DNA of 64,000 nucleotides from Fulvivirga sp. M361 (lineage in GTDB: Bacteria; Bacteroidota; Bacteroidia; Cytophagales; Cyclobacteriaceae), in NCBI RefSeq assembly GCF_007097395.1, contig NZ_VKDC01000025.1:1-64000 (forward strand), given 5' to 3'. The notes under the pieces are model-generated. The model had not been told where the DNA came from. It searched no databases and saw only the letters and a list, made by a program, of their open reading frames with translations. Shown here piece after piece: positions 1 through 64,000 of the stretch. Positions within the stretch are counted from its first letter, which is position 1. Each line of letters opens with the position of its first letter. A program made the translations under genes and the position numbers.

Positions 1-45
1 ATTTGAAGTAGTACACACAACACTAAGTTAACCCTTAGTCATCAA

Positions 46-76
46 AAAGGCCGACAGCTTCTCGCTATCGGCCTTT
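46..76 (-). terminator. Hairpin terminator downstream of the DUF2911 gene
   Basis: A 9-bp perfect stem (46-54 with 68-76, GC-rich core GGCCGA/TCGGCC) closes a 13-nt loop. Read on the minus strand the stem is followed by a run of five T (from the As at 44-48), so it fits a rho-independent terminator for the minus-strand gene ending at 141. It may also stop transcription arriving on the plus strand from outside the window. Confidence 0.6.
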
Positions 77-140
77 ACTTTCTTTACCATAAAAAGAAGG
101 TGACTTTTGAGACACCCTCTTTTTAAGGGTTTTGAATATC

Positions 141-1016
141 TTATTTTGCTTTTACTTCAGCAATAAGATCCTGATTTCTTTTTATGTATCCGAAGTCGCC
201 GTTAGGAAAGTTTTTTGCAAGGTCTAATGACTTTTCAGCTGTAGTGATAGCCTCTTTTTTGTTCCCCATCTTAGCCAGGATACGCGCTTTTAGGTGCAGG
301 TTCCAGAATTGCTTAGAGTTTTCACCTTCTGCCAAGTACATGTTTACCCATTTAAGGGCCTGATCCATATCCTTATTGGCAGATAAATAGTAGTTAGCCG
401 CTGCAAGGTAGTTCCTGGGATTCACTTTAGTGTTTTTTGCTATGTCAGCCATAACTTCCTCATCAAAAGAAACTTTTAATGGAACCTTAATAGACATATC
501 TGCCCAGGCCATTTCAATAGCGGCAGTGCTATTGTCTTCACTTAAATCAGTAATGTTATAAGTTAGAGCTTCAACATTTGAGGTAAGCTTGGTGGCCTTT
601 ACATTTGTGCTCAGTACTTCCTTTGACTTGTCATACTTTGCCACATTTCCTCCTATGCTGATATCAGAGTAAAGTTTAAATTCCCACTGGTCCTTACCAG
701 GTGTAATGAAAATCAAATATTCACCTTCGTTTACCTTTTTTCCTGCAATCTCTACATCTGTACTCAACGTTAACTTTGACCCTGAATTTGCACCTGCTCT
801 CCAAAGTGTACCATAAGGCTGTAAAAAATCACTGCCTTCACCGAATATCTTTCTTCCTTTTACTTTTGGACGAAAATAGTCGATAGTGACATTGGTGAGT
901 CCTACTTTACTAAAGACAGATCCGGCGGGGCTAGGTTGTGGTACAGTAATCTGCCCATTGGCTTGCCATGCAAAGCATGCTATTAATGATAGTGTTGCAA
1001 TAAAAATTCTTTTCAT
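141..1016 (-). CDS. DUF2911 domain protein with C-terminal TPR-like helices
   Basis: A 291-residue exported protein of unknown function. I start it at the ATG ending at 1016 because this gives a clean signal peptide (MKRIF, hydrophobic stretch, cleavage near NGQ). The open frame extends 60 codons further upstream, but that stretch overlaps the divergent glycosylase gene and is not signal-like. Residues about 25-170 match the DUF2911 family common in Bacteroidota (PSPAGSVFSKVG start, DYFRPKVKGRKIFG, YGTLWRAGANSG). The C-terminal 100 residues are helical and resemble one or two tetratricopeptide units. DUF2911 has no assigned reaction. It is transcribed divergently from the neighbouring DNA repair gene and is probably monocistronic. 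Confidence 0.85.
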   Translation of the reverse strand: MKRIFIATLSLIACFAWQANGQITVPQPSPAGSVFSKVGLTNVTIDYFRPKVKGRKIFGEGSDFLQPYGTLWRAGANSGSKLTLSTDVEIAGKKVNEGEYLIFITPGKDQWEFKLYSDISIGGNVAKYDKSKEVLSTNVKATKLTSNVEALTYNITDLSEDNSTAAIEMAWADMSIKVPLKVSFDEEVMADIAKNTKVNPRNYLAAANYYLSANKDMDQALKWVNMYLAEGENSKQFWNLHLKARILAKMGNKKEAITTAEKSLDLAKNFPNGDFGYIKRNQDLIAEVKAK

Positions 1017-1099
1017 TGGTTTAAGGTTTTGTTTTTGAATGAATGACGAAATTAAGTCAAATTTGTTTGAACCAAAGGCCGTTCGTAGAAAACGTAAAT

Positions 1100-1729
1100 A
1101 TGAAACAGGGAAGTCGTATCCTAAATGAAGCATTTTACACCCGGACAGATGTGGTGACCATTGCCAGAGAATTGCTGGGTAAGGTGTTGGTGACAAACGT
1201 GAATGGCGTTGTTACTTCTGGTAAAATTGTTGAGACTGAGGCATATTCCTATTTGGAACAGGCATGTCATGCTTACATGAATCGCAATACCAAACGTACT
1301 TCAACGTTGTTTAAGCAGGGAGGTACCTCGTATGTTTACCTTTGCTATGGTATACATAAGCTTTTTAATGTAGTTACAAATCGTGAGGGTATTGCCGAGG
1401 CAGTACTTGTACGTGGTATAGAGCCGCTGGATAATGTTGAATCGATGATGTATCGACGAGGCTTTGAAAAACCAGGTTATCAATTGACTTCTGGTCCTGG
1501 CAAACTCACCCAGGCACTTGGTATTGATATGAACCATAATGAAAGTACCCTGTATATGGAAACAATTAGGATTGAAGATAGGGGGTACCAGGTTAAAAGT
1601 GAAGATATTGAGATTTCTGCGCGTATAGGAGTGGCTTATGCAAAAGAGGATGCGCTGCTCCCATGGCGTTTTAATGTAAAAGGAAATCCCTGGGTAAGTA
1701 AAGGTTTTAATAACTATAATTTCTCATAA
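1100..1729 (+). CDS. DNA-3-methyladenine glycosylase (AAG/MPG family)
   Basis: A base-excision repair enzyme of the Pur_DNA_glyco (AAG/MPG) fold that removes alkylated purines such as 3-methyladenine from DNA. At 209 residues it has the usual bacterial length. Family marks visible: LLGKVLV near the N-terminus, GKIVETEAY carrying the catalytic Glu that activates water, ACHAYMN, YVYLCYGIHKLFNVVT and the SGPGKLTQALGI segment. I take the ATG at 1100 (MKQGSRIL); the frame is open to 1043, but the extra 19 residues do not resemble the family. It acts in the cytoplasm. Its start lies 83 bp from the divergent DUF2911 start, so the two may share a promoter region. Confidence 0.9.
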   Translation: MKQGSRILNEAFYTRTDVVTIARELLGKVLVTNVNGVVTSGKIVETEAYSYLEQACHAYMNRNTKRTSTLFKQGGTSYVYLCYGIHKLFNVVTNREGIAEAVLVRGIEPLDNVESMMYRRGFEKPGYQLTSGPGKLTQALGIDMNHNESTLYMETIRIEDRGYQVKSEDIEISARIGVAYAKEDALLPWRFNVKGNPWVSKGFNNYNFS

Positions 1730-1753
1730 ACAAGGGAGTTGTATATTTGTAAT

Positions 1754-2593
1754 ATGAATAAAATTCTGTGTCCGGTTGATTTTTCTGCTACTTCACTGAA
1801 TGCTCTGGAGTTTGCTGTGGCTATTGCTAAACGCTTTAACTCCTCACTTACATTAGTAAATGTTTTTACTGAAAGGGATTTTAACAAAATAGTTGGAGAT
1901 GAAGCAGTAGGCAAGTCTTTCAAAGAGTTGTTGGCCATGGCTAATAGTAAGATGAGCACTTTGGCCCAAAGTGTGAATGTAGAATTGAGTACAGATGCGC
2001 TTGGACGATGTGATGCCCGGGTCGAACTCGGAGAGCTGACCGACCAGCTCTTAAATATTATAGAGGAAGGTCGCTTTGATTTTGTGGTGATGGGTACTAC
2101 GGGTATTAGTAAAACCAATGGGATATTCTTCGGAAGCAATACAGAGGAGGTAATAGAAAAAGTGAAATTACCCTTGTTATGTGTACCAGAAAGTGCTACC
2201 TATCATGGCTTTAATAAGTTGGTATATGCCTCAGATTTTGCAGAGGAAGATAAAGTGGCCATACAGGAAGTTATTTCCTTTGCTACCATGTTTGACGCCC
2301 GTATAAACGTGCTTCATATCAATCAAGGGGATGCAAATGTCCAATACGATCAATTTGTTAGCGAATTGAACAGCTTTATACAATACAGTAAAATTGGCTT
2401 TGTCAATAAAGAGTTCAAAGATGATGTGGGCATGGGTATCAATGAGTACATGCAAGAACAAGATAGCGACTTGTTAGTGGTATTTAAACAGCATAGAAGC
2501 TTCGTGCAGAGTATTTTTCATAAAAGTCTAACGAAAGTATTGGCCTATTCTTCTTATAAACCTCTTTTAATTCTCAAGCTTGAAGCACACTAG
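1754..2593 (+). CDS. Universal stress protein, tandem UspA domains
   Basis: A cytoplasmic protein of 279 residues with two UspA folds in tandem. Domain 1 (about residues 1-148) begins MNKILCPVDFSATS and carries the nucleotide-binding pattern GTTG-x9-GS followed by LPLLCVPE, so it should bind ATP. Domain 2 (about 155-279) keeps the fold but has lost the glycine loop (VVFKQHRSFVQSIFHKS), so it is probably non-binding. The start is the ATG at 1754; the open frame begins five codons earlier. It follows the glycosylase by 24 bp and its end overlaps the candidate TTG start of the OmpA gene by 14 nt, so these may be one transcript. The stress or ligand it answers cannot be read from sequence. Confidence 0.88.
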   Translation: MNKILCPVDFSATSLNALEFAVAIAKRFNSSLTLVNVFTERDFNKIVGDEAVGKSFKELLAMANSKMSTLAQSVNVELSTDALGRCDARVELGELTDQLLNIIEEGRFDFVVMGTTGISKTNGIFFGSNTEEVIEKVKLPLLCVPESATYHGFNKLVYASDFAEEDKVAIQEVISFATMFDARINVLHINQGDANVQYDQFVSELNSFIQYSKIGFVNKEFKDDVGMGINEYMQEQDSDLLVVFKQHRSFVQSIFHKSLTKVLAYSSYKPLLILKLEAH

Positions 2594-4211
2594 ATTTAAG
2601 CGATACATCCTTTATAGGTATGCTATGCAGACGGTATGTTTAACTACATGTTTTTATTTGGCTCTTTTTTTACATTCCAATGTGCTGGCCCAAAATTATG
2701 ACCCACTTGAAGGTGTTAACAGTGTGTTTAATGAAGAAAATCCAATTTTAAATCCGGAAGGAAATATTCTTTTCTTTACACGTGGACATCATCCTGAAAA
2801 TGTAGGAGGCTCTGCGGATAAAGGTGATATTTGGTTTAGCGTTTTACAAGAAGATCGGTCATGGTCGCAGCCACGTAATGCAAGGGCACTCAACAATGCC
2901 AATTGGAACGGTGTAATTGGCTTTCAATCAGATGGTAAAATTGTATTGCACGGTCATTATAAGTCATCAGGCGAGTTAATACGAACCCAGGGAATAGCTG
3001 TGACTGAGAGTCGTGGTACATCATGGAAGAAGCCTGTAAATATTACTATACCCTACTACCGTAATTTGTCTGAAAATCAGGGAGGGAGCATAACTCAGGA
3101 TGATTCGGCATTACTTTTAGCTATGGAAGGTTATGGTACCAAGGGAGCGGAGGATATCTATGTCTGTTTGAAGCTGAATGACGGAGGCTGGTCAGAACCA
3201 AAGAATCTCGGAGCCACTATTAATACGCCTTACCAGGAGTTTACACCATTTATGTCAAAGGACAATAAAACCCTTTATTTTTCTTCTAATGGGCACAAAG
3301 GAACACAAGGAACAGACATATTTGTATCCAGTCGCCTGGATGATTCCTGGCGTAACTGGTCAGAACCTCGACCATTGGCACATATCAATACAGAAGGGAG
3401 AGAATTGGGATATCGTCAATATGAAGGTTTTGCTATTTATGCCAGTATACGTGATAGTGATGGATACGGAGATCTCAAAGTATATACTGAAGTAGATCTT
3501 GACAGCCTAATGGCACAAAAAACATTGGTGGAGATGGATACTACTGTTCAATTGATAGAAGTGCCTGAAGAGCAGGTCAAAGAAACCGATAATCAATTTG
3601 TATTATTTGGACAGGTTTATGACAAAGCTTCTGAGCGAACGTTAGCAAATGCTACTGTTACTATTACGTCTGAGGAGGATTCTTTTTCGAAAACGGTGAG
3701 TCCATCGGGAGGTAAGAATAGGTACTCACTAGGGGTGCCGGCTGATGATAACTACATTGTTAGAATAGACGCACCTGGTTACCTGAGCCATCAGCAAAAT
3801 CTGGATGTATTCAGTGATGAAGTAAAGGTGTTAGAAATGAATTTTGGGCTACAGGTCATTTCAGTAGGTGCGAGGGTTAATTTGGAAAATGTGCTTTTCA
3901 AACAATCGAAGCCTGAAATAGTGAGTACATCTTATGCTGAACTTAACCTGGTGGCTGATCTTATGAAACAAAATCCCTCCATGGTTATCAGGCTGGAAGG
4001 ACATACAGATAATCGAGGAGATGCCAAACAAAATATGAAATTATCTCAGGAGAGAGTGCACGCCGTAAAAAAATACCTGTTAAAAAAGGGCGTAAACAAG
4101 AAAAGGGTTAAAGGTAAGGGATATGGTGGTACCCGGCCTTTAGTAGATAATAATGATCCCGTCAAAAGAAAGCTCAACAGAAGGGTAGAGTTCACCATAT
4201 TGAAAGAGTAG
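2580..4211 (+). CDS. PD40 beta-propeller / OmpA-like peptidoglycan-binding protein (PorE-like)
   Basis: An exported envelope protein of up to 543 residues. Order: signal peptide ending near VLAQ (about residue 38); WD40-like PD40 propeller repeats (about 45-310, with recurring NPEG..LFFTR and DNKTLYFSSNGHKG..DIF strands); a carboxypeptidase-regulatory-like beta domain (about 342-420); and an OmpA C-terminal peptidoglycan-binding domain (about 430-543) with LEGHTDNRGDAKQNMKLSQERV and NRRVEF. The layout resembles PorE of the type IX secretion system but lacks its N-terminal TPR. I list the TTG at 2580 because it adds a Lys/Arg-rich n-region to the signal; an ATG at 2625 is the alternative. It probably anchors an outer membrane complex to the cell wall. 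Confidence 0.82.
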   Translation: MKHTRFKRYILYRYAMQTVCLTTCFYLALFLHSNVLAQNYDPLEGVNSVFNEENPILNPEGNILFFTRGHHPENVGGSADKGDIWFSVLQEDRSWSQPRNARALNNANWNGVIGFQSDGKIVLHGHYKSSGELIRTQGIAVTESRGTSWKKPVNITIPYYRNLSENQGGSITQDDSALLLAMEGYGTKGAEDIYVCLKLNDGGWSEPKNLGATINTPYQEFTPFMSKDNKTLYFSSNGHKGTQGTDIFVSSRLDDSWRNWSEPRPLAHINTEGRELGYRQYEGFAIYASIRDSDGYGDLKVYTEVDLDSLMAQKTLVEMDTTVQLIEVPEEQVKETDNQFVLFGQVYDKASERTLANATVTITSEEDSFSKTVSPSGGKNRYSLGVPADDNYIVRIDAPGYLSHQQNLDVFSDEVKVLEMNFGLQVISVGARVNLENVLFKQSKPEIVSTSYAELNLVADLMKQNPSMVIRLEGHTDNRGDAKQNMKLSQERVHAVKKYLLKKGVNKKRVKGKGYGGTRPLVDNNDPVKRKLNRRVEFTILKE

Positions 4212-4248
4212 GCCAAAAAGTGGGGTTTTTAATAAAATGCCAAAGCTG

Positions 4249-4995
4249 TTAGTCTACCAAAATCAATGTGCCGAAAACACCGGCATCAATCCAACCTTTG
4301 TTTTTGTCAGCTCCGGTAATGATTTCTGAACCTATAAAATTCTCACGTTCCTTGCTGCCATCGTTATCACAATAAGCCAGTGCAAAGCCTATTTTTTTGT
4401 TTCTATCTAAATAAACAGGCCTATTGTTACTCCCTTCTTTAAATTCATCTGTGTAAAGGTGAATAGCCATTTCCCAAACCGAAACATTTTTCTTTTGACG
4501 CCTCTTGACTTTGATATGGTCGTTGTAAAGATGAGGCTTCTTGTCGGGCCCAAGATCCACGACGTTATAATCCAGAGCAATATGGTAGGCAAAAGCATTA
4601 TGATTGTATTGGTGTTCTCCCCCAGAGTTGTCTTCATCTATGAACACTTCAACACAGTCGTCGTCCCACCACAATTTAAGTGGGTCTGAATATTGATCAT
4701 ATAAAACATCATCTTCCACTTCCACTAACAAGTATAATGCATCCTTGGACCAACTTAGTTTATACCGTCCGTTAAAGTCTTTTTTTTTGTAAGGGGGGCC
4801 TAGCCACCTTTGATCTAAGGGCATCCACTCTGCTTCATACCAGCATTCATCGTCCTGTCGCCCGTCTACAAGAGGAATGCGAATAGCTTTTTTTACTTCT
4901 GTAATACGTTCATTACTTTTTTGTGCATGTGCCGGAAAAAGATGTATCAACGAAAAAAAAAGGAGTGCTGTTAGCCGGACATAGTAGTCGTACAT
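4249..4995 (-). CDS. Secreted CBM9-like carbohydrate-binding protein
   Basis: A 248-residue exported protein: signal peptide ending HAQ at about residue 25, then a single CBM9-like beta-sandwich (IPLVDGRQDDECWYEAEW; LSWSKDALYLLVEVEDD; WWDDDCVEVFIDEDNSGG). Related domains bind sugars, often in calcium-dependent fashion, and occur in secreted xylanases and in stand-alone Bacteroidota proteins. No catalytic domain is attached. It is convergent with the OmpA gene (37 bp gap) and divergent from the GH13 amylase lipoprotein, with a long perfect palindrome between the two starts. That arrangement suggests, but does not prove, joint regulation in alpha-glucan use. Confidence 0.75.
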   Translation of the reverse strand: MYDYYVRLTALLFFSLIHLFPAHAQKSNERITEVKKAIRIPLVDGRQDDECWYEAEWMPLDQRWLGPPYKKKDFNGRYKLSWSKDALYLLVEVEDDVLYDQYSDPLKLWWDDDCVEVFIDEDNSGGEHQYNHNAFAYHIALDYNVVDLGPDKKPHLYNDHIKVKRRQKKNVSVWEMAIHLYTDEFKEGSNNRPVYLDRNKKIGFALAYCDNDGSKERENFIGSEIITGADKNKGWIDAGVFGTLILVD

Positions 4996-5104
4996 GGGAA
5001 TATGCTTGGATAGTTACAGTGACAATTATGACAATTTACGCAACAACCACCTAAAGGTTCTTTCCATTCAGAGCGAGAATTATAACCTGAAAGTAAGGGG
5101 GAAA

Positions 5105-5150
5105 TATGCATTGAAATCACCGCAAACCTTTGCGGTGATTTCAATGCATA
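5105..5150. repeat. 46-bp near-perfect palindrome between divergent sugar genes
   Basis: Two 22-bp arms (5105-5126 and 5129-5150) are exact reverse complements separated only by CC. It lies 110 bp from the CBM9-like start and 63 bp from the GH13 start. No T-run follows on either strand, so it is not a standard terminator. It could be an operator, a cruciform or an mRNA hairpin in a leader. Confidence 0.85.
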
Positions 5151-5212
5151 ACGTTGGTTTATTGATGGGTTAGGTCGATTTTTGGCATCAATATTTATTT
5201 TATACCGGCCTT

Positions 5213-6826
5213 ATGAAACGAGTTTGCATTATTTTCTGGATTGTTTTTATTGTTTTAACGGGGGCCTGCAATCAAACTCCCATGAAAGAGACGGACAAGT
5301 TGCCTGATAAACCCTTATCAGTTTGGCCTTTAGGAATTACCTATGAAATTTTCGTTCAATCGTTTTATGATTCAAATGGGGATAGGATTGGTGATTTCAA
5401 TGGCTTAACTCAAAAATTAGATTATTTGGCGGACCTGGGTGTTGAGGCCGTCTGGCTGATGCCGATAATGCCTTCACCCTCTTATCACAAATATGATGTC
5501 ACGAATTATATCGAAGTACATGAGGACTATGGCACTTTACAGGAGTTTAAAAACTTTGTAGAAAAAGCCCATGAAAGAGACATAAAAGTGATCATCGACC
5601 TGGTGATCAATCATACCGGTATAGGTCACCCCTGGTTTGTAAAAGCCAGACAAAAAGATCCGATATATCGCGATTATTATATTTGGTCTGACCTTGATTC
5701 GGTAGCTGAACAAATCAACAAAAAAGAGGTTACCGGGGATTCTGACAATATCCTTCAGTGGCATGCCCTCGATGAAGACCCTGAAGGAGAACATTACTAT
5801 GGATTTTTCTGGGGAGGTATGCCTGACCTTAACTTCGATAACCCAAAAGTTCGTGAGGAAATATATCAAATAGGCAAATACTGGCTATCCGAAATAGATG
5901 TAGACGGCTTTCGACTAGATGCGGCAAAACATATTTACCCTGAGGAACGTGCCACCGACAATCATAATTTTTGGAAAGAGTTTCGCAGCGAAATGCAACA
6001 AGTGAAAGAAGATGTTTATTTGATAGGAGAAGTATGGGCGCCCACGGAGGTCAGCGCTCCATTCACACAAGGGCTTCCGGCACTTTTTAATTTTGATCTG
6101 GCTTACAGCATTATTGGTTCCCTTAAAAACGAGCGTTCTGTATCAGCCGTCATTGCCGGGTCATCCTGGGAACTGGAAGAAGGAGTAACATTGATTGAAG
6201 GGCTTATAAGAAATGAAGCAGCATTTAGACGTCAAAATCCTGATTTTATTAATGCCACTTTTTTAAGTAATCATGATCAAAACCGTATCGGATCAATGTT
6301 AGGAGGGCATCAGGAAAAAATTAAGATTGCAGCCTCTATTTTGTTTACGTTGCCCGGTTCGCCTTACATCTATTATGGTGAAGAAATTGGTATGCTGGGG
6401 CAAAAGCCGGATCCCTATATAAGAGAGCCTTTTCTATGGGATATTAAAAAAGAAGATTCCGGTAGGACAACATGGCAGCGACCTTCTTATTCCACAGATA
6501 CTACATTGATGCCTTTGCAGCAGCAAAAGAAGGATGACAATTCAATATATGCTCATTACAAGAAACTCATAGCGCTTCGAAGAAATAGTGAGATACTGAC
6601 CCTGGGAGATATTAGTGAAATTGTGACAGAAAGTATGGGACTACTCGCTTACAGGCGAAGTTATCACAATGAAAGCCTGCTGGTGATCCATAACCTTACG
6701 GACACTGCCATTACGTACCCTGTTGAAGGTAACTCTTATGAGGTAATAATGTCGGCTCCGGAGACGATAAAATTAGATAAGGATGGGGTCGTTATTCCGG
6801 GATATGCGTCGATAGTAGTAAAGTAA
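5213..6826 (+). CDS. Alpha-amylase family (GH13) lipoprotein
   Basis: A 537-residue glycoside hydrolase of family GH13 that should cleave alpha-1,4-glucans outside the cytoplasm. The N-terminus is a lipoprotein signal with lipobox LTGAC (Cys19). The four GH13 signatures are present: DLVINHTG, GFRLDAAKH with nucleophile Asp236, GEVW with acid/base Glu273, and LSNHDQNR with Asp355. The region after residue about 440 is the C-terminal beta domain. It is the first gene of a same-strand alpha-glucan set with GlgB and GH57. It is divergent from a CBM9-like gene, with the 46-bp palindrome in the shared upstream region. The exact substrate (starch, maltodextrin, other) cannot be decided. Confidence 0.92.
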   Translation: MKRVCIIFWIVFIVLTGACNQTPMKETDKLPDKPLSVWPLGITYEIFVQSFYDSNGDRIGDFNGLTQKLDYLADLGVEAVWLMPIMPSPSYHKYDVTNYIEVHEDYGTLQEFKNFVEKAHERDIKVIIDLVINHTGIGHPWFVKARQKDPIYRDYYIWSDLDSVAEQINKKEVTGDSDNILQWHALDEDPEGEHYYGFFWGGMPDLNFDNPKVREEIYQIGKYWLSEIDVDGFRLDAAKHIYPEERATDNHNFWKEFRSEMQQVKEDVYLIGEVWAPTEVSAPFTQGLPALFNFDLAYSIIGSLKNERSVSAVIAGSSWELEEGVTLIEGLIRNEAAFRRQNPDFINATFLSNHDQNRIGSMLGGHQEKIKIAASILFTLPGSPYIYYGEEIGMLGQKPDPYIREPFLWDIKKEDSGRTTWQRPSYSTDTTLMPLQQQKKDDNSIYAHYKKLIALRRNSEILTLGDISEIVTESMGLLAYRRSYHNESLLVIHNLTDTAITYPVEGNSYEVIMSAPETIKLDKDGVVIPGYASIVVK

Positions 6827-6876
6827 AGTTAAAGACACTTGTTGTGAAAAAGCTTTTTACTTGTTTTAGTAAAATA

Positions 6877-6888
6877 TTGATCGATCAA
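6877..6888. promoter_or_regulatory. 12-bp palindrome upstream of glgB
   Basis: TTGATCGATCAA is a perfect palindrome with the central CG typical of LacI/MalR-type operators. It lies about 110 bp before the glgB start in the 170-bp gap after the GH13 gene. No regulator gene lies adjacent and I found no second copy before the GH13 or GH57 genes, so operator function is only a suggestion. Confidence 0.3.
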
Positions 6889-6996
6889 GACACGATTATC
6901 GAATGTTTTAACCAATTTAATAAGTAGAAAATGATCCCGGGTCATAAGGCGGATAAGGATCACCTATTATAGTTAAAAATCACTAAACCGGTTAGT

Positions 6997-9000
6997 ATGT
7001 CTAAGAGGTCTAAAGTTGCCACAGAGTCACAAAGCGAAAAGAGCACAAGTACGAAAAGAAAGAAGAAGATAACTGTTGAATCTAATAAAAGTGTTGAAAA
7101 AGAAGCCGGCTTCTTTTCGTTACTTACTGACTTTGATATCCATCTTTTTAGAGAAGGGCGACATTACAAACTTTATGAGAAGCTAGGGTCACATGTAGTG
7201 ACGCACGATGGGCAAGTGGGTACTTTCTTCGCCGTTTGGGCGCCGAATGCAAAACATGTCTCGGTTATAGGGAACTTTAATCATTGGGATAGAACATCTA
7301 CACCGCTTTCCTCACGTTGGGATTCTTCGGGCATTTGGGAGGCTTTTATACCAAATGTGGGGCATGGAGAGGTTTACAAGTACGCCATTGAAACGACGCA
7401 AGGGGATATCCTTGAGAAGGGTGATCCATTTGCCAGGTATTGGGAACAGCCTCCTAAAACAGCTTCTATTATTTGGGATGCCCGGTACCATTGGAAAGAT
7501 AAGGCCTGGCTGGATAAAAGAAGAAATGAAGCCGGGCAACCTAAACCGTATGCAGTTTATGAAGTTCATTTAGGCTCGTGGAGGAAGAAAGACCATGAAA
7601 ACCGATCGCTGTCTTATCTGGAGCTGGCTGATGAGCTTGTGGCTTATGTTAAAGACATGGGTTATACTCACGTGGAGTTCATGCCGGTAATGGAATACCC
7701 TTTTTACGGGTCGTGGGGTTACCAGATCACAGGGTACTTTGCACCTACCAGCCGGTTTGGTTCCCCTGAAGACTTTATGGCTATGATAGATGCCTTTCAT
7801 GCTGAAGGGATAGGAGTAATCCTGGATTGGGTACCGTCTCATTTCCCGGGGGACGCTCATGGGTTATACCAATTTGACGGCACACACCTTTATGAACATG
7901 CAGATGACCGTCAAGGGTTTCACCCGGATTGGAAAAGCTATATATTTAACTATGGGCGCAGTGAAGTATGCTCCTTTTTGATAAGTAATGCTATTTTTTG
8001 GTTGGATACCTTTCATATAGACGGACTTCGTGTAGATGCTGTGGCTTCCATACTTTATCTTGATTACTCTCGTGAAGAAGGTGAATGGATACCCAACAAG
8101 TATGGTGGGAACGAAAATCTGGAAGCCATTCATTTCCTAAGAGAAATGAACACCCAGGTGTATGGTCACTTTCCTGATGCCATTACCATTGCCGAAGAAT
8201 CCACCTCATGGCCTATGGTGTCCAAGCCAACTTATATAGGAGGCCTGGGCTTCGGACAAAAATGGATGATGGGATGGATGCACGATACATTGGAATACTT
8301 TAAAAAAGATCCTGTTCATCGTAAATATCATCAAAATGAAATTACCTTTTCCATCATATATGCCTTTACAGAAAATTTTATGCTACCTCTGTCTCATGAT
8401 GAGGTAGTACATGGGAAAGGTTCCTTGCTATCAAGAATGCCTGGGGATGAATGGCAAAAGTTTGCCAACCTGCGTCTGATGTATGGTCTTATGTATGCTC
8501 ATCCCGGTACAAAGCTTTTGTTCATGGGGGGTGAAATAGCGCAGTCCGCCGAATGGGATTTTAACAATGGATTGGACTGGAGCTTACTTCAATATGATCT
8601 GCACAAGGGAGTGCAAACCTTTGTGAAAGACTTTAATGTTCTTTATAAAAACACTCCCGCTCTTTATGATTATGCCTTCGAGGCAAAAGGGTTTCAATGG
8701 GTGGACTATGCTGATGAGCAGAATAGTGTGATCGTATTTCTTCGAAAAGGGGTTGATGAGACGTTAGTAGTGATCTGTAACTTTACTCCACAAGCTATTA
8801 ATGATTACCGCGTTGGTGTACCCTTCTCAGGTACATGGGTGGAAATAATGAATAGTGATCATAATAAGTATCAGGGCAGTGGAGTTACAAATGATGGGCC
8901 GCTGCAAACAGATTCAACAGCATTTCATGGACGAGATCATTCCATTCAATTGAGAATGCCGCCCTTAGGTGTTACGATGTTTCGTTTTGAAGGCGCGTAG
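6997..9000 (+). CDS. glgB: 1,4-alpha-glucan branching enzyme
   Basis: Transfers alpha-1,4 oligoglucan ends to O6 of glucose, making the alpha-1,6 branches of glycogen in the cytoplasm. 667 residues. A Lys/Ser/Thr-rich, low-complexity N-terminal extension (about 1-36) precedes the CBM48-type domain (FAVWAPNAKHVSVIGNFNHWD). The GH13 barrel then shows EVHLGSW, GLRVDAVASILYLDY (nucleophile Asp), TIAEESTSWP (acid/base Glu) and LPLSHDEVVHGKGSLL. A beta domain closes the protein. No glgA, glgC or glgP lies nearby, so glycogen synthesis genes must be elsewhere if present. The basic N-terminal tail is not needed for the fold and could be a natural extension or a too-early start, although no in-frame ATG lies closer to the domain. 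Confidence 0.95.
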   Translation: MSKRSKVATESQSEKSTSTKRKKKITVESNKSVEKEAGFFSLLTDFDIHLFREGRHYKLYEKLGSHVVTHDGQVGTFFAVWAPNAKHVSVIGNFNHWDRTSTPLSSRWDSSGIWEAFIPNVGHGEVYKYAIETTQGDILEKGDPFARYWEQPPKTASIIWDARYHWKDKAWLDKRRNEAGQPKPYAVYEVHLGSWRKKDHENRSLSYLELADELVAYVKDMGYTHVEFMPVMEYPFYGSWGYQITGYFAPTSRFGSPEDFMAMIDAFHAEGIGVILDWVPSHFPGDAHGLYQFDGTHLYEHADDRQGFHPDWKSYIFNYGRSEVCSFLISNAIFWLDTFHIDGLRVDAVASILYLDYSREEGEWIPNKYGGNENLEAIHFLREMNTQVYGHFPDAITIAEESTSWPMVSKPTYIGGLGFGQKWMMGWMHDTLEYFKKDPVHRKYHQNEITFSIIYAFTENFMLPLSHDEVVHGKGSLLSRMPGDEWQKFANLRLMYGLMYAHPGTKLLFMGGEIAQSAEWDFNNGLDWSLLQYDLHKGVQTFVKDFNVLYKNTPALYDYAFEAKGFQWVDYADEQNSVIVFLRKGVDETLVVICNFTPQAINDYRVGVPFSGTWVEIMNSDHNKYQGSGVTNDGPLQTDSTAFHGRDHSIQLRMPPLGVTMFRFEGA

Positions 9001-9319
9001 CCACGGTATTGAGGTTAAAAAAGACTCTTTATAATACTGATTTGCTTAATACTTGAAACACAACTTTATACATAGAACATAAATTAAATTTCAGTAGAGG
9101 CAAGCTACTTCCCTCTTTTTTTTGTTTAGATATAAAAAACGGATCAATTTGAGTTGATTTCGTTTAAAAAAAATTTATTCTTGATACATAATTACAACTA
9201 AACTGATTCTTACCCGCATCTCAATAACCGGACAGGTGAAAACAGGAAGGTGCTATAATGGGTCGTTTTAGGCAAATCTTGATTCAAACCACACCGTAAC
9301 ATTTAGTTAAACTATTGCT
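9001..9319 (+). other. 319-bp intergenic gap between glgB and the GH57 gene
   Basis: No open frame of note. It holds a weak hairpin (AGAGG 9096-9100 with CCTCT 9112-9116, or alternatively AGTAG with CTACT) followed by a run of T from 9116. It probably ends glgB transcription, implying that GH57 has its own promoter in the last 150 bp. Confidence 0.45.
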
Positions 9320-11716
9320 ATGAATAAACTCATATGTATTCACGGACATTTCTATCAGCCTCCAAGAGAAAATGCGTGGTTGGAAGAAGTAGAACTTCAG
9401 GATTCGGCACACCCATTTCACGATTGGAACGAGCGGATCACCCATGAATGTTATGGCCCTAACTCAGCGTCCAGGATCCTGAATAAAAGCGGGATAATTA
9501 AAAAGATCATCAATAATTACTCAAAGATAAGCTTCAACTTCGGTCCCACCTTACTTTCCTGGCTGGAAGCGTGCGATAAAGAAACCTATGAGGCCATACT
9601 TTATGCAGATAAGTTGAGCCAGGAAAATTACAGTGGCCACGGCTCAGCGGTAGCGCAGGTGTATAACCACATGATCATGCCACTGGCTAATCGCCGAGAT
9701 AAAGAAACGCAGGTGAAATGGGGGTTGTATGATTTTAAAAAGCGATTTGACAGGGATCCGGAGGGGATGTGGCTGGCTGAGACGGCAGCAGATACCGAAT
9801 CTCTTGAGGTACTGGCAGAACACGGAGTAAAATATACTATAATGGCGCCGCGTCAGGCAAAGGCGGTGAGGAAAATAGGGCAAGAAAACTGGACCGATGT
9901 ATCTGACCTATCGGTGAACCCGAAAGTGCCCTATCTCTGTAACCTTCCTTCCGGTAAGAAGATATATATCTACTTTTATGATGGGAATATTTCTCAGGCA
10001 GTCGCTTTTAACGGGCTCTTAAATGATGGACAACGTTTTGCAAATGAATTGATAAAAGGGTTTGATGATAATATGGAGGGACAGCAGTTGGTCCATATCG
10101 CTACCGATGGTGAAAGCTATGGTCATCATCATAAGCATGGTGATATGGCGCTTGCTTTTTGCCTTGATTATATCGAAAAGAGAGATCAGGTTGAACTAAC
10201 CAACTATGGAGAATTTCTTGAAAAATTTGAAGTACAATACGAGGCACAAATACAGGAGAATAGTTCTTGGAGTTGTGTTCATGGTGTAGGTAGATGGAAA
10301 GAGGATTGTGGCTGCCATACGGGCGGTCATGTGGACTGGAACCAACAGTGGAGAAAACCACTCAGAGATTCCCTGGATTGGCTTAGAAATAAACTTGAAA
10401 AGATATTTGAAAAAGAGGGAGGTGAGTTATTCAACGATCCCTGGAAAGCCCGTAATGAGTATATACGAGTCATTATGGATCGTGGCGGAGATAGCGTTCA
10501 GCAATTCTTGTCAGATTTTTTGAAAAAGGGAGACGACTATACCAAAGCCTTACGACTGATGGAGTTACAGCGTAATGCACAGCTAATGTATACCAGTTGT
10601 GGATGGTTTTTTGACGAAATTTCAGGAATTGAGACCACGCAAATTATGCAATATGCTTGTAGAGCAATACAGCTGGCATCACAAGTGGGTGGACAAGACC
10701 TGGAACCTGAGTTTTTGAAACATATTTCAAAAGCTAAAAGTAACTTGCCTGAACATAAAGACGCAGGCCATATTTATACTAAATATGTGGTGCCGGCTAA
10801 AGTAGACCTTGAGAGGGTAGGGATGCACTATTCTATCGCTTCTATTTTTGCCGAAGAACCTGAATCTTGTCCTGTATTTAATTACACAGCTCAGAATGAC
10901 TTTTTTGAACGTAGAGAGGCGGGTACGCAACGGCTTACATTGGGAGTAACCAAGATCAGGTCCGGTGTCACTCATTCTGAAAATAAATTTAGCTTTGCGG
11001 TCCTTTATTTAGGTCAGCAAAACATCATTGGTAACATCTCTATTGACATGTCTCGCGAGCTGTTTGATGAGATGCGTGCAAAGATCACTGATGCCTTTAA
11101 TAAGAGTAACCTGGGAGAAGTATTTAGTGTCATGCAAAAGTATTTTGGCCCGGAGAAGTATAACCTGTGGCATCTTTTTAAGGATGAAAAACGAGAGGTG
11201 CTTAAGCAGATCATGGAACGCAGCCTTAAGCAGGTGGAAGGATCTTTCAGGCGTATTTATAATCGCGACTATCAATTGATCAATTCCCTGCTTATCGATG
11301 AAATACCGTTGCCAAGCGCCTATATCACCACGCTACAGTATACATTAAATGCAGATCTGATGGCGGCATTTAATGAAAAACATATTGATTTGGAAGAGCT
11401 CAAACGCATTAAATTTGAATTTGATAAGTGGAACATTGCACTGGATAATAGCCTGGCTTTAGAACAACAGGTAGCAGTGACCGTATTCAAAGCATTGGAA
11501 CGGATATCGCGTGATAAAGGTAATGTCGAGCGTCTGGATCGGTTAAACAGCTTCTTCAGTGTGCTTAAGTATTTTAACCTGGAGCCAGGTCTGTATAAAA
11601 GCCAAAACCTCTATTTTCAGATCTCAATCAATCAAAAGGACTGTGGATTGGATAGTGCTGACTGGTATAAGGCCTTTGCTAAGCTTGGAGACCATTTGAA
11701 AGTAAAGGCTTACTGA
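9320..11716 (+). CDS. Glycoside hydrolase family 57 protein with DUF3536
   Basis: A 798-residue cytoplasmic protein (no signal peptide). The first half is a GH57 barrel: the opening CIHGHFYQPPREN with the conserved His, HECYGPNSASRIL, a W-containing GMWLAETAAD segment that holds the probable nucleophile Glu, and IATDGESYGHHHKHGD. The second half (about 400-798) is the helical DUF3536 region found with this GH57 subfamily. GH57 enzymes are retaining alpha-amylases, amylopullulanases or branching enzymes; the DUF3536 type is uncharacterised as far as I know. Position next to GlgB and a GH13 amylase points to intracellular alpha-glucan turnover. Confidence 0.85.
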   Translation: MNKLICIHGHFYQPPRENAWLEEVELQDSAHPFHDWNERITHECYGPNSASRILNKSGIIKKIINNYSKISFNFGPTLLSWLEACDKETYEAILYADKLSQENYSGHGSAVAQVYNHMIMPLANRRDKETQVKWGLYDFKKRFDRDPEGMWLAETAADTESLEVLAEHGVKYTIMAPRQAKAVRKIGQENWTDVSDLSVNPKVPYLCNLPSGKKIYIYFYDGNISQAVAFNGLLNDGQRFANELIKGFDDNMEGQQLVHIATDGESYGHHHKHGDMALAFCLDYIEKRDQVELTNYGEFLEKFEVQYEAQIQENSSWSCVHGVGRWKEDCGCHTGGHVDWNQQWRKPLRDSLDWLRNKLEKIFEKEGGELFNDPWKARNEYIRVIMDRGGDSVQQFLSDFLKKGDDYTKALRLMELQRNAQLMYTSCGWFFDEISGIETTQIMQYACRAIQLASQVGGQDLEPEFLKHISKAKSNLPEHKDAGHIYTKYVVPAKVDLERVGMHYSIASIFAEEPESCPVFNYTAQNDFFERREAGTQRLTLGVTKIRSGVTHSENKFSFAVLYLGQQNIIGNISIDMSRELFDEMRAKITDAFNKSNLGEVFSVMQKYFGPEKYNLWHLFKDEKREVLKQIMERSLKQVEGSFRRIYNRDYQLINSLLIDEIPLPSAYITTLQYTLNADLMAAFNEKHIDLEELKRIKFEFDKWNIALDNSLALEQQVAVTVFKALERISRDKGNVERLDRLNSFFSVLKYFNLEPGLYKSQNLYFQISINQKDCGLDSADWYKAFAKLGDHLKVKAY

Positions 11717-11997
11717 ATTGTAATCGTTTATATAAGCTTCAGTTGAAAACTGCACCAATAATTATTTGGTATTTGGATCTTTGGTAAGTTTTATTTTTAC
11801 TCACTCAAAAGTGGAAGGCAAAAAACAGTCAACATCAAATTAACATATCGGTAACTGACCACGAGAACCCGGAACCCAGTCACAGTATCCGGCTCTCTGT
11901 ACTTTGCCAAATCCAATCCCCTGTTTGCCTGCTCGCCTCAAATGAATATTCTCTACCATCCTATTTATAAGCACTAAATATGACAGCTGATCACATT

Positions 11998-12642
11998 TCA
12001 AGTCTCAGAATATAATCGGACATTAGCTTCTACATTATCAAGGTGAATGAGATCAGTCGTATCTCCCAAAACTTCATCGATTAAACCAAATTCTTTAGCT
12101 TGCAATGCATTTAAAAAACGATCTCTAATGAAGTAATCTTCTATTTCCTTCCAGGAATGCCCCGTATTCTTCCCCATGATATGAAAGAGTTGAGCCTGCA
12201 GTCTTTCCTGCTCCCTGGTGGCTATCCTAACGTCTTCCGTATAACCTTTTGCGCCGCCACCGGTAGGGTGCATGTGAATGGTAGCTTGAGGTAATGCATA
12301 ACGCATACCTGCCGTGCCCGCGGTGAGCAGAGCAGTAGCCATACTGCCGCAGAAGCCCACCGCTACAGTGGAAACCGGAGCTGAGATCATTTTCATGGCA
12401 TCATGAATTGCTAACCCTGCATATACACTACCTCCCGGGCTTTGAATATATAGATCGATCTGTTTTTTTGGATCCTGGCTATTCAGGTATAGTAGTTGGG
12501 CTACGATCATATTAGCTACCTGATCATCGATGCCAGTGCCCAGAAATACAATACGTTCTTTGAGCAACAAACTATAAATATCATATACCCTTTCATTGCC
12601 TCCCTGGCTATCTACTACCATAGGTATTACTTGTGCATTCAT
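11998..12642 (-). CDS. clpP: ClpP-family serine protease, sigma-linked paralogue
   Basis: A 214-residue ClpP subunit. The catalytic triad is intact: Ser100 in GFCGSMAT, His123 in TIHMHPTGGG and Asp174 in IRDRFLNA. SPGGSVYAGLAIHDAM is the oligomer-facing strand region. The segment after the catalytic His carries an extra residue relative to the usual IHQPLGG pattern. It is the last gene of a three-gene operon: its ATG overlaps the stop of the 91-aa gene by one base (TAATG), and an ECF sigma factor gene leads. It lacks the usual clpX or tig neighbours, so it is probably an accessory ClpP rather than the housekeeping copy. Linkage suggests a role in regulated proteolysis of a component of the sigma pathway. 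Confidence 0.9.
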   Translation of the reverse strand: MNAQVIPMVVDSQGGNERVYDIYSLLLKERIVFLGTGIDDQVANMIVAQLLYLNSQDPKKQIDLYIQSPGGSVYAGLAIHDAMKMISAPVSTVAVGFCGSMATALLTAGTAGMRYALPQATIHMHPTGGGAKGYTEDVRIATREQERLQAQLFHIMGKNTGHSWKEIEDYFIRDRFLNALQAKEFGLIDEVLGDTTDLIHLDNVEANVRLYSET

Positions 12643-12917
12643 TATTTCCTAGCGTTAAAAATATTCAAGATTTTGTTTTTGAATCGGATGTATTCAGGTT
12701 CTTTGAAAAGGCGTTGATGCACCTCTTCTATTTCTTCTATCAGTTTTTTGCGTCCATAGCACCTAATGTGTTCATACAATTCTCGTTGTTGACTTACTTT
12801 TTCCCGTAACTCACCACTACACATCAGAGAAACCTCGAACCGCAGATGCTGTGAAGGGTCATTCTTCTGCAATAAGTAGTTTTCTATGCGCTCAATTTCA
12901 TTCAACGAAGTCCTCAT
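12642..12917 (-). CDS. 91-aa charged protein between sigma factor and ClpP
   Basis: A small soluble protein without signal peptide or membrane segment, rich in Glu, Arg and Lys and probably all helical (ERIENYLL, LREKVSQQRELYEHIR, KKLIEEIEEVHQRLF). It overlaps the sigma gene by 20 nt upstream and the clpP start by 1 nt downstream, so translation is likely coupled. The first 40 residues (IENYLLQKNDPSQHLRFEVSL, then SGELREKV) resemble the short cytoplasmic part seen at the start of Bacteroidota membrane anti-sigma proteins, but the transmembrane and periplasmic parts are absent. I infer a cytosolic anti-sigma or adaptor that could be a ClpP substrate. No domain name can be given. Confidence 0.7.
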   Translation of the reverse strand: MRTSLNEIERIENYLLQKNDPSQHLRFEVSLMCSGELREKVSQQRELYEHIRCYGRKKLIEEIEEVHQRLFKEPEYIRFKNKILNIFNARK

Positions 12918-13428
12918 ATGCCATTTTTTTCTCTTTAATTAATTCCCTTACTTTTTCCATACACTTATACTTTTGTACTGTGGCTGAGCGCTCCCCCATA
13001 AAACCAAACTTCTTGGCTACCTGGCTCATAGATATTTTATCATAGTATACGGCTTCTAACAATTCCATACATTTTTGACTCACTTTTTCCAGAAATGTTA
13101 ACAAGATTTCCTTAGAGGGGTGACTTGGTTCTTGCAATTCGGCTGTTTCCGGGAGATTTTCTAATGCCATAGGACTCGCCTTGTTCTCTTTATATCTCTT
13201 GTACCATAAATGCCGGGAAATACCAAAAAGGTACGCCGCGTTACTTTCCTGCCTTTGTTCAGAACGAGTTTGCTCGTAATGTATGATCAATGCATCCTGA
13301 AACAGGTCTTTAGCATCTTCAAGTGATCCACCTCGCTTGGAGATGTAAGCTGCTAACTGGGGGAAAACTTCCTGATATAGATGTAAGAATAGTTTTTTTC
13401 TTGATTCCCTGGTTTCATTCATAATCAT
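12898..13428 (-). CDS. ECF-type RNA polymerase sigma factor
   Basis: A 176-residue sigma-70 family factor with only regions 2 and 4. Region 2 (about 15-85) has EDAKDLFQDALIIHYEQ and AYLFGISRHLWYKRYKE. Region 4 (about 110-170) has MELLEAVYYDKISMSQVAKKFGF and a helix-turn-helix that ends RSATVQKYKCMEKVREL. Start: ATG ending at 13428, with a second Met two codons later. It leads an operon with the 91-aa protein and ClpP. A 7-bp inverted repeat (ATGCAAG/CTTGCAT) lies about 60 bp upstream. The absence of a membrane anti-sigma gene and the presence of a protease set this apart from ordinary ECF loci. Confidence 0.88.
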   Translation of the reverse strand: MIMNETRESRKKLFLHLYQEVFPQLAAYISKRGGSLEDAKDLFQDALIIHYEQTRSEQRQESNAAYLFGISRHLWYKRYKENKASPMALENLPETAELQEPSHPSKEILLTFLEKVSQKCMELLEAVYYDKISMSQVAKKFGFMGERSATVQKYKCMEKVRELIKEKKMAYEDFVE

Positions 13429-13487
13429 TAAGGCTAATAATTCTTTTGATTGAATTCAGCTGTAATACGTTAAAAACGATTGTTTAA

Positions 13488-13507
13488 ATGCAAGACGGTT
13501 CTTGCAT
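13488..13507. promoter_or_regulatory. Inverted repeat upstream of the sigma/clpP operon
   Basis: ATGCAAG (13488-13494) and CTTGCAT (13501-13507) are exact complements with a 6-nt spacer, 60 bp before the sigma factor ATG on the minus strand. It could be an operator or a 5' leader hairpin. No other copy was noticed in the window. Confidence 0.35.
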
Positions 13508-13689
13508 ATTAGTATGACCAATACCTGAACTTCATCTGCCACTCATATACTAAGTGTAAGTATGGAAGAGATTATCACCTTTCTTTTTTAACTTTTTTTA
13601 AATATCAGCTAAAAAATGATGAACAGGTATTTTGATACTTTCGGCGAAAGAAACCAGGATGGGAGGACAAATGGTCGATAGATTTTATT

Positions 13690-14316
13690 CTAATCGAGAT
13701 GATAGATTTCCATGATATCTTTGAGCACTTTATCAAAATCAATATTCAGGTCGATGAGTTTACCCGTAGAGATGTCAAAAACCCAACCATGAACAGTAAT
13801 GCCTCTTTCTTTATAAGCGATTTGTACATCTGCTGTTTTAAGGATATTTACACATTGTTCCTGTACATTAAGCTCTACGAGGCGTTTGTATTTTTTGTCC
13901 TCATCCTGGATGGCATTTAGCTCCTCTTTATGTAGCCGATATACATCACGTATGTTTCGAAGCCATGGGTTTAAAATGCCCAGGTCAGTAGATTCCATGG
14001 CAGCCTTTACCCCACCACAGTAATAATGACCACACACTACCACATGATTGACTTTTAAAATACTTACAGCATAGTTTACTACCGACATAGACGCCAGATC
14101 AATATTGGAAACCATATTTGCAATATTCCGGTGAACGAAAACATCGCCTGGTCCGACCCCCATAAGCTCTTCCGCGGTTACCCGGCTATCTGAGCATCCA
14201 ATGTAGAGTATTTCAGGGCTTTGCCCTGATGCCAGTTTAGTAAAATAATCTTTATCCAGATTTAACTTTTCATTTACCCAGTCCTGGTTGTTCTTGAAAA
14301 TCTCTTGAATGTCCAT
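13690..14316 (-). CDS. can: Beta-class carbonic anhydrase
   Basis: Interconverts CO2 and bicarbonate in the cytoplasm using zinc. 208 residues, the usual length of the Can/plant-type clade. Zinc ligands are visible as Cys41 and Asp43 in GCSDSR, and His97 and Cys100 in GHYYCGG. The Asp-Arg dyad (Asp43, Arg45) and the VHRNIANMV strand are present. It ends about 260 bp from the sigma gene start and is probably transcribed alone. The upstream 348 bp to the kinase gene are AT-rich. Confidence 0.95.
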   Translation of the reverse strand: MDIQEIFKNNQDWVNEKLNLDKDYFTKLASGQSPEILYIGCSDSRVTAEELMGVGPGDVFVHRNIANMVSNIDLASMSVVNYAVSILKVNHVVVCGHYYCGGVKAAMESTDLGILNPWLRNIRDVYRLHKEELNAIQDEDKKYKRLVELNVQEQCVNILKTADVQIAYKERGITVHGWVFDISTGKLIDLNIDFDKVLKDIMEIYHLD

Positions 14317-14664
14317 TTTTATGATTTTAGTAGGATTAGTAATACCGGAATAAGTTTACCGAATCGACAGATTAGATCATAGAAAATCAAAAAAAACCTT
14401 TGATTAAGAACTTATTGATAATATAAAAAGCAATGAGATCGGATTTACTTAAATAAACTAATTGATAATAAGTATTATTGAATGTAAAAAAAATAAACAA
14501 GTTATTAACTTATGTGACAAATTTGAGATGTGTTATTTTAAAAATCAACATAACTAATTTCACCTAAAGCCAAATAGTAGCTTGTTGAGTTGTTTAATAT
14601 TAATCAAGGTTTGGTTTTAATTAAATTATATTCTTGATTACCAGGCGCAAAGAGTCCCTACAAA
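14317..14664. other. 348-bp AT-rich divergent promoter region
   Basis: Lies between the carbonic anhydrase start (minus) and the histidine kinase start (plus). I see no gene. It contains an 8-bp inverted repeat, TAATCAAG at 14601-14608 and CTTGATTA at 14633-14640, 25 bp before the kinase start. This could be an operator. Confidence 0.4.
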
Positions 14665-16707
14665 GTGTGTATAGAAAGAGCTAAGTTATTTTTGCTGTTT
14701 TCCTGTGTGCTAACAAATATTAACTTGTTGGCACAACACCCGGATGTCGATGAGATAAGGCAAAGTATCAAAGACTTCGAACATAACGAAGTCATTGAAG
14801 ATACATCTTATGTACATATGCTCAATAGGTTTTCAGAGTCCTTTCAGTACATTAACCTTGATAGTATGCAGTATTATGCTCAAAAAGCCATGCATGTGGC
14901 GGAAAAGCTGCAATATCTGGAAGGGGTGGTGGAAGCTACCCGGCTAAGGTCTTCTGTTTTTCTACGTCGGGGAGAGTTTAAAAAAGTGGTTGACTTGACC
15001 TTAGGTACACGCCTGAAAATAGATGATACGCAGCTAAAGAGTGAAAAAGCTTTGATGGATCAGTACATAGGCATTGCGTATTGTGGCGCTGGCTTTTATA
15101 AAGCCGGCATACCTTATTTACTCAGATCGCTGGATGCCTATAGACAAATAGGAGATTCGGGCCTAAGGGTTTTTCAAAACCTTAACAACCTGGGAGTGGC
15201 CTATATCAAGCTGAAAGATTTTGAAGAAGCCCTGGAGATATTTCTTGAACTGGACAGTTTACCCAAAGAGGATTCTTACGAAATGTCTGTTTCGGTTAAC
15301 CTGGCATATGCATACTCCGGATTAGGAAGATATGAAGAGGCTAAAACACAATGTAATAAAGTCTTGAGCTTCCCTAAGGAAAAATACGACCCTCGGGGCT
15401 TCGGCTACGCCAATTTTCAACTGGGTAAGTTACTGACAGAAGAACGGGATTATGAAGGAGCTGTGGCTGCGTATGAGGAGTCTATATCTATTTTTGAAAA
15501 CATTGGTAATACGGTTGATCAGGTCCCTTCCTATGATGGGCTGACTAAAATTTACCTGGAAAATGGCCGTAAAGATAAAGCACTTAAATATGCGTCTATT
15601 GCCCTTGAAAAAGCAGAGGCAAGTGATGCTATGGATATGCGCAAACTTGCCCTTGAGACAAATTACATGATGTTTAAAAGGTTTGGTGAGTATGAAAAGG
15701 CTTTGAGTTTTTATGAATCGTTCAAAAGTGTGTCAGATAGTTTGGAAAATGCAGAATTGAGTGAAGAGTTGGGGCGTCTATCTGCCGAATATAAGTTCAA
15801 TGAAAAGAAAAATGAATTGTTGTTAAGTCAGCAAAGAGAAAACCTGGAAAATCAGCAAGCCATCACTAATCAAAAAAGGCTGGTTTATCTCTTTATTATG
15901 GTCATCGTTGCCGGAGCTATTATTCTTTTTATTGTCTATCGTAATTATAAAAGTAAAAAGAAGCATAGTCTGGCATTGGAAGAAAAGAACCTGCAGATAG
16001 AAAAACAATCAGAAGTACTTCAGAAAGCTAATCATGTTAAAAACAGGTTGTTCTCAATTTTAGCGCATGACCTACGTAGTCCGTTAAACTCACTGAATGG
16101 CTTATTGATGATCCTGGAGAGCAAAGTAGCTTCACCTCAAGAAATCGAATCGCTTCTTCCTCAATTGGGAGAGAGCTTTGATAGGAATTCTAATTTATTG
16201 AATAACTTATTGCATTGGGCATGTAGCCAGTTAGATGGATATAAGGTCGTTCCTGAAAAATTTGATATTGTTAGTGCTATACAGAATGATCTTCAGCTTT
16301 TTGAAACGCGTGCTGACAAAAAAGGGGTGAGTTTAGCTCTCAATATAAATGAGCCTTACCAGGTACATGCTGATAAAAATATGATTGAGTTGGTGCTTAT
16401 TAATTTGCTGTCTAATGCTATAAAATATTGTAAATCAGGAGATAATGTAAGTGTTTTCGTTAGTGCCGAGAACCAGGTACTGGTTGAAATACAGGACACA
16501 GGCATAGGTATGGATAGCCGAACATTGGATAAGATCTTCCAGGATTCCTTTTTTAGCACAAGTGGTACGAATGATGAAAAAGGAACCGGTCTGGGTTTGA
16601 TGTTGTGTATGGACTTTATTAAGAAAAATGGAGGTGAGATATGGGCTGAAAGCGAATTGGGCGCAGGCAGTACTTTTTATTTTACTCTCCCAGTTTATGT
16701 TGACTGA
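14665..16707 (+). CDS. TPR-containing sensor histidine kinase
   Basis: A 680-residue membrane sensor. It begins at a GTG (14665) with a signal-like segment ending LLAQ at about residue 24. Residues about 30-370 are tetratricopeptide repeats, expected in the periplasm. A single membrane segment (LVYLFIMVIVAGAIILFIVY) lies at about 411-430, then a short coiled coil, then the HisKA dimerisation helix with phospho-acceptor His468 in AHDLRSPLNSL. The HATPase domain shows N box NLLSNAIKY, DTGIGM and GTGLGLMLCMDF. It has no receiver domain and no response regulator gene adjacent, so it is an orphan kinase by position. The signal sensed is unknown. Confidence 0.9.
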   Translation: MCIERAKLFLLFSCVLTNINLLAQHPDVDEIRQSIKDFEHNEVIEDTSYVHMLNRFSESFQYINLDSMQYYAQKAMHVAEKLQYLEGVVEATRLRSSVFLRRGEFKKVVDLTLGTRLKIDDTQLKSEKALMDQYIGIAYCGAGFYKAGIPYLLRSLDAYRQIGDSGLRVFQNLNNLGVAYIKLKDFEEALEIFLELDSLPKEDSYEMSVSVNLAYAYSGLGRYEEAKTQCNKVLSFPKEKYDPRGFGYANFQLGKLLTEERDYEGAVAAYEESISIFENIGNTVDQVPSYDGLTKIYLENGRKDKALKYASIALEKAEASDAMDMRKLALETNYMMFKRFGEYEKALSFYESFKSVSDSLENAELSEELGRLSAEYKFNEKKNELLLSQQRENLENQQAITNQKRLVYLFIMVIVAGAIILFIVYRNYKSKKKHSLALEEKNLQIEKQSEVLQKANHVKNRLFSILAHDLRSPLNSLNGLLMILESKVASPQEIESLLPQLGESFDRNSNLLNNLLHWACSQLDGYKVVPEKFDIVSAIQNDLQLFETRADKKGVSLALNINEPYQVHADKNMIELVLINLLSNAIKYCKSGDNVSVFVSAENQVLVEIQDTGIGMDSRTLDKIFQDSFFSTSGTNDEKGTGLGLMLCMDFIKKNGGEIWAESELGAGSTFYFTLPVYVD

Positions 16708-16933
16708 TTTTTTATTATGTATAATACATACTTTGTCTCAACATAAGTCATGAGTTTGTCAAAATCTCCTATCTAGGCGCCTTTACCTTATTGACCTGCT
16801 TCCAGTCTCTGGTACCAGTTCCCCGGCACCCATCACACATTATGCTCCAAGCCCTTCGCGATAATAGAATATACTCATTTAATTCATAAAAGAGCATTGA
16901 ACCAGGCGCTGAAACGCGAATATAAAGATCGTG

Positions 16934-17470
16934 CTACCATCCGTTTAATGTTTTCGTTTGCTCTATATGTCCCAGGTGATGGTCCCCATGCCATTCGTAC
17001 AAAAACAGGTTAGACTTAAGTGTAATTTCATGCCCTGATTCCGGGTGAATGAAAGTTTTCTCCAGGTTTTCGTCTGTGAGAGCTCTTAATAAGTACACCC
17101 ATTTGGAATGCAATAGTTCTAAGAAATCTAAAGAGGTGGCTATGGGAGCAGTTTTATAATCCGGTAATTCAGCCCAGGCTACCTCATCATAAGCTTTAAT
17201 GACAGGTTTATTTTCTGTTAGAGTCCATTTGAATCGGATGTAGCTGTTTAAGTGGCTATCGGGAACATGATGTACTACCTGACGTAAAGTCCATCCTTCT
17301 GGCCTGTATGCAACATCCAGTTGTTCTTCGGTCAGTGTTTCCACTGCTTTTCTGAACCGCAAGGGAAGTGTTTCAATACGATTGATACATTGATGGATGT
17401 CCGTTGGGTCTATGATCTTTGGCCATTCGAATTTGCCTATAGGGTAACGTAATTTTTCTAGTGATGGCAT
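16934..17470 (-). CDS. DinB-superfamily YfiT-like protein (putative thiol transferase)
   Basis: A 178-residue cytoplasmic four-helix-bundle protein of the DinB/YfiT type, putatively metal dependent. Visible family marks: LRYPIGKFEWP at the N-terminus, WTLRQVVHHVPDSHLNSYIRFKW with the first metal-ligand His, IKAYDEVAWAELPDY, and the C-terminal WHGDHHLGHIEQ with the remaining His ligands. Relatives act as bacillithiol S-transferases or unknown hydrolases. It follows the NTF2-like and decarboxylase genes on the same strand (50-bp gap) and may be the last gene of that operon. Confidence 0.85.
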   Translation of the reverse strand: MPSLEKLRYPIGKFEWPKIIDPTDIHQCINRIETLPLRFRKAVETLTEEQLDVAYRPEGWTLRQVVHHVPDSHLNSYIRFKWTLTENKPVIKAYDEVAWAELPDYKTAPIATSLDFLELLHSKWVYLLRALTDENLEKTFIHPESGHEITLKSNLFLYEWHGDHHLGHIEQTKTLNGW

Positions 17471-17520
17471 CTGTTTTTATTTTCTTTTAGTTCTGAATAT
17501 CAACACAAGCATCTGCACCA

Positions 17521-18003
17521 CTAAATGGCTTTGTTTTGTGCCATGTATTTTTTCAATACCCTGAGCGTTTCAGCGCTTACTTTCTTTTTTAAGAAAGGTG
17601 ACCAGCCTAACAAAGCCCCTGGCATACCCAACGCCATTTGTGACCATTTCCAGAAACTGAAGTAATCTGTATGGCGTATTATTTTACCACCTTTAAACTG
17701 AAATGTTGCTTTGATCTTATTATGTACCTTCCTGCCGGATTTGGAAAAAAGATAGATAGCTTCCCATGCAGCGGTGCCTTCATTATCATCGGCTTGTACA
17801 TCACCAAAGGTGATGACCAGTTCTTTTCCGCCTCGTTCTATCAGCATGTGCCACATCGCACAGGCATGTTGATGATCAAGTTCTCCGAACACAGGATCTG
17901 AAAATTGTAGTTCGTCGTGATAGCAGGCAACCATGCCGGTTGCATCATGTTCAGCAAAGGAGCTATAGAATTTTTGTATCAGAGCTAAGTGAGCATCTCT
18001 CAT
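17521..18003 (-). CDS. NTF2-like (SnoaL-type) protein
   Basis: A 160-residue cytoplasmic protein with the cone-shaped NTF2/SnoaL fold: helix with LIQKFYSSFAEHDATGMVACYHDELQFSDPVFGEL, then strands ending in KGGKIIRHTDYFSFWKWSQMALG. Such proteins are often isomerases, cyclases or ligand-binding scaffolds; the sequence alone does not choose. Its ATG overlaps the stop of the PLP decarboxylase (4-nt ATGA overlap), so the two are co-translated and probably share a pathway. Confidence 0.8.
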   Translation of the reverse strand: MRDAHLALIQKFYSSFAEHDATGMVACYHDELQFSDPVFGELDHQHACAMWHMLIERGGKELVITFGDVQADDNEGTAAWEAIYLFSKSGRKVHNKIKATFQFKGGKIIRHTDYFSFWKWSQMALGMPGALLGWSPFLKKKVSAETLRVLKKYMAQNKAI

Positions 18004-19241
18004 GATACACTGAATTTATACATCTTATGCATATCCAGTACCATAGCTTCTAATTTTTCTATGGTAACATGATCCATTATTACAGCTTTATACCACCTCG
18101 GATCGTGATGGTTATCTGGTACCAGCCCATACCTCTCAGCGATCTCTTTTGAGATATTTTCACTTTTTATAGTGACAATGTTTGAGCCGGGTTGTCTGAA
18201 ATAAGCTACTTTTAGCTCATCCAATTGTGTACATAACCAATCTGTGCGGTTTTGCAGCACAAGTATCTTTTCATACCAGCCATGCGGGCCATAGGTCATC
18301 AGTATCATCCATACCGCTATGGCATTGGCGCCGGACCGGCTTCCTATTAGGGTGAAATCTTCTCCTTCTACATAACTCGCTTCTTTTGTATTTGCATAAG
18401 ATATCAGGTCTTTCCTGATTAAGAATATTCCTGTTCCATAAGGAGCTTGTAACATTTTATGAGCGTCCAGGGTGATGGATGATACACCGGGATTGCTAAA
18501 ATTAAGGTTAGTATCAGGCGTTGAAAACGGGTAGAAAAACCCGCCGTAAGCGCCGTCTACATGGGCTTTGAAAACTACACCGGCCGAATCAAGGGCCTGG
18601 ATATAGGTGTTCGGATCATCTACCGAACCGAACATAGTGGTCATCATGTTAGCTACGGCAATAAAATACTTCTTACCCGTAGTTTTTTTCTGATCGATCA
18701 CCTTTTTGACTTCATTTATATCAATACTCCGGCTTTCATTATCTACCGGTATATAGGCAATATCCAGGTTAAGCACATTGGCAGCTTTACTTGAAGAATA
18801 GTGCGAGTCAGAGGAACATAGAATGGAAATTTCCCTGATATCAGCCCCATGTTCCTGGATGAAGTAGTTGCGATATACCCATATCGCCTGTAAATTAGCT
18901 TCAGTCCCTCCGGAGGCTACATATCCATCGAATTCACCATCCCCCTTAAGAATGGTATTCGAACAAATATTGATCAATTCCTTTTCGATTTCCTGGGTGC
19001 CCTTAAAGAAGCTTTCAGACTTTCCCAGTGTATGGCACCCAATGTGGTTTGGATTATGAATAAGTGTAGATAGGAAAGGCGCGTTGGCTAAAAATGGAGC
19101 GTCTTGATAGAATACCTTGTCGTCAAGGTGTGATGCAGGTATGCCAATGATTTTTTCACTGTAATAATTTACATTTTGGTTCAGCGCATTAAATACCCTG
19201 TCCCTTATTGCTTCTTGTGAAAGCTTTTTCCAGTTTGCCAT
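18000..19241 (-). CDS. PLP-dependent group II decarboxylase / aminotransferase-fold enzyme
   Basis: A 413-residue fold-type I PLP enzyme of the pyridoxal-dependent decarboxylase family (glutamate/aromatic amino acid decarboxylase group). The PLP lysine is Lys262 in TLDAHKML; the ring-pairing Asp is Asp229 in HVDGAYGG; GGTEANLQAIW and SSDSHYSSSKAANVL are the phosphate and ring contacts. It decarboxylates or otherwise transforms an amino acid, but the side-chain specificity is not readable. It heads an operon with the NTF2-like protein and perhaps the YfiT-like protein. Confidence 0.88.
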   Translation of the reverse strand: MANWKKLSQEAIRDRVFNALNQNVNYYSEKIIGIPASHLDDKVFYQDAPFLANAPFLSTLIHNPNHIGCHTLGKSESFFKGTQEIEKELINICSNTILKGDGEFDGYVASGGTEANLQAIWVYRNYFIQEHGADIREISILCSSDSHYSSSKAANVLNLDIAYIPVDNESRSIDINEVKKVIDQKKTTGKKYFIAVANMMTTMFGSVDDPNTYIQALDSAGVVFKAHVDGAYGGFFYPFSTPDTNLNFSNPGVSSITLDAHKMLQAPYGTGIFLIRKDLISYANTKEASYVEGEDFTLIGSRSGANAIAVWMILMTYGPHGWYEKILVLQNRTDWLCTQLDELKVAYFRQPGSNIVTIKSENISKEIAERYGLVPDNHHDPRWYKAVIMDHVTIEKLEAMVLDMHKMYKFSVS

Positions 19242-19397
19242 AAAGATAGTGTTTAAAGATACTTTGAGCGACGGCTCTTGGTCGTAACCCTCATGCGGGC
19301 TGACTGCCTGGCAGTACTAATATAGGAATCAGACTGATGTAATCCCAATGCTTATTCACACGCAATGGCAGACCAACTCTCTCACATTCAAGAGAAA

Positions 19398-19434
19398 AAT
19401 ACTTTATTAAGTACTCGCTACTTAATAAAGTATT
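19398..19434 (-). terminator. AT-rich terminator hairpin overlapping the serA stop codon
   Basis: Arms 19398-19413 and 19419-19434 are exact 16-bp complements with a 5-nt loop. On the minus strand the hairpin is followed by TTTTTCTCTT, as in an intrinsic terminator. The right arm includes the stop codon (19422-19424) and the last codons of the HAD-SerA gene. Confidence 0.75.
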
Positions 19435-21320
19435 CTGAATTTGATCGTATGTTCTATACTTCTTAAAGCTTTGATCACATCACGATTGTATTTCTTATCA
19501 ATATCCGTGATCACATAACCAATTACCTCGTTTGTTTTTAAGTACTGACCTACGATGTTAATGTCGTGGTCTGCCAGCACCTGGTTGATTTTAGCCAGGA
19601 TGCCAGGTACGTTATGGTGGACATGTATCAGTCTGTGGGCGTTTTCAAAAGCAGGTAGTTGCAAGTTTGGAAAACTAACACTATTAGAAGTACTCCCTGT
19701 GTTGATATACCCCATGATCTTGCCGGGGACAAACTCTGCAATATTTTCCTGGGCCTCTTGCGTACTGCCTCCAATATGTGGCGTTAATATGAGATTGGGC
19801 AAACCTCTCAACTCTGAAAGAAATTCTTCATCATTGCTTTTAGGTTCAGATGGAAATACGTCGATAGCAGCACCAGCCACTTTACCACTTTCAATATTGT
19901 CTTTTAAAGCAGGAATATCCACCACATGTCCTCTGCTGAGGTTAACAAAGATGACGCCATCTTTCATCCATTGAAACTCAGTTTCACCAATTATATTAAG
20001 ATTTTCTTTTCTTCCATCTACATGCAGCGTAACGATATCGGCTTTTTTAAACAGCTCTTTTAATGAACGACATTTGCGGGCGTTACCTAAGGCGAGTTTT
20101 TCTTCAATATCGTAGTAATATACATTAAGGCCGAGTGCTTCTGCCAGTACAGAGAGCTGAGCGCCAATATTACCATATCCCACAATTCCCAAATTCTTGC
20201 CTCTTACTTCATGACTGCCACTGGCTGACTTGTCCCACTTTCCTTCATGCATGGCTTGAGAACTCATGTAAAGCTTTCTGCGCAATGCAATGATTTCAGA
20301 AATGGCCATTTCTACCACAGACCTGGTATTACTGAAAGGAGCGTTAAAAACCGCCACTCCTTTTTTCAGACAAGAATTCAGGTCGATTTGGTTAGTGCCT
20401 ATACAAAAGGCCCCGACAGCGATGAGTCGGTTGGCATTCTCAAGAACTTTTGCAGTGACTTGGGTCTTTGAACGTATTCCCAATACGGATACATTCTTAA
20501 TCTTTTCACAAAGCTCATCTTCATCTAAACCTCCCGGATATACTTCAACGTTATAGCCTTCTTCCTTCATCAGTTCCACAGCTTTTGGGTGGATATTCTC
20601 TAATAGAAGAATGTTAATCCTGTTTTTCGGATAAGAAATGGCAGTATTCATTTTATTAAGATACAGGAATTCGTCAAGGCTTGGAGTAATATGATCTGCT
20701 TTTTCCAGTACATTGTCCCGGGTGACGTTCTCTGTAAAAGCATAGAATTTATTAGCCATTCCAGCCGCTTTTATTTCATAGTCTGTATATCCGTCACCAA
20801 TTACATATACATCTCCCTGGAGGTCCAACTGCTTTAACTGTTCGGCTTTTCCTCCATTGATTGAAAGTGCATTGTTATGGTCAAAGCCTACAATACTTCC
20901 ACCTTCATCAAACTCAAATGAATTGGCAAAAACATTGTCAGCTTTTATATGGTATTCTTCAACAATAGGTACAATGAAATCTTTAAACCCATTGCTGATA
21001 ATGAAGATGTTATCTGTATAATTCTTGAAAAACTCTTTATTACGTTTAAAGGATTTTGATACTTCGCCTTTGAGACGGTCCACTAATAACGGCAAATGAT
21101 TTTTGTGAGCATCCAGTATCTCCAGCCGCTGGACGAGTGATTCACGAAAGGTCAGGCTACCACTCATGCCTTCATCTGTGATTTCTTTGATCTTATGCAG
21201 CCGATTTTCTTTTTCTACGTGCCCTTCCAGGGCAATTTCCCCAAGTATGTCTAAAGCTTCTACCTGTGTGAATGTACTGTCAAAATCTATGACGAAATAC
21301 TTTTGACTATTGTCTTGCAT
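19422..21320 (-). CDS. serA: HAD phosphatase (SerB-like) fused to phosphoglycerate dehydrogenase (SerA)
   Basis: A 632-residue fusion. Residues about 1-215 form a HAD phosphatase of the phosphoserine phosphatase type: motif I DFDSTFT, motif II IISNGF, motif IV GDGYTDYEI. Residues about 232-545 are D-3-phosphoglycerate dehydrogenase: NAD loop GIVGYGNIG, VNLSRGHVVD, and catalytic-site PHIGGST. The last 75 residues are an ACT domain (HHNVPGILAKINQVLADHDIN), which in SerA gives feedback by serine. The protein could therefore catalyse steps 1 and 3 of serine synthesis, with SerC supplied from elsewhere. It is monocistronic, ending in its own terminator. The dehydrogenase call is firm; the phosphatase substrate is inferred. 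Confidence 0.9.
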   Translation of the reverse strand: MQDNSQKYFVIDFDSTFTQVEALDILGEIALEGHVEKENRLHKIKEITDEGMSGSLTFRESLVQRLEILDAHKNHLPLLVDRLKGEVSKSFKRNKEFFKNYTDNIFIISNGFKDFIVPIVEEYHIKADNVFANSFEFDEGGSIVGFDHNNALSINGGKAEQLKQLDLQGDVYVIGDGYTDYEIKAAGMANKFYAFTENVTRDNVLEKADHITPSLDEFLYLNKMNTAISYPKNRINILLLENIHPKAVELMKEEGYNVEVYPGGLDEDELCEKIKNVSVLGIRSKTQVTAKVLENANRLIAVGAFCIGTNQIDLNSCLKKGVAVFNAPFSNTRSVVEMAISEIIALRRKLYMSSQAMHEGKWDKSASGSHEVRGKNLGIVGYGNIGAQLSVLAEALGLNVYYYDIEEKLALGNARKCRSLKELFKKADIVTLHVDGRKENLNIIGETEFQWMKDGVIFVNLSRGHVVDIPALKDNIESGKVAGAAIDVFPSEPKSNDEEFLSELRGLPNLILTPHIGGSTQEAQENIAEFVPGKIMGYINTGSTSNSVSFPNLQLPAFENAHRLIHVHHNVPGILAKINQVLADHDINIVGQYLKTNEVIGYVITDIDKKYNRDVIKALRSIEHTIKFRILY

Positions 21321-21508
21321 AATGGCGAATTTTACGCGGCGAAATAAAGCGAATAAAACACTATATGAAAGTTATTTTTTTAAAAATTACCTTTTTTAAT
21401 TGTGAAGTTCGATTTCAAACGATTGCGAATGTGTGGAAATATGTTACGGATTGGTACGTAGTTTGAAATCTAAGTAAAAACACCTAGATAAAATAAGGTA
21501 AAATACTG

Positions 21509-21589
21509 ATGGCATTAAAGCTATCGGTTGCTACCTTTGAACTGTTGGTTTTCGATAGACTAATAACCTCAAATAGGAGTGATGGTTAA
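21509..21589 (+). CDS. Possible 26-aa small ORF
   Basis: ATG at 21509 opens a 26-codon frame (MALKLSVATFELLVFDRLI..., stop TAA 21587-21589) preceded by AAGG 13 nt upstream and followed 29 nt later by a strong plus-strand terminator. The length is too short for coding statistics, so it may equally be part of a non-coding RNA. Confidence 0.2.
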   Translation: MALKLSVATFELLVFDRLITSNRSDG

Positions 21590-21617
21590 TTATTTAGTTT
21601 ATTGAACTATTCGGGTG

Positions 21618-21650
21618 AAAGAGGGCTATGGGGGTGGCCCTCTTTTCTTT
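21618..21650 (+). terminator. Plus-strand intrinsic terminator
   Basis: Perfect 9-bp stem AAAGAGGGC (21618-21626) / GCCCTCTTT (21637-21645), 10-nt loop, followed by TCTTTTAT. There is no annotated plus-strand gene upstream. Confidence 0.65.
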
Positions 21651-21814
21651 TATACTCTTCTTTCTGTTTTCGCACTACTATTATTTTCATTGTACATGTC
21701 ATCTGAGTTGATGACGATCTGTCGTCCTATACTGATGTTGGTCGATGAAGGCTTTGGTTAAAACGGTTGAACGACTAGCTTCACAATCATAAAGCCAACT
21801 ATAGACAACGAATT

Positions 21815-21848
21815 ATCCCCTGGAGCCAGGTCTTCAGGGGATTTTTTG
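21815..21848 (+). terminator. Second plus-strand intrinsic terminator
   Basis: Stem ATCCCCTG (21815-21822) / CAGGGGAT (21835-21842) followed by TTTTTG. Inner G-T and A-T pairs can lengthen the stem. On the minus strand no T-run follows, so the orientation is plus. Confidence 0.65.
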
Positions 21849-21913
21849 TATAAGAATTAATGTAAGAAATTTTCTTTTTGAGCTTAACCAAGCTATCTGC
21901 AGGCTGGTTTACA

Positions 21914-22354
21914 TTACTTATGATTCATGAAGTATTGCATGCAAATTGCCGTTGTGGGGCAAAGCTTTTTGAATTCGGCACTTTGTAAAATGATTTCGGG
22001 AACCTCGTTTCTGGCAGTTTGAATAAAGTCGTGTTTTTCGAAAAAGGTCTGGGCGGTTTCTGTTAATAAGTAAATGTTTTTGACTTGACGTAAATCGGCT
22101 TCCTGGATCAATCGGGATACTAGTTTGGAACCCAACCCTCTATTTTGACTTGAGTATACTACTGCCATAGAGCGGAGTAAAGCATTTTTACCAAATATTT
22201 CTAAAGCTCCTATACCCGTCAAACGCTCCTCGCTTTGGTAACCTATGAATAACTGTTTTTCCAGATCAACGTCCTCTGTCGGTAATTTGCTTTGTTTCAG
22301 TATTGCCAATACCTCATCCGTGTAGTTATGGTCTAATACGATTATGTTATTCAT
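21914..22354 (-). CDS. GNAT acetyltransferase, ArsN2-like
   Basis: A 146-residue GCN5-type N-acetyltransferase: acetyl-CoA loop QNRGLGSKLVSRLI, preceded by ALLRSMAVV and followed by IYLLTETAQTFFEKHDFI. The position (third gene of an arsR-arsI run) and the LTETA..FFEKHDF pattern match the ArsN2 subfamily reported in arsenic operons; ArsN1 relatives acetylate phosphinothricin and the arsenical arsinothricin. The substrate here is inferred. It is separated from arsI by 147 bp that contain a perfect 11-bp hairpin, so it may be transcribed at a lower level than arsI. Confidence 0.8.
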   Translation of the reverse strand: MNNIIVLDHNYTDEVLAILKQSKLPTEDVDLEKQLFIGYQSEERLTGIGALEIFGKNALLRSMAVVYSSQNRGLGSKLVSRLIQEADLRQVKNIYLLTETAQTFFEKHDFIQTARNEVPEIILQSAEFKKLCPTTAICMQYFMNHK

Positions 22355-22441
22355 TGCAGGTTGATCTGTTCTTGTATTGTTATATTGGGTTATGAGCTAA
22401 TAAGAAACATGCATTAGCCTTTGCAAATATATTCTGAAAGT

Positions 22442-22484
22442 TTATAAATCCCACCAGTACCTGCAGAGCTGGAGGGATTTATAA
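22442..22484. repeat. Perfect hairpin between arsI and arsN2
   Basis: TTATAAATCCC (22442-22452) pairs exactly with 22474-22484, and an inner CCAG/CTGG pair extends the stem. It sits 18 bp past the arsI stop on the transcribed strand with no T-run. It may be an mRNA stabiliser, a partial terminator or a dispersed intergenic palindrome. Confidence 0.6.
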
Positions 22485-22501
22485 CAATATACTTTTATTC
22501 T

Positions 22502-22969
22502 CTAGCAGCAATCGGTGGTTTCCTCTTTGTCAGTAGCTGATGAAGTGCAGCAGGCGCCTTCCCCGGAATACTTTGCGTCATTGACTGCCACATCTTCCAT
22601 GAACTGGAAAACCTCCCACTTGTAGCCATCAGGATCTGTTACCCAGAATTTGTCTTGCTTAGCATAACAACACTTCACCTCTTTTTCTACATCTATGGGC
22701 AGGTTGTAGCTCATAGCACTACCCAGTTTTTGTTTCAGATGATCAGGATTATCCACTTCTATACCAAAATGGAGGGTCTCTTTTTGAATGGGCTCGTCAC
22801 TTTTAATGAATGAAATATTCAATGAAGGTTCTGATAGCAAAAATTTAGCATAGTCTTTTTTGACCTTTATGGGTTCAACTCCAAAAAACTTGGTATAAAA
22901 ATCAACAGTGGAACTAATGTTTGATACATGATAACTTACATGTATTCTTGGAAATGTTTGTGTCTTCAT
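22502..22969 (-). CDS. arsI: ArsI/CadI-type VOC dioxygenase (C-As lyase family)
   Basis: A 155-residue vicinal-oxygen-chelate protein of the ArsI/CadI heavy-metal family. ArsI uses Fe(II) and O2 to cleave the C-As bond of trivalent organoarsenicals. Visible: candidate metal ligands His10 (RIHVSYH), His68 (LHFGIEV) and Glu119 (KWEVFQF), and the As-binding vicinal pair Cys100-Cys101 (EVKCCYAKQDKFWVTDPDG). The tail adds two more Cys-Cys pairs (GACC and a terminal CC). Second gene of the ars operon, with its own ArsR-like operator 22 bp before the start. CadI-type cadmium function cannot be excluded, but the Cys pair and the ArsN2 neighbour favour arsenic. Confidence 0.85.
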   Translation of the reverse strand: MKTQTFPRIHVSYHVSNISSTVDFYTKFFGVEPIKVKKDYAKFLLSEPSLNISFIKSDEPIQKETLHFGIEVDNPDHLKQKLGSAMSYNLPIDVEKEVKCCYAKQDKFWVTDPDGYKWEVFQFMEDVAVNDAKYSGEGACCTSSATDKEETTDCC

Positions 22970-22990
22970 TTTTTTGATGTTTAAAATTTG

Positions 22991-23012
22991 TTAATCGTAA
23001 TAACGCGATGAT
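22991..23012 (-). promoter_or_regulatory. Second ArsR-type operator, before arsI
   Basis: TTAATCG at 22991-22997, 8-nt spacer, then CGATGAT (CGAT conserved). It has the same half-site and spacing as the palindrome before arsR. It lies between the arsR stop and the arsI start. Confidence 0.45.
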
Positions 23013-23028
23013 TTAATGTAAATTTTTT

Positions 23029-23358
23029 TTAACAACAGTTCTTGGTGCTATTAAATAAGTCAAATAAACCAGCTAATTCTTCTTTTGCCCTGTTCCAGAC
23101 TTCTGAGTTAATGCAATAGCATACGCTTGGACCTTCTACGGTACCTTTGATCAAGCCAGAAGCTTTTAGTTCTTTTAAATGTTGAGAAACAGTTGATTGC
23201 GAAAGAGGAAGTTCATCTACAATATCACCACAAATACAAGACTGTGTCTTGATTAAGTACTGGATAATGGCAATGCGCGCAGGATGTCCCAGTGCTTTTG
23301 TAATTTGTGCGAGACTGTTTTGCTGATGGCTGAATTTATCTGCTTTTGTGGTACCCAT
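23029..23358 (-). CDS. arsR: ArsR-family metalloregulator
   Basis: A 109-residue winged-helix repressor of the ArsR/SmtB family. The recognition helix is in [21 protein letters not shown] (about residues 50-70). Candidate As(III) ligands are Cys41 and Cys43 (SCICGDIV) at the start of the DNA-binding helices, matching the CxC site of classical ArsR, with further Cys80/Cys82 and a C-terminal Cys-Cys. It is expected to bind DNA until As(III) binds and then release the operon. A perfect TTAATCG-N8-CGATTAA palindrome lies 6 bp upstream of its start, indicating autoregulation. First gene of the operon arsR-arsI-arsN2. Confidence 0.9.
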
Positions 23359-23364
23359 ATCCTT

Positions 23365-23386
23365 TTAATCGTAATATAGCGATTAA
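23365..23386 (-). promoter_or_regulatory. ArsR-type operator before arsR
   Basis: Perfect palindrome TTAATCG-N8-CGATTAA (arms 23365-23371 and 23380-23386) immediately upstream of the arsR ATG. Its half-site is repeated before arsI. Confidence 0.6.
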
Positions 23387-23497
23387 TGTTTCATCTTTTT
23401 CAATTTTTTAGCGCTTTATTTTGTTGTATGCCATTATCACCTTGCTTTTTGTCGAAGAACTGCAACTTTCCATGCATTCTCATGTAAACATAGAGAC

Positions 23498-24682
23498 ATG
23501 TATGGAATACGCTGTTTCTTGGTTCTCCCCGCTTTGTTTATTTTAGGGGCTGCTTTCTGTCAGAAATCAAACACATTTCCGTCCTTTTTGGAAAAACTGA
23601 ACCAGCAGCCGTATAATGTTCGTGAAGACATAATTGCAGGATACTTGCGACAGGTTCAAAAGACCCCGATCATTGAAAATGATCAAGTTATTTTTATGGT
23701 TAAAAGCGATATCGAGCCATTGCTTTTGGCTGATTTTAACGGATTCTTAAACCCCAGGTACGTTAAGGACAGCCTATTGGGCTTTATGTACCACATAGAA
23801 GGTACTTCATGGTATTATAAGATAAAACAGATTCAATCAAATGCTATTGTTAATTATTGTTTCTCTATCAACGGGCAAAAAGTAACAGATCCCCTAAACC
23901 CTAATTCCCGATTGAGTTTTGATACTCCATATTCATTCGTTGCTATGCCGCAGTATGTGCAGGAACCATGGTCGGTTACAACAAGCGACGTATTAAAAGG
24001 GGAAGTGATAAAAACAGAGATTACAAGTAAAATACTTGGGCATGACAGGACAATCCATGTTTATTTACCACCTGGCCATCTTATGATGAAGAGCCTGCCT
24101 TCAGTATACTTTCATGATGGTAGTTATCAGGTTAATGATATGAAAGTACCGGGAATACTGGATGATTTAATAGCAGGTAAGAAAATAATTCCGGTGGTGG
24201 CGGTCTTTGATGACCCGGTTGTGAGGGGTAAAGAGTATCGTGGTGATATAGGCTACAGAGATTATCTTCAGCATGAACTCATACCATTCATTCAGAATTC
24301 ATATGCCGTCAGTCATAAAAGAACGGACAGAGCAGTGGCAGGTTTTTCAAGAGGAGGTATGTCTTCGCTATACCTTGCCCATACCACTGACCTGTTTTTT
24401 GGCTCAGGTGCTTTTTCACCTGCTATAAGCCCCACGTCCATTGCTGATTATACAAATGAATTAGAGGCTTTTAATAATGCACCACACACTTTATTTTTAT
24501 GTGGGGCGGTGTACGACCACCTTTGGTATGATGATGCCCTGGCATTGAAAGAGTATTTCACTGCCAAAGGCATATCAGTAAAATATAAGGAAATATCTAC
24601 AGGGCATAATATCGCCGGTTGGCAAGAGGTAATGGACGACATGCTCATTTCCTTCTTTCCTTACCGGTCTACCGTAGATTGA
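23498..24682 (+). CDS. Secreted esterase, enterochelin esterase/esterase D fold
   Basis: A 394-residue exported alpha/beta hydrolase. Signal peptide to about residue 21 (ILGAAFCQ); an N-terminal beta domain (about 35-165) resembling the CBM48-like domain of enterochelin esterases; then the hydrolase (about 175-394) with YLPPGH, VYFHDGSYQVND, and nucleophile Ser in GFSRGGMSSLY. The catalytic His is probably STGHNIAGW near the C-terminus. Relatives include siderophore, feruloyl and acetyl xylan esterases, and the substrate is not determined. It is convergent with pgi, with only 16 bp between the stops. The FxCQ segment could also be read as a weak lipobox. Confidence 0.8.
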   Translation: MYGIRCFLVLPALFILGAAFCQKSNTFPSFLEKLNQQPYNVREDIIAGYLRQVQKTPIIENDQVIFMVKSDIEPLLLADFNGFLNPRYVKDSLLGFMYHIEGTSWYYKIKQIQSNAIVNYCFSINGQKVTDPLNPNSRLSFDTPYSFVAMPQYVQEPWSVTTSDVLKGEVIKTEITSKILGHDRTIHVYLPPGHLMMKSLPSVYFHDGSYQVNDMKVPGILDDLIAGKKIIPVVAVFDDPVVRGKEYRGDIGYRDYLQHELIPFIQNSYAVSHKRTDRAVAGFSRGGMSSLYLAHTTDLFFGSGAFSPAISPTSIADYTNELEAFNNAPHTLFLCGAVYDHLWYDDALALKEYFTAKGISVKYKEISTGHNIAGWQEVMDDMLISFFPYRSTVD

Positions 24683-24698
24683 TCCATTTAAAGTGTTT

Positions 24699-26351
24699 TC
24701 AAGATCTGTAAACCTTATATTGGTTGATCAGTCCATTGGTAGATACATCATGACTCGTCACTTTTTCCTCATCTTCCAATTCGGGTAAAATCTTCTTGGC
24801 CAGCTGTTTTCCTAATTCCACACCCCATTGGTCAAAACTGTAAATATTCCAGATCACCCCCTGAACGAAGATCTTATGTTCATAAAATGCGATAAGGCTT
24901 CCTAAAGTACGTGGTGTCAGTTTTTTGAAAAGAATCGAGTTAGTGGGCCTGTTCCCTTCAAATACTTTGAATGGGGCCAGTTCAGCAATTTCTTCTTTGT
25001 TCAGGCCCTGGGCAGAAAGCTCTTTTTCCACTTCAGCCCGGGTTTTACCATTCATTAAGGCCTCCGTTTGTGCAAAAAAGTTGGCCAGTAGCTTTGCATG
25101 ATGATCGCTGACAGGATTATGTGAAACCGCTGGCGCCAGGAAGTCACAAGGGATAAGCTTGGTTCCCTGATGGATCAATTGATAAAAGGCATGTTGTCCG
25201 TTAGTGCCGGGTTCTCCCCAGATCACAGGTCCTGTCTGGTAAGTCACCTTTTTACCATGGCGATCGATATATTTTCCATTACTTTCCATATCACCTTGTT
25301 GGAAGTATGCGGCAAAACGGTGCATATACTGATCATAGGGTAGGAGGGCATGAGATTCTGCTCCAAAGAAATTGTTGTACCAGATGCCTAATAAAGCCAT
25401 AATGACAGGGATATTACTTTCCAGCGCTTCATTTTGAAAATGCTGATCGGCAGCATGAGCGCCTTCCAGTAATGCTTCAAAATGGTCGAAGCCTATGGTA
25501 CAGGCAATAGAAAGCCCAATGCCGGACCACAGCGAATAGCGGCCACCTACCCAATCCCAGAAACCGAACATATTATTTGTATCAATGCCGAAAGCGGCTA
25601 CTTCCTGCGCATTGGTAGATATAGCTACAAAATGCTTTTTGACATGATCATTGTCTATGGCATATTGTAAGAACCAGTCACGTGCGGAGTGTGCATTGGT
25701 CATCGTTTCCTGCGTAGTGAATGTTTTTGAGGCTATCATGAACAGTGTCGTTTCAGCATCCACTTTTTTCAGCACCTCGCTAAGATGCGTGCCGTCTACA
25801 TTAGAGACAAAATAAGCCTCCATATGCTCTGCTTTATAGGGCTTCAGAGCTTCCGTTACCATCACCGGCCCCAGGTCTGATCCGCCTATTCCTATATTAA
25901 CAATAGTATTGATAGGTTTACCGGTATATCCTTTCCACTCTCCGGAGATCAACTTTTCACTAAAGGTCTTCATCTTACCCAGCACCTCATTGACATCCGG
26001 CATCACATCTTTTCCGTCCACTAGCACAGGAGAGTTGGAGCGATTCCTCAGTGCGGTGTGCAGCACCGACCTGCCTTCCGTAGCATTGATCTTGTCACCT
26101 GAAAACATGGAAGAAATAGCTTCCTTGACTTTCATTTCTTTCGCTAACTGAAACAACAGTTCAAGCGTTTCTTTTGTAATCCTGTTTTTAGAATAATCCA
26201 CCAGGATGTCCTCAAAGTGGATACTGAATTTGTCAAAACGGGTATTATCCTCGTCAAAAAGGTCTTTAAGATGTTTTTTCTCTATGGATCCGTAATGGGC
26301 TTGTAATGCTTTCCAGGCGGAACTTGTTGTAGGGTCATTTGATGATAACAT
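24699..26351 (-). CDS. pgi: Glucose-6-phosphate isomerase
   Basis: Interconverts glucose 6-phosphate and fructose 6-phosphate in the cytoplasm. 550 residues, as in the long E. coli-type family. Signatures: [11 protein letters not shown], the phosphate loop [23 protein letters not shown], and [25 protein letters not shown]. It produces fructose 6-phosphate, also the end product of the amino-sugar pathway served by NagB in this window. It stands alone, with a 656-bp gap upstream that includes one copy of the 132-bp repeat. Confidence 0.97.
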
Positions 26352-26594
26352 AGCGTCTGTTTTAATACCGGTGTGAAGTTAGAAAAGTGGTGCGCTCAAA
26401 TAAAACAAAAAGTAAATTTTATACCTACTATTTACTGCCTCTCATACCACTATTTCAGTTAATTATATGAGATGCAGTAAGTACATTGATCAATTGGAAG
26501 GTGCCATGTACATCTGCAGTAAGAACATCAGCGCGGTGAGAGGTTGATAAAGCTTTTTTATAATGAAGTGATCAACTTCCACTTTTGTTGAGTT

Positions 26595-26726
26595 AGTGTT
26601 GTGTTAAGGATTACATGACGTATCCGACATAGATTATGTAAAGTATTTAAATTTTCGTTGCCCGATGAGTTAGCAGTCGGCAACAAGCGGTAAGCAATGC
26701 TATGTCATAAAGTTTAGCCTACTGCC
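26595..26726 (+). repeat. 132-bp repeat, copy R1 (inverted partner at 35283-35414)
   Basis: Aligned with the reverse complement of 35283-35414 over 132 bp without gaps; 126 positions match and all six differences are transitions. It contains an internal inverted repeat, GTTGCC...GGCAAC, and ACATA-GAT-TATGT. It is non-coding on both strands as far as I can see. Confidence 0.9.
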
Positions 26727-26902
26727 GACGTTGTCCTCGGTCAACCGTTATGTGCATCGTAAATGATGATTGAGAAATAAAGACAATGCAGACAGGACAG
26801 TAAAATATAAATAACACATGGTTTGTCAATCGGTTCTTAAAAGGATGTCAAAAAAAGATCCCGTAAAGTTCCAAAATTGAAAATATATGCTTAAAATTGA
26901 AA

Positions 26903-26916
26903 TGTGTACGTGCACA
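26903..26916. promoter_or_regulatory. Weaker LacI-type site
   Basis: TGTGTACGTGCACA is palindromic except one pair and has the central CG. It fits the same 14-bp pattern as the neighbouring operator at 26924-26937. Confidence 0.4.
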
Positions 26917-26944
26917 AATAAAAAGTGCTCGAACACTTTTTATT
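26917..26944. promoter_or_regulatory. LacI-family operator before the symporter operon
   Basis: Core AGTGCTCGAACACT (26924-26937) within a longer palindrome whose 11-bp arms (26917-26927, 26934-26944) are exact complements. The same core recurs at 36483 and 47647. It lies about 65 bp upstream of the symporter ATG, where a repressor would block the promoter. Confidence 0.65.
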
Positions 26945-27007
26945 GAAATTGCATTAAGATATGCAATGTGAAAACAGTCAACTGCCTGTTAAACAGGTTT
27001 AAGTACT

Positions 27008-28831
27008 ATGCAAATTGAGACGCTTGATATCCTTATTATTCTAGCCTACCTGGGCATTTCTGTTGGGATAGGTTTCTACATTTCCAAAAGAGCCTCAAAA
27101 AATCTGCAATCGTATTTTCTTGGGGGTAATAACATCCCCTGGTATGTGTTGGGGGTTTCTAATGCCTCAGGAATGTTTGATATTTCAGGAGTAATGTGGA
27201 CGGTGGCCATCTGTTTTGTATATGGCTTAAAGAGCGCCTGGATTCCCTGGCTATGGCCTGTTTGGAACCAGGTGTTTGTCATGGTTTTTCTGGCGATCTG
27301 GCTCAGAAGGTCAGGGGCTATGACAGGTGCTGAATGGTTGTCCACACGATTTGGCAATAACAAGGGACAGCAGTTATCACATATTGTGGTGGTGGCGTTT
27401 GCTGTGATCAGTGTCATAGGCTTTATTGCCTATGGGTTTAAGGGAGTGGGCAAATTCGCGACCATCTTCTTCTCCTATGACCTTTCCTTTTCCCTGGGTG
27501 ATACTATTATTTCCTCACCAGATGCTTACGCGTTGATCATAATAGGTATAACAACCTTGTATGTAGTGAAGGGAGGTATGTATAGCGTGGTGGGTACAGA
27601 AATATTGCAATTTCTGTTAATGACCTTTGCCTGTTTTGCCATAGGATATGTGGTAATGACGCAAGTGAATGCAGAACAGATTAACCAGTCCATACCCAAT
27701 GGCTGGAAAGATTTATGGTTTGGGTGGGAACTGGAATTGGACTGGTCTGATATATTGCCTGCGGTAGATAATTACATTGCTAATGATGATTTCAACCTGT
27801 TCGGGCTGGTGGTGATGCTCATGGTATTTAAAGGAGTTTTTGCTTCTTTAGCCGGGCCGGTGCCTAGTTATGATATGCAACGCATACTGGCCACCAAATC
27901 ACCCAAAGAAGCGGCACAAATGAGTGGTTTTACCATCTGTGTTCTATATATGCCGCGTTATTTAATGATCGCAGGGCTGACTGTTTTGGGACTCGTTTAT
28001 TTCAAGCCTCAATTGCTGCAAATGGGCAATGACATCGATTTTGAAATGATTTTGCCTTATGCTATTAATAACTTTATTCCTACCGGTGTGCTTGGGTTGA
28101 TCCTGGCGGGCCTTATGGCAGCGTTCATGTCCACTTTTGCCGCTTTTGTGAATGCTGCTCCTGCCTATCTGGTGAATGATATTTATAAGAAATACATCAA
28201 TCCCAATGCTTCCGCCAAAAAATACATCTACATGAGTTATGTGGCATCTGTCACTATAGTGATCATTGGTGTGTTTGTAGGGTTTTTTATCCATTCGATA
28301 GATTCTATTACCAAGTGGATAGTAGCTTCTTTGTATGGCGGTTATGCAGCTGCCAATGTGTTGAAATGGATATGGTGGAGGTTCAATGGACATGGATATT
28401 TCTGGGGAATGATCATGGGTTTGTTGGCTTCTATGGTTGTCCCAAAGATCTTTATCGGCGTATTTGATCTTTATCTCTATCCTCTCATCTTATTGATCTC
28501 ACTGGCCGGATGCATTTTGGGTACTCTTCTTACCCCTCCCGAAAGTGATGAGACACTCAAAAACTTTTACAGGAAGGTAAGACCGTGGGGCTTTTGGAAG
28601 CCAATCCACCAAAAAATAGTGGAAGAAGACCCTGGTTTCCAGGGTAATGATCAATTCTGGAGAGACTCCTTTAATGTGGTCGTTGGTATAGTCTGGCAGA
28701 TGACGATGGTTATTATTCCCATTTACCTTGTCATAAGAGAGTATTTTGCCATGGGAATAAGTATTGCTTTACTAATCGTATGCAGTTTTTTACTTAAAAA
28801 GTACTGGTGGAATAAGCTCCCCGAACAGTAA
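27008..28831 (+). CDS. SLC5-family sodium/solute symporter
   Basis: A 607-residue inner membrane carrier of the SSS/SLC5 family, with about 14 transmembrane segments and a long hydrophilic link after residue about 510. Typical features: ILAYLGISVGIGFYISKR in TM1, FLGGNNIPWYVLGVSNASGMFDISGVMW (the sodium-site unwound helix region), TLYVVKGGMYSVVGTEILQF, and LAGLMAAFMSTFAAFVNAAPAYLVNDIY. It should import a sugar or related solute with Na+. First gene of a five-gene operon with DUF4434, AGE epimerase, GH92 and an FAD enzyme, under a LacI-type operator. The cargo is therefore likely a mannose- or amino-sugar-type breakdown product. Confidence 0.93.
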   Translation: MQIETLDILIILAYLGISVGIGFYISKRASKNLQSYFLGGNNIPWYVLGVSNASGMFDISGVMWTVAICFVYGLKSAWIPWLWPVWNQVFVMVFLAIWLRRSGAMTGAEWLSTRFGNNKGQQLSHIVVVAFAVISVIGFIAYGFKGVGKFATIFFSYDLSFSLGDTIISSPDAYALIIIGITTLYVVKGGMYSVVGTEILQFLLMTFACFAIGYVVMTQVNAEQINQSIPNGWKDLWFGWELELDWSDILPAVDNYIANDDFNLFGLVVMLMVFKGVFASLAGPVPSYDMQRILATKSPKEAAQMSGFTICVLYMPRYLMIAGLTVLGLVYFKPQLLQMGNDIDFEMILPYAINNFIPTGVLGLILAGLMAAFMSTFAAFVNAAPAYLVNDIYKKYINPNASAKKYIYMSYVASVTIVIIGVFVGFFIHSIDSITKWIVASLYGGYAAANVLKWIWWRFNGHGYFWGMIMGLLASMVVPKIFIGVFDLYLYPLILLISLAGCILGTLLTPPESDETLKNFYRKVRPWGFWKPIHQKIVEEDPGFQGNDQFWRDSFNVVVGIVWQMTMVIIPIYLVIREYFAMGISIALLIVCSFLLKKYWWNKLPEQ

Positions 28832-28862
28832 CATAAGACAATCTAATTGAAAGCTATAAAAA

Positions 28863-29864
28863 ATGGAATCCAATAGCGCAATAAAACTTACAGGCACATT
28901 TCTAGACGAAATAAGCCATGATATCCCGCATCAAAATTGGGGGGCGAAAGAATGGAAAAAGGACTTTCAGGCTATGAAGTCCTTGGGAATCAATACTGTT
29001 ATCATGATCCGGTGTGGGTATAAAAAGTGGATTACCTATGATTCCGATGTGCTTCGGAAAAAGGAGAACTGTTTTTCGCCGACCATTGATTATTTGAACT
29101 TATTCTTAACGCTCAGTGAAGAGTATGGTATGGACTTTTACTTTGGGTTGTATGATTCGGGTAACTATTGGATTAACCACCAATACCAAAAAGAATTAGA
29201 TATCAACAGGTCCATTATCGATGAGGTGTGGGCAAAATATGGTTCGCACAAAGCCTTTAAAGGATGGTATATCTCGCATGAGATCAATCATCATGTACCG
29301 GGAGTGGTGGATACTTACGTCAAATTAGGTGAACACTGCAAGCAGTTGACCGGACTTCCGGTCTTGATCTCGCCCTATATAGATGGAAAAAAAGCAGTGG
29401 CTGCAAGTAGTAATATACTGGAAAAGAAGTATGCTACATCTATAGAACAATACGAGCAGGAGTGGGATGAAGTGTTTGACAGTATAAAACATGCTGTTGA
29501 TATAGTAGCCTTCCAGGATGGTCACGTCGGTTTTGATGAGATACAGTCATATTTCGAAGTGAATCGAAAACTCTCGAAAAAACATGGCATTAGATGCTGG
29601 AGTAATTGTGAATCATTTGACAGGGACATGCCTATTAAATTTCTCCCTATTAAGTGGGAGAAGATGCTGCTTAAATTAAAGGCTGCACAGCAAGCCGAAG
29701 TAGAAAAGGCCATCACATTTGAATTTTCACATTTTATGAGCCCTAACTCCAGCTATGTTCAGGCACACCATCTTTATAATCGATATATGGAGTACTTTGG
29801 ACAAAGCGAGGAAGTCACTACCATAATGGAAACGATCCGACGTCAAAACTCTGAAAAAGTATGA
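28863..29864 (+). CDS. DUF4434 protein (TIM-barrel glycosidase-like)
   Basis: A 333-residue protein resembling DUF4434, a barrel domain related to glycoside hydrolases: TGTFLDEISHDIPHQNWG, INTVIMIRCGYKKW, GMDFYFGLYDSGNYW, FKGWYISHEINHH (Glu after a beta strand, a plausible catalytic acid) and VDIVAFQDGHVGF. It has no signal peptide, so it should work in the cytoplasm on a product imported by the preceding symporter. It starts 31 bp after the symporter and overlaps the AGE epimerase by 4 nt (ATGA). The reaction is unknown. Confidence 0.75.
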   Translation: MESNSAIKLTGTFLDEISHDIPHQNWGAKEWKKDFQAMKSLGINTVIMIRCGYKKWITYDSDVLRKKENCFSPTIDYLNLFLTLSEEYGMDFYFGLYDSGNYWINHQYQKELDINRSIIDEVWAKYGSHKAFKGWYISHEINHHVPGVVDTYVKLGEHCKQLTGLPVLISPYIDGKKAVAASSNILEKKYATSIEQYEQEWDEVFDSIKHAVDIVAFQDGHVGFDEIQSYFEVNRKLSKKHGIRCWSNCESFDRDMPIKFLPIKWEKMLLKLKAAQQAEVEKAITFEFSHFMSPNSSYVQAHHLYNRYMEYFGQSEEVTTIMETIRRQNSEKV

Positions 29865-31069
29865 GAATTACGCCCAGCTTGTCATCATATATAGAATGCT
29901 ATCATAACTCATTGATACATGATGTACTGTATTTCTGGGAGCGGTATAGTATTGACCATGGAAAGGGCGGTTATTTTACATGCTTGGATGAAGTCGGGCA
30001 GGTGTTCGACACAGATAAATTTGTTTGGTTGCAAGCCAGGCAGGTCTGGATGTTTTCAAAGCTTTATAATGATCTGGAGCGTAAGGAACATTGGCTGGAA
30101 ATTGCCAGAAACGGTGCTGATTTTCTGGATCGTTTTGCCTTTGACAAGAATGGAGACTGTTACTTTTCGCTTGATCGCGAAGGAGTTCCACTGGTGAGTG
30201 CTTATAACATCTTTTCCGATTGCTTTGTGACAATGGCCTTTGCTCAGTATGGCACTGCTACAGGGAACCAATATTTCATTGACCGGGCAAAAGAACAGTT
30301 TGAAAAGATATTAAAGAGAAAGGATAACCCTAAAGGCACATACAATAAAACCATCGTTCAGAACAGGCCGTTAAAAAATTTTGCACTACCCATGATCTTG
30401 TGTAACGTGGTCATGGAGCTAAAGGCTGTGCTTTCACCACAACGGGTGAATGCGACCATTACGGAATGTGTTCACGAAATAACCCAACACTTTTTATGCC
30501 CGGAAACTGGCCTTATCTATGAAAACGTACTGCCGGACGGTAAAAAACATGACTCTTTTGAAGGGAGGCTAATTAACCCCGGTCATGGGATTGAAGCTTG
30601 CTGGTTTCTAATGGATATTGCTTATGATATTGGGGATAAAGCCTTGATGCATAAAGTGGTATCTACCAGCCTGAATTTGGTTGAATATGGATGGGACGAC
30701 CGGTATGACGGCATTTTTTATTTTATGGATGCAAAGGGGCATCCACCCCAGCAGTTGGAGTGGGACCAGAAATTATGGTGGGTCCACCTGGAGTCGTTGA
30801 TAGCTATGTCAAAGGGGTTTAGATATACCGGTGAAGAAAGATGCATGCACTGGTTTGAAAAGATACATAACTACAGTTGGTCTCATTTTAGAGATGCCCG
30901 GGGAAGCCTGGAATGGTACGGATACCTCAACAGACAGGGTGAAGTATTATTACCATTGAAAGGAGGGAAGTGGAAAGGGTGCTTTCATGTGCCAAGGGCA
31001 TTGTATACAATTTCGTCAGAGCTTAAAAAGATATCAGAACTTGAAGGTAGCATAGCAGATGATGTATAG
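29861..31069 (+). CDS. N-acylglucosamine 2-epimerase family (AGE) isomerase
   Basis: A 402-residue cytoplasmic (alpha/alpha)6-barrel enzyme of the AGE family, which includes GlcNAc/ManNAc 2-epimerase, cellobiose 2-epimerase and mannose/glucose isomerases. The two conserved catalytic histidines are seen in INPGHGIEACWFLMD and CFHVPRALY; FWERYSIDHGKGGYFTCLD and YNKTIVQNRPLKNFALPM line the cleft. In a mannosidase locus it may act on mannose or a manno-disaccharide rather than ManNAc; sequence alone does not settle this. It overlaps DUF4434 by 4 nt and GH92 by 11 nt. Confidence 0.87.
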   Translation: MRITPSLSSYIECYHNSLIHDVLYFWERYSIDHGKGGYFTCLDEVGQVFDTDKFVWLQARQVWMFSKLYNDLERKEHWLEIARNGADFLDRFAFDKNGDCYFSLDREGVPLVSAYNIFSDCFVTMAFAQYGTATGNQYFIDRAKEQFEKILKRKDNPKGTYNKTIVQNRPLKNFALPMILCNVVMELKAVLSPQRVNATITECVHEITQHFLCPETGLIYENVLPDGKKHDSFEGRLINPGHGIEACWFLMDIAYDIGDKALMHKVVSTSLNLVEYGWDDRYDGIFYFMDAKGHPPQQLEWDQKLWWVHLESLIAMSKGFRYTGEERCMHWFEKIHNYSWSHFRDARGSLEWYGYLNRQGEVLLPLKGGKWKGCFHVPRALYTISSELKKISELEGSIADDV

Positions 31070-33317
31070 AAAGAGTTCGCTTTTACTTATCATTCTTGGA
31101 TGCTTTGGGTGCTTTTTTCTGACTACTTGCAATGAAGCGGAACATCGAAATGATCTTATGGATCCCTTAACATATGTAGATCCTTTTATAGGTACGGGCG
31201 GGCATGGACACACTTTTCCTGGTGCTACCACTCCGTTTGGCATGGTTCAGTTGAGTCCGGATACACACCTTTTTGGATGGGATGCATCCAGCGGATACCA
31301 TTATTCGGATTCAACCCTCTATGGGTTTTCTCATACTCATCTAAGCGGTACAGGTATAGGTGATCTTGGTGATGTTCTTTTTCTACCCTACACCGGTGGC
31401 CATCAAAAAACTCCCGTGGCCACTTTTAAGAAAGCAACGGAGTATGCCACACCCGGATATTACCGGGTCCAATTAGACAATTTTGGAATTGCCGCCGAAC
31501 TAACGGCTTCTCCCCGCGCCGGATTTCATAGATATACGTATCCGGGGGCAACTGAAAAGAAGCTAATGATAAACCTGGGGCATGTATTGCAATCGGACTG
31601 GGGGCATAAAAGTACGGGAGGTTCCATAGAGTTTATAAACGATAGGGAAATTAAAGGGATGACCACTACTTCAGGTTGGGCATATGATCAAAAGGTTTAT
31701 TTCCATATGCAGTTTTCTTCTCCGTTTGAAGTAATTGAAGCCAGGAAGGGGGAGAGAATACTCACAGGGTCGAAGATAACCGGAGACTCTTTGAAAGTGT
31801 TTTTACGATTTTTGTCTGCGGATTCATCTGTCGTTTTATCAAAAGTGGGTATCTCGGCGGTTAGTGAAGATGGTGCTTTAGAGAATCTCCAGGCTGAAAT
31901 CGAAGATTGGAATTTTGAGGAAATACGGGATGAAGCTGAGCAAATGTGGCGGAAGGAACTCCTGAAGATAAAAGTAAAAAGTAGCGATACGACCTTGCTG
32001 AAGGTATTTTATACAGCGTTGTATCATGCTAATATTGCTCCTATGCTTTTTCAGGATATAGATGGAAAATACCTGGGAATGGATAAAATGATCCATGAGG
32101 CAGAACCTGGTTATACTAATTATACTGTCTTTTCCCTATGGGATACTTTTAGGGCATGGAATCCGCTTATGACCATTATTAATGAAGGCCGCTCTGTGGA
32201 TTGGATAAATTCATTGTTAAGAAAGTACAAACAAGGGGGCATATTACCTAAGTGGCCACTGGCAGGTAATTATACGGGTACTATGGTAGGCTACCCGGCC
32301 GTAGCTGTTTTTGCCGATGCACTCACCAAGGGGATCACCGGTTTTGATGATTCCCTGGCGTTAATGGCCGCAGTTCACAGTTCACAATATCATGACGATC
32401 TGAACCTTAAAGAACCCAGGGCAAAACAAGTGTCACCCAAGCATCTCTATTATGTGGAAAAGTATGGCTATATACCTGCTGATTCTATTCAATGGTCAGT
32501 TTCTTACGGATTAGAAGGTGCCTATTACGATTGGTGTATTGCTACTATGGCTCAGTCTTTAAACAATGACAGTGTGGCCTCGAAATATCGGACCAGATCA
32601 CAGGCTTATAAACAGTATTTTGACCCTGAAGTCGGGCTGATGAGGGGCAGACTGAATAAGCAACAATGGAGGACCCCGTTTAGCCCCGTGCAGTCAGATT
32701 TTAATGGCGATTTTGTGGAAGGGAATGCCTGGCAATGGTCCTGGTTCGTCCCTCACGATATTCCCGGGCTGGTGCAGCTTATGGGTGATACCACTTCATT
32801 TGTAAAGCAACTGGATGCTTTGTTTGAAGCTGATTCTGAGTTAGAAGGGGAAGAGATTCCCATGGATATTTCAGGTTTGATCGGCCAATATGCCCACGGT
32901 AATGAGCCTGATCATCATGTTACCCACCTTTACAATTATGTGGGTCAATCAGCTAAAACCCAGGAAAAAGTAAATCAAATATTACTGGACCTCTATACTA
33001 CAAAGCCCGATGGGATCATTGGTAATGAAGATTGTGGACAAATGTCAGCATGGTTTATAATGAATGCGATGGGCTTTTACCAGGTCTGTCCGGGCGTACC
33101 GGAGTACTCGATAGGGCGGCCTTTGTTTGAGGAAGTTACTATTGAACTGGAAGGGGACAAAGATTTTATCATTAAGGCCATTAATGTAAGTCGTGAAAAT
33201 AAATACGTTCAAAGCGCTTCGTTAAATGGCAAAAAGCTGGATGCTCCTTTTTTTACACATAATGACATTATGCAGGGAGGAACATTGGAATTACATATGA
33301 CTTCTGATCATGAATAG
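31059..33317 (+). CDS. GH92 alpha-mannosidase lipoprotein
   Basis: A 752-residue exo-acting, calcium-dependent alpha-mannosidase of family GH92, of the type that trims N-glycans or yeast mannan in Bacteroidota. The N-terminus is a lipoprotein signal with lipobox LTTC (about residue 24). Family blocks: YVDPFIGTGGHGHTFPGA, TPFGMVQLSPDT, GYHYSDSTLYGFSHTHLSGTG, YTVFSLWDTFRAWNPL, EGNAWQWSWFVPHD, and GNEDCGQMSAWFIMNAMGFY near the C-terminus. It is in one operon with the symporter and overlaps the FAD gene by 8 nt. It is the clearest pointer to the substrate of the whole locus. Linkage specificity (alpha-1,2, 1,3 or 1,6) is not readable. Confidence 0.94.
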   Translation: MMYRKSSLLLIILGCFGCFFLTTCNEAEHRNDLMDPLTYVDPFIGTGGHGHTFPGATTPFGMVQLSPDTHLFGWDASSGYHYSDSTLYGFSHTHLSGTGIGDLGDVLFLPYTGGHQKTPVATFKKATEYATPGYYRVQLDNFGIAAELTASPRAGFHRYTYPGATEKKLMINLGHVLQSDWGHKSTGGSIEFINDREIKGMTTTSGWAYDQKVYFHMQFSSPFEVIEARKGERILTGSKITGDSLKVFLRFLSADSSVVLSKVGISAVSEDGALENLQAEIEDWNFEEIRDEAEQMWRKELLKIKVKSSDTTLLKVFYTALYHANIAPMLFQDIDGKYLGMDKMIHEAEPGYTNYTVFSLWDTFRAWNPLMTIINEGRSVDWINSLLRKYKQGGILPKWPLAGNYTGTMVGYPAVAVFADALTKGITGFDDSLALMAAVHSSQYHDDLNLKEPRAKQVSPKHLYYVEKYGYIPADSIQWSVSYGLEGAYYDWCIATMAQSLNNDSVASKYRTRSQAYKQYFDPEVGLMRGRLNKQQWRTPFSPVQSDFNGDFVEGNAWQWSWFVPHDIPGLVQLMGDTTSFVKQLDALFEADSELEGEEIPMDISGLIGQYAHGNEPDHHVTHLYNYVGQSAKTQEKVNQILLDLYTTKPDGIIGNEDCGQMSAWFIMNAMGFYQVCPGVPEYSIGRPLFEEVTIELEGDKDFIIKAINVSRENKYVQSASLNGKKLDAPFFTHNDIMQGGTLELHMTSDHE

Positions 33318-35265
33318 GGAAAGACTTTACTTCAATATCCGCACGTTTCTTCGCTTTTTTTTAAGTGCAGGCCTTATCAGTTTACTTTTATTCTTTGTTG
33401 TGGCTTGCCAGGAACCGGTAGAAGATGTTTACCAGACCGATGTATTGGTGATAGGCGGTGGCTGTAGTGGAGTGGCAGCCGGTATTCAGGCGGCACGGTC
33501 AGGGGTTGAAGTCATACTTGTAGAAGAAACTCCATGGTTAGGGGGCATGCTCACAGCTTCCGGCGTTAGTGCTGTGGATGGTAATCACGGATTGCCTTCA
33601 GGGCTATGGGGAGAGTTTAGAGAAGGACTTTATCAACATTATGGTGGACCGGAAGCGCTGGCCACGGGTTGGGTAAGTAATACACAGTTTGAACCCCATG
33701 TTGGGAATCAGGTTTGGAATGCACTGGCAGACCGGGAAACGACTTTAACGAGAATGCATGACTATCACCTGGTAGAAGTCCTTAAAAAAGATGCCCGGGT
33801 GTTGGGGGCCACTTTTACCAACGGAGAAGGTCGAAAACTACGGATAGAGGCCAAGGTGACCATTGACGCTACAGAGCTGGGCGATGTGATTGCCCGGGCA
33901 GGAGTGTCGTTTTTGCAAGGTCAGGACGCCAGGTCATTGACAGGTGAAGATGGAGCACCGGAAAAGGGAAACCCGTACATTCAGGATTTGACCTATGTGG
34001 CGATCCTCAAAGATTTCGGCCCGGAAGCAGATAAAACGATAGAAAAGCCGGCGAGTTATAATGCTTCACAGTTCAATTGTCTTTGTGCGGAAGTATGTGA
34101 TGATCCGGAACGTAAACCGGTTACCTGTGATAAGATGCTTCAATACGGTAAGCTTCCCAATGAGAAGTATATGATCAATTGGCCAAACCAGGGCAACGAC
34201 TATTATGTGAACGCGATGGAAATGAATACGGAAGATCGGGAAGCGGCCTTCACAAAAGCCAAAGAACATACACTGAGTATGGTTTATTTTATTCAGACAG
34301 AACTGGGGTACCGGCATTTGGGGTTGGCAGAAGATGAGTTCGATACAAAGGACCACTTGCCTTATATTCCCTATCATCGGGAGAGCCGAAGGTCTTATGG
34401 AGATATTTTTCTTGTACTGGAAGACTTACAGTATCCTTATGGAGACAGTACAAGGCCTTTCTTTCAATATGCAGTAGCTGTGGGAGATTATCCTATTGAT
34501 CATCACCATACGAAAAACGAAAAAGCAATTAGCGAACAGTTCCCGTCCATTCCTTCTTTCTCGATTCCCTTTGGGTCCCTGCTTCCGGGTAACGTTGAAG
34601 GGTTACTTGCTGCGGAGAAAAATATTTCAGTCAGTCACCTGGTCAATGGTGCTACCCGCCTTCAACCTTGTGTAATATTGATAGGCCAAACAGCAGGAAT
34701 GGCAGCCGGATTGGCGGTTGAGACAGGTGTCTCTCCGCGTGAAGTCAACATTAGAGTACTTCAGCAGCAACTGTTGGATGCACATTGTTGGTTACTTCCT
34801 TTTCTGGATACCAAACCGGGGAGCCCATATTTCCAGCCCCTTCAAAAACTTGGAGTGAGCGGTATAATGAAAGGGCATGGGGTTTCTTACAAATGGGCCA
34901 ATCAAACCTGGATTTACCCGGACTCTACCTTATCAACGGCTGATTTTATTGATATGCTGGAAAGAAGCTCCGCAAAGAAAATAGACAAGCATTTGTACAC
35001 ATTTGAAAAGACCCCGATAATTTCCAGGAGAGATGCCTTATGGTTTATCTGGCAATTGTTAGAGGATGTCCGGCCCTCTGTGAAAGCAAAAGAGCACGAT
35101 TATGAATCAAGTTACCTTCATTTCAAGTCAGAAGGGTGGATTGAAATATGGGATGGCCAGAGCATTGATCTGGAAAAGCCCCTTTTAAGAAAAGAATTGG
35201 CTTATTTGATTGACCAGGCTTTAGATCCTTTTAATACATTACCTGTACCGGCAGCTGGGAAATAG
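33310..35265 (+). CDS. FAD-dependent oxidoreductase lipoprotein
   Basis: A 651-residue exported flavoprotein of the FAD_oxidored family. The signal ends in a lipobox VVACQ (about residue 34). The FAD dinucleotide loop is VLVIGGGCSGVAAGIQAARSG, followed by VILVEETPWLGGMLTASGVSAVDG. A second FAD contact, GATRLQPCVILIGQTAGMAAGLA, lies near residue 455. The C-terminal 150 residues are not part of the flavin fold. Relatives in PULs are often mislabelled xanthan lyase; the real reaction is unknown, perhaps oxidation of a sugar or of an aglycone. Last gene of the operon; a small hairpin (35271-35286) and repeat copy R2 follow. Confidence 0.85.
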   Translation: MNRERLYFNIRTFLRFFLSAGLISLLLFFVVACQEPVEDVYQTDVLVIGGGCSGVAAGIQAARSGVEVILVEETPWLGGMLTASGVSAVDGNHGLPSGLWGEFREGLYQHYGGPEALATGWVSNTQFEPHVGNQVWNALADRETTLTRMHDYHLVEVLKKDARVLGATFTNGEGRKLRIEAKVTIDATELGDVIARAGVSFLQGQDARSLTGEDGAPEKGNPYIQDLTYVAILKDFGPEADKTIEKPASYNASQFNCLCAEVCDDPERKPVTCDKMLQYGKLPNEKYMINWPNQGNDYYVNAMEMNTEDREAAFTKAKEHTLSMVYFIQTELGYRHLGLAEDEFDTKDHLPYIPYHRESRRSYGDIFLVLEDLQYPYGDSTRPFFQYAVAVGDYPIDHHHTKNEKAISEQFPSIPSFSIPFGSLLPGNVEGLLAAEKNISVSHLVNGATRLQPCVILIGQTAGMAAGLAVETGVSPREVNIRVLQQQLLDAHCWLLPFLDTKPGSPYFQPLQKLGVSGIMKGHGVSYKWANQTWIYPDSTLSTADFIDMLERSSAKKIDKHLYTFEKTPIISRRDALWFIWQLLEDVRPSVKAKEHDYESSYLHFKSEGWIEIWDGQSIDLEKPLLRKELAYLIDQALDPFNTLPVPAAGK

Positions 35266-35282
35266 CCAGATGCCTTATAAAA

Positions 35283-35414
35283 GGCAGTAGGCTAAACTTT
35301 ATGACATAGTATTGCTTACCGCTTGTTGCCGACTGCTAACTCATCGGGCAACGAAAATTTAAATATTTTACATAATCTATGTCGGATACACCATGTAATC
35401 CTTGACACGACACT
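35283..35414 (-). repeat. 132-bp repeat, copy R2 (inverted partner at 26595-26726)
   Basis: Reverse-complement copy of R1, 126/132 identical. It begins inside the small hairpin (TGCCTT/AAGGCA, 35271-35286) after the FAD gene stop and ends overlapping the lacI stop codon, so it fills nearly the whole 147-bp space between the two convergent genes. Confidence 0.9.
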
Positions 35415-36435
35415 AGAGGTAACAATCGACATTTTCGGAAATCACAATATCCAGGGGCAGCAGTTTTACTTTAGGTACTTCTCTTTTGTAGATCAGGTGC
35501 TCTACGAGCATGGAAATCCCATCATACCCTTGTGAGATCGGGTTTTGATGGATCAAGATATTGATTTTTCCTTCTTTCATGTACTGTACATTTTTAGGGA
35601 TCAGGTCATATCCTATGACTTTTATGTCCTCATTGTCTCCGATATGTTCGGCTACCAAATGTGTTTTAGAGGTGGTCATGAAAATGCCGGCTGTTTCCGG
35701 TAGTATAGCTTTCAGATCAGTTAATTCTTTAGCATCACGAAAAGTGAGTACTTCAATGTCCTGAGAAATGTTTTTATCCTGCAAATAATCCTTAAAACCT
35801 TGCTCCTTTTCCTGGAGGTGAGTGGAGTTTTCAAAATATTGCTCCACATGTATTACCAATATCTTTTTTTCATTACGTACCAAAGTGTTCATCAGTTGTG
35901 CTGCTACCCGGCCGCTTTTTCGGTAATCCTGACCAATAAAAGTACGATAACTGACATCTTCAATGGGAGTATTGATCAGGTTGAAAGGGATATTCTTTTT
36001 TTCCAGCCTGTGAAATAATTCTAATGAGTCCTGGTAATAGACCGGGGCAATTAAAACTGCATCGGGATTAAAGTCTATAGCTTCGGAGAATTTCTTGTTA
36101 TAGTCTTCTTGCGTTTTTGAATATTGAAAGTACTCCAGTGAGATGCCAAATTGACGGAACTCTTTTTCTGATGTTCTTATCCCATAGGCACATTGCCTCC
36201 AGTAATAGTCTTCACTGTACTCCGGGATCACCACAGCTATAACACTGTCCTTATGGGCCTTCAAGGATCTTGCGATCAGATTGGGTTCGTAATTTATTTT
36301 TTCCAGTACCTCTTTTACCTTTTTTGCCGCGTCTTCCGACACAGTACCTCTATTGTGTATTACTCTATCCACCGTTCCTCTCGATACGTTGGCCATGGCT
36401 GCAATATCACGTATTGTATAGCGCTCTTTTCCCAT
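35413..36435 (-). CDS. LacI-family transcriptional regulator
   Basis: A 340-residue repressor: N-terminal helix-turn-helix (YTIRDIAAMANVSRGTVDRVIHNRG, residues about 4-30), hinge helix (NLIARSLKAHK, about 52-62), then a periplasmic-binding-protein-type sugar-sensing domain. It is divergent from susC, and two palindromic sites with the central CG lie in the gap. The same motif lies before the symporter operon and before nagB, so it is the likely regulator of the whole locus. The effector is unknown; a mannose or amino-sugar phosphate is a reasonable guess from the gene content. Its stop codon lies within repeat R2. Confidence 0.92.
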   Translation of the reverse strand: MGKERYTIRDIAAMANVSRGTVDRVIHNRGTVSEDAAKKVKEVLEKINYEPNLIARSLKAHKDSVIAVVIPEYSEDYYWRQCAYGIRTSEKEFRQFGISLEYFQYSKTQEDYNKKFSEAIDFNPDAVLIAPVYYQDSLELFHRLEKKNIPFNLINTPIEDVSYRTFIGQDYRKSGRVAAQLMNTLVRNEKKILVIHVEQYFENSTHLQEKEQGFKDYLQDKNISQDIEVLTFRDAKELTDLKAILPETAGIFMTTSKTHLVAEHIGDNEDIKVIGYDLIPKNVQYMKEGKINILIHQNPISQGYDGISMLVEHLIYKREVPKVKLLPLDIVISENVDCYL

Positions 36436-36482
36436 AATGTAAAAATAAGATTAGATTATTGAACTAACAATATATTAAAATA

Positions 36483-36496
36483 AGTGCTCGAACAAA
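36483..36496. promoter_or_regulatory. LacI-type operator A between lacI and susC
   Basis: AGTGCTCGAACAAA: 11 consecutive bases (GTGCTCGAACA) are identical to the cores at 26925 and 47648. It lies 48 bp upstream of the lacI ATG, so it may mediate autoregulation. Confidence 0.6.
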
Positions 36497-36500
36497 AATC

Positions 36501-36520
36501 AATTGTTCTCGTGCACAATT
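36501..36520. promoter_or_regulatory. LacI-type operator B between lacI and susC
   Basis: Outer arms AATTGT/ACAATT flank a centre TCTCGTGC with the central CG and GTGCAC half. It is a degenerate partner of site A; paired sites would suit cooperative LacI binding at the divergent promoters. Confidence 0.5.
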
Positions 36521-36706
36521 TGTTTTTTTGCATTAAAAAAATTACTTTTAATATCGAGAATTAAGCCAATGGTATAAGGAATGTATTCCTGAAAGATCAT
36601 TGCTTTTGGCATTTGTCATTCGGAATAAGAGAAGGCAGATCGAATTTTAAATCGTTAGCGTGAACCGTTTTATTTCATGGGATTACTTAAAACCAATTTT
36701 GTATAC

Positions 36707-39700
36707 ATGAGACTTTTACTAAGTTTTTTACTCATACTTTTTTTTACCTCGGGCTTACAGGCGCAGGCAGACAGAGCTATTAGCGGAAGGGTAGTGGATA
36801 AAGATGATGGTGAATCCATGCCTGGGGTCAGCGTCTATGTCAAGGGTACTTCCGTAGGGACTATTACAGATATAGAGGGAAGTTTTACACTTAATGTTCC
36901 GGACGGTACCGGGGTACTTGTGTTTTCCTTTGTGGGATACAGCACCCAGGAGATCGCCATAGAGAACCAAACTTTTTTTGACGTTAGCCTGGAATCTGAT
37001 ATTTACGAACTTCAGACAGTGGTCGTCACCGCGCTGGGTATTGAAAAAGAGGAGAGGGCTTTAGGCTATACTTCCCAGGAAGTAGGCGGGGACCAGATCA
37101 GTCTGGCCAAAGAAATTAATGTAGTTAATTCACTAACAGGAAAAGTAGCCGGTGTTTTTGTTAACCAGGCAGGTACCGGTCCGGGAGGTACATCTAAAGT
37201 GGTCATTAGAGGTTATGCCTCTGTAAATCCTGCAGGGAGTAGTAATTCACCACTTTACGTTGTGGATGGTGTACCCATGACTAACCCGCAAGGAGGGGGT
37301 TCGGAATTCGGAGGTGTTGATTTTGGGGATGGAATATCAAACCTTAACCCGGATGACATTGAATCCATTAACGTGCTAAAAGGACCTAGTGCATCTGCTT
37401 TGTATGGTTCCAGAGGGCAGAATGGTGTGATTATGATCACAACGAAAAAAGGTGCTTCAGGAAAAGGCTTAGGAATAGACGTTAGCAGCAGCATAATGCT
37501 GGAAACGCCCCTGGTGTTACCTGAGTTTCAAGACGAATATGGTAGAGGTTCCGGAGGTAATTTTCCGGTCGATAATAACGGTAATTTCTCGGATAACGCA
37601 CGTATCAGCTGGGGGGAACGTATGCTGGGACAAACGGAAGTAGGCGGCAGGCCCCTATTGAACTGGACAGGGCAACCAACTCCTTATGCTTCACAGGAGG
37701 ATAATATTTCTGATTTTTTCAGAACAGGCAAGACCTATATTAATAGTGTCACATTATCCGGAGGTAATGAAATGTCTCAAGGTATATTGTCCATTTCCAA
37801 CCTTCAAAATGAAGGTATAATGCCAAATAATGAGCTGGAAAGGACTACCGTAAACCTAAGGATCAGTCATAAGCTTTCTAAAAAGCTGTCTTTCGACGGT
37901 AAAGTCAATTACATCAGGCAAGAGGCTTTTAACCGACCAAATTTGGCCTTAAGTCCGGATAACCCTATGAACAGTTTGATCTCTATGCCAAGATCTATTC
38001 GATTGCGAGATCTCGAAAATTTCAGAAATCCTGATGGATCTCCACGGGTCTATACGAATGCGCCAGGTACTGACTTTTGGCAAAATCCTTATTGGGCCAC
38101 GAATCTGAATACGAACGAAGACACGAGAGATCGGGTATTGGGTTTTGTTTCTATAAAATACGATTTCACAGATTGGTTAAGTCTGCAGCTACGTTCGGGA
38201 ACAGATTTTTACCATGACAGAAGAGAATTCCGCAATGCTACTGGTACAATTTATAGAACAACACCGGATAAGTCTTTCTACTCTGTATATAACGCCAGGA
38301 TCTCAGAAACAAACTCTGATTTTCTATTAATGTTTAATCCTGCGCCCCGGGAGAAAATATCTATATCCGGTATCCTTGGAGGGAATATCCTGAAGGAAAG
38401 GTCGGAAACAGTGAATAATATAGCGCAAGGATTGGACATCCCTGATTTTTTTGTGCTACAAAATGGGTTATCCATATTGACCACCGAGGGTAGAGCTGAA
38501 AGAGAAGTACACTCACTTTATGCTTCGGCACAACTCGACTACAAAAAAGTACTCTTTTTGGAGGTCTCAGCACGAAACGACTGGTCTTCTTCATTGCCTC
38601 CTGATAACAGGTCTTATTTCTACCCATCTGTCTCTACTAGTTTTGTCTTTTCTGATCTGCTCGACCTGAACAACAATTTTTTAAGTTTCGGGAAACTGCG
38701 GGCTTCCTTTGCGCAGGTGGGTAACGATACACGGCCACACCAGCTAGATCTGAATTATTTCGTAAATACGCTTACCCACGATGGACAGTCGTTTGGTCAG
38801 GTTACCCGGACCCAACCTCCTGTTGACCTCAAACCTGAAGAAACGAATTCTTTTGAGATAGGCATAGACCTGGCGTTTTTTCAAGGAAGACTCAACCTGG
38901 ATGCGAACTATTACAACGCAGGGACCCGTAACCAGATCTACGCTACGCCGGTTTCCCGGCCTTCGGGTTTTGAAAGCAAATTTATCAATGGAGGACTGGT
39001 CAGAAATCAGGGAATAGAAGTCCTGTTGTCAGGAGAAGTGCTCAGGAAAAACGATTTTACCTGGACTTCCATGATCAATTTTTCACGTAACCGGTCTACG
39101 GTAGAAGAACTTTCGGATCAGGTAAATATTCTTTCCTTCGGAGCGTTCGACCAGTTTGGGGTACGTGTACAGGCAGAAGTCGGCGAGCCTTTTGGTAATA
39201 TATACGCTGACAGGAGTTACCTGAGAGATCCGGCTACAGGGCAACGGATCATTGGCGATAATGGCTTGCCGATACCTGACCCGGATGGTGAGATAAAAAT
39301 AGGCAACTTCCAACCGGACTGGCTGGCCGGGGTAACCAATACTTTCACGTTTAAGAATTTTACCTTAAGCTTCCTGGTGGATATCAAGAAAGGAGGAGAC
39401 ATCTATTCTTTTTCTAATGCCGTAGCTGCAGCAAACGGTAATGCAGAGTTTACCCTGGGGCAGCGGGCAGAATGGTATGCAGGGGCAGGTGGGTATGTTG
39501 CGGAAGGCATAAGAGAAGATGGAACCCCGAATACCCAGGAAATTGACCCTCAAGAATATTGGCAGTTTGTTGGCGGACAAGCTTCTGCCTTTGCGGAGGA
39601 ATTTATCTACGATGCTGGCTTCGTTAAACTAAGAGAATTGACTTTGGGGTACCAGCTTCCGAAAAAAATCCTGGAGAAGACAGTGTTTACGAAAGTCAGG

Positions 39701-39856
39701 TTGTCCTTTGTAGGGCGTAACCTGTTTTTCATCCATAAGAATACCCCTGGTTTTGACCCCGAAGCTACCTTCAATTCGGGCAAATCTCAAGGTATAGAAG
39801 CGTTTGCTTTTCCAAGTACACGAAGTTTTGGTTTTAATCTAAATTTTTCAATATGA
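36707..39856 (+). CDS. SusC/RagA-family TonB-dependent outer membrane transporter
   Basis: A 1049-residue outer membrane channel that imports oligosaccharides with its SusD partner, powered by TonB. Signal peptide MRLLLSFLLILFFTSGLQAQ; I start at the ATG at 36707 rather than the in-frame start 10 codons earlier. Then comes a carboxypeptidase-D-like domain (ISGRVVDKDDGESMPGVSVYVKG), a plug with VVVTALGIEKEERALGYTSQ and VVIRGYASVNPAGSSNSPLYVVDGVPM, and the barrel to the C-terminal Phe-Ser-Ile. It overlaps susD by 4 nt. Divergent from lacI, with two operators between. It is likely the most strongly induced gene of the locus. Confidence 0.95.
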   Translation: MRLLLSFLLILFFTSGLQAQADRAISGRVVDKDDGESMPGVSVYVKGTSVGTITDIEGSFTLNVPDGTGVLVFSFVGYSTQEIAIENQTFFDVSLESDIYELQTVVVTALGIEKEERALGYTSQEVGGDQISLAKEINVVNSLTGKVAGVFVNQAGTGPGGTSKVVIRGYASVNPAGSSNSPLYVVDGVPMTNPQGGGSEFGGVDFGDGISNLNPDDIESINVLKGPSASALYGSRGQNGVIMITTKKGASGKGLGIDVSSSIMLETPLVLPEFQDEYGRGSGGNFPVDNNGNFSDNARISWGERMLGQTEVGGRPLLNWTGQPTPYASQEDNISDFFRTGKTYINSVTLSGGNEMSQGILSISNLQNEGIMPNNELERTTVNLRISHKLSKKLSFDGKVNYIRQEAFNRPNLALSPDNPMNSLISMPRSIRLRDLENFRNPDGSPRVYTNAPGTDFWQNPYWATNLNTNEDTRDRVLGFVSIKYDFTDWLSLQLRSGTDFYHDRREFRNATGTIYRTTPDKSFYSVYNARISETNSDFLLMFNPAPREKISISGILGGNILKERSETVNNIAQGLDIPDFFVLQNGLSILTTEGRAEREVHSLYASAQLDYKKVLFLEVSARNDWSSSLPPDNRSYFYPSVSTSFVFSDLLDLNNNFLSFGKLRASFAQVGNDTRPHQLDLNYFVNTLTHDGQSFGQVTRTQPPVDLKPEETNSFEIGIDLAFFQGRLNLDANYYNAGTRNQIYATPVSRPSGFESKFINGGLVRNQGIEVLLSGEVLRKNDFTWTSMINFSRNRSTVEELSDQVNILSFGAFDQFGVRVQAEVGEPFGNIYADRSYLRDPATGQRIIGDNGLPIPDPDGEIKIGNFQPDWLAGVTNTFTFKNFTLSFLVDIKKGGDIYSFSNAVAAANGNAEFTLGQRAEWYAGAGGYVAEGIREDGTPNTQEIDPQEYWQFVGGQASAFAEEFIYDAGFVKLRELTLGYQLPKKILEKTVFTKVRLSFVGRNLFFIHKNTPGFDPEATFNSGKSQGIEAFAFPSTRSFGFNLNFSI

Positions 39857-41400
39857 ACCGGTTCCGGAGATCTTATCTGGCTATAAACAAGACCATGTTG
39901 CAAGGTGTACTGGTCATCCTGATGGTCACAGCCTGTACAAGTGATTTTGATGAAATGAACGTAAGTCCAGTGGCGGTGCAAGAGGACAGGATAAACGAAG
40001 ACCTATTGTTTACGCGAGCGTTGGTGTACGGTATGCTACGTTACACTGAATTACAGCGAGCTCAACACTTGTATACACATCACTACATACAATATTATTC
40101 CGTCGCTGTAGACTACTTCCAGACCGGGCGCTACATCACACGTAACGACTGGCTTACTGCCTACTGGACGGAAGCGTATGCTGATTTTGGTATGCAATGC
40201 CAGCAGGTCATTAATTTAACCCGGGATAACCCTGAAAAAGTTAATAAAACCTCTATTGCCCGCATATGGAAGGTATTCATTATGCACCGGATTACGGATT
40301 TCTGGGGCGATGTACCCTATTCCGAAGCTTTTTCAGGAGATATCACACCTGTCTATGATAAGCAGGCAGATATATACAGGGATATGTTGTCTGAGCTTGA
40401 AAATGCTGTGGCACAGATTGATCCTTCCAAAACGTTGAACTTTCAGACTAGCGATGTGATGTACAGAGGGGACCTTGACCTTTGGATCAGGTTTGCCAAC
40501 TCTTTGCGATTGAGGCTGGCCATGAGAATATCAGACGCTGACCCTGCCCTGGCACAAGAGCATGTTACAGCGATACTGGCCGAAAATAGATTGATAGAGA
40601 ATAACAGTCAATCTGCTATTATGAACTATGGCAGAGACTTCGGTGGTGCAGATGAAAACGTACAGCCTATGTCTCTTATAAAGAGCTTCAACGAGTACCG
40701 GATGAGCAATACGATCATTGATTACCTGCAAGACAACAATGATCCGCGCCTGCCGATCTACGCCAGCCCGGCAGAGGGTGGTAATTATGTAGGATTGACC
40801 AATGGATTAAACCCTGCTGAAGTAAACGAGATCATTCGCAATGATTATTCACAAGACAGTGAAATAATTTCTAATGTTTATTCGCCCAGTACGGCTTTAC
40901 AGTATTCGGAAGTTAACTTTTTAAAAGCCGAAGCCGCGTTGAAAGGATGGGGTCCGGGAAATCCTCAGGATCATTACGAAGAAGGGATCAGAGCTTCTGT
41001 TAACTATTGGTTAGATGTTTATACGAACTTACAAACCCGTGTTCCCAATCCGGATGCACTTCCTGTTATAGAGGTTACCTCTTTAGACATAGATAATTAC
41101 CTGCAAGAACCTGCCATTAGCTATGACAATGACAATGCATTAGAGCAGATCATAACACAAAAATGGCTGGCCAACATTAACAATGGTTTTGAGTCCTGGG
41201 CAGAGTATCGCCGGACCGGATTTCCATTATTGAACCCGATACCCAACACTGATGGGCTAAGCGAAACGGGAGGGACTTCAGTTCCCGTACGTGTAAGGTA
41301 CCCTATTGAAGAACTATCCCTTAATCAATTAAACTATGAAGCCGCAGTACAAAATAACCCTGACCTGGTGACAACACGGGTGTGGTGGGACGTGAACTAG
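39853..41400 (+). CDS. SusD/RagB-family surface glycan-binding lipoprotein
   Basis: A 515-residue lipoprotein (signal to LMVTACTSDFDEMN, Cys at about 30) with the SusD helical TPR scaffold: a four-helix start, WKVFIMHRITDFWGDVPYSEAF, YDKQADIYRDMLSELENAV, RGDLDLWIRFANSLRLRLAMRI, and the C-terminal QKWLANINNGFESWAEYRRTGFP. It forms the lid of the SusC channel and binds the glycan at the cell surface. It overlaps susC by 4 nt. Confidence 0.94.
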   Translation: MNRFRRSYLAINKTMLQGVLVILMVTACTSDFDEMNVSPVAVQEDRINEDLLFTRALVYGMLRYTELQRAQHLYTHHYIQYYSVAVDYFQTGRYITRNDWLTAYWTEAYADFGMQCQQVINLTRDNPEKVNKTSIARIWKVFIMHRITDFWGDVPYSEAFSGDITPVYDKQADIYRDMLSELENAVAQIDPSKTLNFQTSDVMYRGDLDLWIRFANSLRLRLAMRISDADPALAQEHVTAILAENRLIENNSQSAIMNYGRDFGGADENVQPMSLIKSFNEYRMSNTIIDYLQDNNDPRLPIYASPAEGGNYVGLTNGLNPAEVNEIIRNDYSQDSEIISNVYSPSTALQYSEVNFLKAEAALKGWGPGNPQDHYEEGIRASVNYWLDVYTNLQTRVPNPDALPVIEVTSLDIDNYLQEPAISYDNDNALEQIITQKWLANINNGFESWAEYRRTGFPLLNPIPNTDGLSETGGTSVPVRVRYPIEELSLNQLNYEAAVQNNPDLVTTRVWWDVN

Positions 41401-41447
41401 CTTCTGACCTTGTAAGCGGAAAACCTTTGAGACTAAATCCAAAAATC

Positions 41448-43133
41448 ATGAAAAACAATTACCAGATCAAGTTAACCACGGCGCTGAAGACATTTTGTCT
41501 TCTGGCCTCATTTCTTGTATTCACAGCTTGTGGAGACGATGATGAAAGTGAACCACTTAGCGATGCTAAGGAAATGCTTTCTTTTGTTTTTGCTGACCTG
41601 AGTCCTGCCATTACGGCCACCATAAGCGGTACAACAGTTTCTGCCACCGTACCTTTTGGCACAGATGTTACAGCGCTAACACCTACTGTGACCATATCCC
41701 AGGAAGCCGAGGTAAGCCCGGCAAGCGGACAAGCCGAAGATTTTTCAAGTGCGGTGATTTATACCGTCACAGCAGCCGATGGTACTCAGGCGGAGTATAC
41801 GGTGAATGTTAGTGTGGAAGCAGGTTCTTCTGCCAAAGAGTTGCTAACCTTTGTATTTGAAGCACTGGATCCTGATGTTACCGGTGTCATTACGGATAAT
41901 AGTATCCAGGCAGACGTGCCTTTTGGTACAGACCTGACTACTTTAGTACCTACCATCACGATATCCGATCTGGCCTCTGTTGGTCCGGCAAGCGGAGCAG
42001 CTCAGGATTTTACAAGCCCTGTAAACTATACGGTCACCGCTCAGGATGGAAGTACGAATGTGTATGCCGTTACAGTGACTGAGCTTCCAAAGCCAGGTGT
42101 ACTTATTACCCCGGTATGGGAAAGGACTCGTAAGGAGGGTGGAGTACCTGATTGGTTTACGGTTAATAATGATCGCGACATCGCACTATCTTCTGATTAT
42201 GTTTATGTTCATAGTAACAATGATAAAATAAGAGTCTTATCAGTTACGGATGGTACCGATGTATCTGCAGGATTCGCTGATGACGATACTAACCCTGATA
42301 AGGAGTATATCAATGGTAAGGAGAATTTTGCCACTGGCAATTTGTTCTTACTTACTACTGCTACTGATGATAATGGTCTGATTTTCGGCGGCAATTTAAG
42401 GGTGGGCAATGGCGCTAATCCATGGAATTTGTACAAATGGAATAATAAAGATGCCACGCAAGAGTTGTTTTTATCATATGTTCCACCGACAGGATTCCAC
42501 GTAGCAGAGAATTTGAGCGTGGTAGGTGATGCCACCAATAACGCCTTCATTTATGTGCCAACCAGTGGTTTTGGTACAGCCAATAACAAAATCCTCAAAT
42601 TCACTGTAACCGGCGGTGTGGCAGATGACACTCCGGAAGTTATTACCTTAAACGGACTTGAGAACCTTGGGAATGCACCCGATGTATGGCCCGTGTCCGG
42701 TGCTGCGGATGCGAACTTTATAGTAGCAGGTACTGGTGTAGGTGGAATCGCTGAATATGACAACAGTGGTAATCTTGTGGGCAAATTACCCGAGGCCCTG
42801 AATACCGGAAAAGATGCTAAGTTATTTGAGTTTGCACTTGATGTAGCCTACTTTGAGTTAGGTCTCCAAAAGTTTGTACTGGCAACATCCACTGATTTTA
42901 CGGCATCTGCTCCGGATAAAGCCGGAAATCTTGCTGTTATTGACGTTACCGAAGGTTGGGAAAATGTTGAATCTGCTGATATAGTCTATTATGCGCTTAC
43001 ACCGGATGGTAATGATATAGCGAATGGAAACGGTACCGGTGGAGTAGATGTACGTGTGAATGGAAATGTTGCAACTGTAGCAGTATGGATCACAAATCAT
43101 GGAGCTGCATTACTTGACATAACGTTAGAATAA
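41448..43133 (+). CDS. Surface lipoprotein with two DUF5018-like repeats and a DUF4623-like domain
   Basis: 561 residues from the ATG at 41448 (the frame is open to 41382, inside susD). Lipobox VFTACGDDD. Residues about 30-215 are two beta-sandwich repeats with the pattern VPFGTD(V/L)T.L.PT(V/I)TIS...SPASG..QDF...V.YTVTA.DG, as in DUF5018. The rest (about 220-561) resembles DUF4623, a propeller-like domain (PDWFTVNNDRDIALSSDYVYVHS). Probably a surface glycan-binding protein that positions substrate next to SusC/SusD. Paralogue of the next gene. Confidence 0.8.
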   Translation: MKNNYQIKLTTALKTFCLLASFLVFTACGDDDESEPLSDAKEMLSFVFADLSPAITATISGTTVSATVPFGTDVTALTPTVTISQEAEVSPASGQAEDFSSAVIYTVTAADGTQAEYTVNVSVEAGSSAKELLTFVFEALDPDVTGVITDNSIQADVPFGTDLTTLVPTITISDLASVGPASGAAQDFTSPVNYTVTAQDGSTNVYAVTVTELPKPGVLITPVWERTRKEGGVPDWFTVNNDRDIALSSDYVYVHSNNDKIRVLSVTDGTDVSAGFADDDTNPDKEYINGKENFATGNLFLLTTATDDNGLIFGGNLRVGNGANPWNLYKWNNKDATQELFLSYVPPTGFHVAENLSVVGDATNNAFIYVPTSGFGTANNKILKFTVTGGVADDTPEVITLNGLENLGNAPDVWPVSGAADANFIVAGTGVGGIAEYDNSGNLVGKLPEALNTGKDAKLFEFALDVAYFELGLQKFVLATSTDFTASAPDKAGNLAVIDVTEGWENVESADIVYYALTPDGNDIANGNGTGGVDVRVNGNVATVAVWITNHGAALLDITLE

Positions 43134-43201
43134 GCCATTGAGTAATGGATATTGAGAGATAACTGATCTCAGAAATAGATTTAATTAAAACTGACAGTCA
43201 A

Positions 43202-44596
43202 ATGAATAAAATTTGCAAAAACGTTTTCGCATTACTTTCATTAATAGCAATGAGTCTATTGATTTCCTGCGGAGATGACGATGGAGAAGACAGTCCGCTT
43301 TTAAGTAAGCGGAAAGAAGTGGTATCGCTTGAATTAGATGGAGGATGTGCCGGGGGAAATGTGTCCGGCGAGATCAATGAGGGTAATTTTACTGTGAGGG
43401 CTACCGTACCGTTTGGAACGGATGTTACAGCCCTGGCTCCTGTAATTGCGATTTCAGAAAAAGCAACGATCCAACCTGCTTCTGAAACAGCACAAGACTT
43501 CACTACTCCGGTTAATTATACTATTACCGCTGAAGACGGTTCTACCCAGGTATGGATTGTAATTGTTGAAATAGCCGGTGAAGACACAAAGCCTAAACTA
43601 ACACTGAGTGATCCTGTTTGGGAATTTAATGCCTTCAAAGGCAATCTTCCTCCGTGGTTTACGAGTAATGGAGAAGATGGTATTGCTTTTGGGAATGACC
43701 ATGTTTATGTAGTGTTTAACCAGGACCAGGTAAAAATTTTAGATGCCAGCAATGGTGATGCAATAGGAGACCTGGATATGACAGGTATCAGTGGAGGAAG
43801 TTTGAATCTATCCGATGTAGAGACCAGTGCCGATGGTTCTATACTGGCTTGTAATGTGGTAGATCACAATGGTTCCGGAACGGCTACCTTTAAGATCTAC
43901 CGGTGGGCTACTGAAACCAGTAGCCCGGAAGTCTACCTGGAATATGAAGTGAGTGATGTGGTTCGTCTGGGAGATAACTTTTCTGTACTTGGCGATGTCA
44001 CGGGTACTGCTGTAATTTATTCAGCCTATGGGAGAAACTTCTCAGCAGGTGCGAGGGGTGCCGACGTTTATCGATGGGAGGTAACAGAAGGAACATTGAA
44101 TGAAACTCCTCAAATCATTAAAAGTAACGACTTTGGAATCACAGGTCTGGGGTCGAGAGCACATGCCACTGCTGTAGATGTAGATGACGATGCTGTATGG
44201 GTAAACGGTAATGATGTGGACGTAGCGAAGTTATCACTGGCAGATGGGTCTATCCAGGAGCAACTGCCTAATGACAGCCGCGACCTGGTGGATTTCTTCT
44301 ACAACAACTTCGTGCTTTTCGAGCTTTGTGATAAAACAGTCATGGCCTCTGTCTTTCCAAGAAGCGCCAATGAAAGCCGACTACTTATTATTGATGTGAC
44401 TGACGGTTTGGATAACGTAACAAGTGCTGAAGTGATCTATTCAGGCGACTTTGTGCAAGGTAATACCACGGATAATGCAGATGCCAGTGGAAACGTGACT
44501 TACAACAAAGTCAGTGAATCCGAAGCTGAAGTTTACATTTTAATTACTAACCAGGCATTGGCCAAATTCACACTTACCTTGGAAGTAGGGGGGTAA
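43202..44596 (+). CDS. Surface lipoprotein with one DUF5018-like repeat and a DUF4623-like domain
   Basis: 464 residues; lipobox LLISCGDDD. It has one VPFGTDVTALAPVIAISEKATIQPAS repeat (about 40-125), then the same propeller-like region as the preceding protein (LPPWFTSNGEDGIAFGNDHVYVVF), ending ITNQALAKFTLTLE. It looks like a tandem duplicate of the 41448 gene that has one fewer repeat. It is followed by a strong hairpin (44626-44664). Expected role: surface glycan binding. Confidence 0.8.
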   Translation: MNKICKNVFALLSLIAMSLLISCGDDDGEDSPLLSKRKEVVSLELDGGCAGGNVSGEINEGNFTVRATVPFGTDVTALAPVIAISEKATIQPASETAQDFTTPVNYTITAEDGSTQVWIVIVEIAGEDTKPKLTLSDPVWEFNAFKGNLPPWFTSNGEDGIAFGNDHVYVVFNQDQVKILDASNGDAIGDLDMTGISGGSLNLSDVETSADGSILACNVVDHNGSGTATFKIYRWATETSSPEVYLEYEVSDVVRLGDNFSVLGDVTGTAVIYSAYGRNFSAGARGADVYRWEVTEGTLNETPQIIKSNDFGITGLGSRAHATAVDVDDDAVWVNGNDVDVAKLSLADGSIQEQLPNDSRDLVDFFYNNFVLFELCDKTVMASVFPRSANESRLLIIDVTDGLDNVTSAEVIYSGDFVQGNTTDNADASGNVTYNKVSESEAEVYILITNQALAKFTLTLEVGG

Positions 44597-44625
44597 TAAA
44601 AAACGTTGTTATAATGTTTGGATGG

Positions 44626-44664
44626 TATGGAAAAGGTGCATCGCTATTTCGGCACCTTTCCATA
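44626..44664 (+). terminator. Intercistronic hairpin before the GHL10 genes
   Basis: Left arm 44626-44639 pairs with 44652-44664 with a single bulged A, and the loop is 12 nt. It is followed by TTTCTAAC, not a full T-run. It may attenuate transcription so that SusCD and the binding lipoproteins are made in excess over the downstream enzymes, or protect the upstream mRNA 3' end. Confidence 0.5.
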
Positions 44665-44711
44665 TTTCTAACAAAATAATCATTGATAAGCGGACATAGA
44701 GTATATAAATA

Positions 44712-45872
44712 ATGGGTAGCAGTATTAAGCCATTGACCTTCTTTCATTTTCTGGCCCTGATCTTACTGTTTCAATGCTCGGGAGTAAGCAATGAACAAGC
44801 CATCCCCCCGGCTAAAGAGGGGGTGAGAGGAGTTTGGCTGACCAACGTGGCGAGTGATGTGCTTCTTTCAAGAAAGAACATCGAAGAGGCCGTAACGCTG
44901 CTGGACTCGTTGCAGTTTAACACCATTTTCATGGTAACATGGAACAGAGGGTATACCATGTACAGGAGTGATGTGATGAAAGCCCTTACCGGGTATGCAA
45001 TAGATCCGGTGTATCGGGACAGGGATCCGCTGAAAGAAGTAATAGAAGAAGCACATAAAAGAGATATAAAGGTCTTTGCCTGGTTTGAATTTGGGTTTGC
45101 CTCTTCTTATGATCAGACGGATGGTGGTTTGCTACTACAGACCAAGCCTTTCTGGAAAGCATTGGACAGTAAAGGGGACATCACCGAAAAGAACAAATTT
45201 CAATGGATGAATGGATTTCATCCGGAAGTACAGGATTTTATGGTATCGCTGGTAAGCGAGGTGGTGGAAAATTATGAAGTGGATGGTATCCAGGGAGATG
45301 ATCGCCTGCCGGCTATGCCGGTGAACAGTGGTTACGATGAATATACCGTTGGTTTGTATCAAAATGAACATAATGGAGACCGTCCGCCTGAAAACGAAAA
45401 TGATGCTGAGTGGATAGAATGGCGGGCCCAAAAGCTAAACGGGTTTATGGGAGTGTTATACAAAAAAGTAAAGGAACTGGACCCACACTGCATTGTATCC
45501 ATGGCGCCCAGTATCTACCCCTGGAGCAAAGAGAATTATTTGCAAGACTGGCCCACATGGGTCAACAACGGTTATGTCGACCTGTTGTGCCCCCAGCTTT
45601 ACCGCTATGATATAGACGCTTATTCCAAATTGCTGGATGAAATATTAATGCAACAACTGGATAAAGAAGATCATCGGAAATTCTATCCGGGTGTTCTTTT
45701 ACAAGTAGATGATTACAACCCTTCATCAGAACTGCTGATGGCTAAAATAGATTCTAACAGATTACATGGCATCAACGGAGAAGTATTTTTCTTCTATGAA
45801 GGGGTGAAAAAATTCAAGAGCCAGTTTCAAGAGAAGTATTCCGAAAAAGTCAATTTCCCTAAGCTTAGATAA
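44712..45872 (+). CDS. GHL10 (DUF187) glycosylhydrolase-like lipoprotein
   Basis: A 386-residue lipoprotein (lipobox LLFQCSG) with a GHL10-type TIM barrel: GVRGVWLTNVASDVLLSRKNIEEAV, FNTIFMVTWNRGYTMY, IKVFAWFEFGFAS, WMNGFHPEVQDFMVSLVSEVVENYEVDGIQGDDRLPAMP. Conserved acids (FEFG; GDDR) could be catalytic. Relatives called family 10 glycosylhydrolases act on beta-linked amino sugars or uronosyl sugars where studied; the activity here is unknown. Paralogue of the next gene's C-terminal half; 7 bp separates them. Confidence 0.82.
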   Translation: MGSSIKPLTFFHFLALILLFQCSGVSNEQAIPPAKEGVRGVWLTNVASDVLLSRKNIEEAVTLLDSLQFNTIFMVTWNRGYTMYRSDVMKALTGYAIDPVYRDRDPLKEVIEEAHKRDIKVFAWFEFGFASSYDQTDGGLLLQTKPFWKALDSKGDITEKNKFQWMNGFHPEVQDFMVSLVSEVVENYEVDGIQGDDRLPAMPVNSGYDEYTVGLYQNEHNGDRPPENENDAEWIEWRAQKLNGFMGVLYKKVKELDPHCIVSMAPSIYPWSKENYLQDWPTWVNNGYVDLLCPQLYRYDIDAYSKLLDEILMQQLDKEDHRKFYPGVLLQVDDYNPSSELLMAKIDSNRLHGINGEVFFFYEGVKKFKSQFQEKYSEKVNFPKLR

Positions 45873-45879
45873 AACAACT

Positions 45880-47607
45880 ATGAAAAAAAGATCATACAAA
45901 AAATACAGGCTCATGAGCTTCATCTCGTTACTGACGTTATCAGTGCTATGGGTATCTTGTGGCGATGACGATGAAACCACTGAACTGAGTGCTGAAAATG
46001 CGATTGTTAGTTTTCAGTTTCAGGGGGTCAGCGGAAATACAGGAGCAGCCATTGATGAAGTGAATTTGACGGTTATTGACACGTTACCTGCAAATACAGA
46101 TGTTAAATCATTAACTCCGGTAATCACGATTTCTGATAAGGCATCCATCTCTCCGGCATCCGGAGAAGCACAGGATTTTACCAACCCGGTGGTATATGTT
46201 GTTACTGCGGAAGATGGGACGAACAAGGTATATAGCGTCATTGTAAGACTCAAAGAGGAAATAATAATTACACCGAAGAGTGATGATAATGAGATTGATT
46301 CATTTGTTTTTTCAGAAGTATTTATCAGGGGAGAGGTAGAAGGTAACACGGTTACTGCTTCAGTGCCTTTTGGAACGACCCTCAGTGATATGGCAGTAAG
46401 TATCGATGTCCATGAGAAAGCTTCCATTTTACCACTTACTTCACAAAAACAAGATTTTAGTAACTCGGTAATGTATACCGTAACCGCTGAAAACGGCGAT
46501 GAACGTACCTACACCGTTCAAGTGACCGTGCAACCCCAGGATGTCGGTGTCAGGGGGGTATGGCTTACCAATGTAGATAGCAATGTACTTAATTCACAAG
46601 CACAAATAGAAGAAGCGGTTGCGCTCTGTGATGAATTGAACATCAATACCATCTTTGTGGTGACCTGGAATAAGGCACTCACCACGTACCCCAGCCAGGT
46701 GGCCCAGGCAATTACAGGAAAGAATATAGATCCGCTATATGCAGGCCGTGATCCGCTTCGCGAACTGATTGATGCAGCCCATGCCAAAGACATAAAAGTA
46801 ATGGCCTGGTTTGAATATGGTTTTGCCGCATTCAATGGTAGCCCAGGTCCCATATTGGATAACACACCAGACCATTGGAAGTCCAGGGATGTGGAAGGAA
46901 ACATAGTTGTAAAAAATGGCTTTTACTGGATGAATGCTTTTCATCCTGAAGTGCAGCAATTCATGATCGACCTGGTAACGGAAGTAGTGGAAAATTATCC
47001 TGATATAGACGGGGTACAGGGAGACGACCGATTGCCGGCATGTCCTACGGAATCCGGCTATGACGACTATACTGTCAATAAGTATAAAGACGAGCATTCA
47101 GGACAGACCCCACCTGTTCAATCTAAAAACACCGCCTGGTTGAGATGGCGTGCAGACATCATTAATGAGTTTGGGAAGGCGCTGTATGATTCTGTCAAAA
47201 AAGAAAATGTGAATATGACAGTGGCCATGTCACCCAGTCCGTTGAGTTTCGGATACGATGAATATTTACAGGATTATACCAGCTGGGTAGAAGGCGATTA
47301 TTGTGATGTGGTAAGTCCGCAGCTTTATCGGAGAGAATCCCAAGGGATCGAGGTTTATAGAGGCCTGCTTAGCTCGCAACTTAACCGACTCAGTGTGGAA
47401 GACAGACCTATCTTTTTCCCGGGATTATTATTATTCCTGGGAGGGTACTTGCCAAGTCAACAGTTTATAGCGGATATGGTACAGTCTAACAGAAAGCAAG
47501 GGGTGCAGGGTGAGGTTTATTTCTTCTATACCGGTTTTACGGATACCAAAGTGCAGGAGGTTATGAAAGCGATGTATCCTGCAAAAGCGATATACCCGAA
47601 TTTATAA
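45880..47607 (+). CDS. GHL10 lipoprotein with two N-terminal DUF5018-like repeats
   Basis: A 575-residue lipoprotein (lipobox WVSCGDDDE). Residues about 30-210 are two DUF5018-like beta repeats of the type in the two upstream lipoproteins. Residues about 215-575 are a GHL10 barrel nearly parallel to the preceding protein (VRGVWLTNVDSNVLNSQAQIEEAV; FEYGFAAF; WMNAFHPEVQQF; DGVQGDDRLPACP; SPQLYRRES). It thus combines the binding module of one neighbour with the enzyme module of the other. Probably cleaves or holds glycan at the surface. Confidence 0.82.
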   Translation: MKKRSYKKYRLMSFISLLTLSVLWVSCGDDDETTELSAENAIVSFQFQGVSGNTGAAIDEVNLTVIDTLPANTDVKSLTPVITISDKASISPASGEAQDFTNPVVYVVTAEDGTNKVYSVIVRLKEEIIITPKSDDNEIDSFVFSEVFIRGEVEGNTVTASVPFGTTLSDMAVSIDVHEKASILPLTSQKQDFSNSVMYTVTAENGDERTYTVQVTVQPQDVGVRGVWLTNVDSNVLNSQAQIEEAVALCDELNINTIFVVTWNKALTTYPSQVAQAITGKNIDPLYAGRDPLRELIDAAHAKDIKVMAWFEYGFAAFNGSPGPILDNTPDHWKSRDVEGNIVVKNGFYWMNAFHPEVQQFMIDLVTEVVENYPDIDGVQGDDRLPACPTESGYDDYTVNKYKDEHSGQTPPVQSKNTAWLRWRADIINEFGKALYDSVKKENVNMTVAMSPSPLSFGYDEYLQDYTSWVEGDYCDVVSPQLYRRESQGIEVYRGLLSSQLNRLSVEDRPIFFPGLLLFLGGYLPSQQFIADMVQSNRKQGVQGEVYFFYTGFTDTKVQEVMKAMYPAKAIYPNL

Positions 47608-47646
47608 TCCTAGCCAATCATAAACACAAAATATTTTCTTAACAAT

Positions 47647-47660
47647 TGTGCTCGAACACA
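47647..47660. promoter_or_regulatory. LacI-type operator before nagB
   Basis: TGTGCTCGAACACA, the best palindromic copy of the motif (one mismatched pair), 27 bp before the nagB ATG. It shares a 12-bp core with the site before the symporter. Confidence 0.65.
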
Positions 47661-47687
47661 TTCATTTAAAATAATCAAAGGCTCGCA

Positions 47688-49601
47688 ATGAAAACACTTG
47701 ATCATTCTCAAACGAAATTGGAAAAAATTCCCGTTACGCTCTTTGATGGGCCGGGACCTGCTTCAAAGTATGTGGCCGAATATATTGCAGATCTGATATT
47801 ACGGAGACAAGCAAATGGTGAACAAGTGGTATTAGGCCTGGCTACAGGAGCCACTCCGGTCATGGTGTACCAGGAACTGGTAAGAATGCATCGGGAAGAC
47901 GGACTGAGTTTTCAGAATGTCATTACGTTTAATTTAGATGAATATTACCCGATAGCGCCTGACTCTCCTCAGAGCTATCATTATTTCATGAACTATCACC
48001 TTTTTGATCATGTAGATATTCGCAGGGAGAATATTCATATACCACTCGGTACAATAGACAGGAATGAAGTGACCACCTACTGTGAAGAATATGAGAATAA
48101 AATTGATGCAGTAGGAGGTATTGACATCCAGGTACTGGGCATTGGCAGGACCGGGCATATCGGTTTTAATGAACCGGGTTCAGTATTTCGCTCCGGGACC
48201 AGGATCGTCAAACTGGATCCTGTGACTATCAGTGATGCTACCAGGGAATTCATCAAAGAGGAGTTCGTGCCTCGTACCGCCCTTACCATGGGTATTAAGA
48301 GTATTTTTAAGGCAAATAAAGTTTTTCTGATGGCATGGGGAGGAAAGAAAGCAGAAATAGTGAATCGTGCGGTAGAAGGTGAAGTCACTAAGGAAATCCC
48401 GGCTTCTTTCCTGCAAAATCACGCTGACACAGAATTAGTGTTGGATATGGCAGCAGGTGCCGGCTTGAGTAGATTTAAGACACCCTGGCTTACCGGTTTT
48501 TGTGAATGGACAGATGACTTGCGAAAGCGAGCGGTGATATGGCTTAGTGAAAAATTGGATAAACCTATTTTGAAGCTGACGGATAAAGATTACAAGCAAA
48601 ATGACCTGGATGAATTGATCCTTATTCCCAATTATTCCCAGGAACTGAATGTGAAGATCTTTAATGACCTGCAACATACCATTACCGGCTGGCCAGGAGG
48701 GAAACCCAATGCAGATGATACCAACCGGCCCGAACGTGCTTTCCCTGACAAAAAGCGAGTGATCGTATTTAGCCCACATCCTGATGATGACGTGATTTCT
48801 ATGGGAGGGACACTATTAAAGCTTGTAGAGCAGGAGCACGAGGTACATGTTGCCTACCAAACTTCAGGTAATATCGCAGTGTTTGATGATGATGCCGTTC
48901 GATTCGCTGAATTTGCCAGGCTGCTTGAAAGCTCTTTAGGAGAAAAAAATGGACTACTTCAGGACGCCTACCAAAAAGTGATGGAAGATATTCGCGAAAA
49001 AAAACAAGGGGATGAGGATGGCGAGATCTTAAAGATCATCAAAGGCCTTATACGTAGGGGAGAAGCGAGTGCAGCTTGTCGGTTTTGTAAGGTAAAAGAA
49101 GAGCGTGTACACTTTTTGAACCTGCCATTCTACGAAACCGGTAGTATCATGAAAAAAGAACTGGCTGAACCGGACATAAATATCATTAAGAAGTTATTGA
49201 AAGAAGTTCAACCTCATCAAGTTTTTGCGGCGGGAGATTTGCACGATCCGCACGGCACACATGAAGTATGTCTTGATGCGATCCTGAGGGCGCTTAAGGA
49301 GCTCAAATCAGAAGCCTGGACATCAGATTGTAACCTTTGGCTTTACCGGGGGGCCTGGCAGGAATGGGATATAGAAAAAATAGAAATGGCCATTCCACTG
49401 AGCCCGATCGATGTCATCCGTAAAAGAAAAGCGATATTTAAACATCAATCTCAAAAAGACTACCCGGTATTCCCCGGAGAAGATACCCGCGAATTTTGGC
49501 AAAGAGCTGAAGATCGAAATAGTACCACCGCCAGGCGCTATGATCAACTGGGACTGACAGAATATGAGGCAATCGAAGCATTTGTTAAATATGATTTTTA
49601 G
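47688..49601 (+). CDS. nagB: Glucosamine-6-phosphate deaminase fused to a PIG-L/LmbE deacetylase-like domain
   Basis: A 637-residue cytoplasmic fusion. Residues about 15-270 are NagB, converting glucosamine 6-phosphate to fructose 6-phosphate and ammonia: LATGATPVMVY, catalytic Asp in FNLDEYYP, and GIGRTGHIGFNEPGS with the catalytic His and Glu. Residues about 355-600 are a PIG-L/LmbE fold with the zinc motif SPHPDDDVISMGG and HDPHGTHEVC. PIG-L enzymes remove N-acetyl groups from GlcNAc-type sugars, so the fusion could deacetylate and deaminate in series. This fusion is recurrent in Bacteroidota. It has its own LacI-type operator and ends the glycan locus. Confidence 0.92.
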   Translation: MKTLDHSQTKLEKIPVTLFDGPGPASKYVAEYIADLILRRQANGEQVVLGLATGATPVMVYQELVRMHREDGLSFQNVITFNLDEYYPIAPDSPQSYHYFMNYHLFDHVDIRRENIHIPLGTIDRNEVTTYCEEYENKIDAVGGIDIQVLGIGRTGHIGFNEPGSVFRSGTRIVKLDPVTISDATREFIKEEFVPRTALTMGIKSIFKANKVFLMAWGGKKAEIVNRAVEGEVTKEIPASFLQNHADTELVLDMAAGAGLSRFKTPWLTGFCEWTDDLRKRAVIWLSEKLDKPILKLTDKDYKQNDLDELILIPNYSQELNVKIFNDLQHTITGWPGGKPNADDTNRPERAFPDKKRVIVFSPHPDDDVISMGGTLLKLVEQEHEVHVAYQTSGNIAVFDDDAVRFAEFARLLESSLGEKNGLLQDAYQKVMEDIREKKQGDEDGEILKIIKGLIRRGEASAACRFCKVKEERVHFLNLPFYETGSIMKKELAEPDINIIKKLLKEVQPHQVFAAGDLHDPHGTHEVCLDAILRALKELKSEAWTSDCNLWLYRGAWQEWDIEKIEMAIPLSPIDVIRKRKAIFKHQSQKDYPVFPGEDTREFWQRAEDRNSTTARRYDQLGLTEYEAIEAFVKYDF

Positions 49602-49762
49602 TGATTAAAGTATCATAAGTCAATAAGGTTTCACGTGAGATGTATTTTCAGTAAAGATCACGTTACCATATAGGTTAGGGCCTTTATTCTTTTAAGCGTT
49701 TTAGGCTTTTGTCAAAAAAGAGACAAGCGAATCATTAAAAAAAATGATATCCTTGTACAACA

Positions 49763-50467
49763 GTGACTAGTACAGGGAATATAGCGATCATTTACTTCAG
49801 TAGGAGCGCACAGGCTGAGAGTAAACATAAACAATGGTTTGACGCAGGTTCAGACCATCGTAACATGGCATTAGCTACTTCGCTGGTAGCCCATGGTTCA
49901 CATATTGTAAATAAGTCTGGTTTTCCTGTATTTCACTATCATGAAGGAAATCAAATTGGTCTTACTTTTGGTGAAAGAATAGCCAATGCATTCTCAGAGG
50001 TTTTTAATAAAGGATATGAAGCGGCCATAGCTGTTGGAAATGATAGCCCGGAATTAGACGGAACCAACTGGCAGAGCATTTCTGATCAGCTAAGAAAAGG
50101 TGAGAATGTATTAGGGCCTTCGGTCAATGGAGGGGCCTATCTGGTAGGACTGACAGCGGCTACCTATAACAGCCAGAAGCTGCAACAACTTCCCTGGCAA
50201 ACCCATCGGTTATTTGATGCCCTTCTTCACTTGAGTTCCAGTGATAATATGCGGACTCATGTTTTAAAGAAGCTACAAGATGTTAATTCCTTTTCCGACG
50301 TTCTTGTCCTCATCAAAAGCAATGCACTGAGTAAAGCTTTTAAAACAGTGTTACTAAACATTTTAGATCGTTTTAAAACGCTGCTTTTTTGCCATACACT
50401 TTTCATAGAAAACCTTTTTTCAGATTTTTCCCGCCCATTACGTGCACCTCCGGTACTTGCTTTGTAG
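49763..50467 (+). CDS. DUF2064 (TIGR04282-like) glycosyltransferase-fold protein
   Basis: A 234-residue cytoplasmic protein starting at a GTG. It has the GT-A/CofC-like fold of DUF2064: LTFGERIANAFSEVFNKGYEAAIAVGNDSPELDG, VLGPSVNGGAYLVGLT, and LPWQTHRLFDALL. The N-terminal nucleotide-binding signature of the family (a KxxxVKTRL-type loop) is not present (SAQAESKHKQW instead), so NTP binding is doubtful. The family has been noted near radical SAM genes, and one lies in the same run here. It is 78 bp upstream of the TonB receptor gene and may be the first gene of that operon. The last 50 residues are family-atypical. Confidence 0.72.
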   Translation: MTSTGNIAIIYFSRSAQAESKHKQWFDAGSDHRNMALATSLVAHGSHIVNKSGFPVFHYHEGNQIGLTFGERIANAFSEVFNKGYEAAIAVGNDSPELDGTNWQSISDQLRKGENVLGPSVNGGAYLVGLTAATYNSQKLQQLPWQTHRLFDALLHLSSSDNMRTHVLKKLQDVNSFSDVLVLIKSNALSKAFKTVLLNILDRFKTLLFCHTLFIENLFSDFSRPLRAPPVLAL

Positions 50468-50500
50468 ATAAGCCACCCTATTTCCCGCGGCATTTTATAA

Positions 50501-50519
50501 CCTTATACTTCCTATAAGG
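50501..50519 (+). repeat. Small hairpin between the DUF2064 gene and the TonB receptor
   Basis: CCTTATA (50501-50507) and TATAAGG (50513-50519) with a 5-nt loop, then CTTTATTTT. This is a weak terminator or leader hairpin; it could separate the two genes transcriptionally. Confidence 0.35.
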
Positions 50520-50545
50520 CTTTATTTTACCTCATTTTACGAACA

Positions 50546-53500
50546 ATGAAAAAATTATTGATGATAGCCGTATTGGCTACATTAGGCCAGTACATTTATG
50601 CACAGGCTGGCCTTGAGGTCTCTGTTATCAACAGGGACACCAATTTGCCACTCACCAATTATCCGATCAGGCTGATCAATGAGTCCATTGGATTTAGTAT
50701 CGAAAAGAATTCTGATAGTCAGGGTAAGGTCAAATTCCGCGGGCTCTCTACTTCCGGAAGGTATACGCTAAGTACTTCCGAAAACGACCAGTATTATGCT
50801 TTTGAAAAAAATGATCTGAGCCTTCGCTCCAATCAGTCGTCCAGTATTACCATCATTATAAACTTGAAATCAGCGATAGAACTGGAAGATGTAGTAATAC
50901 GGGGAGGTGGTTTTTCTGCGATTAACACCGTGAATGCTGAAGTGACTTCCGAGCTTACGGCTAAAGAAATAGAAACACTTCCCATAGAGGGACGTGATAT
51001 AACACGAGCCTTGTTTAGATTGCCCAATGTAACACAGGCTACGGGCTTTTTCTCTGAGGCGCCTACGGTAGCTATCAACGGGGCCAACTCTCTGTATACC
51101 AGTTATCTGATTGATGGACTTGACAATAACGAAAACTTCCTTGGAGGACAAAAATTTGCCATCCCAGTCGGCTTCACACAAAATATCACCGTGCTGGCCA
51201 ACAACTATTCTGCTGAGTATGGCCAGACTGCCAACGGTATTTTCAATATAACCACCAAGTCAGGTAGTAATGAGATCACCGGCGAGGCTTTTTACATTAC
51301 CCGCCCGGGCCCCGTGATAGATGCAAGTTCTTCTTTTGCACAGCGTGACCTCTCCGGTAACCAGGTGAAAGACGGGTTTCAACGTCATCAGGGAGGATTT
51401 GGTGTCGGAGGTCCTATCGTAAAAGACCGGACCTTTTTTTACCTGAACCTGGAATACACTAAAGATGTTAAAGACAATTTATTGAACTCGCCTGTTTTAG
51501 GAGTAAATGAGACCGTGCGTGGTGAAAATGATTTCTTGTATTTCTCCGGAAAAATTGATCACAGATGGAATGCACGATGGAAATCGAACCTACGCTTGAA
51601 TATGGGTGATGTAGGCATCGAACGACAGGGAGGCGGACTGGATGGTGGGTTGTCTTTTGAGTCAGCAGGTAATGTACAGGACCGAAATTCTATTTTGATA
51701 GCCTCTCAAAACGTCTATAACCTGGGAAATTTCCTTTCTGAAACGAATGTACAGTTTGCGCGCTTTCGTTGGGACTTTGCCAATCCCAATAACCCTTCCA
51801 GTCCTAACGTAACGGTATTAGATGCCAGTACGGATGAGACCATTGCCGTTTTGGGGCATCCGGGCTTTATTTTTAACTCACAGGAAGAGACCGTACAACT
51901 GCAACAAAAGTTTACGCTTTTCAAAAACAAGCATACCTTTAAGGCCGGGTTTGGCGTAATAAGCGCTGACCATAAATTATTAGCAGGAGGTAATCCCAAC
52001 GGCAGTTATACAGTGGCGTTGGATGCGGCTCAAATTGAACAAGTACGTTCTTTGAATGCAGGTGCTGGTCTGTCTGCTTTTGATATTCCGGCAGGTGCAG
52101 AGGTACGTAACTATGGTATTGAATTAAGGCCACAGTCTTTCGGCACACGCCAGAACCGGTGGAGTGCTTATATCGAAGATCTTTGGTCCGTCACCAACAA
52201 ACTAAATGTTACACTGGGTATCCGCTACGATTATGATAACCTTTCTAAAGGTGGTAGCAGCAGTGGTGATCTTAACAATATTGCACCCCGGCTCAATGCG
52301 AATTATAAGATCAACGATCGAAGCAACGTACGTTTTGGCTATGGGCTGTTTTATGAAAAGATCCTGTATGCTGTTTACAGTGATGCGTTACAACAAAACC
52401 GGACATCGCCGGATTACTTAAGACAATTACAGGAATTGATTGATCAGGGCATATTACCCTCAGATACGGACTTGAATGAGATCACCTTTGAAGGTAATTT
52501 AGGGGCTTCTTTTGATCGGAATGCTGTTCAGACGGCCGGCATTACTTATTTGAACGGGCCTGATTTTAGTGAATTACAGGGGCAGCGTGAAACCATTTTT
52601 GATGGGGAAGATGCCAGAATTCTCAACCCGGAAGGTTACGATAACCCGTTCAGCCATCAATTTACACTGGGGTACCAAAACCAGGTCGATGATGATATCT
52701 TGTTTTATGTCGATTTGATCCATTCCCGTTCGTTCAACTTATTTCGGTTAAGAAACCTTAACGCACCCGCTCCGCATACCGTAGTGTTTAATCCTGATTT
52801 TGCGCCTGGGCAGGTACGTAGCCCGGAAGATGCGGATCGGGTACGACCTGTTCCGATAGGTGCTGACTCTCAGGGTGGGTATGCCCTGGTGGCTGGCGAT
52901 ACACTTCGCGGAGGAGCCCGAAATATTGTGGTTTCTGAAACAGAAGGAACATCCACCTATTATGCGGCTAACTTTAACCTGGTAAAAGATAAAGGAGAAG
53001 ATAACTATGCCTATCGCCTCTACTATACACTTTCCAGGCTTCGTAATGATACGGAAGATATCAATTTCAGAGCTTCCGACTCCAATGATTTTAGCAGGGA
53101 TGAAGGGCCTTCCGTGAATGACCGGACACATGTGATCAGCGCCATTGGCTATTTCTACCCGGTCAGGAACTTTTCCATAAGCCTGGCTACGCTTATTCAA
53201 AGTGGCCAGCCGATCAACCGTATTCCGGTTTTTAGTGAATTCGGCACAACGGACCTTAATGGCGACGGTCAGTCATTTGGAGATGCATTTGTAGGAAATA
53301 GCGACCGTTCCCCCGGAGAGGCAAGAAACAACGACCGTTTGCCTTGGTCCACTACATTTGACTTAGGACTACAATACCAGTTTTCATTTAACGGAGGCGC
53401 TGCCCTGGAATTGAGGGCGGATGTATTTAACCTGTTCAATGCTGAAAACCTAAGCGGCTACAGTAACAATGCTACGCAAAGTAACCAGATACAGTCCGGA

Positions 53501-53581
53501 CCGGAAAGCTCCGGAGCATTGGTCATCCGAAATGCTGCTCCACCCCGACAATTCCAGTTTGGAGTACGGTATTTATTTTAA
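50546..53581 (+). CDS. TonB-dependent receptor, Oar/CarboxypepD_reg type
   Basis: A 1011-residue outer membrane receptor not of the SusC class. Signal MKKLLMIAVLATLGQYIYAQ; a carboxypeptidase-regulatory-like domain (about 22-110); plug (LPIEGRDITRALFRLPNVTQATG, INGANSLYTSYLIDGLDNNE, ITVLANNYSAEYGQTANGIFNITTKSG); and a 22-strand barrel ending FQFGVRYLF. It has no SusD partner. Instead it is followed directly by an ABC importer and a radical SAM gene, 21 bp downstream. It should bring the ligand of that importer across the outer membrane. Confidence 0.92.
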   Translation: MKKLLMIAVLATLGQYIYAQAGLEVSVINRDTNLPLTNYPIRLINESIGFSIEKNSDSQGKVKFRGLSTSGRYTLSTSENDQYYAFEKNDLSLRSNQSSSITIIINLKSAIELEDVVIRGGGFSAINTVNAEVTSELTAKEIETLPIEGRDITRALFRLPNVTQATGFFSEAPTVAINGANSLYTSYLIDGLDNNENFLGGQKFAIPVGFTQNITVLANNYSAEYGQTANGIFNITTKSGSNEITGEAFYITRPGPVIDASSSFAQRDLSGNQVKDGFQRHQGGFGVGGPIVKDRTFFYLNLEYTKDVKDNLLNSPVLGVNETVRGENDFLYFSGKIDHRWNARWKSNLRLNMGDVGIERQGGGLDGGLSFESAGNVQDRNSILIASQNVYNLGNFLSETNVQFARFRWDFANPNNPSSPNVTVLDASTDETIAVLGHPGFIFNSQEETVQLQQKFTLFKNKHTFKAGFGVISADHKLLAGGNPNGSYTVALDAAQIEQVRSLNAGAGLSAFDIPAGAEVRNYGIELRPQSFGTRQNRWSAYIEDLWSVTNKLNVTLGIRYDYDNLSKGGSSSGDLNNIAPRLNANYKINDRSNVRFGYGLFYEKILYAVYSDALQQNRTSPDYLRQLQELIDQGILPSDTDLNEITFEGNLGASFDRNAVQTAGITYLNGPDFSELQGQRETIFDGEDARILNPEGYDNPFSHQFTLGYQNQVDDDILFYVDLIHSRSFNLFRLRNLNAPAPHTVVFNPDFAPGQVRSPEDADRVRPVPIGADSQGGYALVAGDTLRGGARNIVVSETEGTSTYYAANFNLVKDKGEDNYAYRLYYTLSRLRNDTEDINFRASDSNDFSRDEGPSVNDRTHVISAIGYFYPVRNFSISLATLIQSGQPINRIPVFSEFGTTDLNGDGQSFGDAFVGNSDRSPGEARNNDRLPWSTTFDLGLQYQFSFNGGAALELRADVFNLFNAENLSGYSNNATQSNQIQSGPESSGALVIRNAAPPRQFQFGVRYLF

Positions 53582-53602
53582 GTTGAAAAAATCGATTCAT
53601 TC

Positions 53603-54811
53603 ATGCGCTTAAAGATTTTATACCTCGTCCTGATAATAAGTAGTATCGCTTGCGAAAACCAGAAAAAAGAAGAGGTAATAACAGATAAACCCTGGCAGCA
53701 GATCATTCGGGAATCCAGGGATAAAACCCTTACCTTGATGATGTGGCAAGGAGACCCTTTAATCAACCGGTTTATGAGTGACTACATAGTACCAGAGCTC
53801 AAAGAGCAATATGGTATTACACTCAACATAGTGAACGGTCAGGGCAATACCATTGTCAGTACACTCATGACAGAACTGGAAGCCGGAGTGTCCTCCAGTG
53901 AGGTGGACATGATATGGATCAATGGAGAGACCTTCTATCAATTACGTCAGATTAAAGCCCTTTATGGCCCCTTTGTGGAGCGATTACCTAATAATGAATA
54001 CATTGACTTGAGTAACCCTTTCATTGCCTATGACTTTCAGCAACCTGCGGACGGTTATGAATGCCCCTGGGGTAATGTGCAATTGGCGCTTATCTACAAT
54101 GGAGAGCAGGTGAAAAACCCACCACAGAACCTGATCGAATTAGAGAAATGGGTCAGGGAGCATCCTGGTAAATTCACTATCGGTAATGATTTTACAGGTA
54201 TGACGGTGCTCAAGTCCTGGCTCATTCATTTGGCAGGAGGAAAAGGGGCGTTAAAGGGCGATTTTAATGAGGAAAAATATAAAAAGTATAGCGCTGAACT
54301 ATGGGAATACCTTAACCGAATTAAACCCTATTGGTGGAACAAAGGACAAAGCTTTCCATCTTCGGTAGCGCAGATCCACCAGTTATTTGCTAACGGTGAA
54401 GTGTGGTTTACCATGAGCAATAACGATAGTGAAGTGGACAACAAGATCGTTCAGGGGATTTTTCCTGAAAGTAGCCGGGCTTATGTCCCTGAAACCGGAA
54501 CGATACAAAACTCACATTTTATGGGCATCGTCAACCATTCCTCCAACAAAGAGGCGGCCATGGTCGTATGCAATTTTCTGATTTCACCTGCGGTCCAGTG
54601 GGAAAAGATGCAGCCAGCCGTGTGGGGGGATGGCACAGTCCTGTCTGTGTCTGCACTGCCCGTGGAGTGGCAGCAGAAATTTCAGGCCATACCAGGAAGG
54701 AAAAATGCTCCTGATCGGGAGTTTATCAATGAAAGGGCCTTTATGGAACCCGCGCCTGAATATATGATCCGTTTGTTTGAAGATTTCAGAAAAGAGGTGA
54801 TTGAAAAATAA
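53603..54811 (+). CDS. YnjB-like ABC transporter substrate-binding lipoprotein
   Basis: A 402-residue lipoprotein (lipobox ISSIACEN, Cys at about 17) with a type 2 periplasmic-binding fold. It follows the E. coli YnjB pattern: LNIVNGQGNTIVSTLMTELEAG, VDMIWINGETFYQL, ECPWGNVQLALIYNG, FTGMTVLKSWLIHL, and AVWGDGTVLSVSALP. YnjB is a binding protein of an importer whose ligand is not established; the fold is shared with thiamine, iron and polyamine binders. Here it is membrane-anchored, as usual when it serves a Bacteroidota permease. It starts 21 bp after the TonB receptor. Confidence 0.88.
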   Translation: MRLKILYLVLIISSIACENQKKEEVITDKPWQQIIRESRDKTLTLMMWQGDPLINRFMSDYIVPELKEQYGITLNIVNGQGNTIVSTLMTELEAGVSSSEVDMIWINGETFYQLRQIKALYGPFVERLPNNEYIDLSNPFIAYDFQQPADGYECPWGNVQLALIYNGEQVKNPPQNLIELEKWVREHPGKFTIGNDFTGMTVLKSWLIHLAGGKGALKGDFNEEKYKKYSAELWEYLNRIKPYWWNKGQSFPSSVAQIHQLFANGEVWFTMSNNDSEVDNKIVQGIFPESSRAYVPETGTIQNSHFMGIVNHSSNKEAAMVVCNFLISPAVQWEKMQPAVWGDGTVLSVSALPVEWQQKFQAIPGRKNAPDREFINERAFMEPAPEYMIRLFEDFRKEVIEK

Positions 54812-54817
54812 CTGCTG

Positions 54818-55654
54818 TTGAGAAAGAAGACCATTATATTGATCTATGTCCTGGTTACATTGGGGCCCTTAGCGCTTGGGTTAAGTTATTCTATACGCTA
54901 CAGCTTTGGCCTGACGGGTTTGATGAATGAGGGATTTACTTTAACACATTGGATCAAACTCTGTAAGGAGAGTGATGCATTATACAGTTTAGGGTATAGC
55001 GCCTGGCTCACCATTATTTCCATGTTACTTACATTAGGTTTATCCTTGATGCTGTCCTGGTGGTTTGTCCGCCGGAAAGGAGCTAATGGGTTGTTCAAGT
55101 CCCTTTTCTTGCCGATGTTATTCCCGCCGCTTGTAGCGGCTTTTGCATGGTTTTACCTCCTTAGTCCCGGGGGCATCATTTCCCGTATGGCATATCACCT
55201 GCACATTACCAATGCTATTGACGACTTCCCCCGCTGGACTAATGACAATTACAGTATAGGAATAGTGATCACACATGTGTTTCTAATATTTCCCATTTTT
55301 ACGTTATTATTTACTGCACAGGCACAGAAAGAGCGAGTGTCTGAGTTAATGAATGCTGCATTAACCTTAGGAAGCAGTAAAATACAATTCTTGAAACGTA
55401 TATACATTCCTCTATTGCTTTTAAAAACCCGTCCTGTTATTTGGCTCTACGGGATATTTTTATTGGGTACCTACGAAGTGCCTTTATTACTGGGGCAGTC
55501 TTCCCCAAGGCCAGTAACCTTGTTCATTACCGATAAACTTACCCGGTTTGACCTCAAGGACATCCCCGTTGGTCATGCTATGGTGGTGGTTTATACGCTA
55601 TTGGTTTTGGTTGTTATTGCCCTTTTTGTTCGTAAAAAGCAGCATCTGATTTGA
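54818..55654 (+). CDS. ABC transporter permease (first half of YnjC-type pair)
   Basis: A 278-residue inner membrane permease with about six membrane segments, starting at a TTG at 54818 (6 bp after the SBP stop). The cytoplasmic coupling loop carries the EAA-type motif (LMNAALTLGSSKIQFLKRIYIPLLL). In E. coli the corresponding YnjC is a single double-length permease; here the two halves are separate genes, this one and the next. It overlaps the next gene by 4 nt. Confidence 0.87.
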   Translation: MRKKTIILIYVLVTLGPLALGLSYSIRYSFGLTGLMNEGFTLTHWIKLCKESDALYSLGYSAWLTIISMLLTLGLSLMLSWWFVRRKGANGLFKSLFLPMLFPPLVAAFAWFYLLSPGGIISRMAYHLHITNAIDDFPRWTNDNYSIGIVITHVFLIFPIFTLLFTAQAQKERVSELMNAALTLGSSKIQFLKRIYIPLLLLKTRPVIWLYGIFLLGTYEVPLLLGQSSPRPVTLFITDKLTRFDLKDIPVGHAMVVVYTLLVLVVIALFVRKKQHLI

Positions 55655-56421
55655 AAAACCAACTCCGTCATATCGTACTTATTTTTGTATTATCCCCTTT
55701 TTTGACAGTGGTTTATCTGTCCCTGGTATCAGGATGGTCATTTCCTGACCTGTGGCAGGCCAATTTTACCCTGCGTTTTTGGAAAAGCCTTTTGGAGTCA
55801 GGTAGCGGATTATTGGACAGTTTGCGGTTGTCTTTGTTTATTTCATTTTCCATTGCTCTATTGGCTACGGCATTTGGTTTTTTTGTGTCTAAACAACTCA
55901 TGTTCTGGCAGCGCTATCAGGCTTTGTTACAACTGGCCTTCTATCCCTACCTTATTGCACCGGTAATACTCGGGGCCATGTTACAATACTATTTTGTACG
56001 TTGGGGGCTGACAGGGACACTTCTTGGTGTATTCCTGGCCCAAACCTTATTCGTTTTACCCTATAGTGTATTACTTATGGCCACCTTCTGGACGGACCGT
56101 ATCCGGCAGATCGCTTTTCAGGCCAGTAGTTTAGGTGCGTCCAACCGGCAGGTGAATGCATCTGTACTGTTTCCCATGGCCAGGTCGTGGTTACTATTAT
56201 GTTTTGTCCAGTGTTTTCTGATCTCCTGGTTTGAATATGGTATTACGCGCTTGATAGGTGTGGGTAAAGTAGATACGTTGACCATTAAAGTCATGCATTT
56301 TGTACAGGAGGCGAATCCACACTATGCAGCATTGGCAGCCTGCCTGATGATATTACCACTTTTGGTAGTACTGGTCATCAATCAGCGGTTAATCACAAAC
56401 AGAAATCCAAACCCACTATGA
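55651..56421 (+). CDS. ABC transporter permease (second half of YnjC-type pair)
   Basis: A 256-residue permease with about six membrane segments starting at a TTG that overlaps the previous stop (TTGA). The EAA loop is FQASSLGASNRQVNASVLFPMARSWLL. It pairs with the preceding permease to form the membrane channel. It overlaps the ATPase gene by 4 nt (ATGA), so all components are co-translated. Confidence 0.87.
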   Translation: MKNQLRHIVLIFVLSPFLTVVYLSLVSGWSFPDLWQANFTLRFWKSLLESGSGLLDSLRLSLFISFSIALLATAFGFFVSKQLMFWQRYQALLQLAFYPYLIAPVILGAMLQYYFVRWGLTGTLLGVFLAQTLFVLPYSVLLMATFWTDRIRQIAFQASSLGASNRQVNASVLFPMARSWLLLCFVQCFLISWFEYGITRLIGVGKVDTLTIKVMHFVQEANPHYAALAACLMILPLLVVLVINQRLITNRNPNPL

Positions 56422-57137
56422 TCGTTCTGGATAACTTGCATAAAGTCTATGATGGGGAGACTGTTTTGAATGGCTTGTCATTGGAAGTGCCTGAACAGCT
56501 CACACTTAGTATCCTGGGAAAATCAGGTAGCGGCAAAAGTACATTGCTAAAAATAATGGCCGGCCTGGAATCTGCCGATTCAGGGAGCTTCTCAGTGCAT
56601 GGTGAAGATATGTTATCGCTGGTACCTCAAAAAAGAGGAGTAGTATACCTGAGCCAGGAGCCCCTGCTTTTTCCACACTTAAGTGTCTTTGAAAACCTGG
56701 CTTACGGGCTTAAAATACGAAAACAGGATAAAGCCGCCATACAAAAGGACGTGGAGGTGATGGCAGATAAGCTTGGTCTGTCCGAACACTTAATGAAAGG
56801 GCCTCATCAACTTTCCGGTGGTCAAAAACAACGGGTGAGCTTCGGCAGGGCGCTTATTATTAATCCCAACATATTGTTACTGGACGAACCTTTTGGAAGC
56901 CTGGATACGCAAACCCGGGCTGAAATGCAGTCACTATTCAATAGCATTCGTAAGGAATTTAGCATTACCGCATTGTTTGTGACCCATGACTTAAAAGAGG
57001 CCCTGCTCATGGGGGACAGAGTTGCTATGATGCAAGACGGGAATTTACAGGTGTTTTCTTCTGTTGAGGCTTTTATAAACGATCCCGGCTCGGGAGCCGC
57101 CGATGAAATTAAATTTTGGAAACAGTTTAATCTTTAA
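56418..57137 (+). CDS. ABC transporter ATPase (YnjD-like)
   Basis: A 239-residue nucleotide-binding subunit. Walker A GKSGSGKST (residues about 35-43), Q-loop LSQEP, signature LSGGQKQRVSFGRAL, Walker B NILLLDEPFG, D-loop SLDTQ, H-loop FVTHD. It drives import through the two permeases. Two bases separate it from the radical SAM gene. Confidence 0.93.
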   Translation: MIVLDNLHKVYDGETVLNGLSLEVPEQLTLSILGKSGSGKSTLLKIMAGLESADSGSFSVHGEDMLSLVPQKRGVVYLSQEPLLFPHLSVFENLAYGLKIRKQDKAAIQKDVEVMADKLGLSEHLMKGPHQLSGGQKQRVSFGRALIINPNILLLDEPFGSLDTQTRAEMQSLFNSIRKEFSITALFVTHDLKEALLMGDRVAMMQDGNLQVFSSVEAFINDPGSGAADEIKFWKQFNL

Positions 57138-57139
57138 CA

Positions 57140-58084
57140 ATGAAAGATTTTAATCATATAGAATCTGTATACTGGGTGTTTACACAACTCTGTAACGATA
57201 AGTGCGACCACTGTTATAACTTATCAGGCCCTCAGGGTTCGAGAATATCTGAAGAAGACTGCCTCAACATTATCGAAAACTTACCGGATAGTGTAGAGCG
57301 ATTGATTTTATCTGGCGGTGAGCCGCTGGCAGAAAGGAAAAAACTGTACCTGATACTGGATAAGCTCAAAGAAAAGTACCAGGGTAAGACCCAGATCATG
57401 CTCCAGACCAATGGAGATCTGTTAACAGATGAGATCCTGGATACGCTGATCGAAAAAGGAGTGACACGTTTTGATATTGCCAGTATAGACCGTTATCACA
57501 AGGCGGCTGGCGGAAGACTCATGCAATTAGCTGAACTTTTTGAGTCAAGAGGAGTAAATGGTGATGATAAAGACCCGTTGGTACGTAAAGAGAATTACCT
57601 CCATAACTACTCCCTAAGCTGGGGGTATTGGGGCGCCAATGAGGATATGTGGCTGGGAGGTAACTGGGCAAGGGGCCGTGCAATGCAAAAGAACATATGG
57701 AAGAAGGACCCCGATCATAACTTTTGCGCGATCTTATCCGGGGCGGTAGGCTTCCTAAATGGAGGCGATAACATACCACAGGAAATATCCATACAGCTGT
57801 GGAAAATAAACCCCTGCTGTCCGGGTACAAAAGAAGCGCTGGGTGATGCCCGAAAGGAGAAGGTGGCCGATGTTCTTCTGCGCCTTTCCGGTAATCCGGT
57901 CTTTGAAATGCTGGACAAAGGTGATCCGTATAAAATGGGGGAGTCGGTCGGTATTTCAGAAAGTCATGCACGAAAGCGATGCGGAGAGCTTAAAAACGTG
58001 TGTCTCTGGTGTGATGAGTTCTTTGAAAAGCACTACGACATGTCTAAACTTGAAAAGAAAGCAGCAGAAGTACCCAAGGTATAA
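57140..58084 (+). CDS. Radical SAM protein of unknown reaction in the TonB/ABC importer operon
   Basis: A 314-residue radical SAM enzyme. The [4Fe-4S] cluster motif CNDKCDHC (Cys18, Cys22, Cys25) is canonical CxxxCxxC; LILSGGEPL is the GGE SAM-binding motif; MLQTNGDLL follows. The C-terminal half has further cysteines (NFCAIL, INPCCPGT, KRCGELKNVCLWCDEFF), suggesting a SPASM/Twitch-like auxiliary cluster. The linkage (2 bp after an ATPase and a complete uptake system) implies that its substrate is the imported ligand or that its product is needed for its use. I cannot assign a TIGRFAM class. It is not ArsS-like, as the N-terminus and C-terminus differ. Confidence 0.85.
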   Translation: MKDFNHIESVYWVFTQLCNDKCDHCYNLSGPQGSRISEEDCLNIIENLPDSVERLILSGGEPLAERKKLYLILDKLKEKYQGKTQIMLQTNGDLLTDEILDTLIEKGVTRFDIASIDRYHKAAGGRLMQLAELFESRGVNGDDKDPLVRKENYLHNYSLSWGYWGANEDMWLGGNWARGRAMQKNIWKKDPDHNFCAILSGAVGFLNGGDNIPQEISIQLWKINPCCPGTKEALGDARKEKVADVLLRLSGNPVFEMLDKGDPYKMGESVGISESHARKRCGELKNVCLWCDEFFEKHYDMSKLEKKAAEVPKV

Positions 58085-58101
58085 CATTATGGTAATATAG
58101 A

Positions 58102-58479
58102 ATGGAAGCAGAGAAGGAATTGATTTTCGTATATAATGCGGACTCAGGCGCCTGGAATGGATATATGGACATAATGCATAAGGTGTTCTCGCCAAAAACC
58201 TATGCATGTAATTTATGTGCGATCACCTATGGCACATTTTCCATTAAAAAGGAATGGGCAGATTTTATTGAAGGTCTGCCTGTAGCATTACGCTTTCTGC
58301 ACCGCGATGAATGGGAAAGGGAATTCAAACGCAAAGATGATCTTCCCGCAGTTTTTTTGAGAAGAGGCGATCAGCTGTCTGTTTGGCTGGAGGCGGAAAC
58401 GATGAATGAGATGGACCTAGAGGGGTTAAAAGGTTATATTGCTGCGCGTGTAAATGGAGCAGGGACGGAAATTGCCTGA
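58102..58479 (+). CDS. Small CxxC protein following the radical SAM gene
   Basis: A 125-residue soluble protein of a recurring but uncharacterised family: ELIFVYNADSGAWNGYMDIMHKVFSPKTYACNLCAITYGTFSIKKEW. The CNLC pair resembles a redox or metal site. No signal peptide or membrane segment; no Walker motif is present, so the label GTPase sometimes given to the family is not supported. It is 17 bp after the radical SAM gene and is the last gene of the run, so it is probably a partner of that enzyme or of the transporter. Confidence 0.7.
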   Translation: MEAEKELIFVYNADSGAWNGYMDIMHKVFSPKTYACNLCAITYGTFSIKKEWADFIEGLPVALRFLHRDEWEREFKRKDDLPAVFLRRGDQLSVWLEAETMNEMDLEGLKGYIAARVNGAGTEIA

Positions 58480-58762
58480 TTAAAAATCGGCAGAGTGAAT
58501 ATCAGAGGCAATGCATTTACCATTGCAAAGAATATATTTATCACCCATCACTAAAAATTTACCTAAAACAAACTCAATTCGTTATCTTATAAAATAATAG
58601 TCCGTGACTGTCTGGTGAAGTAATCCAGGCTGAAGGTCAAAGCTTTGTTCCTTATTTTGGTGAGTTTTAAACTAAGCTTGAAGTATAAACCATACATGTA
58701 TCTGGTTATTTTGAGTAAATTGAGATGAGCTGATCGGCCAAGCACCATAAATCAAACTGAAT

Positions 58763-59653
58763 ATGAAATTTACACTCATGATCATTTCGTTAATCGCCCT
58801 CATTTCCACAGGGTTAATATCGAAGTCAACCTCTGAAAATACTTTTTCAAAAGACACTTGGGAGTTTTTACTGGACAAGGACTTAAGCCAATGGGATATA
58901 TTTATGGGAGTACCCCATTATTCCGTTGATCTGGAAGGTTACCCAAAAGGAGACGGGATGAAAGGCACCCCTATTGGATTAAATAAAGACCCGTTGAAGG
59001 TGTTTTCAGTAGAAGAGGTGAACGGAGAACCAGTACTGAAAATTACCGGGCAGATCTATGCCGGATTGAGCACGAAACAAGTATTTGAAAACTACCATTT
59101 AAGTTTTGAGTTTAAGTGGGGGGAGAAAAAATATGAACCCAGGCTGGGAGACAAGAGAGACAGTGGTTTGCTTTACCATTGCCAGGAGCCACATGGCCAG
59201 TTTTGGAACGTTTGGATGCGCGCTCCTGAAATGCAGGTCCAGGAAACGGACTGTGGAGACTTTCATCCGTTGGCAGGGGTGAGCATGGATATCAAAGCGT
59301 CAAAGCATACAGAAAATAACAGGGAATATTGGATATACGATCCGAAAGGGAAGGTCAGGACGTTTAAAAGCGGACCTGGAGGCAGTTGCAGAAGGATCGC
59401 AAACTATGAAAAGCCAGGTCACCAGTGGAACCACCTCGAACTCATTTGTATAGGGGATAAAGCGTACCATATTGTGAATGGCAAAATAGTAATGGTGTTG
59501 GAAAACTCACGTGAATACACGAAAGACGGGATAGCTTCGGCACTAACGAAGGGAAAGATCCAGATCCAGTCTGAAGCGGCGGAAGTTTATTATAAGAACA
59601 TAAAAATTAGAAAAGTAACGAAGTTGCCAGAGGTTTTTGCAAAGCAATTGTAG
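58763..59653 (+). CDS. Secreted DUF1080 (3-keto-disaccharide hydrolase-like) protein
   Basis: A 296-residue exported protein (signal to about residue 24) with one DUF1080 beta-jelly-roll: WEFLLDKDLSQWDIFMG, LKITGQIYAGLSTKQVFENYHLSFEFKWG, DSGLLYHCQEPHGQFWNVWMRAPEMQVQETDCGDFHPLAG, GHQWNHLELICIGDKAYHIVNG. Relatives bind sugars or hydrolyse 3-keto-glycosides; the substrate here is unknown. Stand-alone gene, 283 bp after the small CxxC protein and not clearly part of either neighbouring cluster. Confidence 0.85.
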   Translation: MKFTLMIISLIALISTGLISKSTSENTFSKDTWEFLLDKDLSQWDIFMGVPHYSVDLEGYPKGDGMKGTPIGLNKDPLKVFSVEEVNGEPVLKITGQIYAGLSTKQVFENYHLSFEFKWGEKKYEPRLGDKRDSGLLYHCQEPHGQFWNVWMRAPEMQVQETDCGDFHPLAGVSMDIKASKHTENNREYWIYDPKGKVRTFKSGPGGSCRRIANYEKPGHQWNHLELICIGDKAYHIVNGKIVMVLENSREYTKDGIASALTKGKIQIQSEAAEVYYKNIKIRKVTKLPEVFAKQL

Positions 59654-59853
59654 TAGGCATTTATAGCCGGAATCCTTAAAGAGACTACTATCATCAGAAT
59701 AGATGGAACGAAATGAATAGCGGGTGACAAACAGCCTTTCCCGTTACCCATGAAGTGATTTGCTTAAAGTCGGGCTATTGCCACAGTTAACCCATCAAAT
59801 GACATTTAGTTGTAGCAGTCTATTTCTCCTGTTTCAGGGAATAAAATAATTAA

Positions 59854-59867
59854 GGATAAATTTGTCC
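59854..59867 (+). promoter_or_regulatory. Candidate Rrf2 operator
   Basis: GGATAAATTTGTCC is a palindrome with one mismatched pair, 41 bp upstream of the Rrf2-family ATG. It is AT-rich with G/C ends, like known Rrf2 (NsrR/IscR) sites. No exact second copy was noticed before ric. Confidence 0.4.
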
Positions 59868-59908
59868 GGAATTATATTTTCGAATAAATTCACATCAAAA
59901 TCGTCCGG

Positions 59909-60334
59909 ATGTTTTCAAAAGCCTGTGAGTATGCATCAAAAATCATGATTTACCTTGCTTCAAAGCGAGATGAGGATAAGCTGGCAGGGCTTAAGGATAT
60001 TGCAAAGGCCATCAATTCCCCCGAAGCTTATACGGCTAAAATATTACAGCAGCTTGTTCGGAGGGAGCTGTTACTTTCTGTAAGAGGACCCAACGGAGGG
60101 TTTGGTATACACAAAAACAAGGAAGTATCTCTCATGGAGGTCGTCATGGCCATTGATGGAGAGGGGATTGTGAAAAAATGCATTTTAGGATTGGAAGTTT
60201 GTTCGGAAAACCGCCCTTGTCCGGTACATGATAAGTTCGTAGCGGTGAGGGACCACTTACGTGGTATTCTCTCTACTACATTGATCACCGAAGTAGGGGA
60301 CGGTATAGAAGAGAGTATCTTTTTCTTAAAATGA
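59909..60334 (+). CDS. Rrf2-family iron-sulfur regulator (NsrR-like)
   Basis: A 141-residue winged-helix regulator of the Rrf2 family: N-terminal FSKACEYASKIMIYLAS, recognition region EAYTAKILQQLVRRELLLSVRGPNGGF, and three cysteines in KKCILGLEVCSENRPCPVHDKF that would hold an iron-sulfur cluster (as in NsrR, IscR, RsrR). NsrR senses nitric oxide through its cluster. It lies just upstream of ric on the same strand, 51 bp apart, so it probably controls the NO-response genes that follow. A candidate operator lies 41 bp upstream of its own start. Confidence 0.9.
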   Translation: MFSKACEYASKIMIYLASKRDEDKLAGLKDIAKAINSPEAYTAKILQQLVRRELLLSVRGPNGGFGIHKNKEVSLMEVVMAIDGEGIVKKCILGLEVCSENRPCPVHDKFVAVRDHLRGILSTTLITEVGDGIEESIFFLK

Positions 60335-60385
60335 TGAAACATCTAACTAATAAAGGATATAAAGGTCTTTAAATCTTAAATAAAA

Positions 60386-61108
60386 ATGAAAAACATTTCT
60401 CAATTAAAAGTTGGAAAAATTGTAGCCATCAATTTCCGAACCTCTAAAGTGTTGACTGCCCATAATATTGACTTTTGTTGCAAAGGTGGGGTCACGTTGG
60501 AAGAGGCGTGTAAAGAGCGAAATTTGTCACTGGATCAGATCATTGCTGAACTGGAAGAATCATTTAAAACCCCGGATGCATTCGACTATGAGCATCTTGA
60601 TTTGAAGGAGTTAATTGATATTATCGTCAATAACCATCATAAGTATGTAGAAAATACGGTTCCTGCTTTAAGGACTTACCTGAACAAACTGAGTGAGGTA
60701 CACGGAGGCAATCATCCTGAGCTTTTGGAGATCAGAGAGATGTTCGATTCCTCTGCTGAGGCGCTTGTGGTGCATATGCGGAAGGAAGAAACAATTGTGT
60801 TTCCATATATCAAGGCGATGGTAGAAGCCAAAGAAAGGGATTTCCCACTTTCTGAACCTTATTTTGGTCATTTAAATAACCCCTTACAACTCATGGAAGA
60901 AGATCATGATCTTGAAGGGGAGCGGTTTAGAGAAATTGCAAGGCTGAGCGGAAACTATGAATGTCCTGAAGATGGATGCCAGACCTATAGTGTAGCCTAT
61001 GCCTTACTCAAAGAGTTTGAAGAAGATTTACATAAGCACATCCATTTGGAAAACAATATTCTGTTTGCCAAGGCCCGGGCATTGTATTCGGAAATCATAC
61101 CAAATTGA
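60386..61108 (+). CDS. ric: Iron-sulfur cluster repair di-iron protein (Ric/ScdA/YtfE)
   Basis: A 240-residue cytoplasmic protein that repairs Fe-S clusters damaged by NO or oxidants. An N-terminal ScdA domain (VLTAHNIDFCCKGGVTLEEAC, Cys-Cys at about 31-32) precedes a hemerythrin-like four-helix bundle with the di-iron His/Glu ligands (NNHHKYVE, HMRKEETIVFPYI, EEDHDLEGE, HKHIHLENNILF). Second gene of the Rrf2-led run, 8 bp before the membrane protein gene. Confidence 0.93.
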   Translation: MKNISQLKVGKIVAINFRTSKVLTAHNIDFCCKGGVTLEEACKERNLSLDQIIAELEESFKTPDAFDYEHLDLKELIDIIVNNHHKYVENTVPALRTYLNKLSEVHGGNHPELLEIREMFDSSAEALVVHMRKEETIVFPYIKAMVEAKERDFPLSEPYFGHLNNPLQLMEEDHDLEGERFREIARLSGNYECPEDGCQTYSVAYALLKEFEEDLHKHIHLENNILFAKARALYSEIIPN

Positions 61109-61116
61109 CCCGATAA

Positions 61117-62370
61117 ATGGAAAACGAAAACCGCTTCGATGCAGCATTCCATCCGGTGTTCAGGTTTCGCTGGATGAAAGTGGCGGTTTTCTATTTTCTT
61201 TTAGCGTCTGTACTAGGCGCGTTAATGCGCTACCTCTACATACATGAAATTCCGTTTCTGGATTACAAGCACGTATTACACGCGCATTCGCACCTGGCGC
61301 TGCTGGGGTGGGGCTATATGTTTGTTTCAGGAGCCATGCTGTTTTTACTGATCAAAAAACCGGTAACAAGGGCGATTTATCACAAAATATTCATTTTGAA
61401 TACCACCGCGGCCTTTGGGATGACGGTATTCTTTCTCTACCAGGGATATGGTATCTACAGTATTACTTTTTCAACGGTACACCTGATTTCGGTATACCTG
61501 TTTGCCTATTATTTTTTACGGGACTTCAGGATTGTAAAGCCGGGTCCACATTCTCCGTTTATCAGGTGGAGTATTTATTGGTTACTGATCTCTTCACTGG
61601 GTCTCTGGGCGATTGCTCCGGTCAGTGCAATACTGGGTAAGCTACATCCTTTGTATTACATGAGTATCCAGTTCTTTTTACATTTTCAGTTCAATGGCTG
61701 GTTTACGTATGCCGTTATTGGCCTCCTGATCTATTATATATCCGGGAAGAATACTTCCGTGGTCATACCGGCATCCGGGTTTGTACTTTTACAGCTTTCC
61801 CTGTTATTAACTTATGCGCTTAGCGTGACCTGGAGCACACCCATGTCCATTGTATTTTACCTGAATACAGTTGGTGTCATTCTTCAGGCAGCGGCTTTTT
61901 ATCTGATCATAAGATCTGTCTTCAGGTCTTATAATCCGTTCCGTTCGCTGACGCACTGGACCGATTGGTTATTGATGTTCGGAATAGTCTGCCTGATTCT
62001 AAAGGTAATGGCTCAAATGGCTGTGGCTGTTCCTGCCATCGCTACCATTTCTTACACCATTCGGAACTATGTCATAGGATTTATCCATTTGATCGTGCTT
62101 GGTTTTGTATCACTGACAGGCGCGGCTGTTCTTATTAAATCCAATTTACTTTCCAAAAACAGTACTTCCGGGTGGGGTTGGGTACTGCTGTTAATAGCTT
62201 TTACAGGAACAGAGGCATTGCTTTTTGGCCAGGGTACATTGCTTTGGATGGAGTTGGGATTTATTACGCATTATCATCTTTTACTTTTTGGAATTACACT
62301 GCTGTTCCCTATCTCCCTTTCGGTGATTTTAGCTGGTTTCAAGAGGCCTGATTTTGCCAATACATCATGA
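61117..62370 (+). CDS. His-rich multi-pass membrane protein in the NO/N2O cluster
   Basis: A 417-residue inner membrane protein with about 12 hydrophobic segments. An early motif HVLHAHSHLALLGWGY (His52, 55, 57, 59), a second His-containing helix (FFLHFQFNGWF) and a third near the end (GFITHYHLLLFG) suggest haem or metal ligands like those of haem-copper oxidase subunit I, NorB or NnrS, but it is not a clear member of any. It begins 8 bp after ric and precedes the cytochrome c and nosZ genes, so a role in NO detoxification or electron delivery is likely. Function unknown. Confidence 0.75.
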   Translation: MENENRFDAAFHPVFRFRWMKVAVFYFLLASVLGALMRYLYIHEIPFLDYKHVLHAHSHLALLGWGYMFVSGAMLFLLIKKPVTRAIYHKIFILNTTAAFGMTVFFLYQGYGIYSITFSTVHLISVYLFAYYFLRDFRIVKPGPHSPFIRWSIYWLLISSLGLWAIAPVSAILGKLHPLYYMSIQFFLHFQFNGWFTYAVIGLLIYYISGKNTSVVIPASGFVLLQLSLLLTYALSVTWSTPMSIVFYLNTVGVILQAAAFYLIIRSVFRSYNPFRSLTHWTDWLLMFGIVCLILKVMAQMAVAVPAIATISYTIRNYVIGFIHLIVLGFVSLTGAAVLIKSNLLSKNSTSGWGWVLLLIAFTGTEALLFGQGTLLWMELGFITHYHLLLFGITLLFPISLSVILAGFKRPDFANTS

Positions 62371-62446
62371 TCGGCATCATACTTAAACCGATGAATATCA
62401 GCTATTATTAATATGATCAAACTACACTCACATAAATACTATCACT

Positions 62447-62941
62447 ATGAAAAAAATAATTTTATTGATACTGGGATCACTCAGCTTGAATTTGATCTCC
62501 TGCGGGGATGGCGGTAAAAGCCGTATTGATAAGATCAAATCAGAGACCATTAAAACTCCTGAAGCCAACCCTAAAGGCATTGGTGAAGTGAAAAATGTAA
62601 CGCTTACGGACCCTTTGGAAGAGAACATGATCAAAAGTGGTAAAGCAATTTATGAAATGAAATGTTCAGCATGCCATAAGCTTACCGACCAGCGCGTGGT
62701 AGGGCCGGGGTGGGCAGGAGTCACCAATAAAAGACGCCCTGAATGGATCATGAATATGATCACTAATGTGGATGTGATGTTGGATCAGGACCCCGAAGCC
62801 CAAAAGTTACTGGAGGAATGTTTGACGAGAATGCCTAACCAGGGGGTGGCCATAGGGGATGCCAGAGACCTCCTTGAATTTATGCGACAAAATGACCTTG
62901 ACAAGACACAACAAAAAGATCAGGCTTTGACTAAAAATTAA
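62447..62941 (+). CDS. Monohaem cytochrome c lipoprotein
   Basis: A 164-residue lipoprotein (lipobox LISCGDGG) with one class I cytochrome c domain: haem attachment MKCSACH (about residues 69-75), and axial Met probably in LTRMPNQG (about 127). It sits 5 bp before nosZ and is the obvious electron donor to it, as in other clade II nos clusters. It is membrane-anchored by its lipid in the periplasm. Confidence 0.9.
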   Translation: MKKIILLILGSLSLNLISCGDGGKSRIDKIKSETIKTPEANPKGIGEVKNVTLTDPLEENMIKSGKAIYEMKCSACHKLTDQRVVGPGWAGVTNKRRPEWIMNMITNVDVMLDQDPEAQKLLEECLTRMPNQGVAIGDARDLLEFMRQNDLDKTQQKDQALTKN

Positions 62942-62946
62942 CTATC

Positions 62947-64000
62947 ATGAAAAAAACAAAGATTCAAAAAATCGTTTGGTTTTTGTTTTCTCTTGCCGTG
63001 TTCGTAACAGCATGCAGCAAAAGAGACAGCAAAACTGTTTTAGAAGGAGACGCAGCCAGCCAGGCATACGTTGCCCCGGGAGAATATGACGAATTTTACG
63101 CCTTCCTCTCAGGAGGATTTAGCGGACAGGTTACCGCCTACGGATTACCTTCGGGACGTTTACTGAAGGAAATACCGGTGCTATCCAAATACCCGGAAAA
63201 CGGATATGGCTATAGTGAAGAAACAAAAGCTATGTTCAACACTTCATTTGGTGAGGTGCCCTGGGATGATACACACCATATTGAATTATCACAAACCAAT
63301 GGTGAATTTGACGGACGTTGGTTGTTTGTTAATGGCAATAATACACCCAGAATAGCACGTGTTGACCTGACAACATTTGAAACGGTCGAAATTTTAGAGA
63401 TCCCTGATGTAGCCGGATTACACTGTGCTCCGTTTGTAACTGAAAATTCCGAATACCTGGTTTCGGGGACACGGTTCAGTGTGCCAATACCACAAAGAGA
63501 TGTTCCTATTGCTACGTACAAAGAAAACTTTGAAGGACTGATCAATTACGTAGGCATAAACCAGGAAACCGGGGAGATGAGCCTGGATTTTCAAATAAGG
63601 ATGCCTGGCTTTAATTATGATCTGGCAAGAAATGGAAAAGGAAAATCTCATGGCTGGAGTTTTTTAACCACCTATAACTCCGAACAGGCGTATACCTTAT
63701 TGGAAGTCAATGCTTCACAAAAGGATAAGGACTTGCTGGCCATTGTAAACTGGAAAAAAGCCGAGGAATATGTGAAACAAGGGAAAGGCAAAGAACGGCA
63801 GACTTCTTATTATCATAACCTGGTAAATGAAAGAACCTCCATAGCGGAATCCAAAGAGATCACGACGACGACTATTCTGGACCCGGCGGATTGCCCTGAT
63901 ATGGTATATTTTATTCCTGTACCGAAATCTCCCCATGGCTGTGATGTTAATCCTTCAGGAGACTATATTGTGGGTAATGGTAAGCTATCCGCTGATATGT
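62947..64000 (+). CDS. nosZ: Nitrous-oxide reductase, Sec-type (clade II), 3' end beyond window
   Basis: The first 351 codons are visible; the frame is open to the edge. A lipoprotein-type Sec signal (VFVTACSK, Cys at about 23) replaces the Tat signal of clade I. NosZ features: SGGFSGQVTAYGLPSGRLLKEIPV, DDTHHIELSQTNGEFDGRWLFVN (CuZ-ligand His pair), and PHGCDVNPSGDYIVGNGKL. It reduces N2O to N2 in the periplasm with copper centres CuZ and CuA; the CuA domain lies past the edge. Clade II nos clusters usually continue with nosB, nosD, nosL, nosF and nosY. Confidence 0.92.
   Translation, partial: MKKTKIQKIVWFLFSLAVFVTACSKRDSKTVLEGDAASQAYVAPGEYDEFYAFLSGGFSGQVTAYGLPSGRLLKEIPVLSKYPENGYGYSEETKAMFNTSFGEVPWDDTHHIELSQTNGEFDGRWLFVNGNNTPRIARVDLTTFETVEILEIPDVAGLHCAPFVTENSEYLVSGTRFSVPIPQRDVPIATYKENFEGLINYVGINQETGEMSLDFQIRMPGFNYDLARNGKGKSHGWSFLTTYNSEQAYTLLEVNASQKDKDLLAIVNWKKAEEYVKQGKGKERQTSYYHNLVNERTSIAESKEITTTTILDPADCPDMVYFIPVPKSPHGCDVNPSGDYIVGNGKLSADM

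Follow-up and report, generated by a model that had tools for sequence, protein, structure and literature searches.

A conserved YnjBCD-type import operon with a radical SAM enzyme in Fulvivirga sp. M361, and a putative ribosyl-type ligand

Gene content and component families

The window is the whole stretch of DNA analysed, 64,000 nucleotides of Fulvivirga sp. M361 (contig NZ_VKDC01000025.1, positions 1 to 64,000). The open reading frame list and family profile scans confirm the eight same-strand genes that the initial annotation had observed at positions 49763-58479:

49763..50467, + strand, DUF2064 protein (PF09837, 54.4 bits, cut-off 25.8)
50546..53581, + strand, TonB-dependent outer-membrane receptor (plug and barrel over cut-off)
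53603..54811, + strand, YnjB-type substrate-binding lipoprotein (PRK11622/YnjB NF008633, 375.9 bits, cut-off 203)
54818..55654, + strand, ABC permease 1, BPD-type, TTG start as called (PF00528 over cut-off)
55651..56421, + strand, ABC permease 2, BPD-type, TTG start as called (sub-threshold NCBIfam permease matches only)
56418..57137, + strand, YnjD-type ABC ATPase (Pfam and NCBIfam scans)
57140..58084, + strand, radical SAM enzyme (PF04055, 59.5 bits, cut-off 29.5)
58102..58479, + strand, 125-aa CxxC protein, accessory (Cys36-x2-Cys39, family-less)

Recomputed gaps from DUF2064 to the CxxC gene are 78, 21, 6, -4, -4, 2 and 17 bp, which bears out the tight spacing described from the TonB gene on, and 283 bp separate the CxxC gene from the next gene. 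Promoter and terminator scans are both at the level of shuffled sequence (22 against 18.5, sd 4.2, and 11 against 9.9, sd 3.6, respectively), so it is only from the spacing that we infer a single transcript for the eight genes.

The TonB-dependent receptor carries both the plug (PF07715, 39.7, cut-off 23.9) and the barrel (PF00593, 35, cut-off 27), and an N-terminal CarboxypepD_reg match lies under its cut-off. The binding protein belongs to the YnjB subfamily as defined by NF008633, and its Cys17 is invariant in a 36-row alignment. A structure model of this protein (pLDDT 93) retrieves folds of the STM0429, FbpA and PotD class, a broad class of phosphonate, iron, polyamine and dinucleotide binders that indicates no single ligand; the PDB gave no sequence match, whether the query was YnjB by itself or the YnjB, c6 or c7 profile. 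Permease 2 is without a Pfam match at E 0.01, and the CxxC protein without a Pfam or NCBIfam match at the same threshold.

Membership of the radical SAM superfamily follows from the CxxxCxxC motif and the PF04055 match. Eight cysteines are invariant in a 40-row alignment, namely C18, C22 and C25 plus the auxiliary C196, C226, C227, C288 and C291. Among the best 25 of 52 NCBIfam matches the enzyme is below the cut-off of every named radical SAM family (NirJ, AhbD, MoaA and others), with a top score of 43.2 bits against a cut-off of 500, and the ArsS profile TIGR04167 (cut-off 300 bits) is absent from these 25. The predicted structure (pLDDT 87) has a twitch-type fold, with EpeE and BtrN as the best matches and SpeY as a further neighbour (query-normalised TM 0.32-0.57, identity 16-19%); the nearest predicted fold is that of the peptide epimerase EpeE, at a TM of ~0.55. 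The five auxiliary cysteines may include a C-terminal set of the twitch type, which would bind one auxiliary [4Fe-4S] cluster.

The DUF2064 protein scores 73.6 bits against the arsenosugar-type glycosyltransferase family TIGR04282 (cut-off 134) and so falls outside that family, of which it is a divergent relative. It carries a C-terminal extension ending in an [RK]xPP tail. The N-terminal KTRL loop is found in all three canonical rows of the alignment and in none of the 13 module-type rows, and its absence suggests that the module DUF2064 is not a normal glycosyltransferase.

Conservation of the importer beside the radical SAM gene

Homologues of the radical SAM enzyme with 58-86% identity were collected at 80 loci, assigned by record title to Bacteroidetes, Ignavibacteria, Kapaibacterium, Chlorobiota and others, including one from Gammaproteobacteria. 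Plasmids gave no match to the enzyme, and spread by plasmid was therefore set aside. At sixty-four loci the sequence reaches 7 kb or further upstream from the radical SAM gene, and these were testable for gene order. On the same strand upstream, ynjD is present at 57 of these and ynjB at 56, with a TonB receptor upstream at 57; the complete set, DUF2064-TonB-ynjB-permease-permease-ynjD, is found in the same orientation at 47, and nine further loci keep all four ABC genes, seven of them with TonB as well. A 797-aa protein at locus L105 was rejected as a TonB receptor on account of a DUF5686 match and left out of the TonB counts. DUF2064, suggested earlier as a possible addition to the system, is present at 50/64 testable loci and belongs to the core of the module. 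With a presence at 6 of the 80 loci, the CxxC protein is accessory and not one of the fixed genes.

In a sample of 296 genomes from the phylum of the host, YnjB is encoded in five of the six genomes with the radical SAM enzyme and in 11 of the 290 others (Fisher p 1.4e-6). Since gene order is conserved across relatives, chance is ruled out, and the coupling of the radical SAM enzyme to the importer is real. The initial annotation had proposed an outer-to-cytoplasm route that "feeds or depends on" a radical SAM reaction, a proposal at risk if homologues of the enzyme usually lay away from the transporter, and the neighbourhood counts above show that they do not. What does not survive is strict dependence on a linked importer, which is excluded because seven of the 64 loci lack a same-strand upstream ABC gene. 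These include the closest relative (L003, 86% identity to the radical SAM enzyme of the window). YnjB is absent genome-wide from 8 of the 12 searched radical SAM genomes that lack a visible full importer beside the enzyme.

Partner enzymes and the class of ligand

In 11 genomes YnjB occurs without the radical SAM enzyme, and it is on these 11 that the following pattern is based. The importer is followed by a gene of the nucleoside-phosphorylase or nucleoside-hydrolase family in nine of them, the 3' partner being MTAP-like in five, nucleoside-hydrolase-like in four, a divergent radical SAM protein (31% identity) in one, and not in view in the last. A methylthioribose-kinase-like (MTRK-like) gene is present in six. 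Pfam scans of one copy of each partner type passed for PNP_UDP_1, IU_nuc_hydro and APH. At locus L183 the whole DUF2064-TonB-ynjB-permease-permease-ynjD order is kept, with an MTAP-like and kinase-like pair in the position of the radical SAM gene. The SusC protein beside the radical SAM gene of locus L076 has 65-68% identity to the SusC of the four nucleoside-hydrolase-type loci, so that, judging from sequence similarity, the same receptor accompanies either enzyme type.

The MTAP-like protein gives no match in 48 of 49 radical SAM genomes searched (the single match, in the remaining one, has 26% identity) and none at E 1e-10 in the host genome; among the 80 radical SAM loci, the only match is one of 26-30% at L071. 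Homologues of MtnP and MtnK are likewise absent from the window, which does not qualify as a locus of MTA/MTR salvage. The partners score far under the NCBIfam equivalog cut-offs (85-107 bits for five MTAP-like and 74-120 bits for five MTRK-like proteins against ~275, and 90 bits for one nucleoside-hydrolase-like protein against ~382), and their substrates may for this reason differ from those of the MTA, MTR and nucleoside equivalogs.

The reading that we favour, at somewhat less than even probability, is that the conserved operon takes up and processes a ribosyl-type (5-deoxy-ribosyl) small metabolite, with the radical SAM protein as one of several interchangeable cytoplasmic enzymes. The ligand would be nucleoside-like or a 5-deoxy-5-substituted riboside, a class to which methylthioadenosine, methylthioribose and arsenosugars belong. 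Passage through the outer membrane would fall to the TonB receptor, or to SusCD in certain genomes, and the YnjB lipoprotein would pass the ligand to the two-permease YnjCD-type importer. A cytoplasmic enzyme would then act on the ligand, in the Fulvivirga genome the putative twitch-type radical SAM protein, and in other genomes an enzyme of the nucleoside-hydrolase or phosphorylase family, often with a methylthioribose-kinase-like protein. The partner-replacement pattern would give a YnjBCD-type importer a concrete ligand class. The ligand of YnjBCD looks unsettled in the literature, and the module is not named in the papers found by a search of non-subscription sources.

Alternative ligands and known systems

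More specifically, the ligand could be an organoarsenical such as an arsenosugar, which the radical SAM enzyme would transform in scavenging or breakdown and not in synthesis; we regard this as unlikely. Organoarsenic genes (ArsM, ArsS, ArsR-ArsI) adjoin scattered radical SAM loci at ~6 separate tree positions. At L058 the module lies within a cluster of AhpD TIGR04169, ArsS, rhodanese NF045521, TIGR04282, purine-nucleoside phosphorylase, AsSugarArsM and TIGR04283, all over cut-off. Three of these (NF045521, TIGR04282 and TIGR04283) are also over cut-off at L052, in a genome without an ArsS match; ArsR, canonical ArsM and TIGR04282 are so at L063, and TIGR04169 and ArsS downstream at L064 and L067. 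At L021 a divergent ArsR-ArsI pair over cut-off precedes the DUF2064 gene, as called, by ~56 bp; L007 has an ArsM-like gene immediately 5' of the radical SAM gene (190 bits, cut-off 263), and a DUF547 homologue accompanies TIGR04283 (over cut-off) in the run at L105. However, the ArsM-like genes of L007, L052 and L063 (in the last a second copy) are all under cut-off, and L073 has a rhodanese only (NF045521 over cut-off, divergent, adjoining DUF2064). Arsenic-type genes were seen at 8/80 radical SAM loci and in 0/40 control stretches (contig starts of 40 of 50 radical SAM genomes, with a length of 603 kb where the test loci covered 1375 kb), a comparison that is indicative only, with seeds from the same loci and fewer and shorter controls; they were unseen at the other 72 loci in the stretches covered.

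At the level of whole genomes, ArsS is present in 47 of 54 genomes with the CxxC protein, the figure for the phylum sample overall being 120 of 296, and within one family in 38/42 with the protein against 4/23, but the two genes are not adjacent at any of 11 relative loci viewed. With the radical SAM enzyme itself ArsS is not enriched: it is found in 14 of 50 searched genomes (chosen from the 80 loci) against the same 120/296, and over cut-off in none of the six radical SAM genomes of the phylum sample. Obligate arsenosugar synthesis is thus not supported. In the host genome no ArsS match exceeds the 300-bit cut-off (best E 2.4e-8). TIGR04283 is over cut-off in 23/50 radical SAM genomes, a count to which no weight is given as radical SAM genomes alone were counted. 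Radical SAM enzymes do take part in organoarsenic synthesis according to passages of PMC12159101. The fuller proposal, a dedicated import route for organoarsenic ribosides in which a radical SAM family so far without a name would open or rearrange them and be interchangeable with nucleosidase/phosphorylase and sugar-kinase enzymes, seems doubtful to us. If the arsenic reading were true, the environmental arsenosugar cycle would gain an uptake step and radical SAM chemistry a new reaction. Compounds studied chiefly in the organisms that make them would then have a pathway of consumption, and one branch of YnjBCD a ligand. An ordinary 5-deoxynucleoside would still imply salvage from TonB receptor to cytoplasm in which the first enzyme is unusual.

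A peptide, metal complex or cofactor, the examples first offered for the ligand, is improbable. TonB receptors often carry such ligands, the nearest predicted fold is EpeE, and a short peptide precursor could have escaped, as neighbouring ORFs were counted from 60 aa up. Against this, the 40 most frequent neighbour clusters (ORFs of at least 60 aa, named by eye) show no apparent precursor-like or metal-handling gene, and RiPP maturation was provisionally set aside on the former ground; nucleosidase/phosphorylase and methylthioribose-kinase-like partners recur instead in the variants without the radical SAM gene, and organoarsenic neighbours near some radical SAM loci. A further alternative is that a modified nucleoside or base, queuosine for example, is salvaged and that the radical SAM protein is a lyase analogous to QueL, which we take to be the queuine lyase; this seems if anything less probable. 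The nucleoside-hydrolase-like partner of the variants would suit it, and a queuine lyase is named in the literature, but none of the same 40 clusters was recognised as a queuosine gene and a kinase-like partner would be unexpected. That the eight genes are ordinary neighbours without common function, as the occasional radical SAM gene standing without other module genes (L019, L051, L075 and L077 among the testable loci) might suggest, is already contradicted by the conserved order and genome-level co-occurrence and is scarcely credible.

Several known systems invite comparison. Arsenosugar biosynthesis clusters (ArsS TIGR04167, TIGR04282, TIGR04283, AsSugarArsM) share with the module a relative of TIGR04282 in its DUF2064 and enclose it at L058, whereas the radical SAM enzyme of the window is not ArsS. 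Twitch-type radical SAM enzymes, among which we presume EpeE, BtrN and SpeY to belong, have a radical SAM core and a C-terminal cysteine-rich segment in common with it, at the low identity and TM values given above. Salvage of MTA and 5-deoxynucleosides (MtnP, MtnK; DHAP shunt) finds a parallel in the MTAP-like and MTRK-like genes of the variants, although these are under the equivalog cut-offs and the former is not found in the host; a DHAP shunt operon includes a putative transporter gene, as passages of PMC12632272 describe. In E. coli, the neighbours ynjA (AhpD-like) and ynjE (sulfurtransferase) are a point of likeness, but the 10 kb viewed around ydjXYZ-ynjABCDE have no annotated TonB, DUF2064 or radical SAM gene. 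YnjB proteins of the E. coli type (five gammaproteobacterial genomes plus K-12) have 29-35% identity to that of the window (~35% for E. coli) and different neighbours. The window departs from the E. coli architecture in having two separate permease genes in place of the single 511-aa ynjC, and its binding protein belongs to the same NCBIfam YnjB subfamily (NF008633) as that of E. coli.

Conservation of the radical SAM-importer coupling

The radical SAM enzyme of the window (rSAM; 57140-58084, + strand) is encoded within a run of eight genes:

49763-58479, all on one strand: DUF2064 protein, TonB receptor, YnjB-type lipoprotein, two permeases, ATPase, rSAM and 125-aa CxxC protein

The spacing within the run is, in order, 78, 21, 6, -4, -4, 2 and 17 bp, and the gene after the CxxC protein starts 283 bp on; judged by this spacing, the eight genes are likely to form a single transcript. 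Promoter and terminator scans gave no excess over shuffled sequence. A SusC/SusD-like pair is encoded elsewhere in the window (36782-41391), 33% and 29% identical to module-type SusCD.

The coupling of rSAM with the import genes is well supported, and we hold it with high confidence. A one-per-species genome scan identified 94 relatives of rSAM, of which the best 80 were used; 64 of these 80 loci, with at least 7 kb upstream of rSAM, were testable. All six other genes (DUF2064, TonB, ynjB, both permeases and ynjD) are found upstream on the same strand in 47 of the 64, and DUF2064 alone is missing in seven (L009, L013, L015, L018, L038, L056 and L069). Other loci carry only the ABC genes upstream (2/64; L070, L071), DUF2064-TonB-rSAM without ABC genes (3/64; L003, L010, L062), ynjD alone (1/64; L007) or none of the module genes (4/64; L019, L051, L075, L077). 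The upstream totals (n = 64) are DUF2064 50, TonB 57, ynjB 56, permeases 56 and 56, and ynjD 57; when loci on truncated contigs are included, at least one ABC gene is upstream in 66 of 80. At L071, a gene resembling a TonB receptor lies downstream (TIGR01783, 117.6 bits; cut-off 223.5). Among 296 genomes sampled from the host phylum, rSAM occurs in 6, relatives of the window's YnjB (53603-54811, + strand) in 16, and both in 5 (Fisher p 1.4e-6).

Twelve rSAM genomes in which no full importer is seen alongside, some of the contigs ending there, were searched for this YnjB; it is encoded elsewhere in four and not found in eight, and rSAM is therefore able to exist without this importer. L003, the closest relative of the window's rSAM (86%), is such a case. 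The same search, covering 14 genomes in all, found this YnjB in the host and in the L105 genome. Binning errors may explain the metagenome labels of L004 (Thalassovita) and L067 (Armatimonadetes); L071 carries genes judged by eye to be dnaK- and dnaJ-like and appears to be a true gammaproteobacterium.

At L182:6941-11931, a far-diverged YnjBCD (YnjB 30%) adjoins a far-diverged rSAM (31%), suggesting that the pairing is old. In a Haliscomenobacter-like group of six loci (L075, L077-L081), rSAM lies 1-36 bp (genes as called) after a GH32-type gene, its domains confirmed in L077, and the module transporter is not in view.

The enzyme and its accompanying proteins

Residues C18, C22, C25, C196, C226, C227, C288 and C291 are common to 40 aligned rSAM sequences, which are 50-86% identical to that of the window. 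No NCBIfam radical SAM family scores over cut-off for the window's enzyme (best 25 of 52 matches). Its predicted model (pLDDT 87) matches EpeE best (TM 0.54-0.57), then BtrN (0.45-0.50), with SpeY lower (0.32-0.42). A distant rSAM (50% identity) lies within a gene run at L105:234-9601, with a PhnS-like binding protein, a D-Ala-D-Ala-dipeptidase gene, a DUF5686 protein, a DUF547 homologue, TIGR04283, DUF2064 and a second, TrsS-like rSAM.

The window's YnjB scores over the NF008633 cut-off, and its model (pLDDT 93) has as best fold matches FbpA, PotD-class proteins and STM0429, the Salmonella phosphonate binder PhnS. By alignment, DUF2064 forms a branch of the TIGR04282-type proteins; the KTRL loop is absent from 13/13 module-type rows and present in 3/3 canonical rows. 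Module-type proteins (49763-50467 in the window) have a C-terminal extension that canonical copies lack, and a [RK]xPP tail is seen in nine of 13 rows, RxPP in seven.

The CxxC protein comes directly after rSAM, at spacings of -4 to 63 bp, in five of 80 loci; in a sixth, L076, it is 5.6 kb away. It occurs in 54 of the 296 sampled genomes, mostly without this YnjB or rSAM; the G072 copy, counted here, has an internal stop. ArsS is found in 47 of these 54. Within one family (65 members among the matches listed, nine sample genomes being unlisted), the CxxC protein is present in 38/42 genomes with ArsS versus 4/23 without, kinship inside the family being ignored. This YnjB is present in three of seven CxxC genomes lacking ArsS versus 13/289 others (p 0.004).

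Two accessory families of ~215 aa each, c6 and c7, occur in 22 and 21 loci respectively. A search for c7 beyond the module in 23 genomes, picked mostly where it is not adjacent to the module, matched only in the L007 genome, there adjoining the module; c7 is absent from the host genome. Two gammaproteobacterial copies (G435) have the order DUF547-TonB-YnjB-permeases-YnjD with rSAM not in view (TonB domains confirmed in L198); one carries c6 and c7, the other c6. In two loci a lactonase-family beta-propeller gene lies between permease 2 and the ATPase (L170:9112-10296, PF10282; L046:3684-4853, 50% identical).

Partner replacement and a proposed ligand class

We inspected the neighbourhoods of all 11 phylum-sample genomes with YnjB but without rSAM. 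A methylthioadenosine phosphorylase (MTAP)-like gene follows the importer in five (L177, L178, L180, L181, L183), a nucleoside-hydrolase-like gene is present in four (L173-L176) and a divergent rSAM in one (L182); the last, L179, shows no such partner on its 7.8 kb contig. Methylthioribose (MTR)-kinase-like genes occur in six (L173, L174, L175, L177, L180, L183). NCBIfam scores are all below equivalog cut-offs (MTAP 85-107 bits, n = 5; MTRK 74-120, n = 5; RihC 90, n = 1); Pfam models are passed by the L177 phosphorylase (PNP_UDP_1), L175 hydrolase (IU_nuc_hydro) and L180 kinase (APH), the remaining partners were identified by BLAST. An MTAP-like match (26-30%) occurs at just one of the 80 rSAM loci, L071; of 49 rSAM genomes searched (the host's and those of 48 loci from this set), 48 gave no hit to the MTAP-like protein at E 1e-10. 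At L076, SusC and SusD, whose SusD-like and TonB domains pass their Pfam cut-offs, adjoin rSAM and DUF2064 and are 65-68% and 61-69% identical, respectively, to those of the four hydrolase-type loci. These patterns are most simply read as a single class of ligand for which the first enzyme can be exchanged, and from these partners we tentatively infer that the imported ligand is a ribosyl compound, namely a 5-deoxy-ribosyl metabolite.

Arsenic genes and the neighbours of E. coli ynjBCD

An arsenic form of this class, an arsenosugar, is a minority reading that we consider rather unlikely. At L058 the module lies within an arsenosugar cluster, with TIGR04169, ArsS, NF045521, TIGR04282, purine-nucleoside phosphorylase, AsSugarArsM and TIGR04283 over cut-off. 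At L052, NF045521, TIGR04282 and TIGR04283 members pass their cut-offs, and rSAM is preceded by an ArsM-like gene (181 bits versus cut-off 263); ArsS was not found in its genome at E 1e-60. TIGR04169 and ArsS are over cut-off at L064 and L067, as are ArsR, ArsM and TIGR04282 at L063 (with an additional ArsM-like gene below) and ArsI and ArsR, divergent from DUF2064, at L021. An ArsM-like gene below cut-off (190 bits) precedes rSAM at L007, and rhodanese NF045521 adjoins DUF2064 at L073. These loci occupy about six positions in the rSAM tree (topology only, without support values), L052 and L058 forming one clade and L064 and L067 being sisters. By BLAST, such genes are found at 8/80 rSAM loci versus 0/40 control stretches, a contrast that is indicative only, since the search seeds were themselves drawn from those rSAM loci.

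The rarity of ArsS counts against the arsenic reading: it passes its cut-off in 14 of 50 rSAM genomes (chosen from the 80 loci) versus 120/296 in the phylum sample, and in none of the six rSAM genomes of that sample. Low ArsS would fit a scavenger, which need not make the compound. In E. coli K-12, ynjBCD is flanked by AhpD-like ynjA and the sulfurtransferase gene ynjE, a setting reminiscent of arsenosugar clusters with their AhpD and rhodanese genes.
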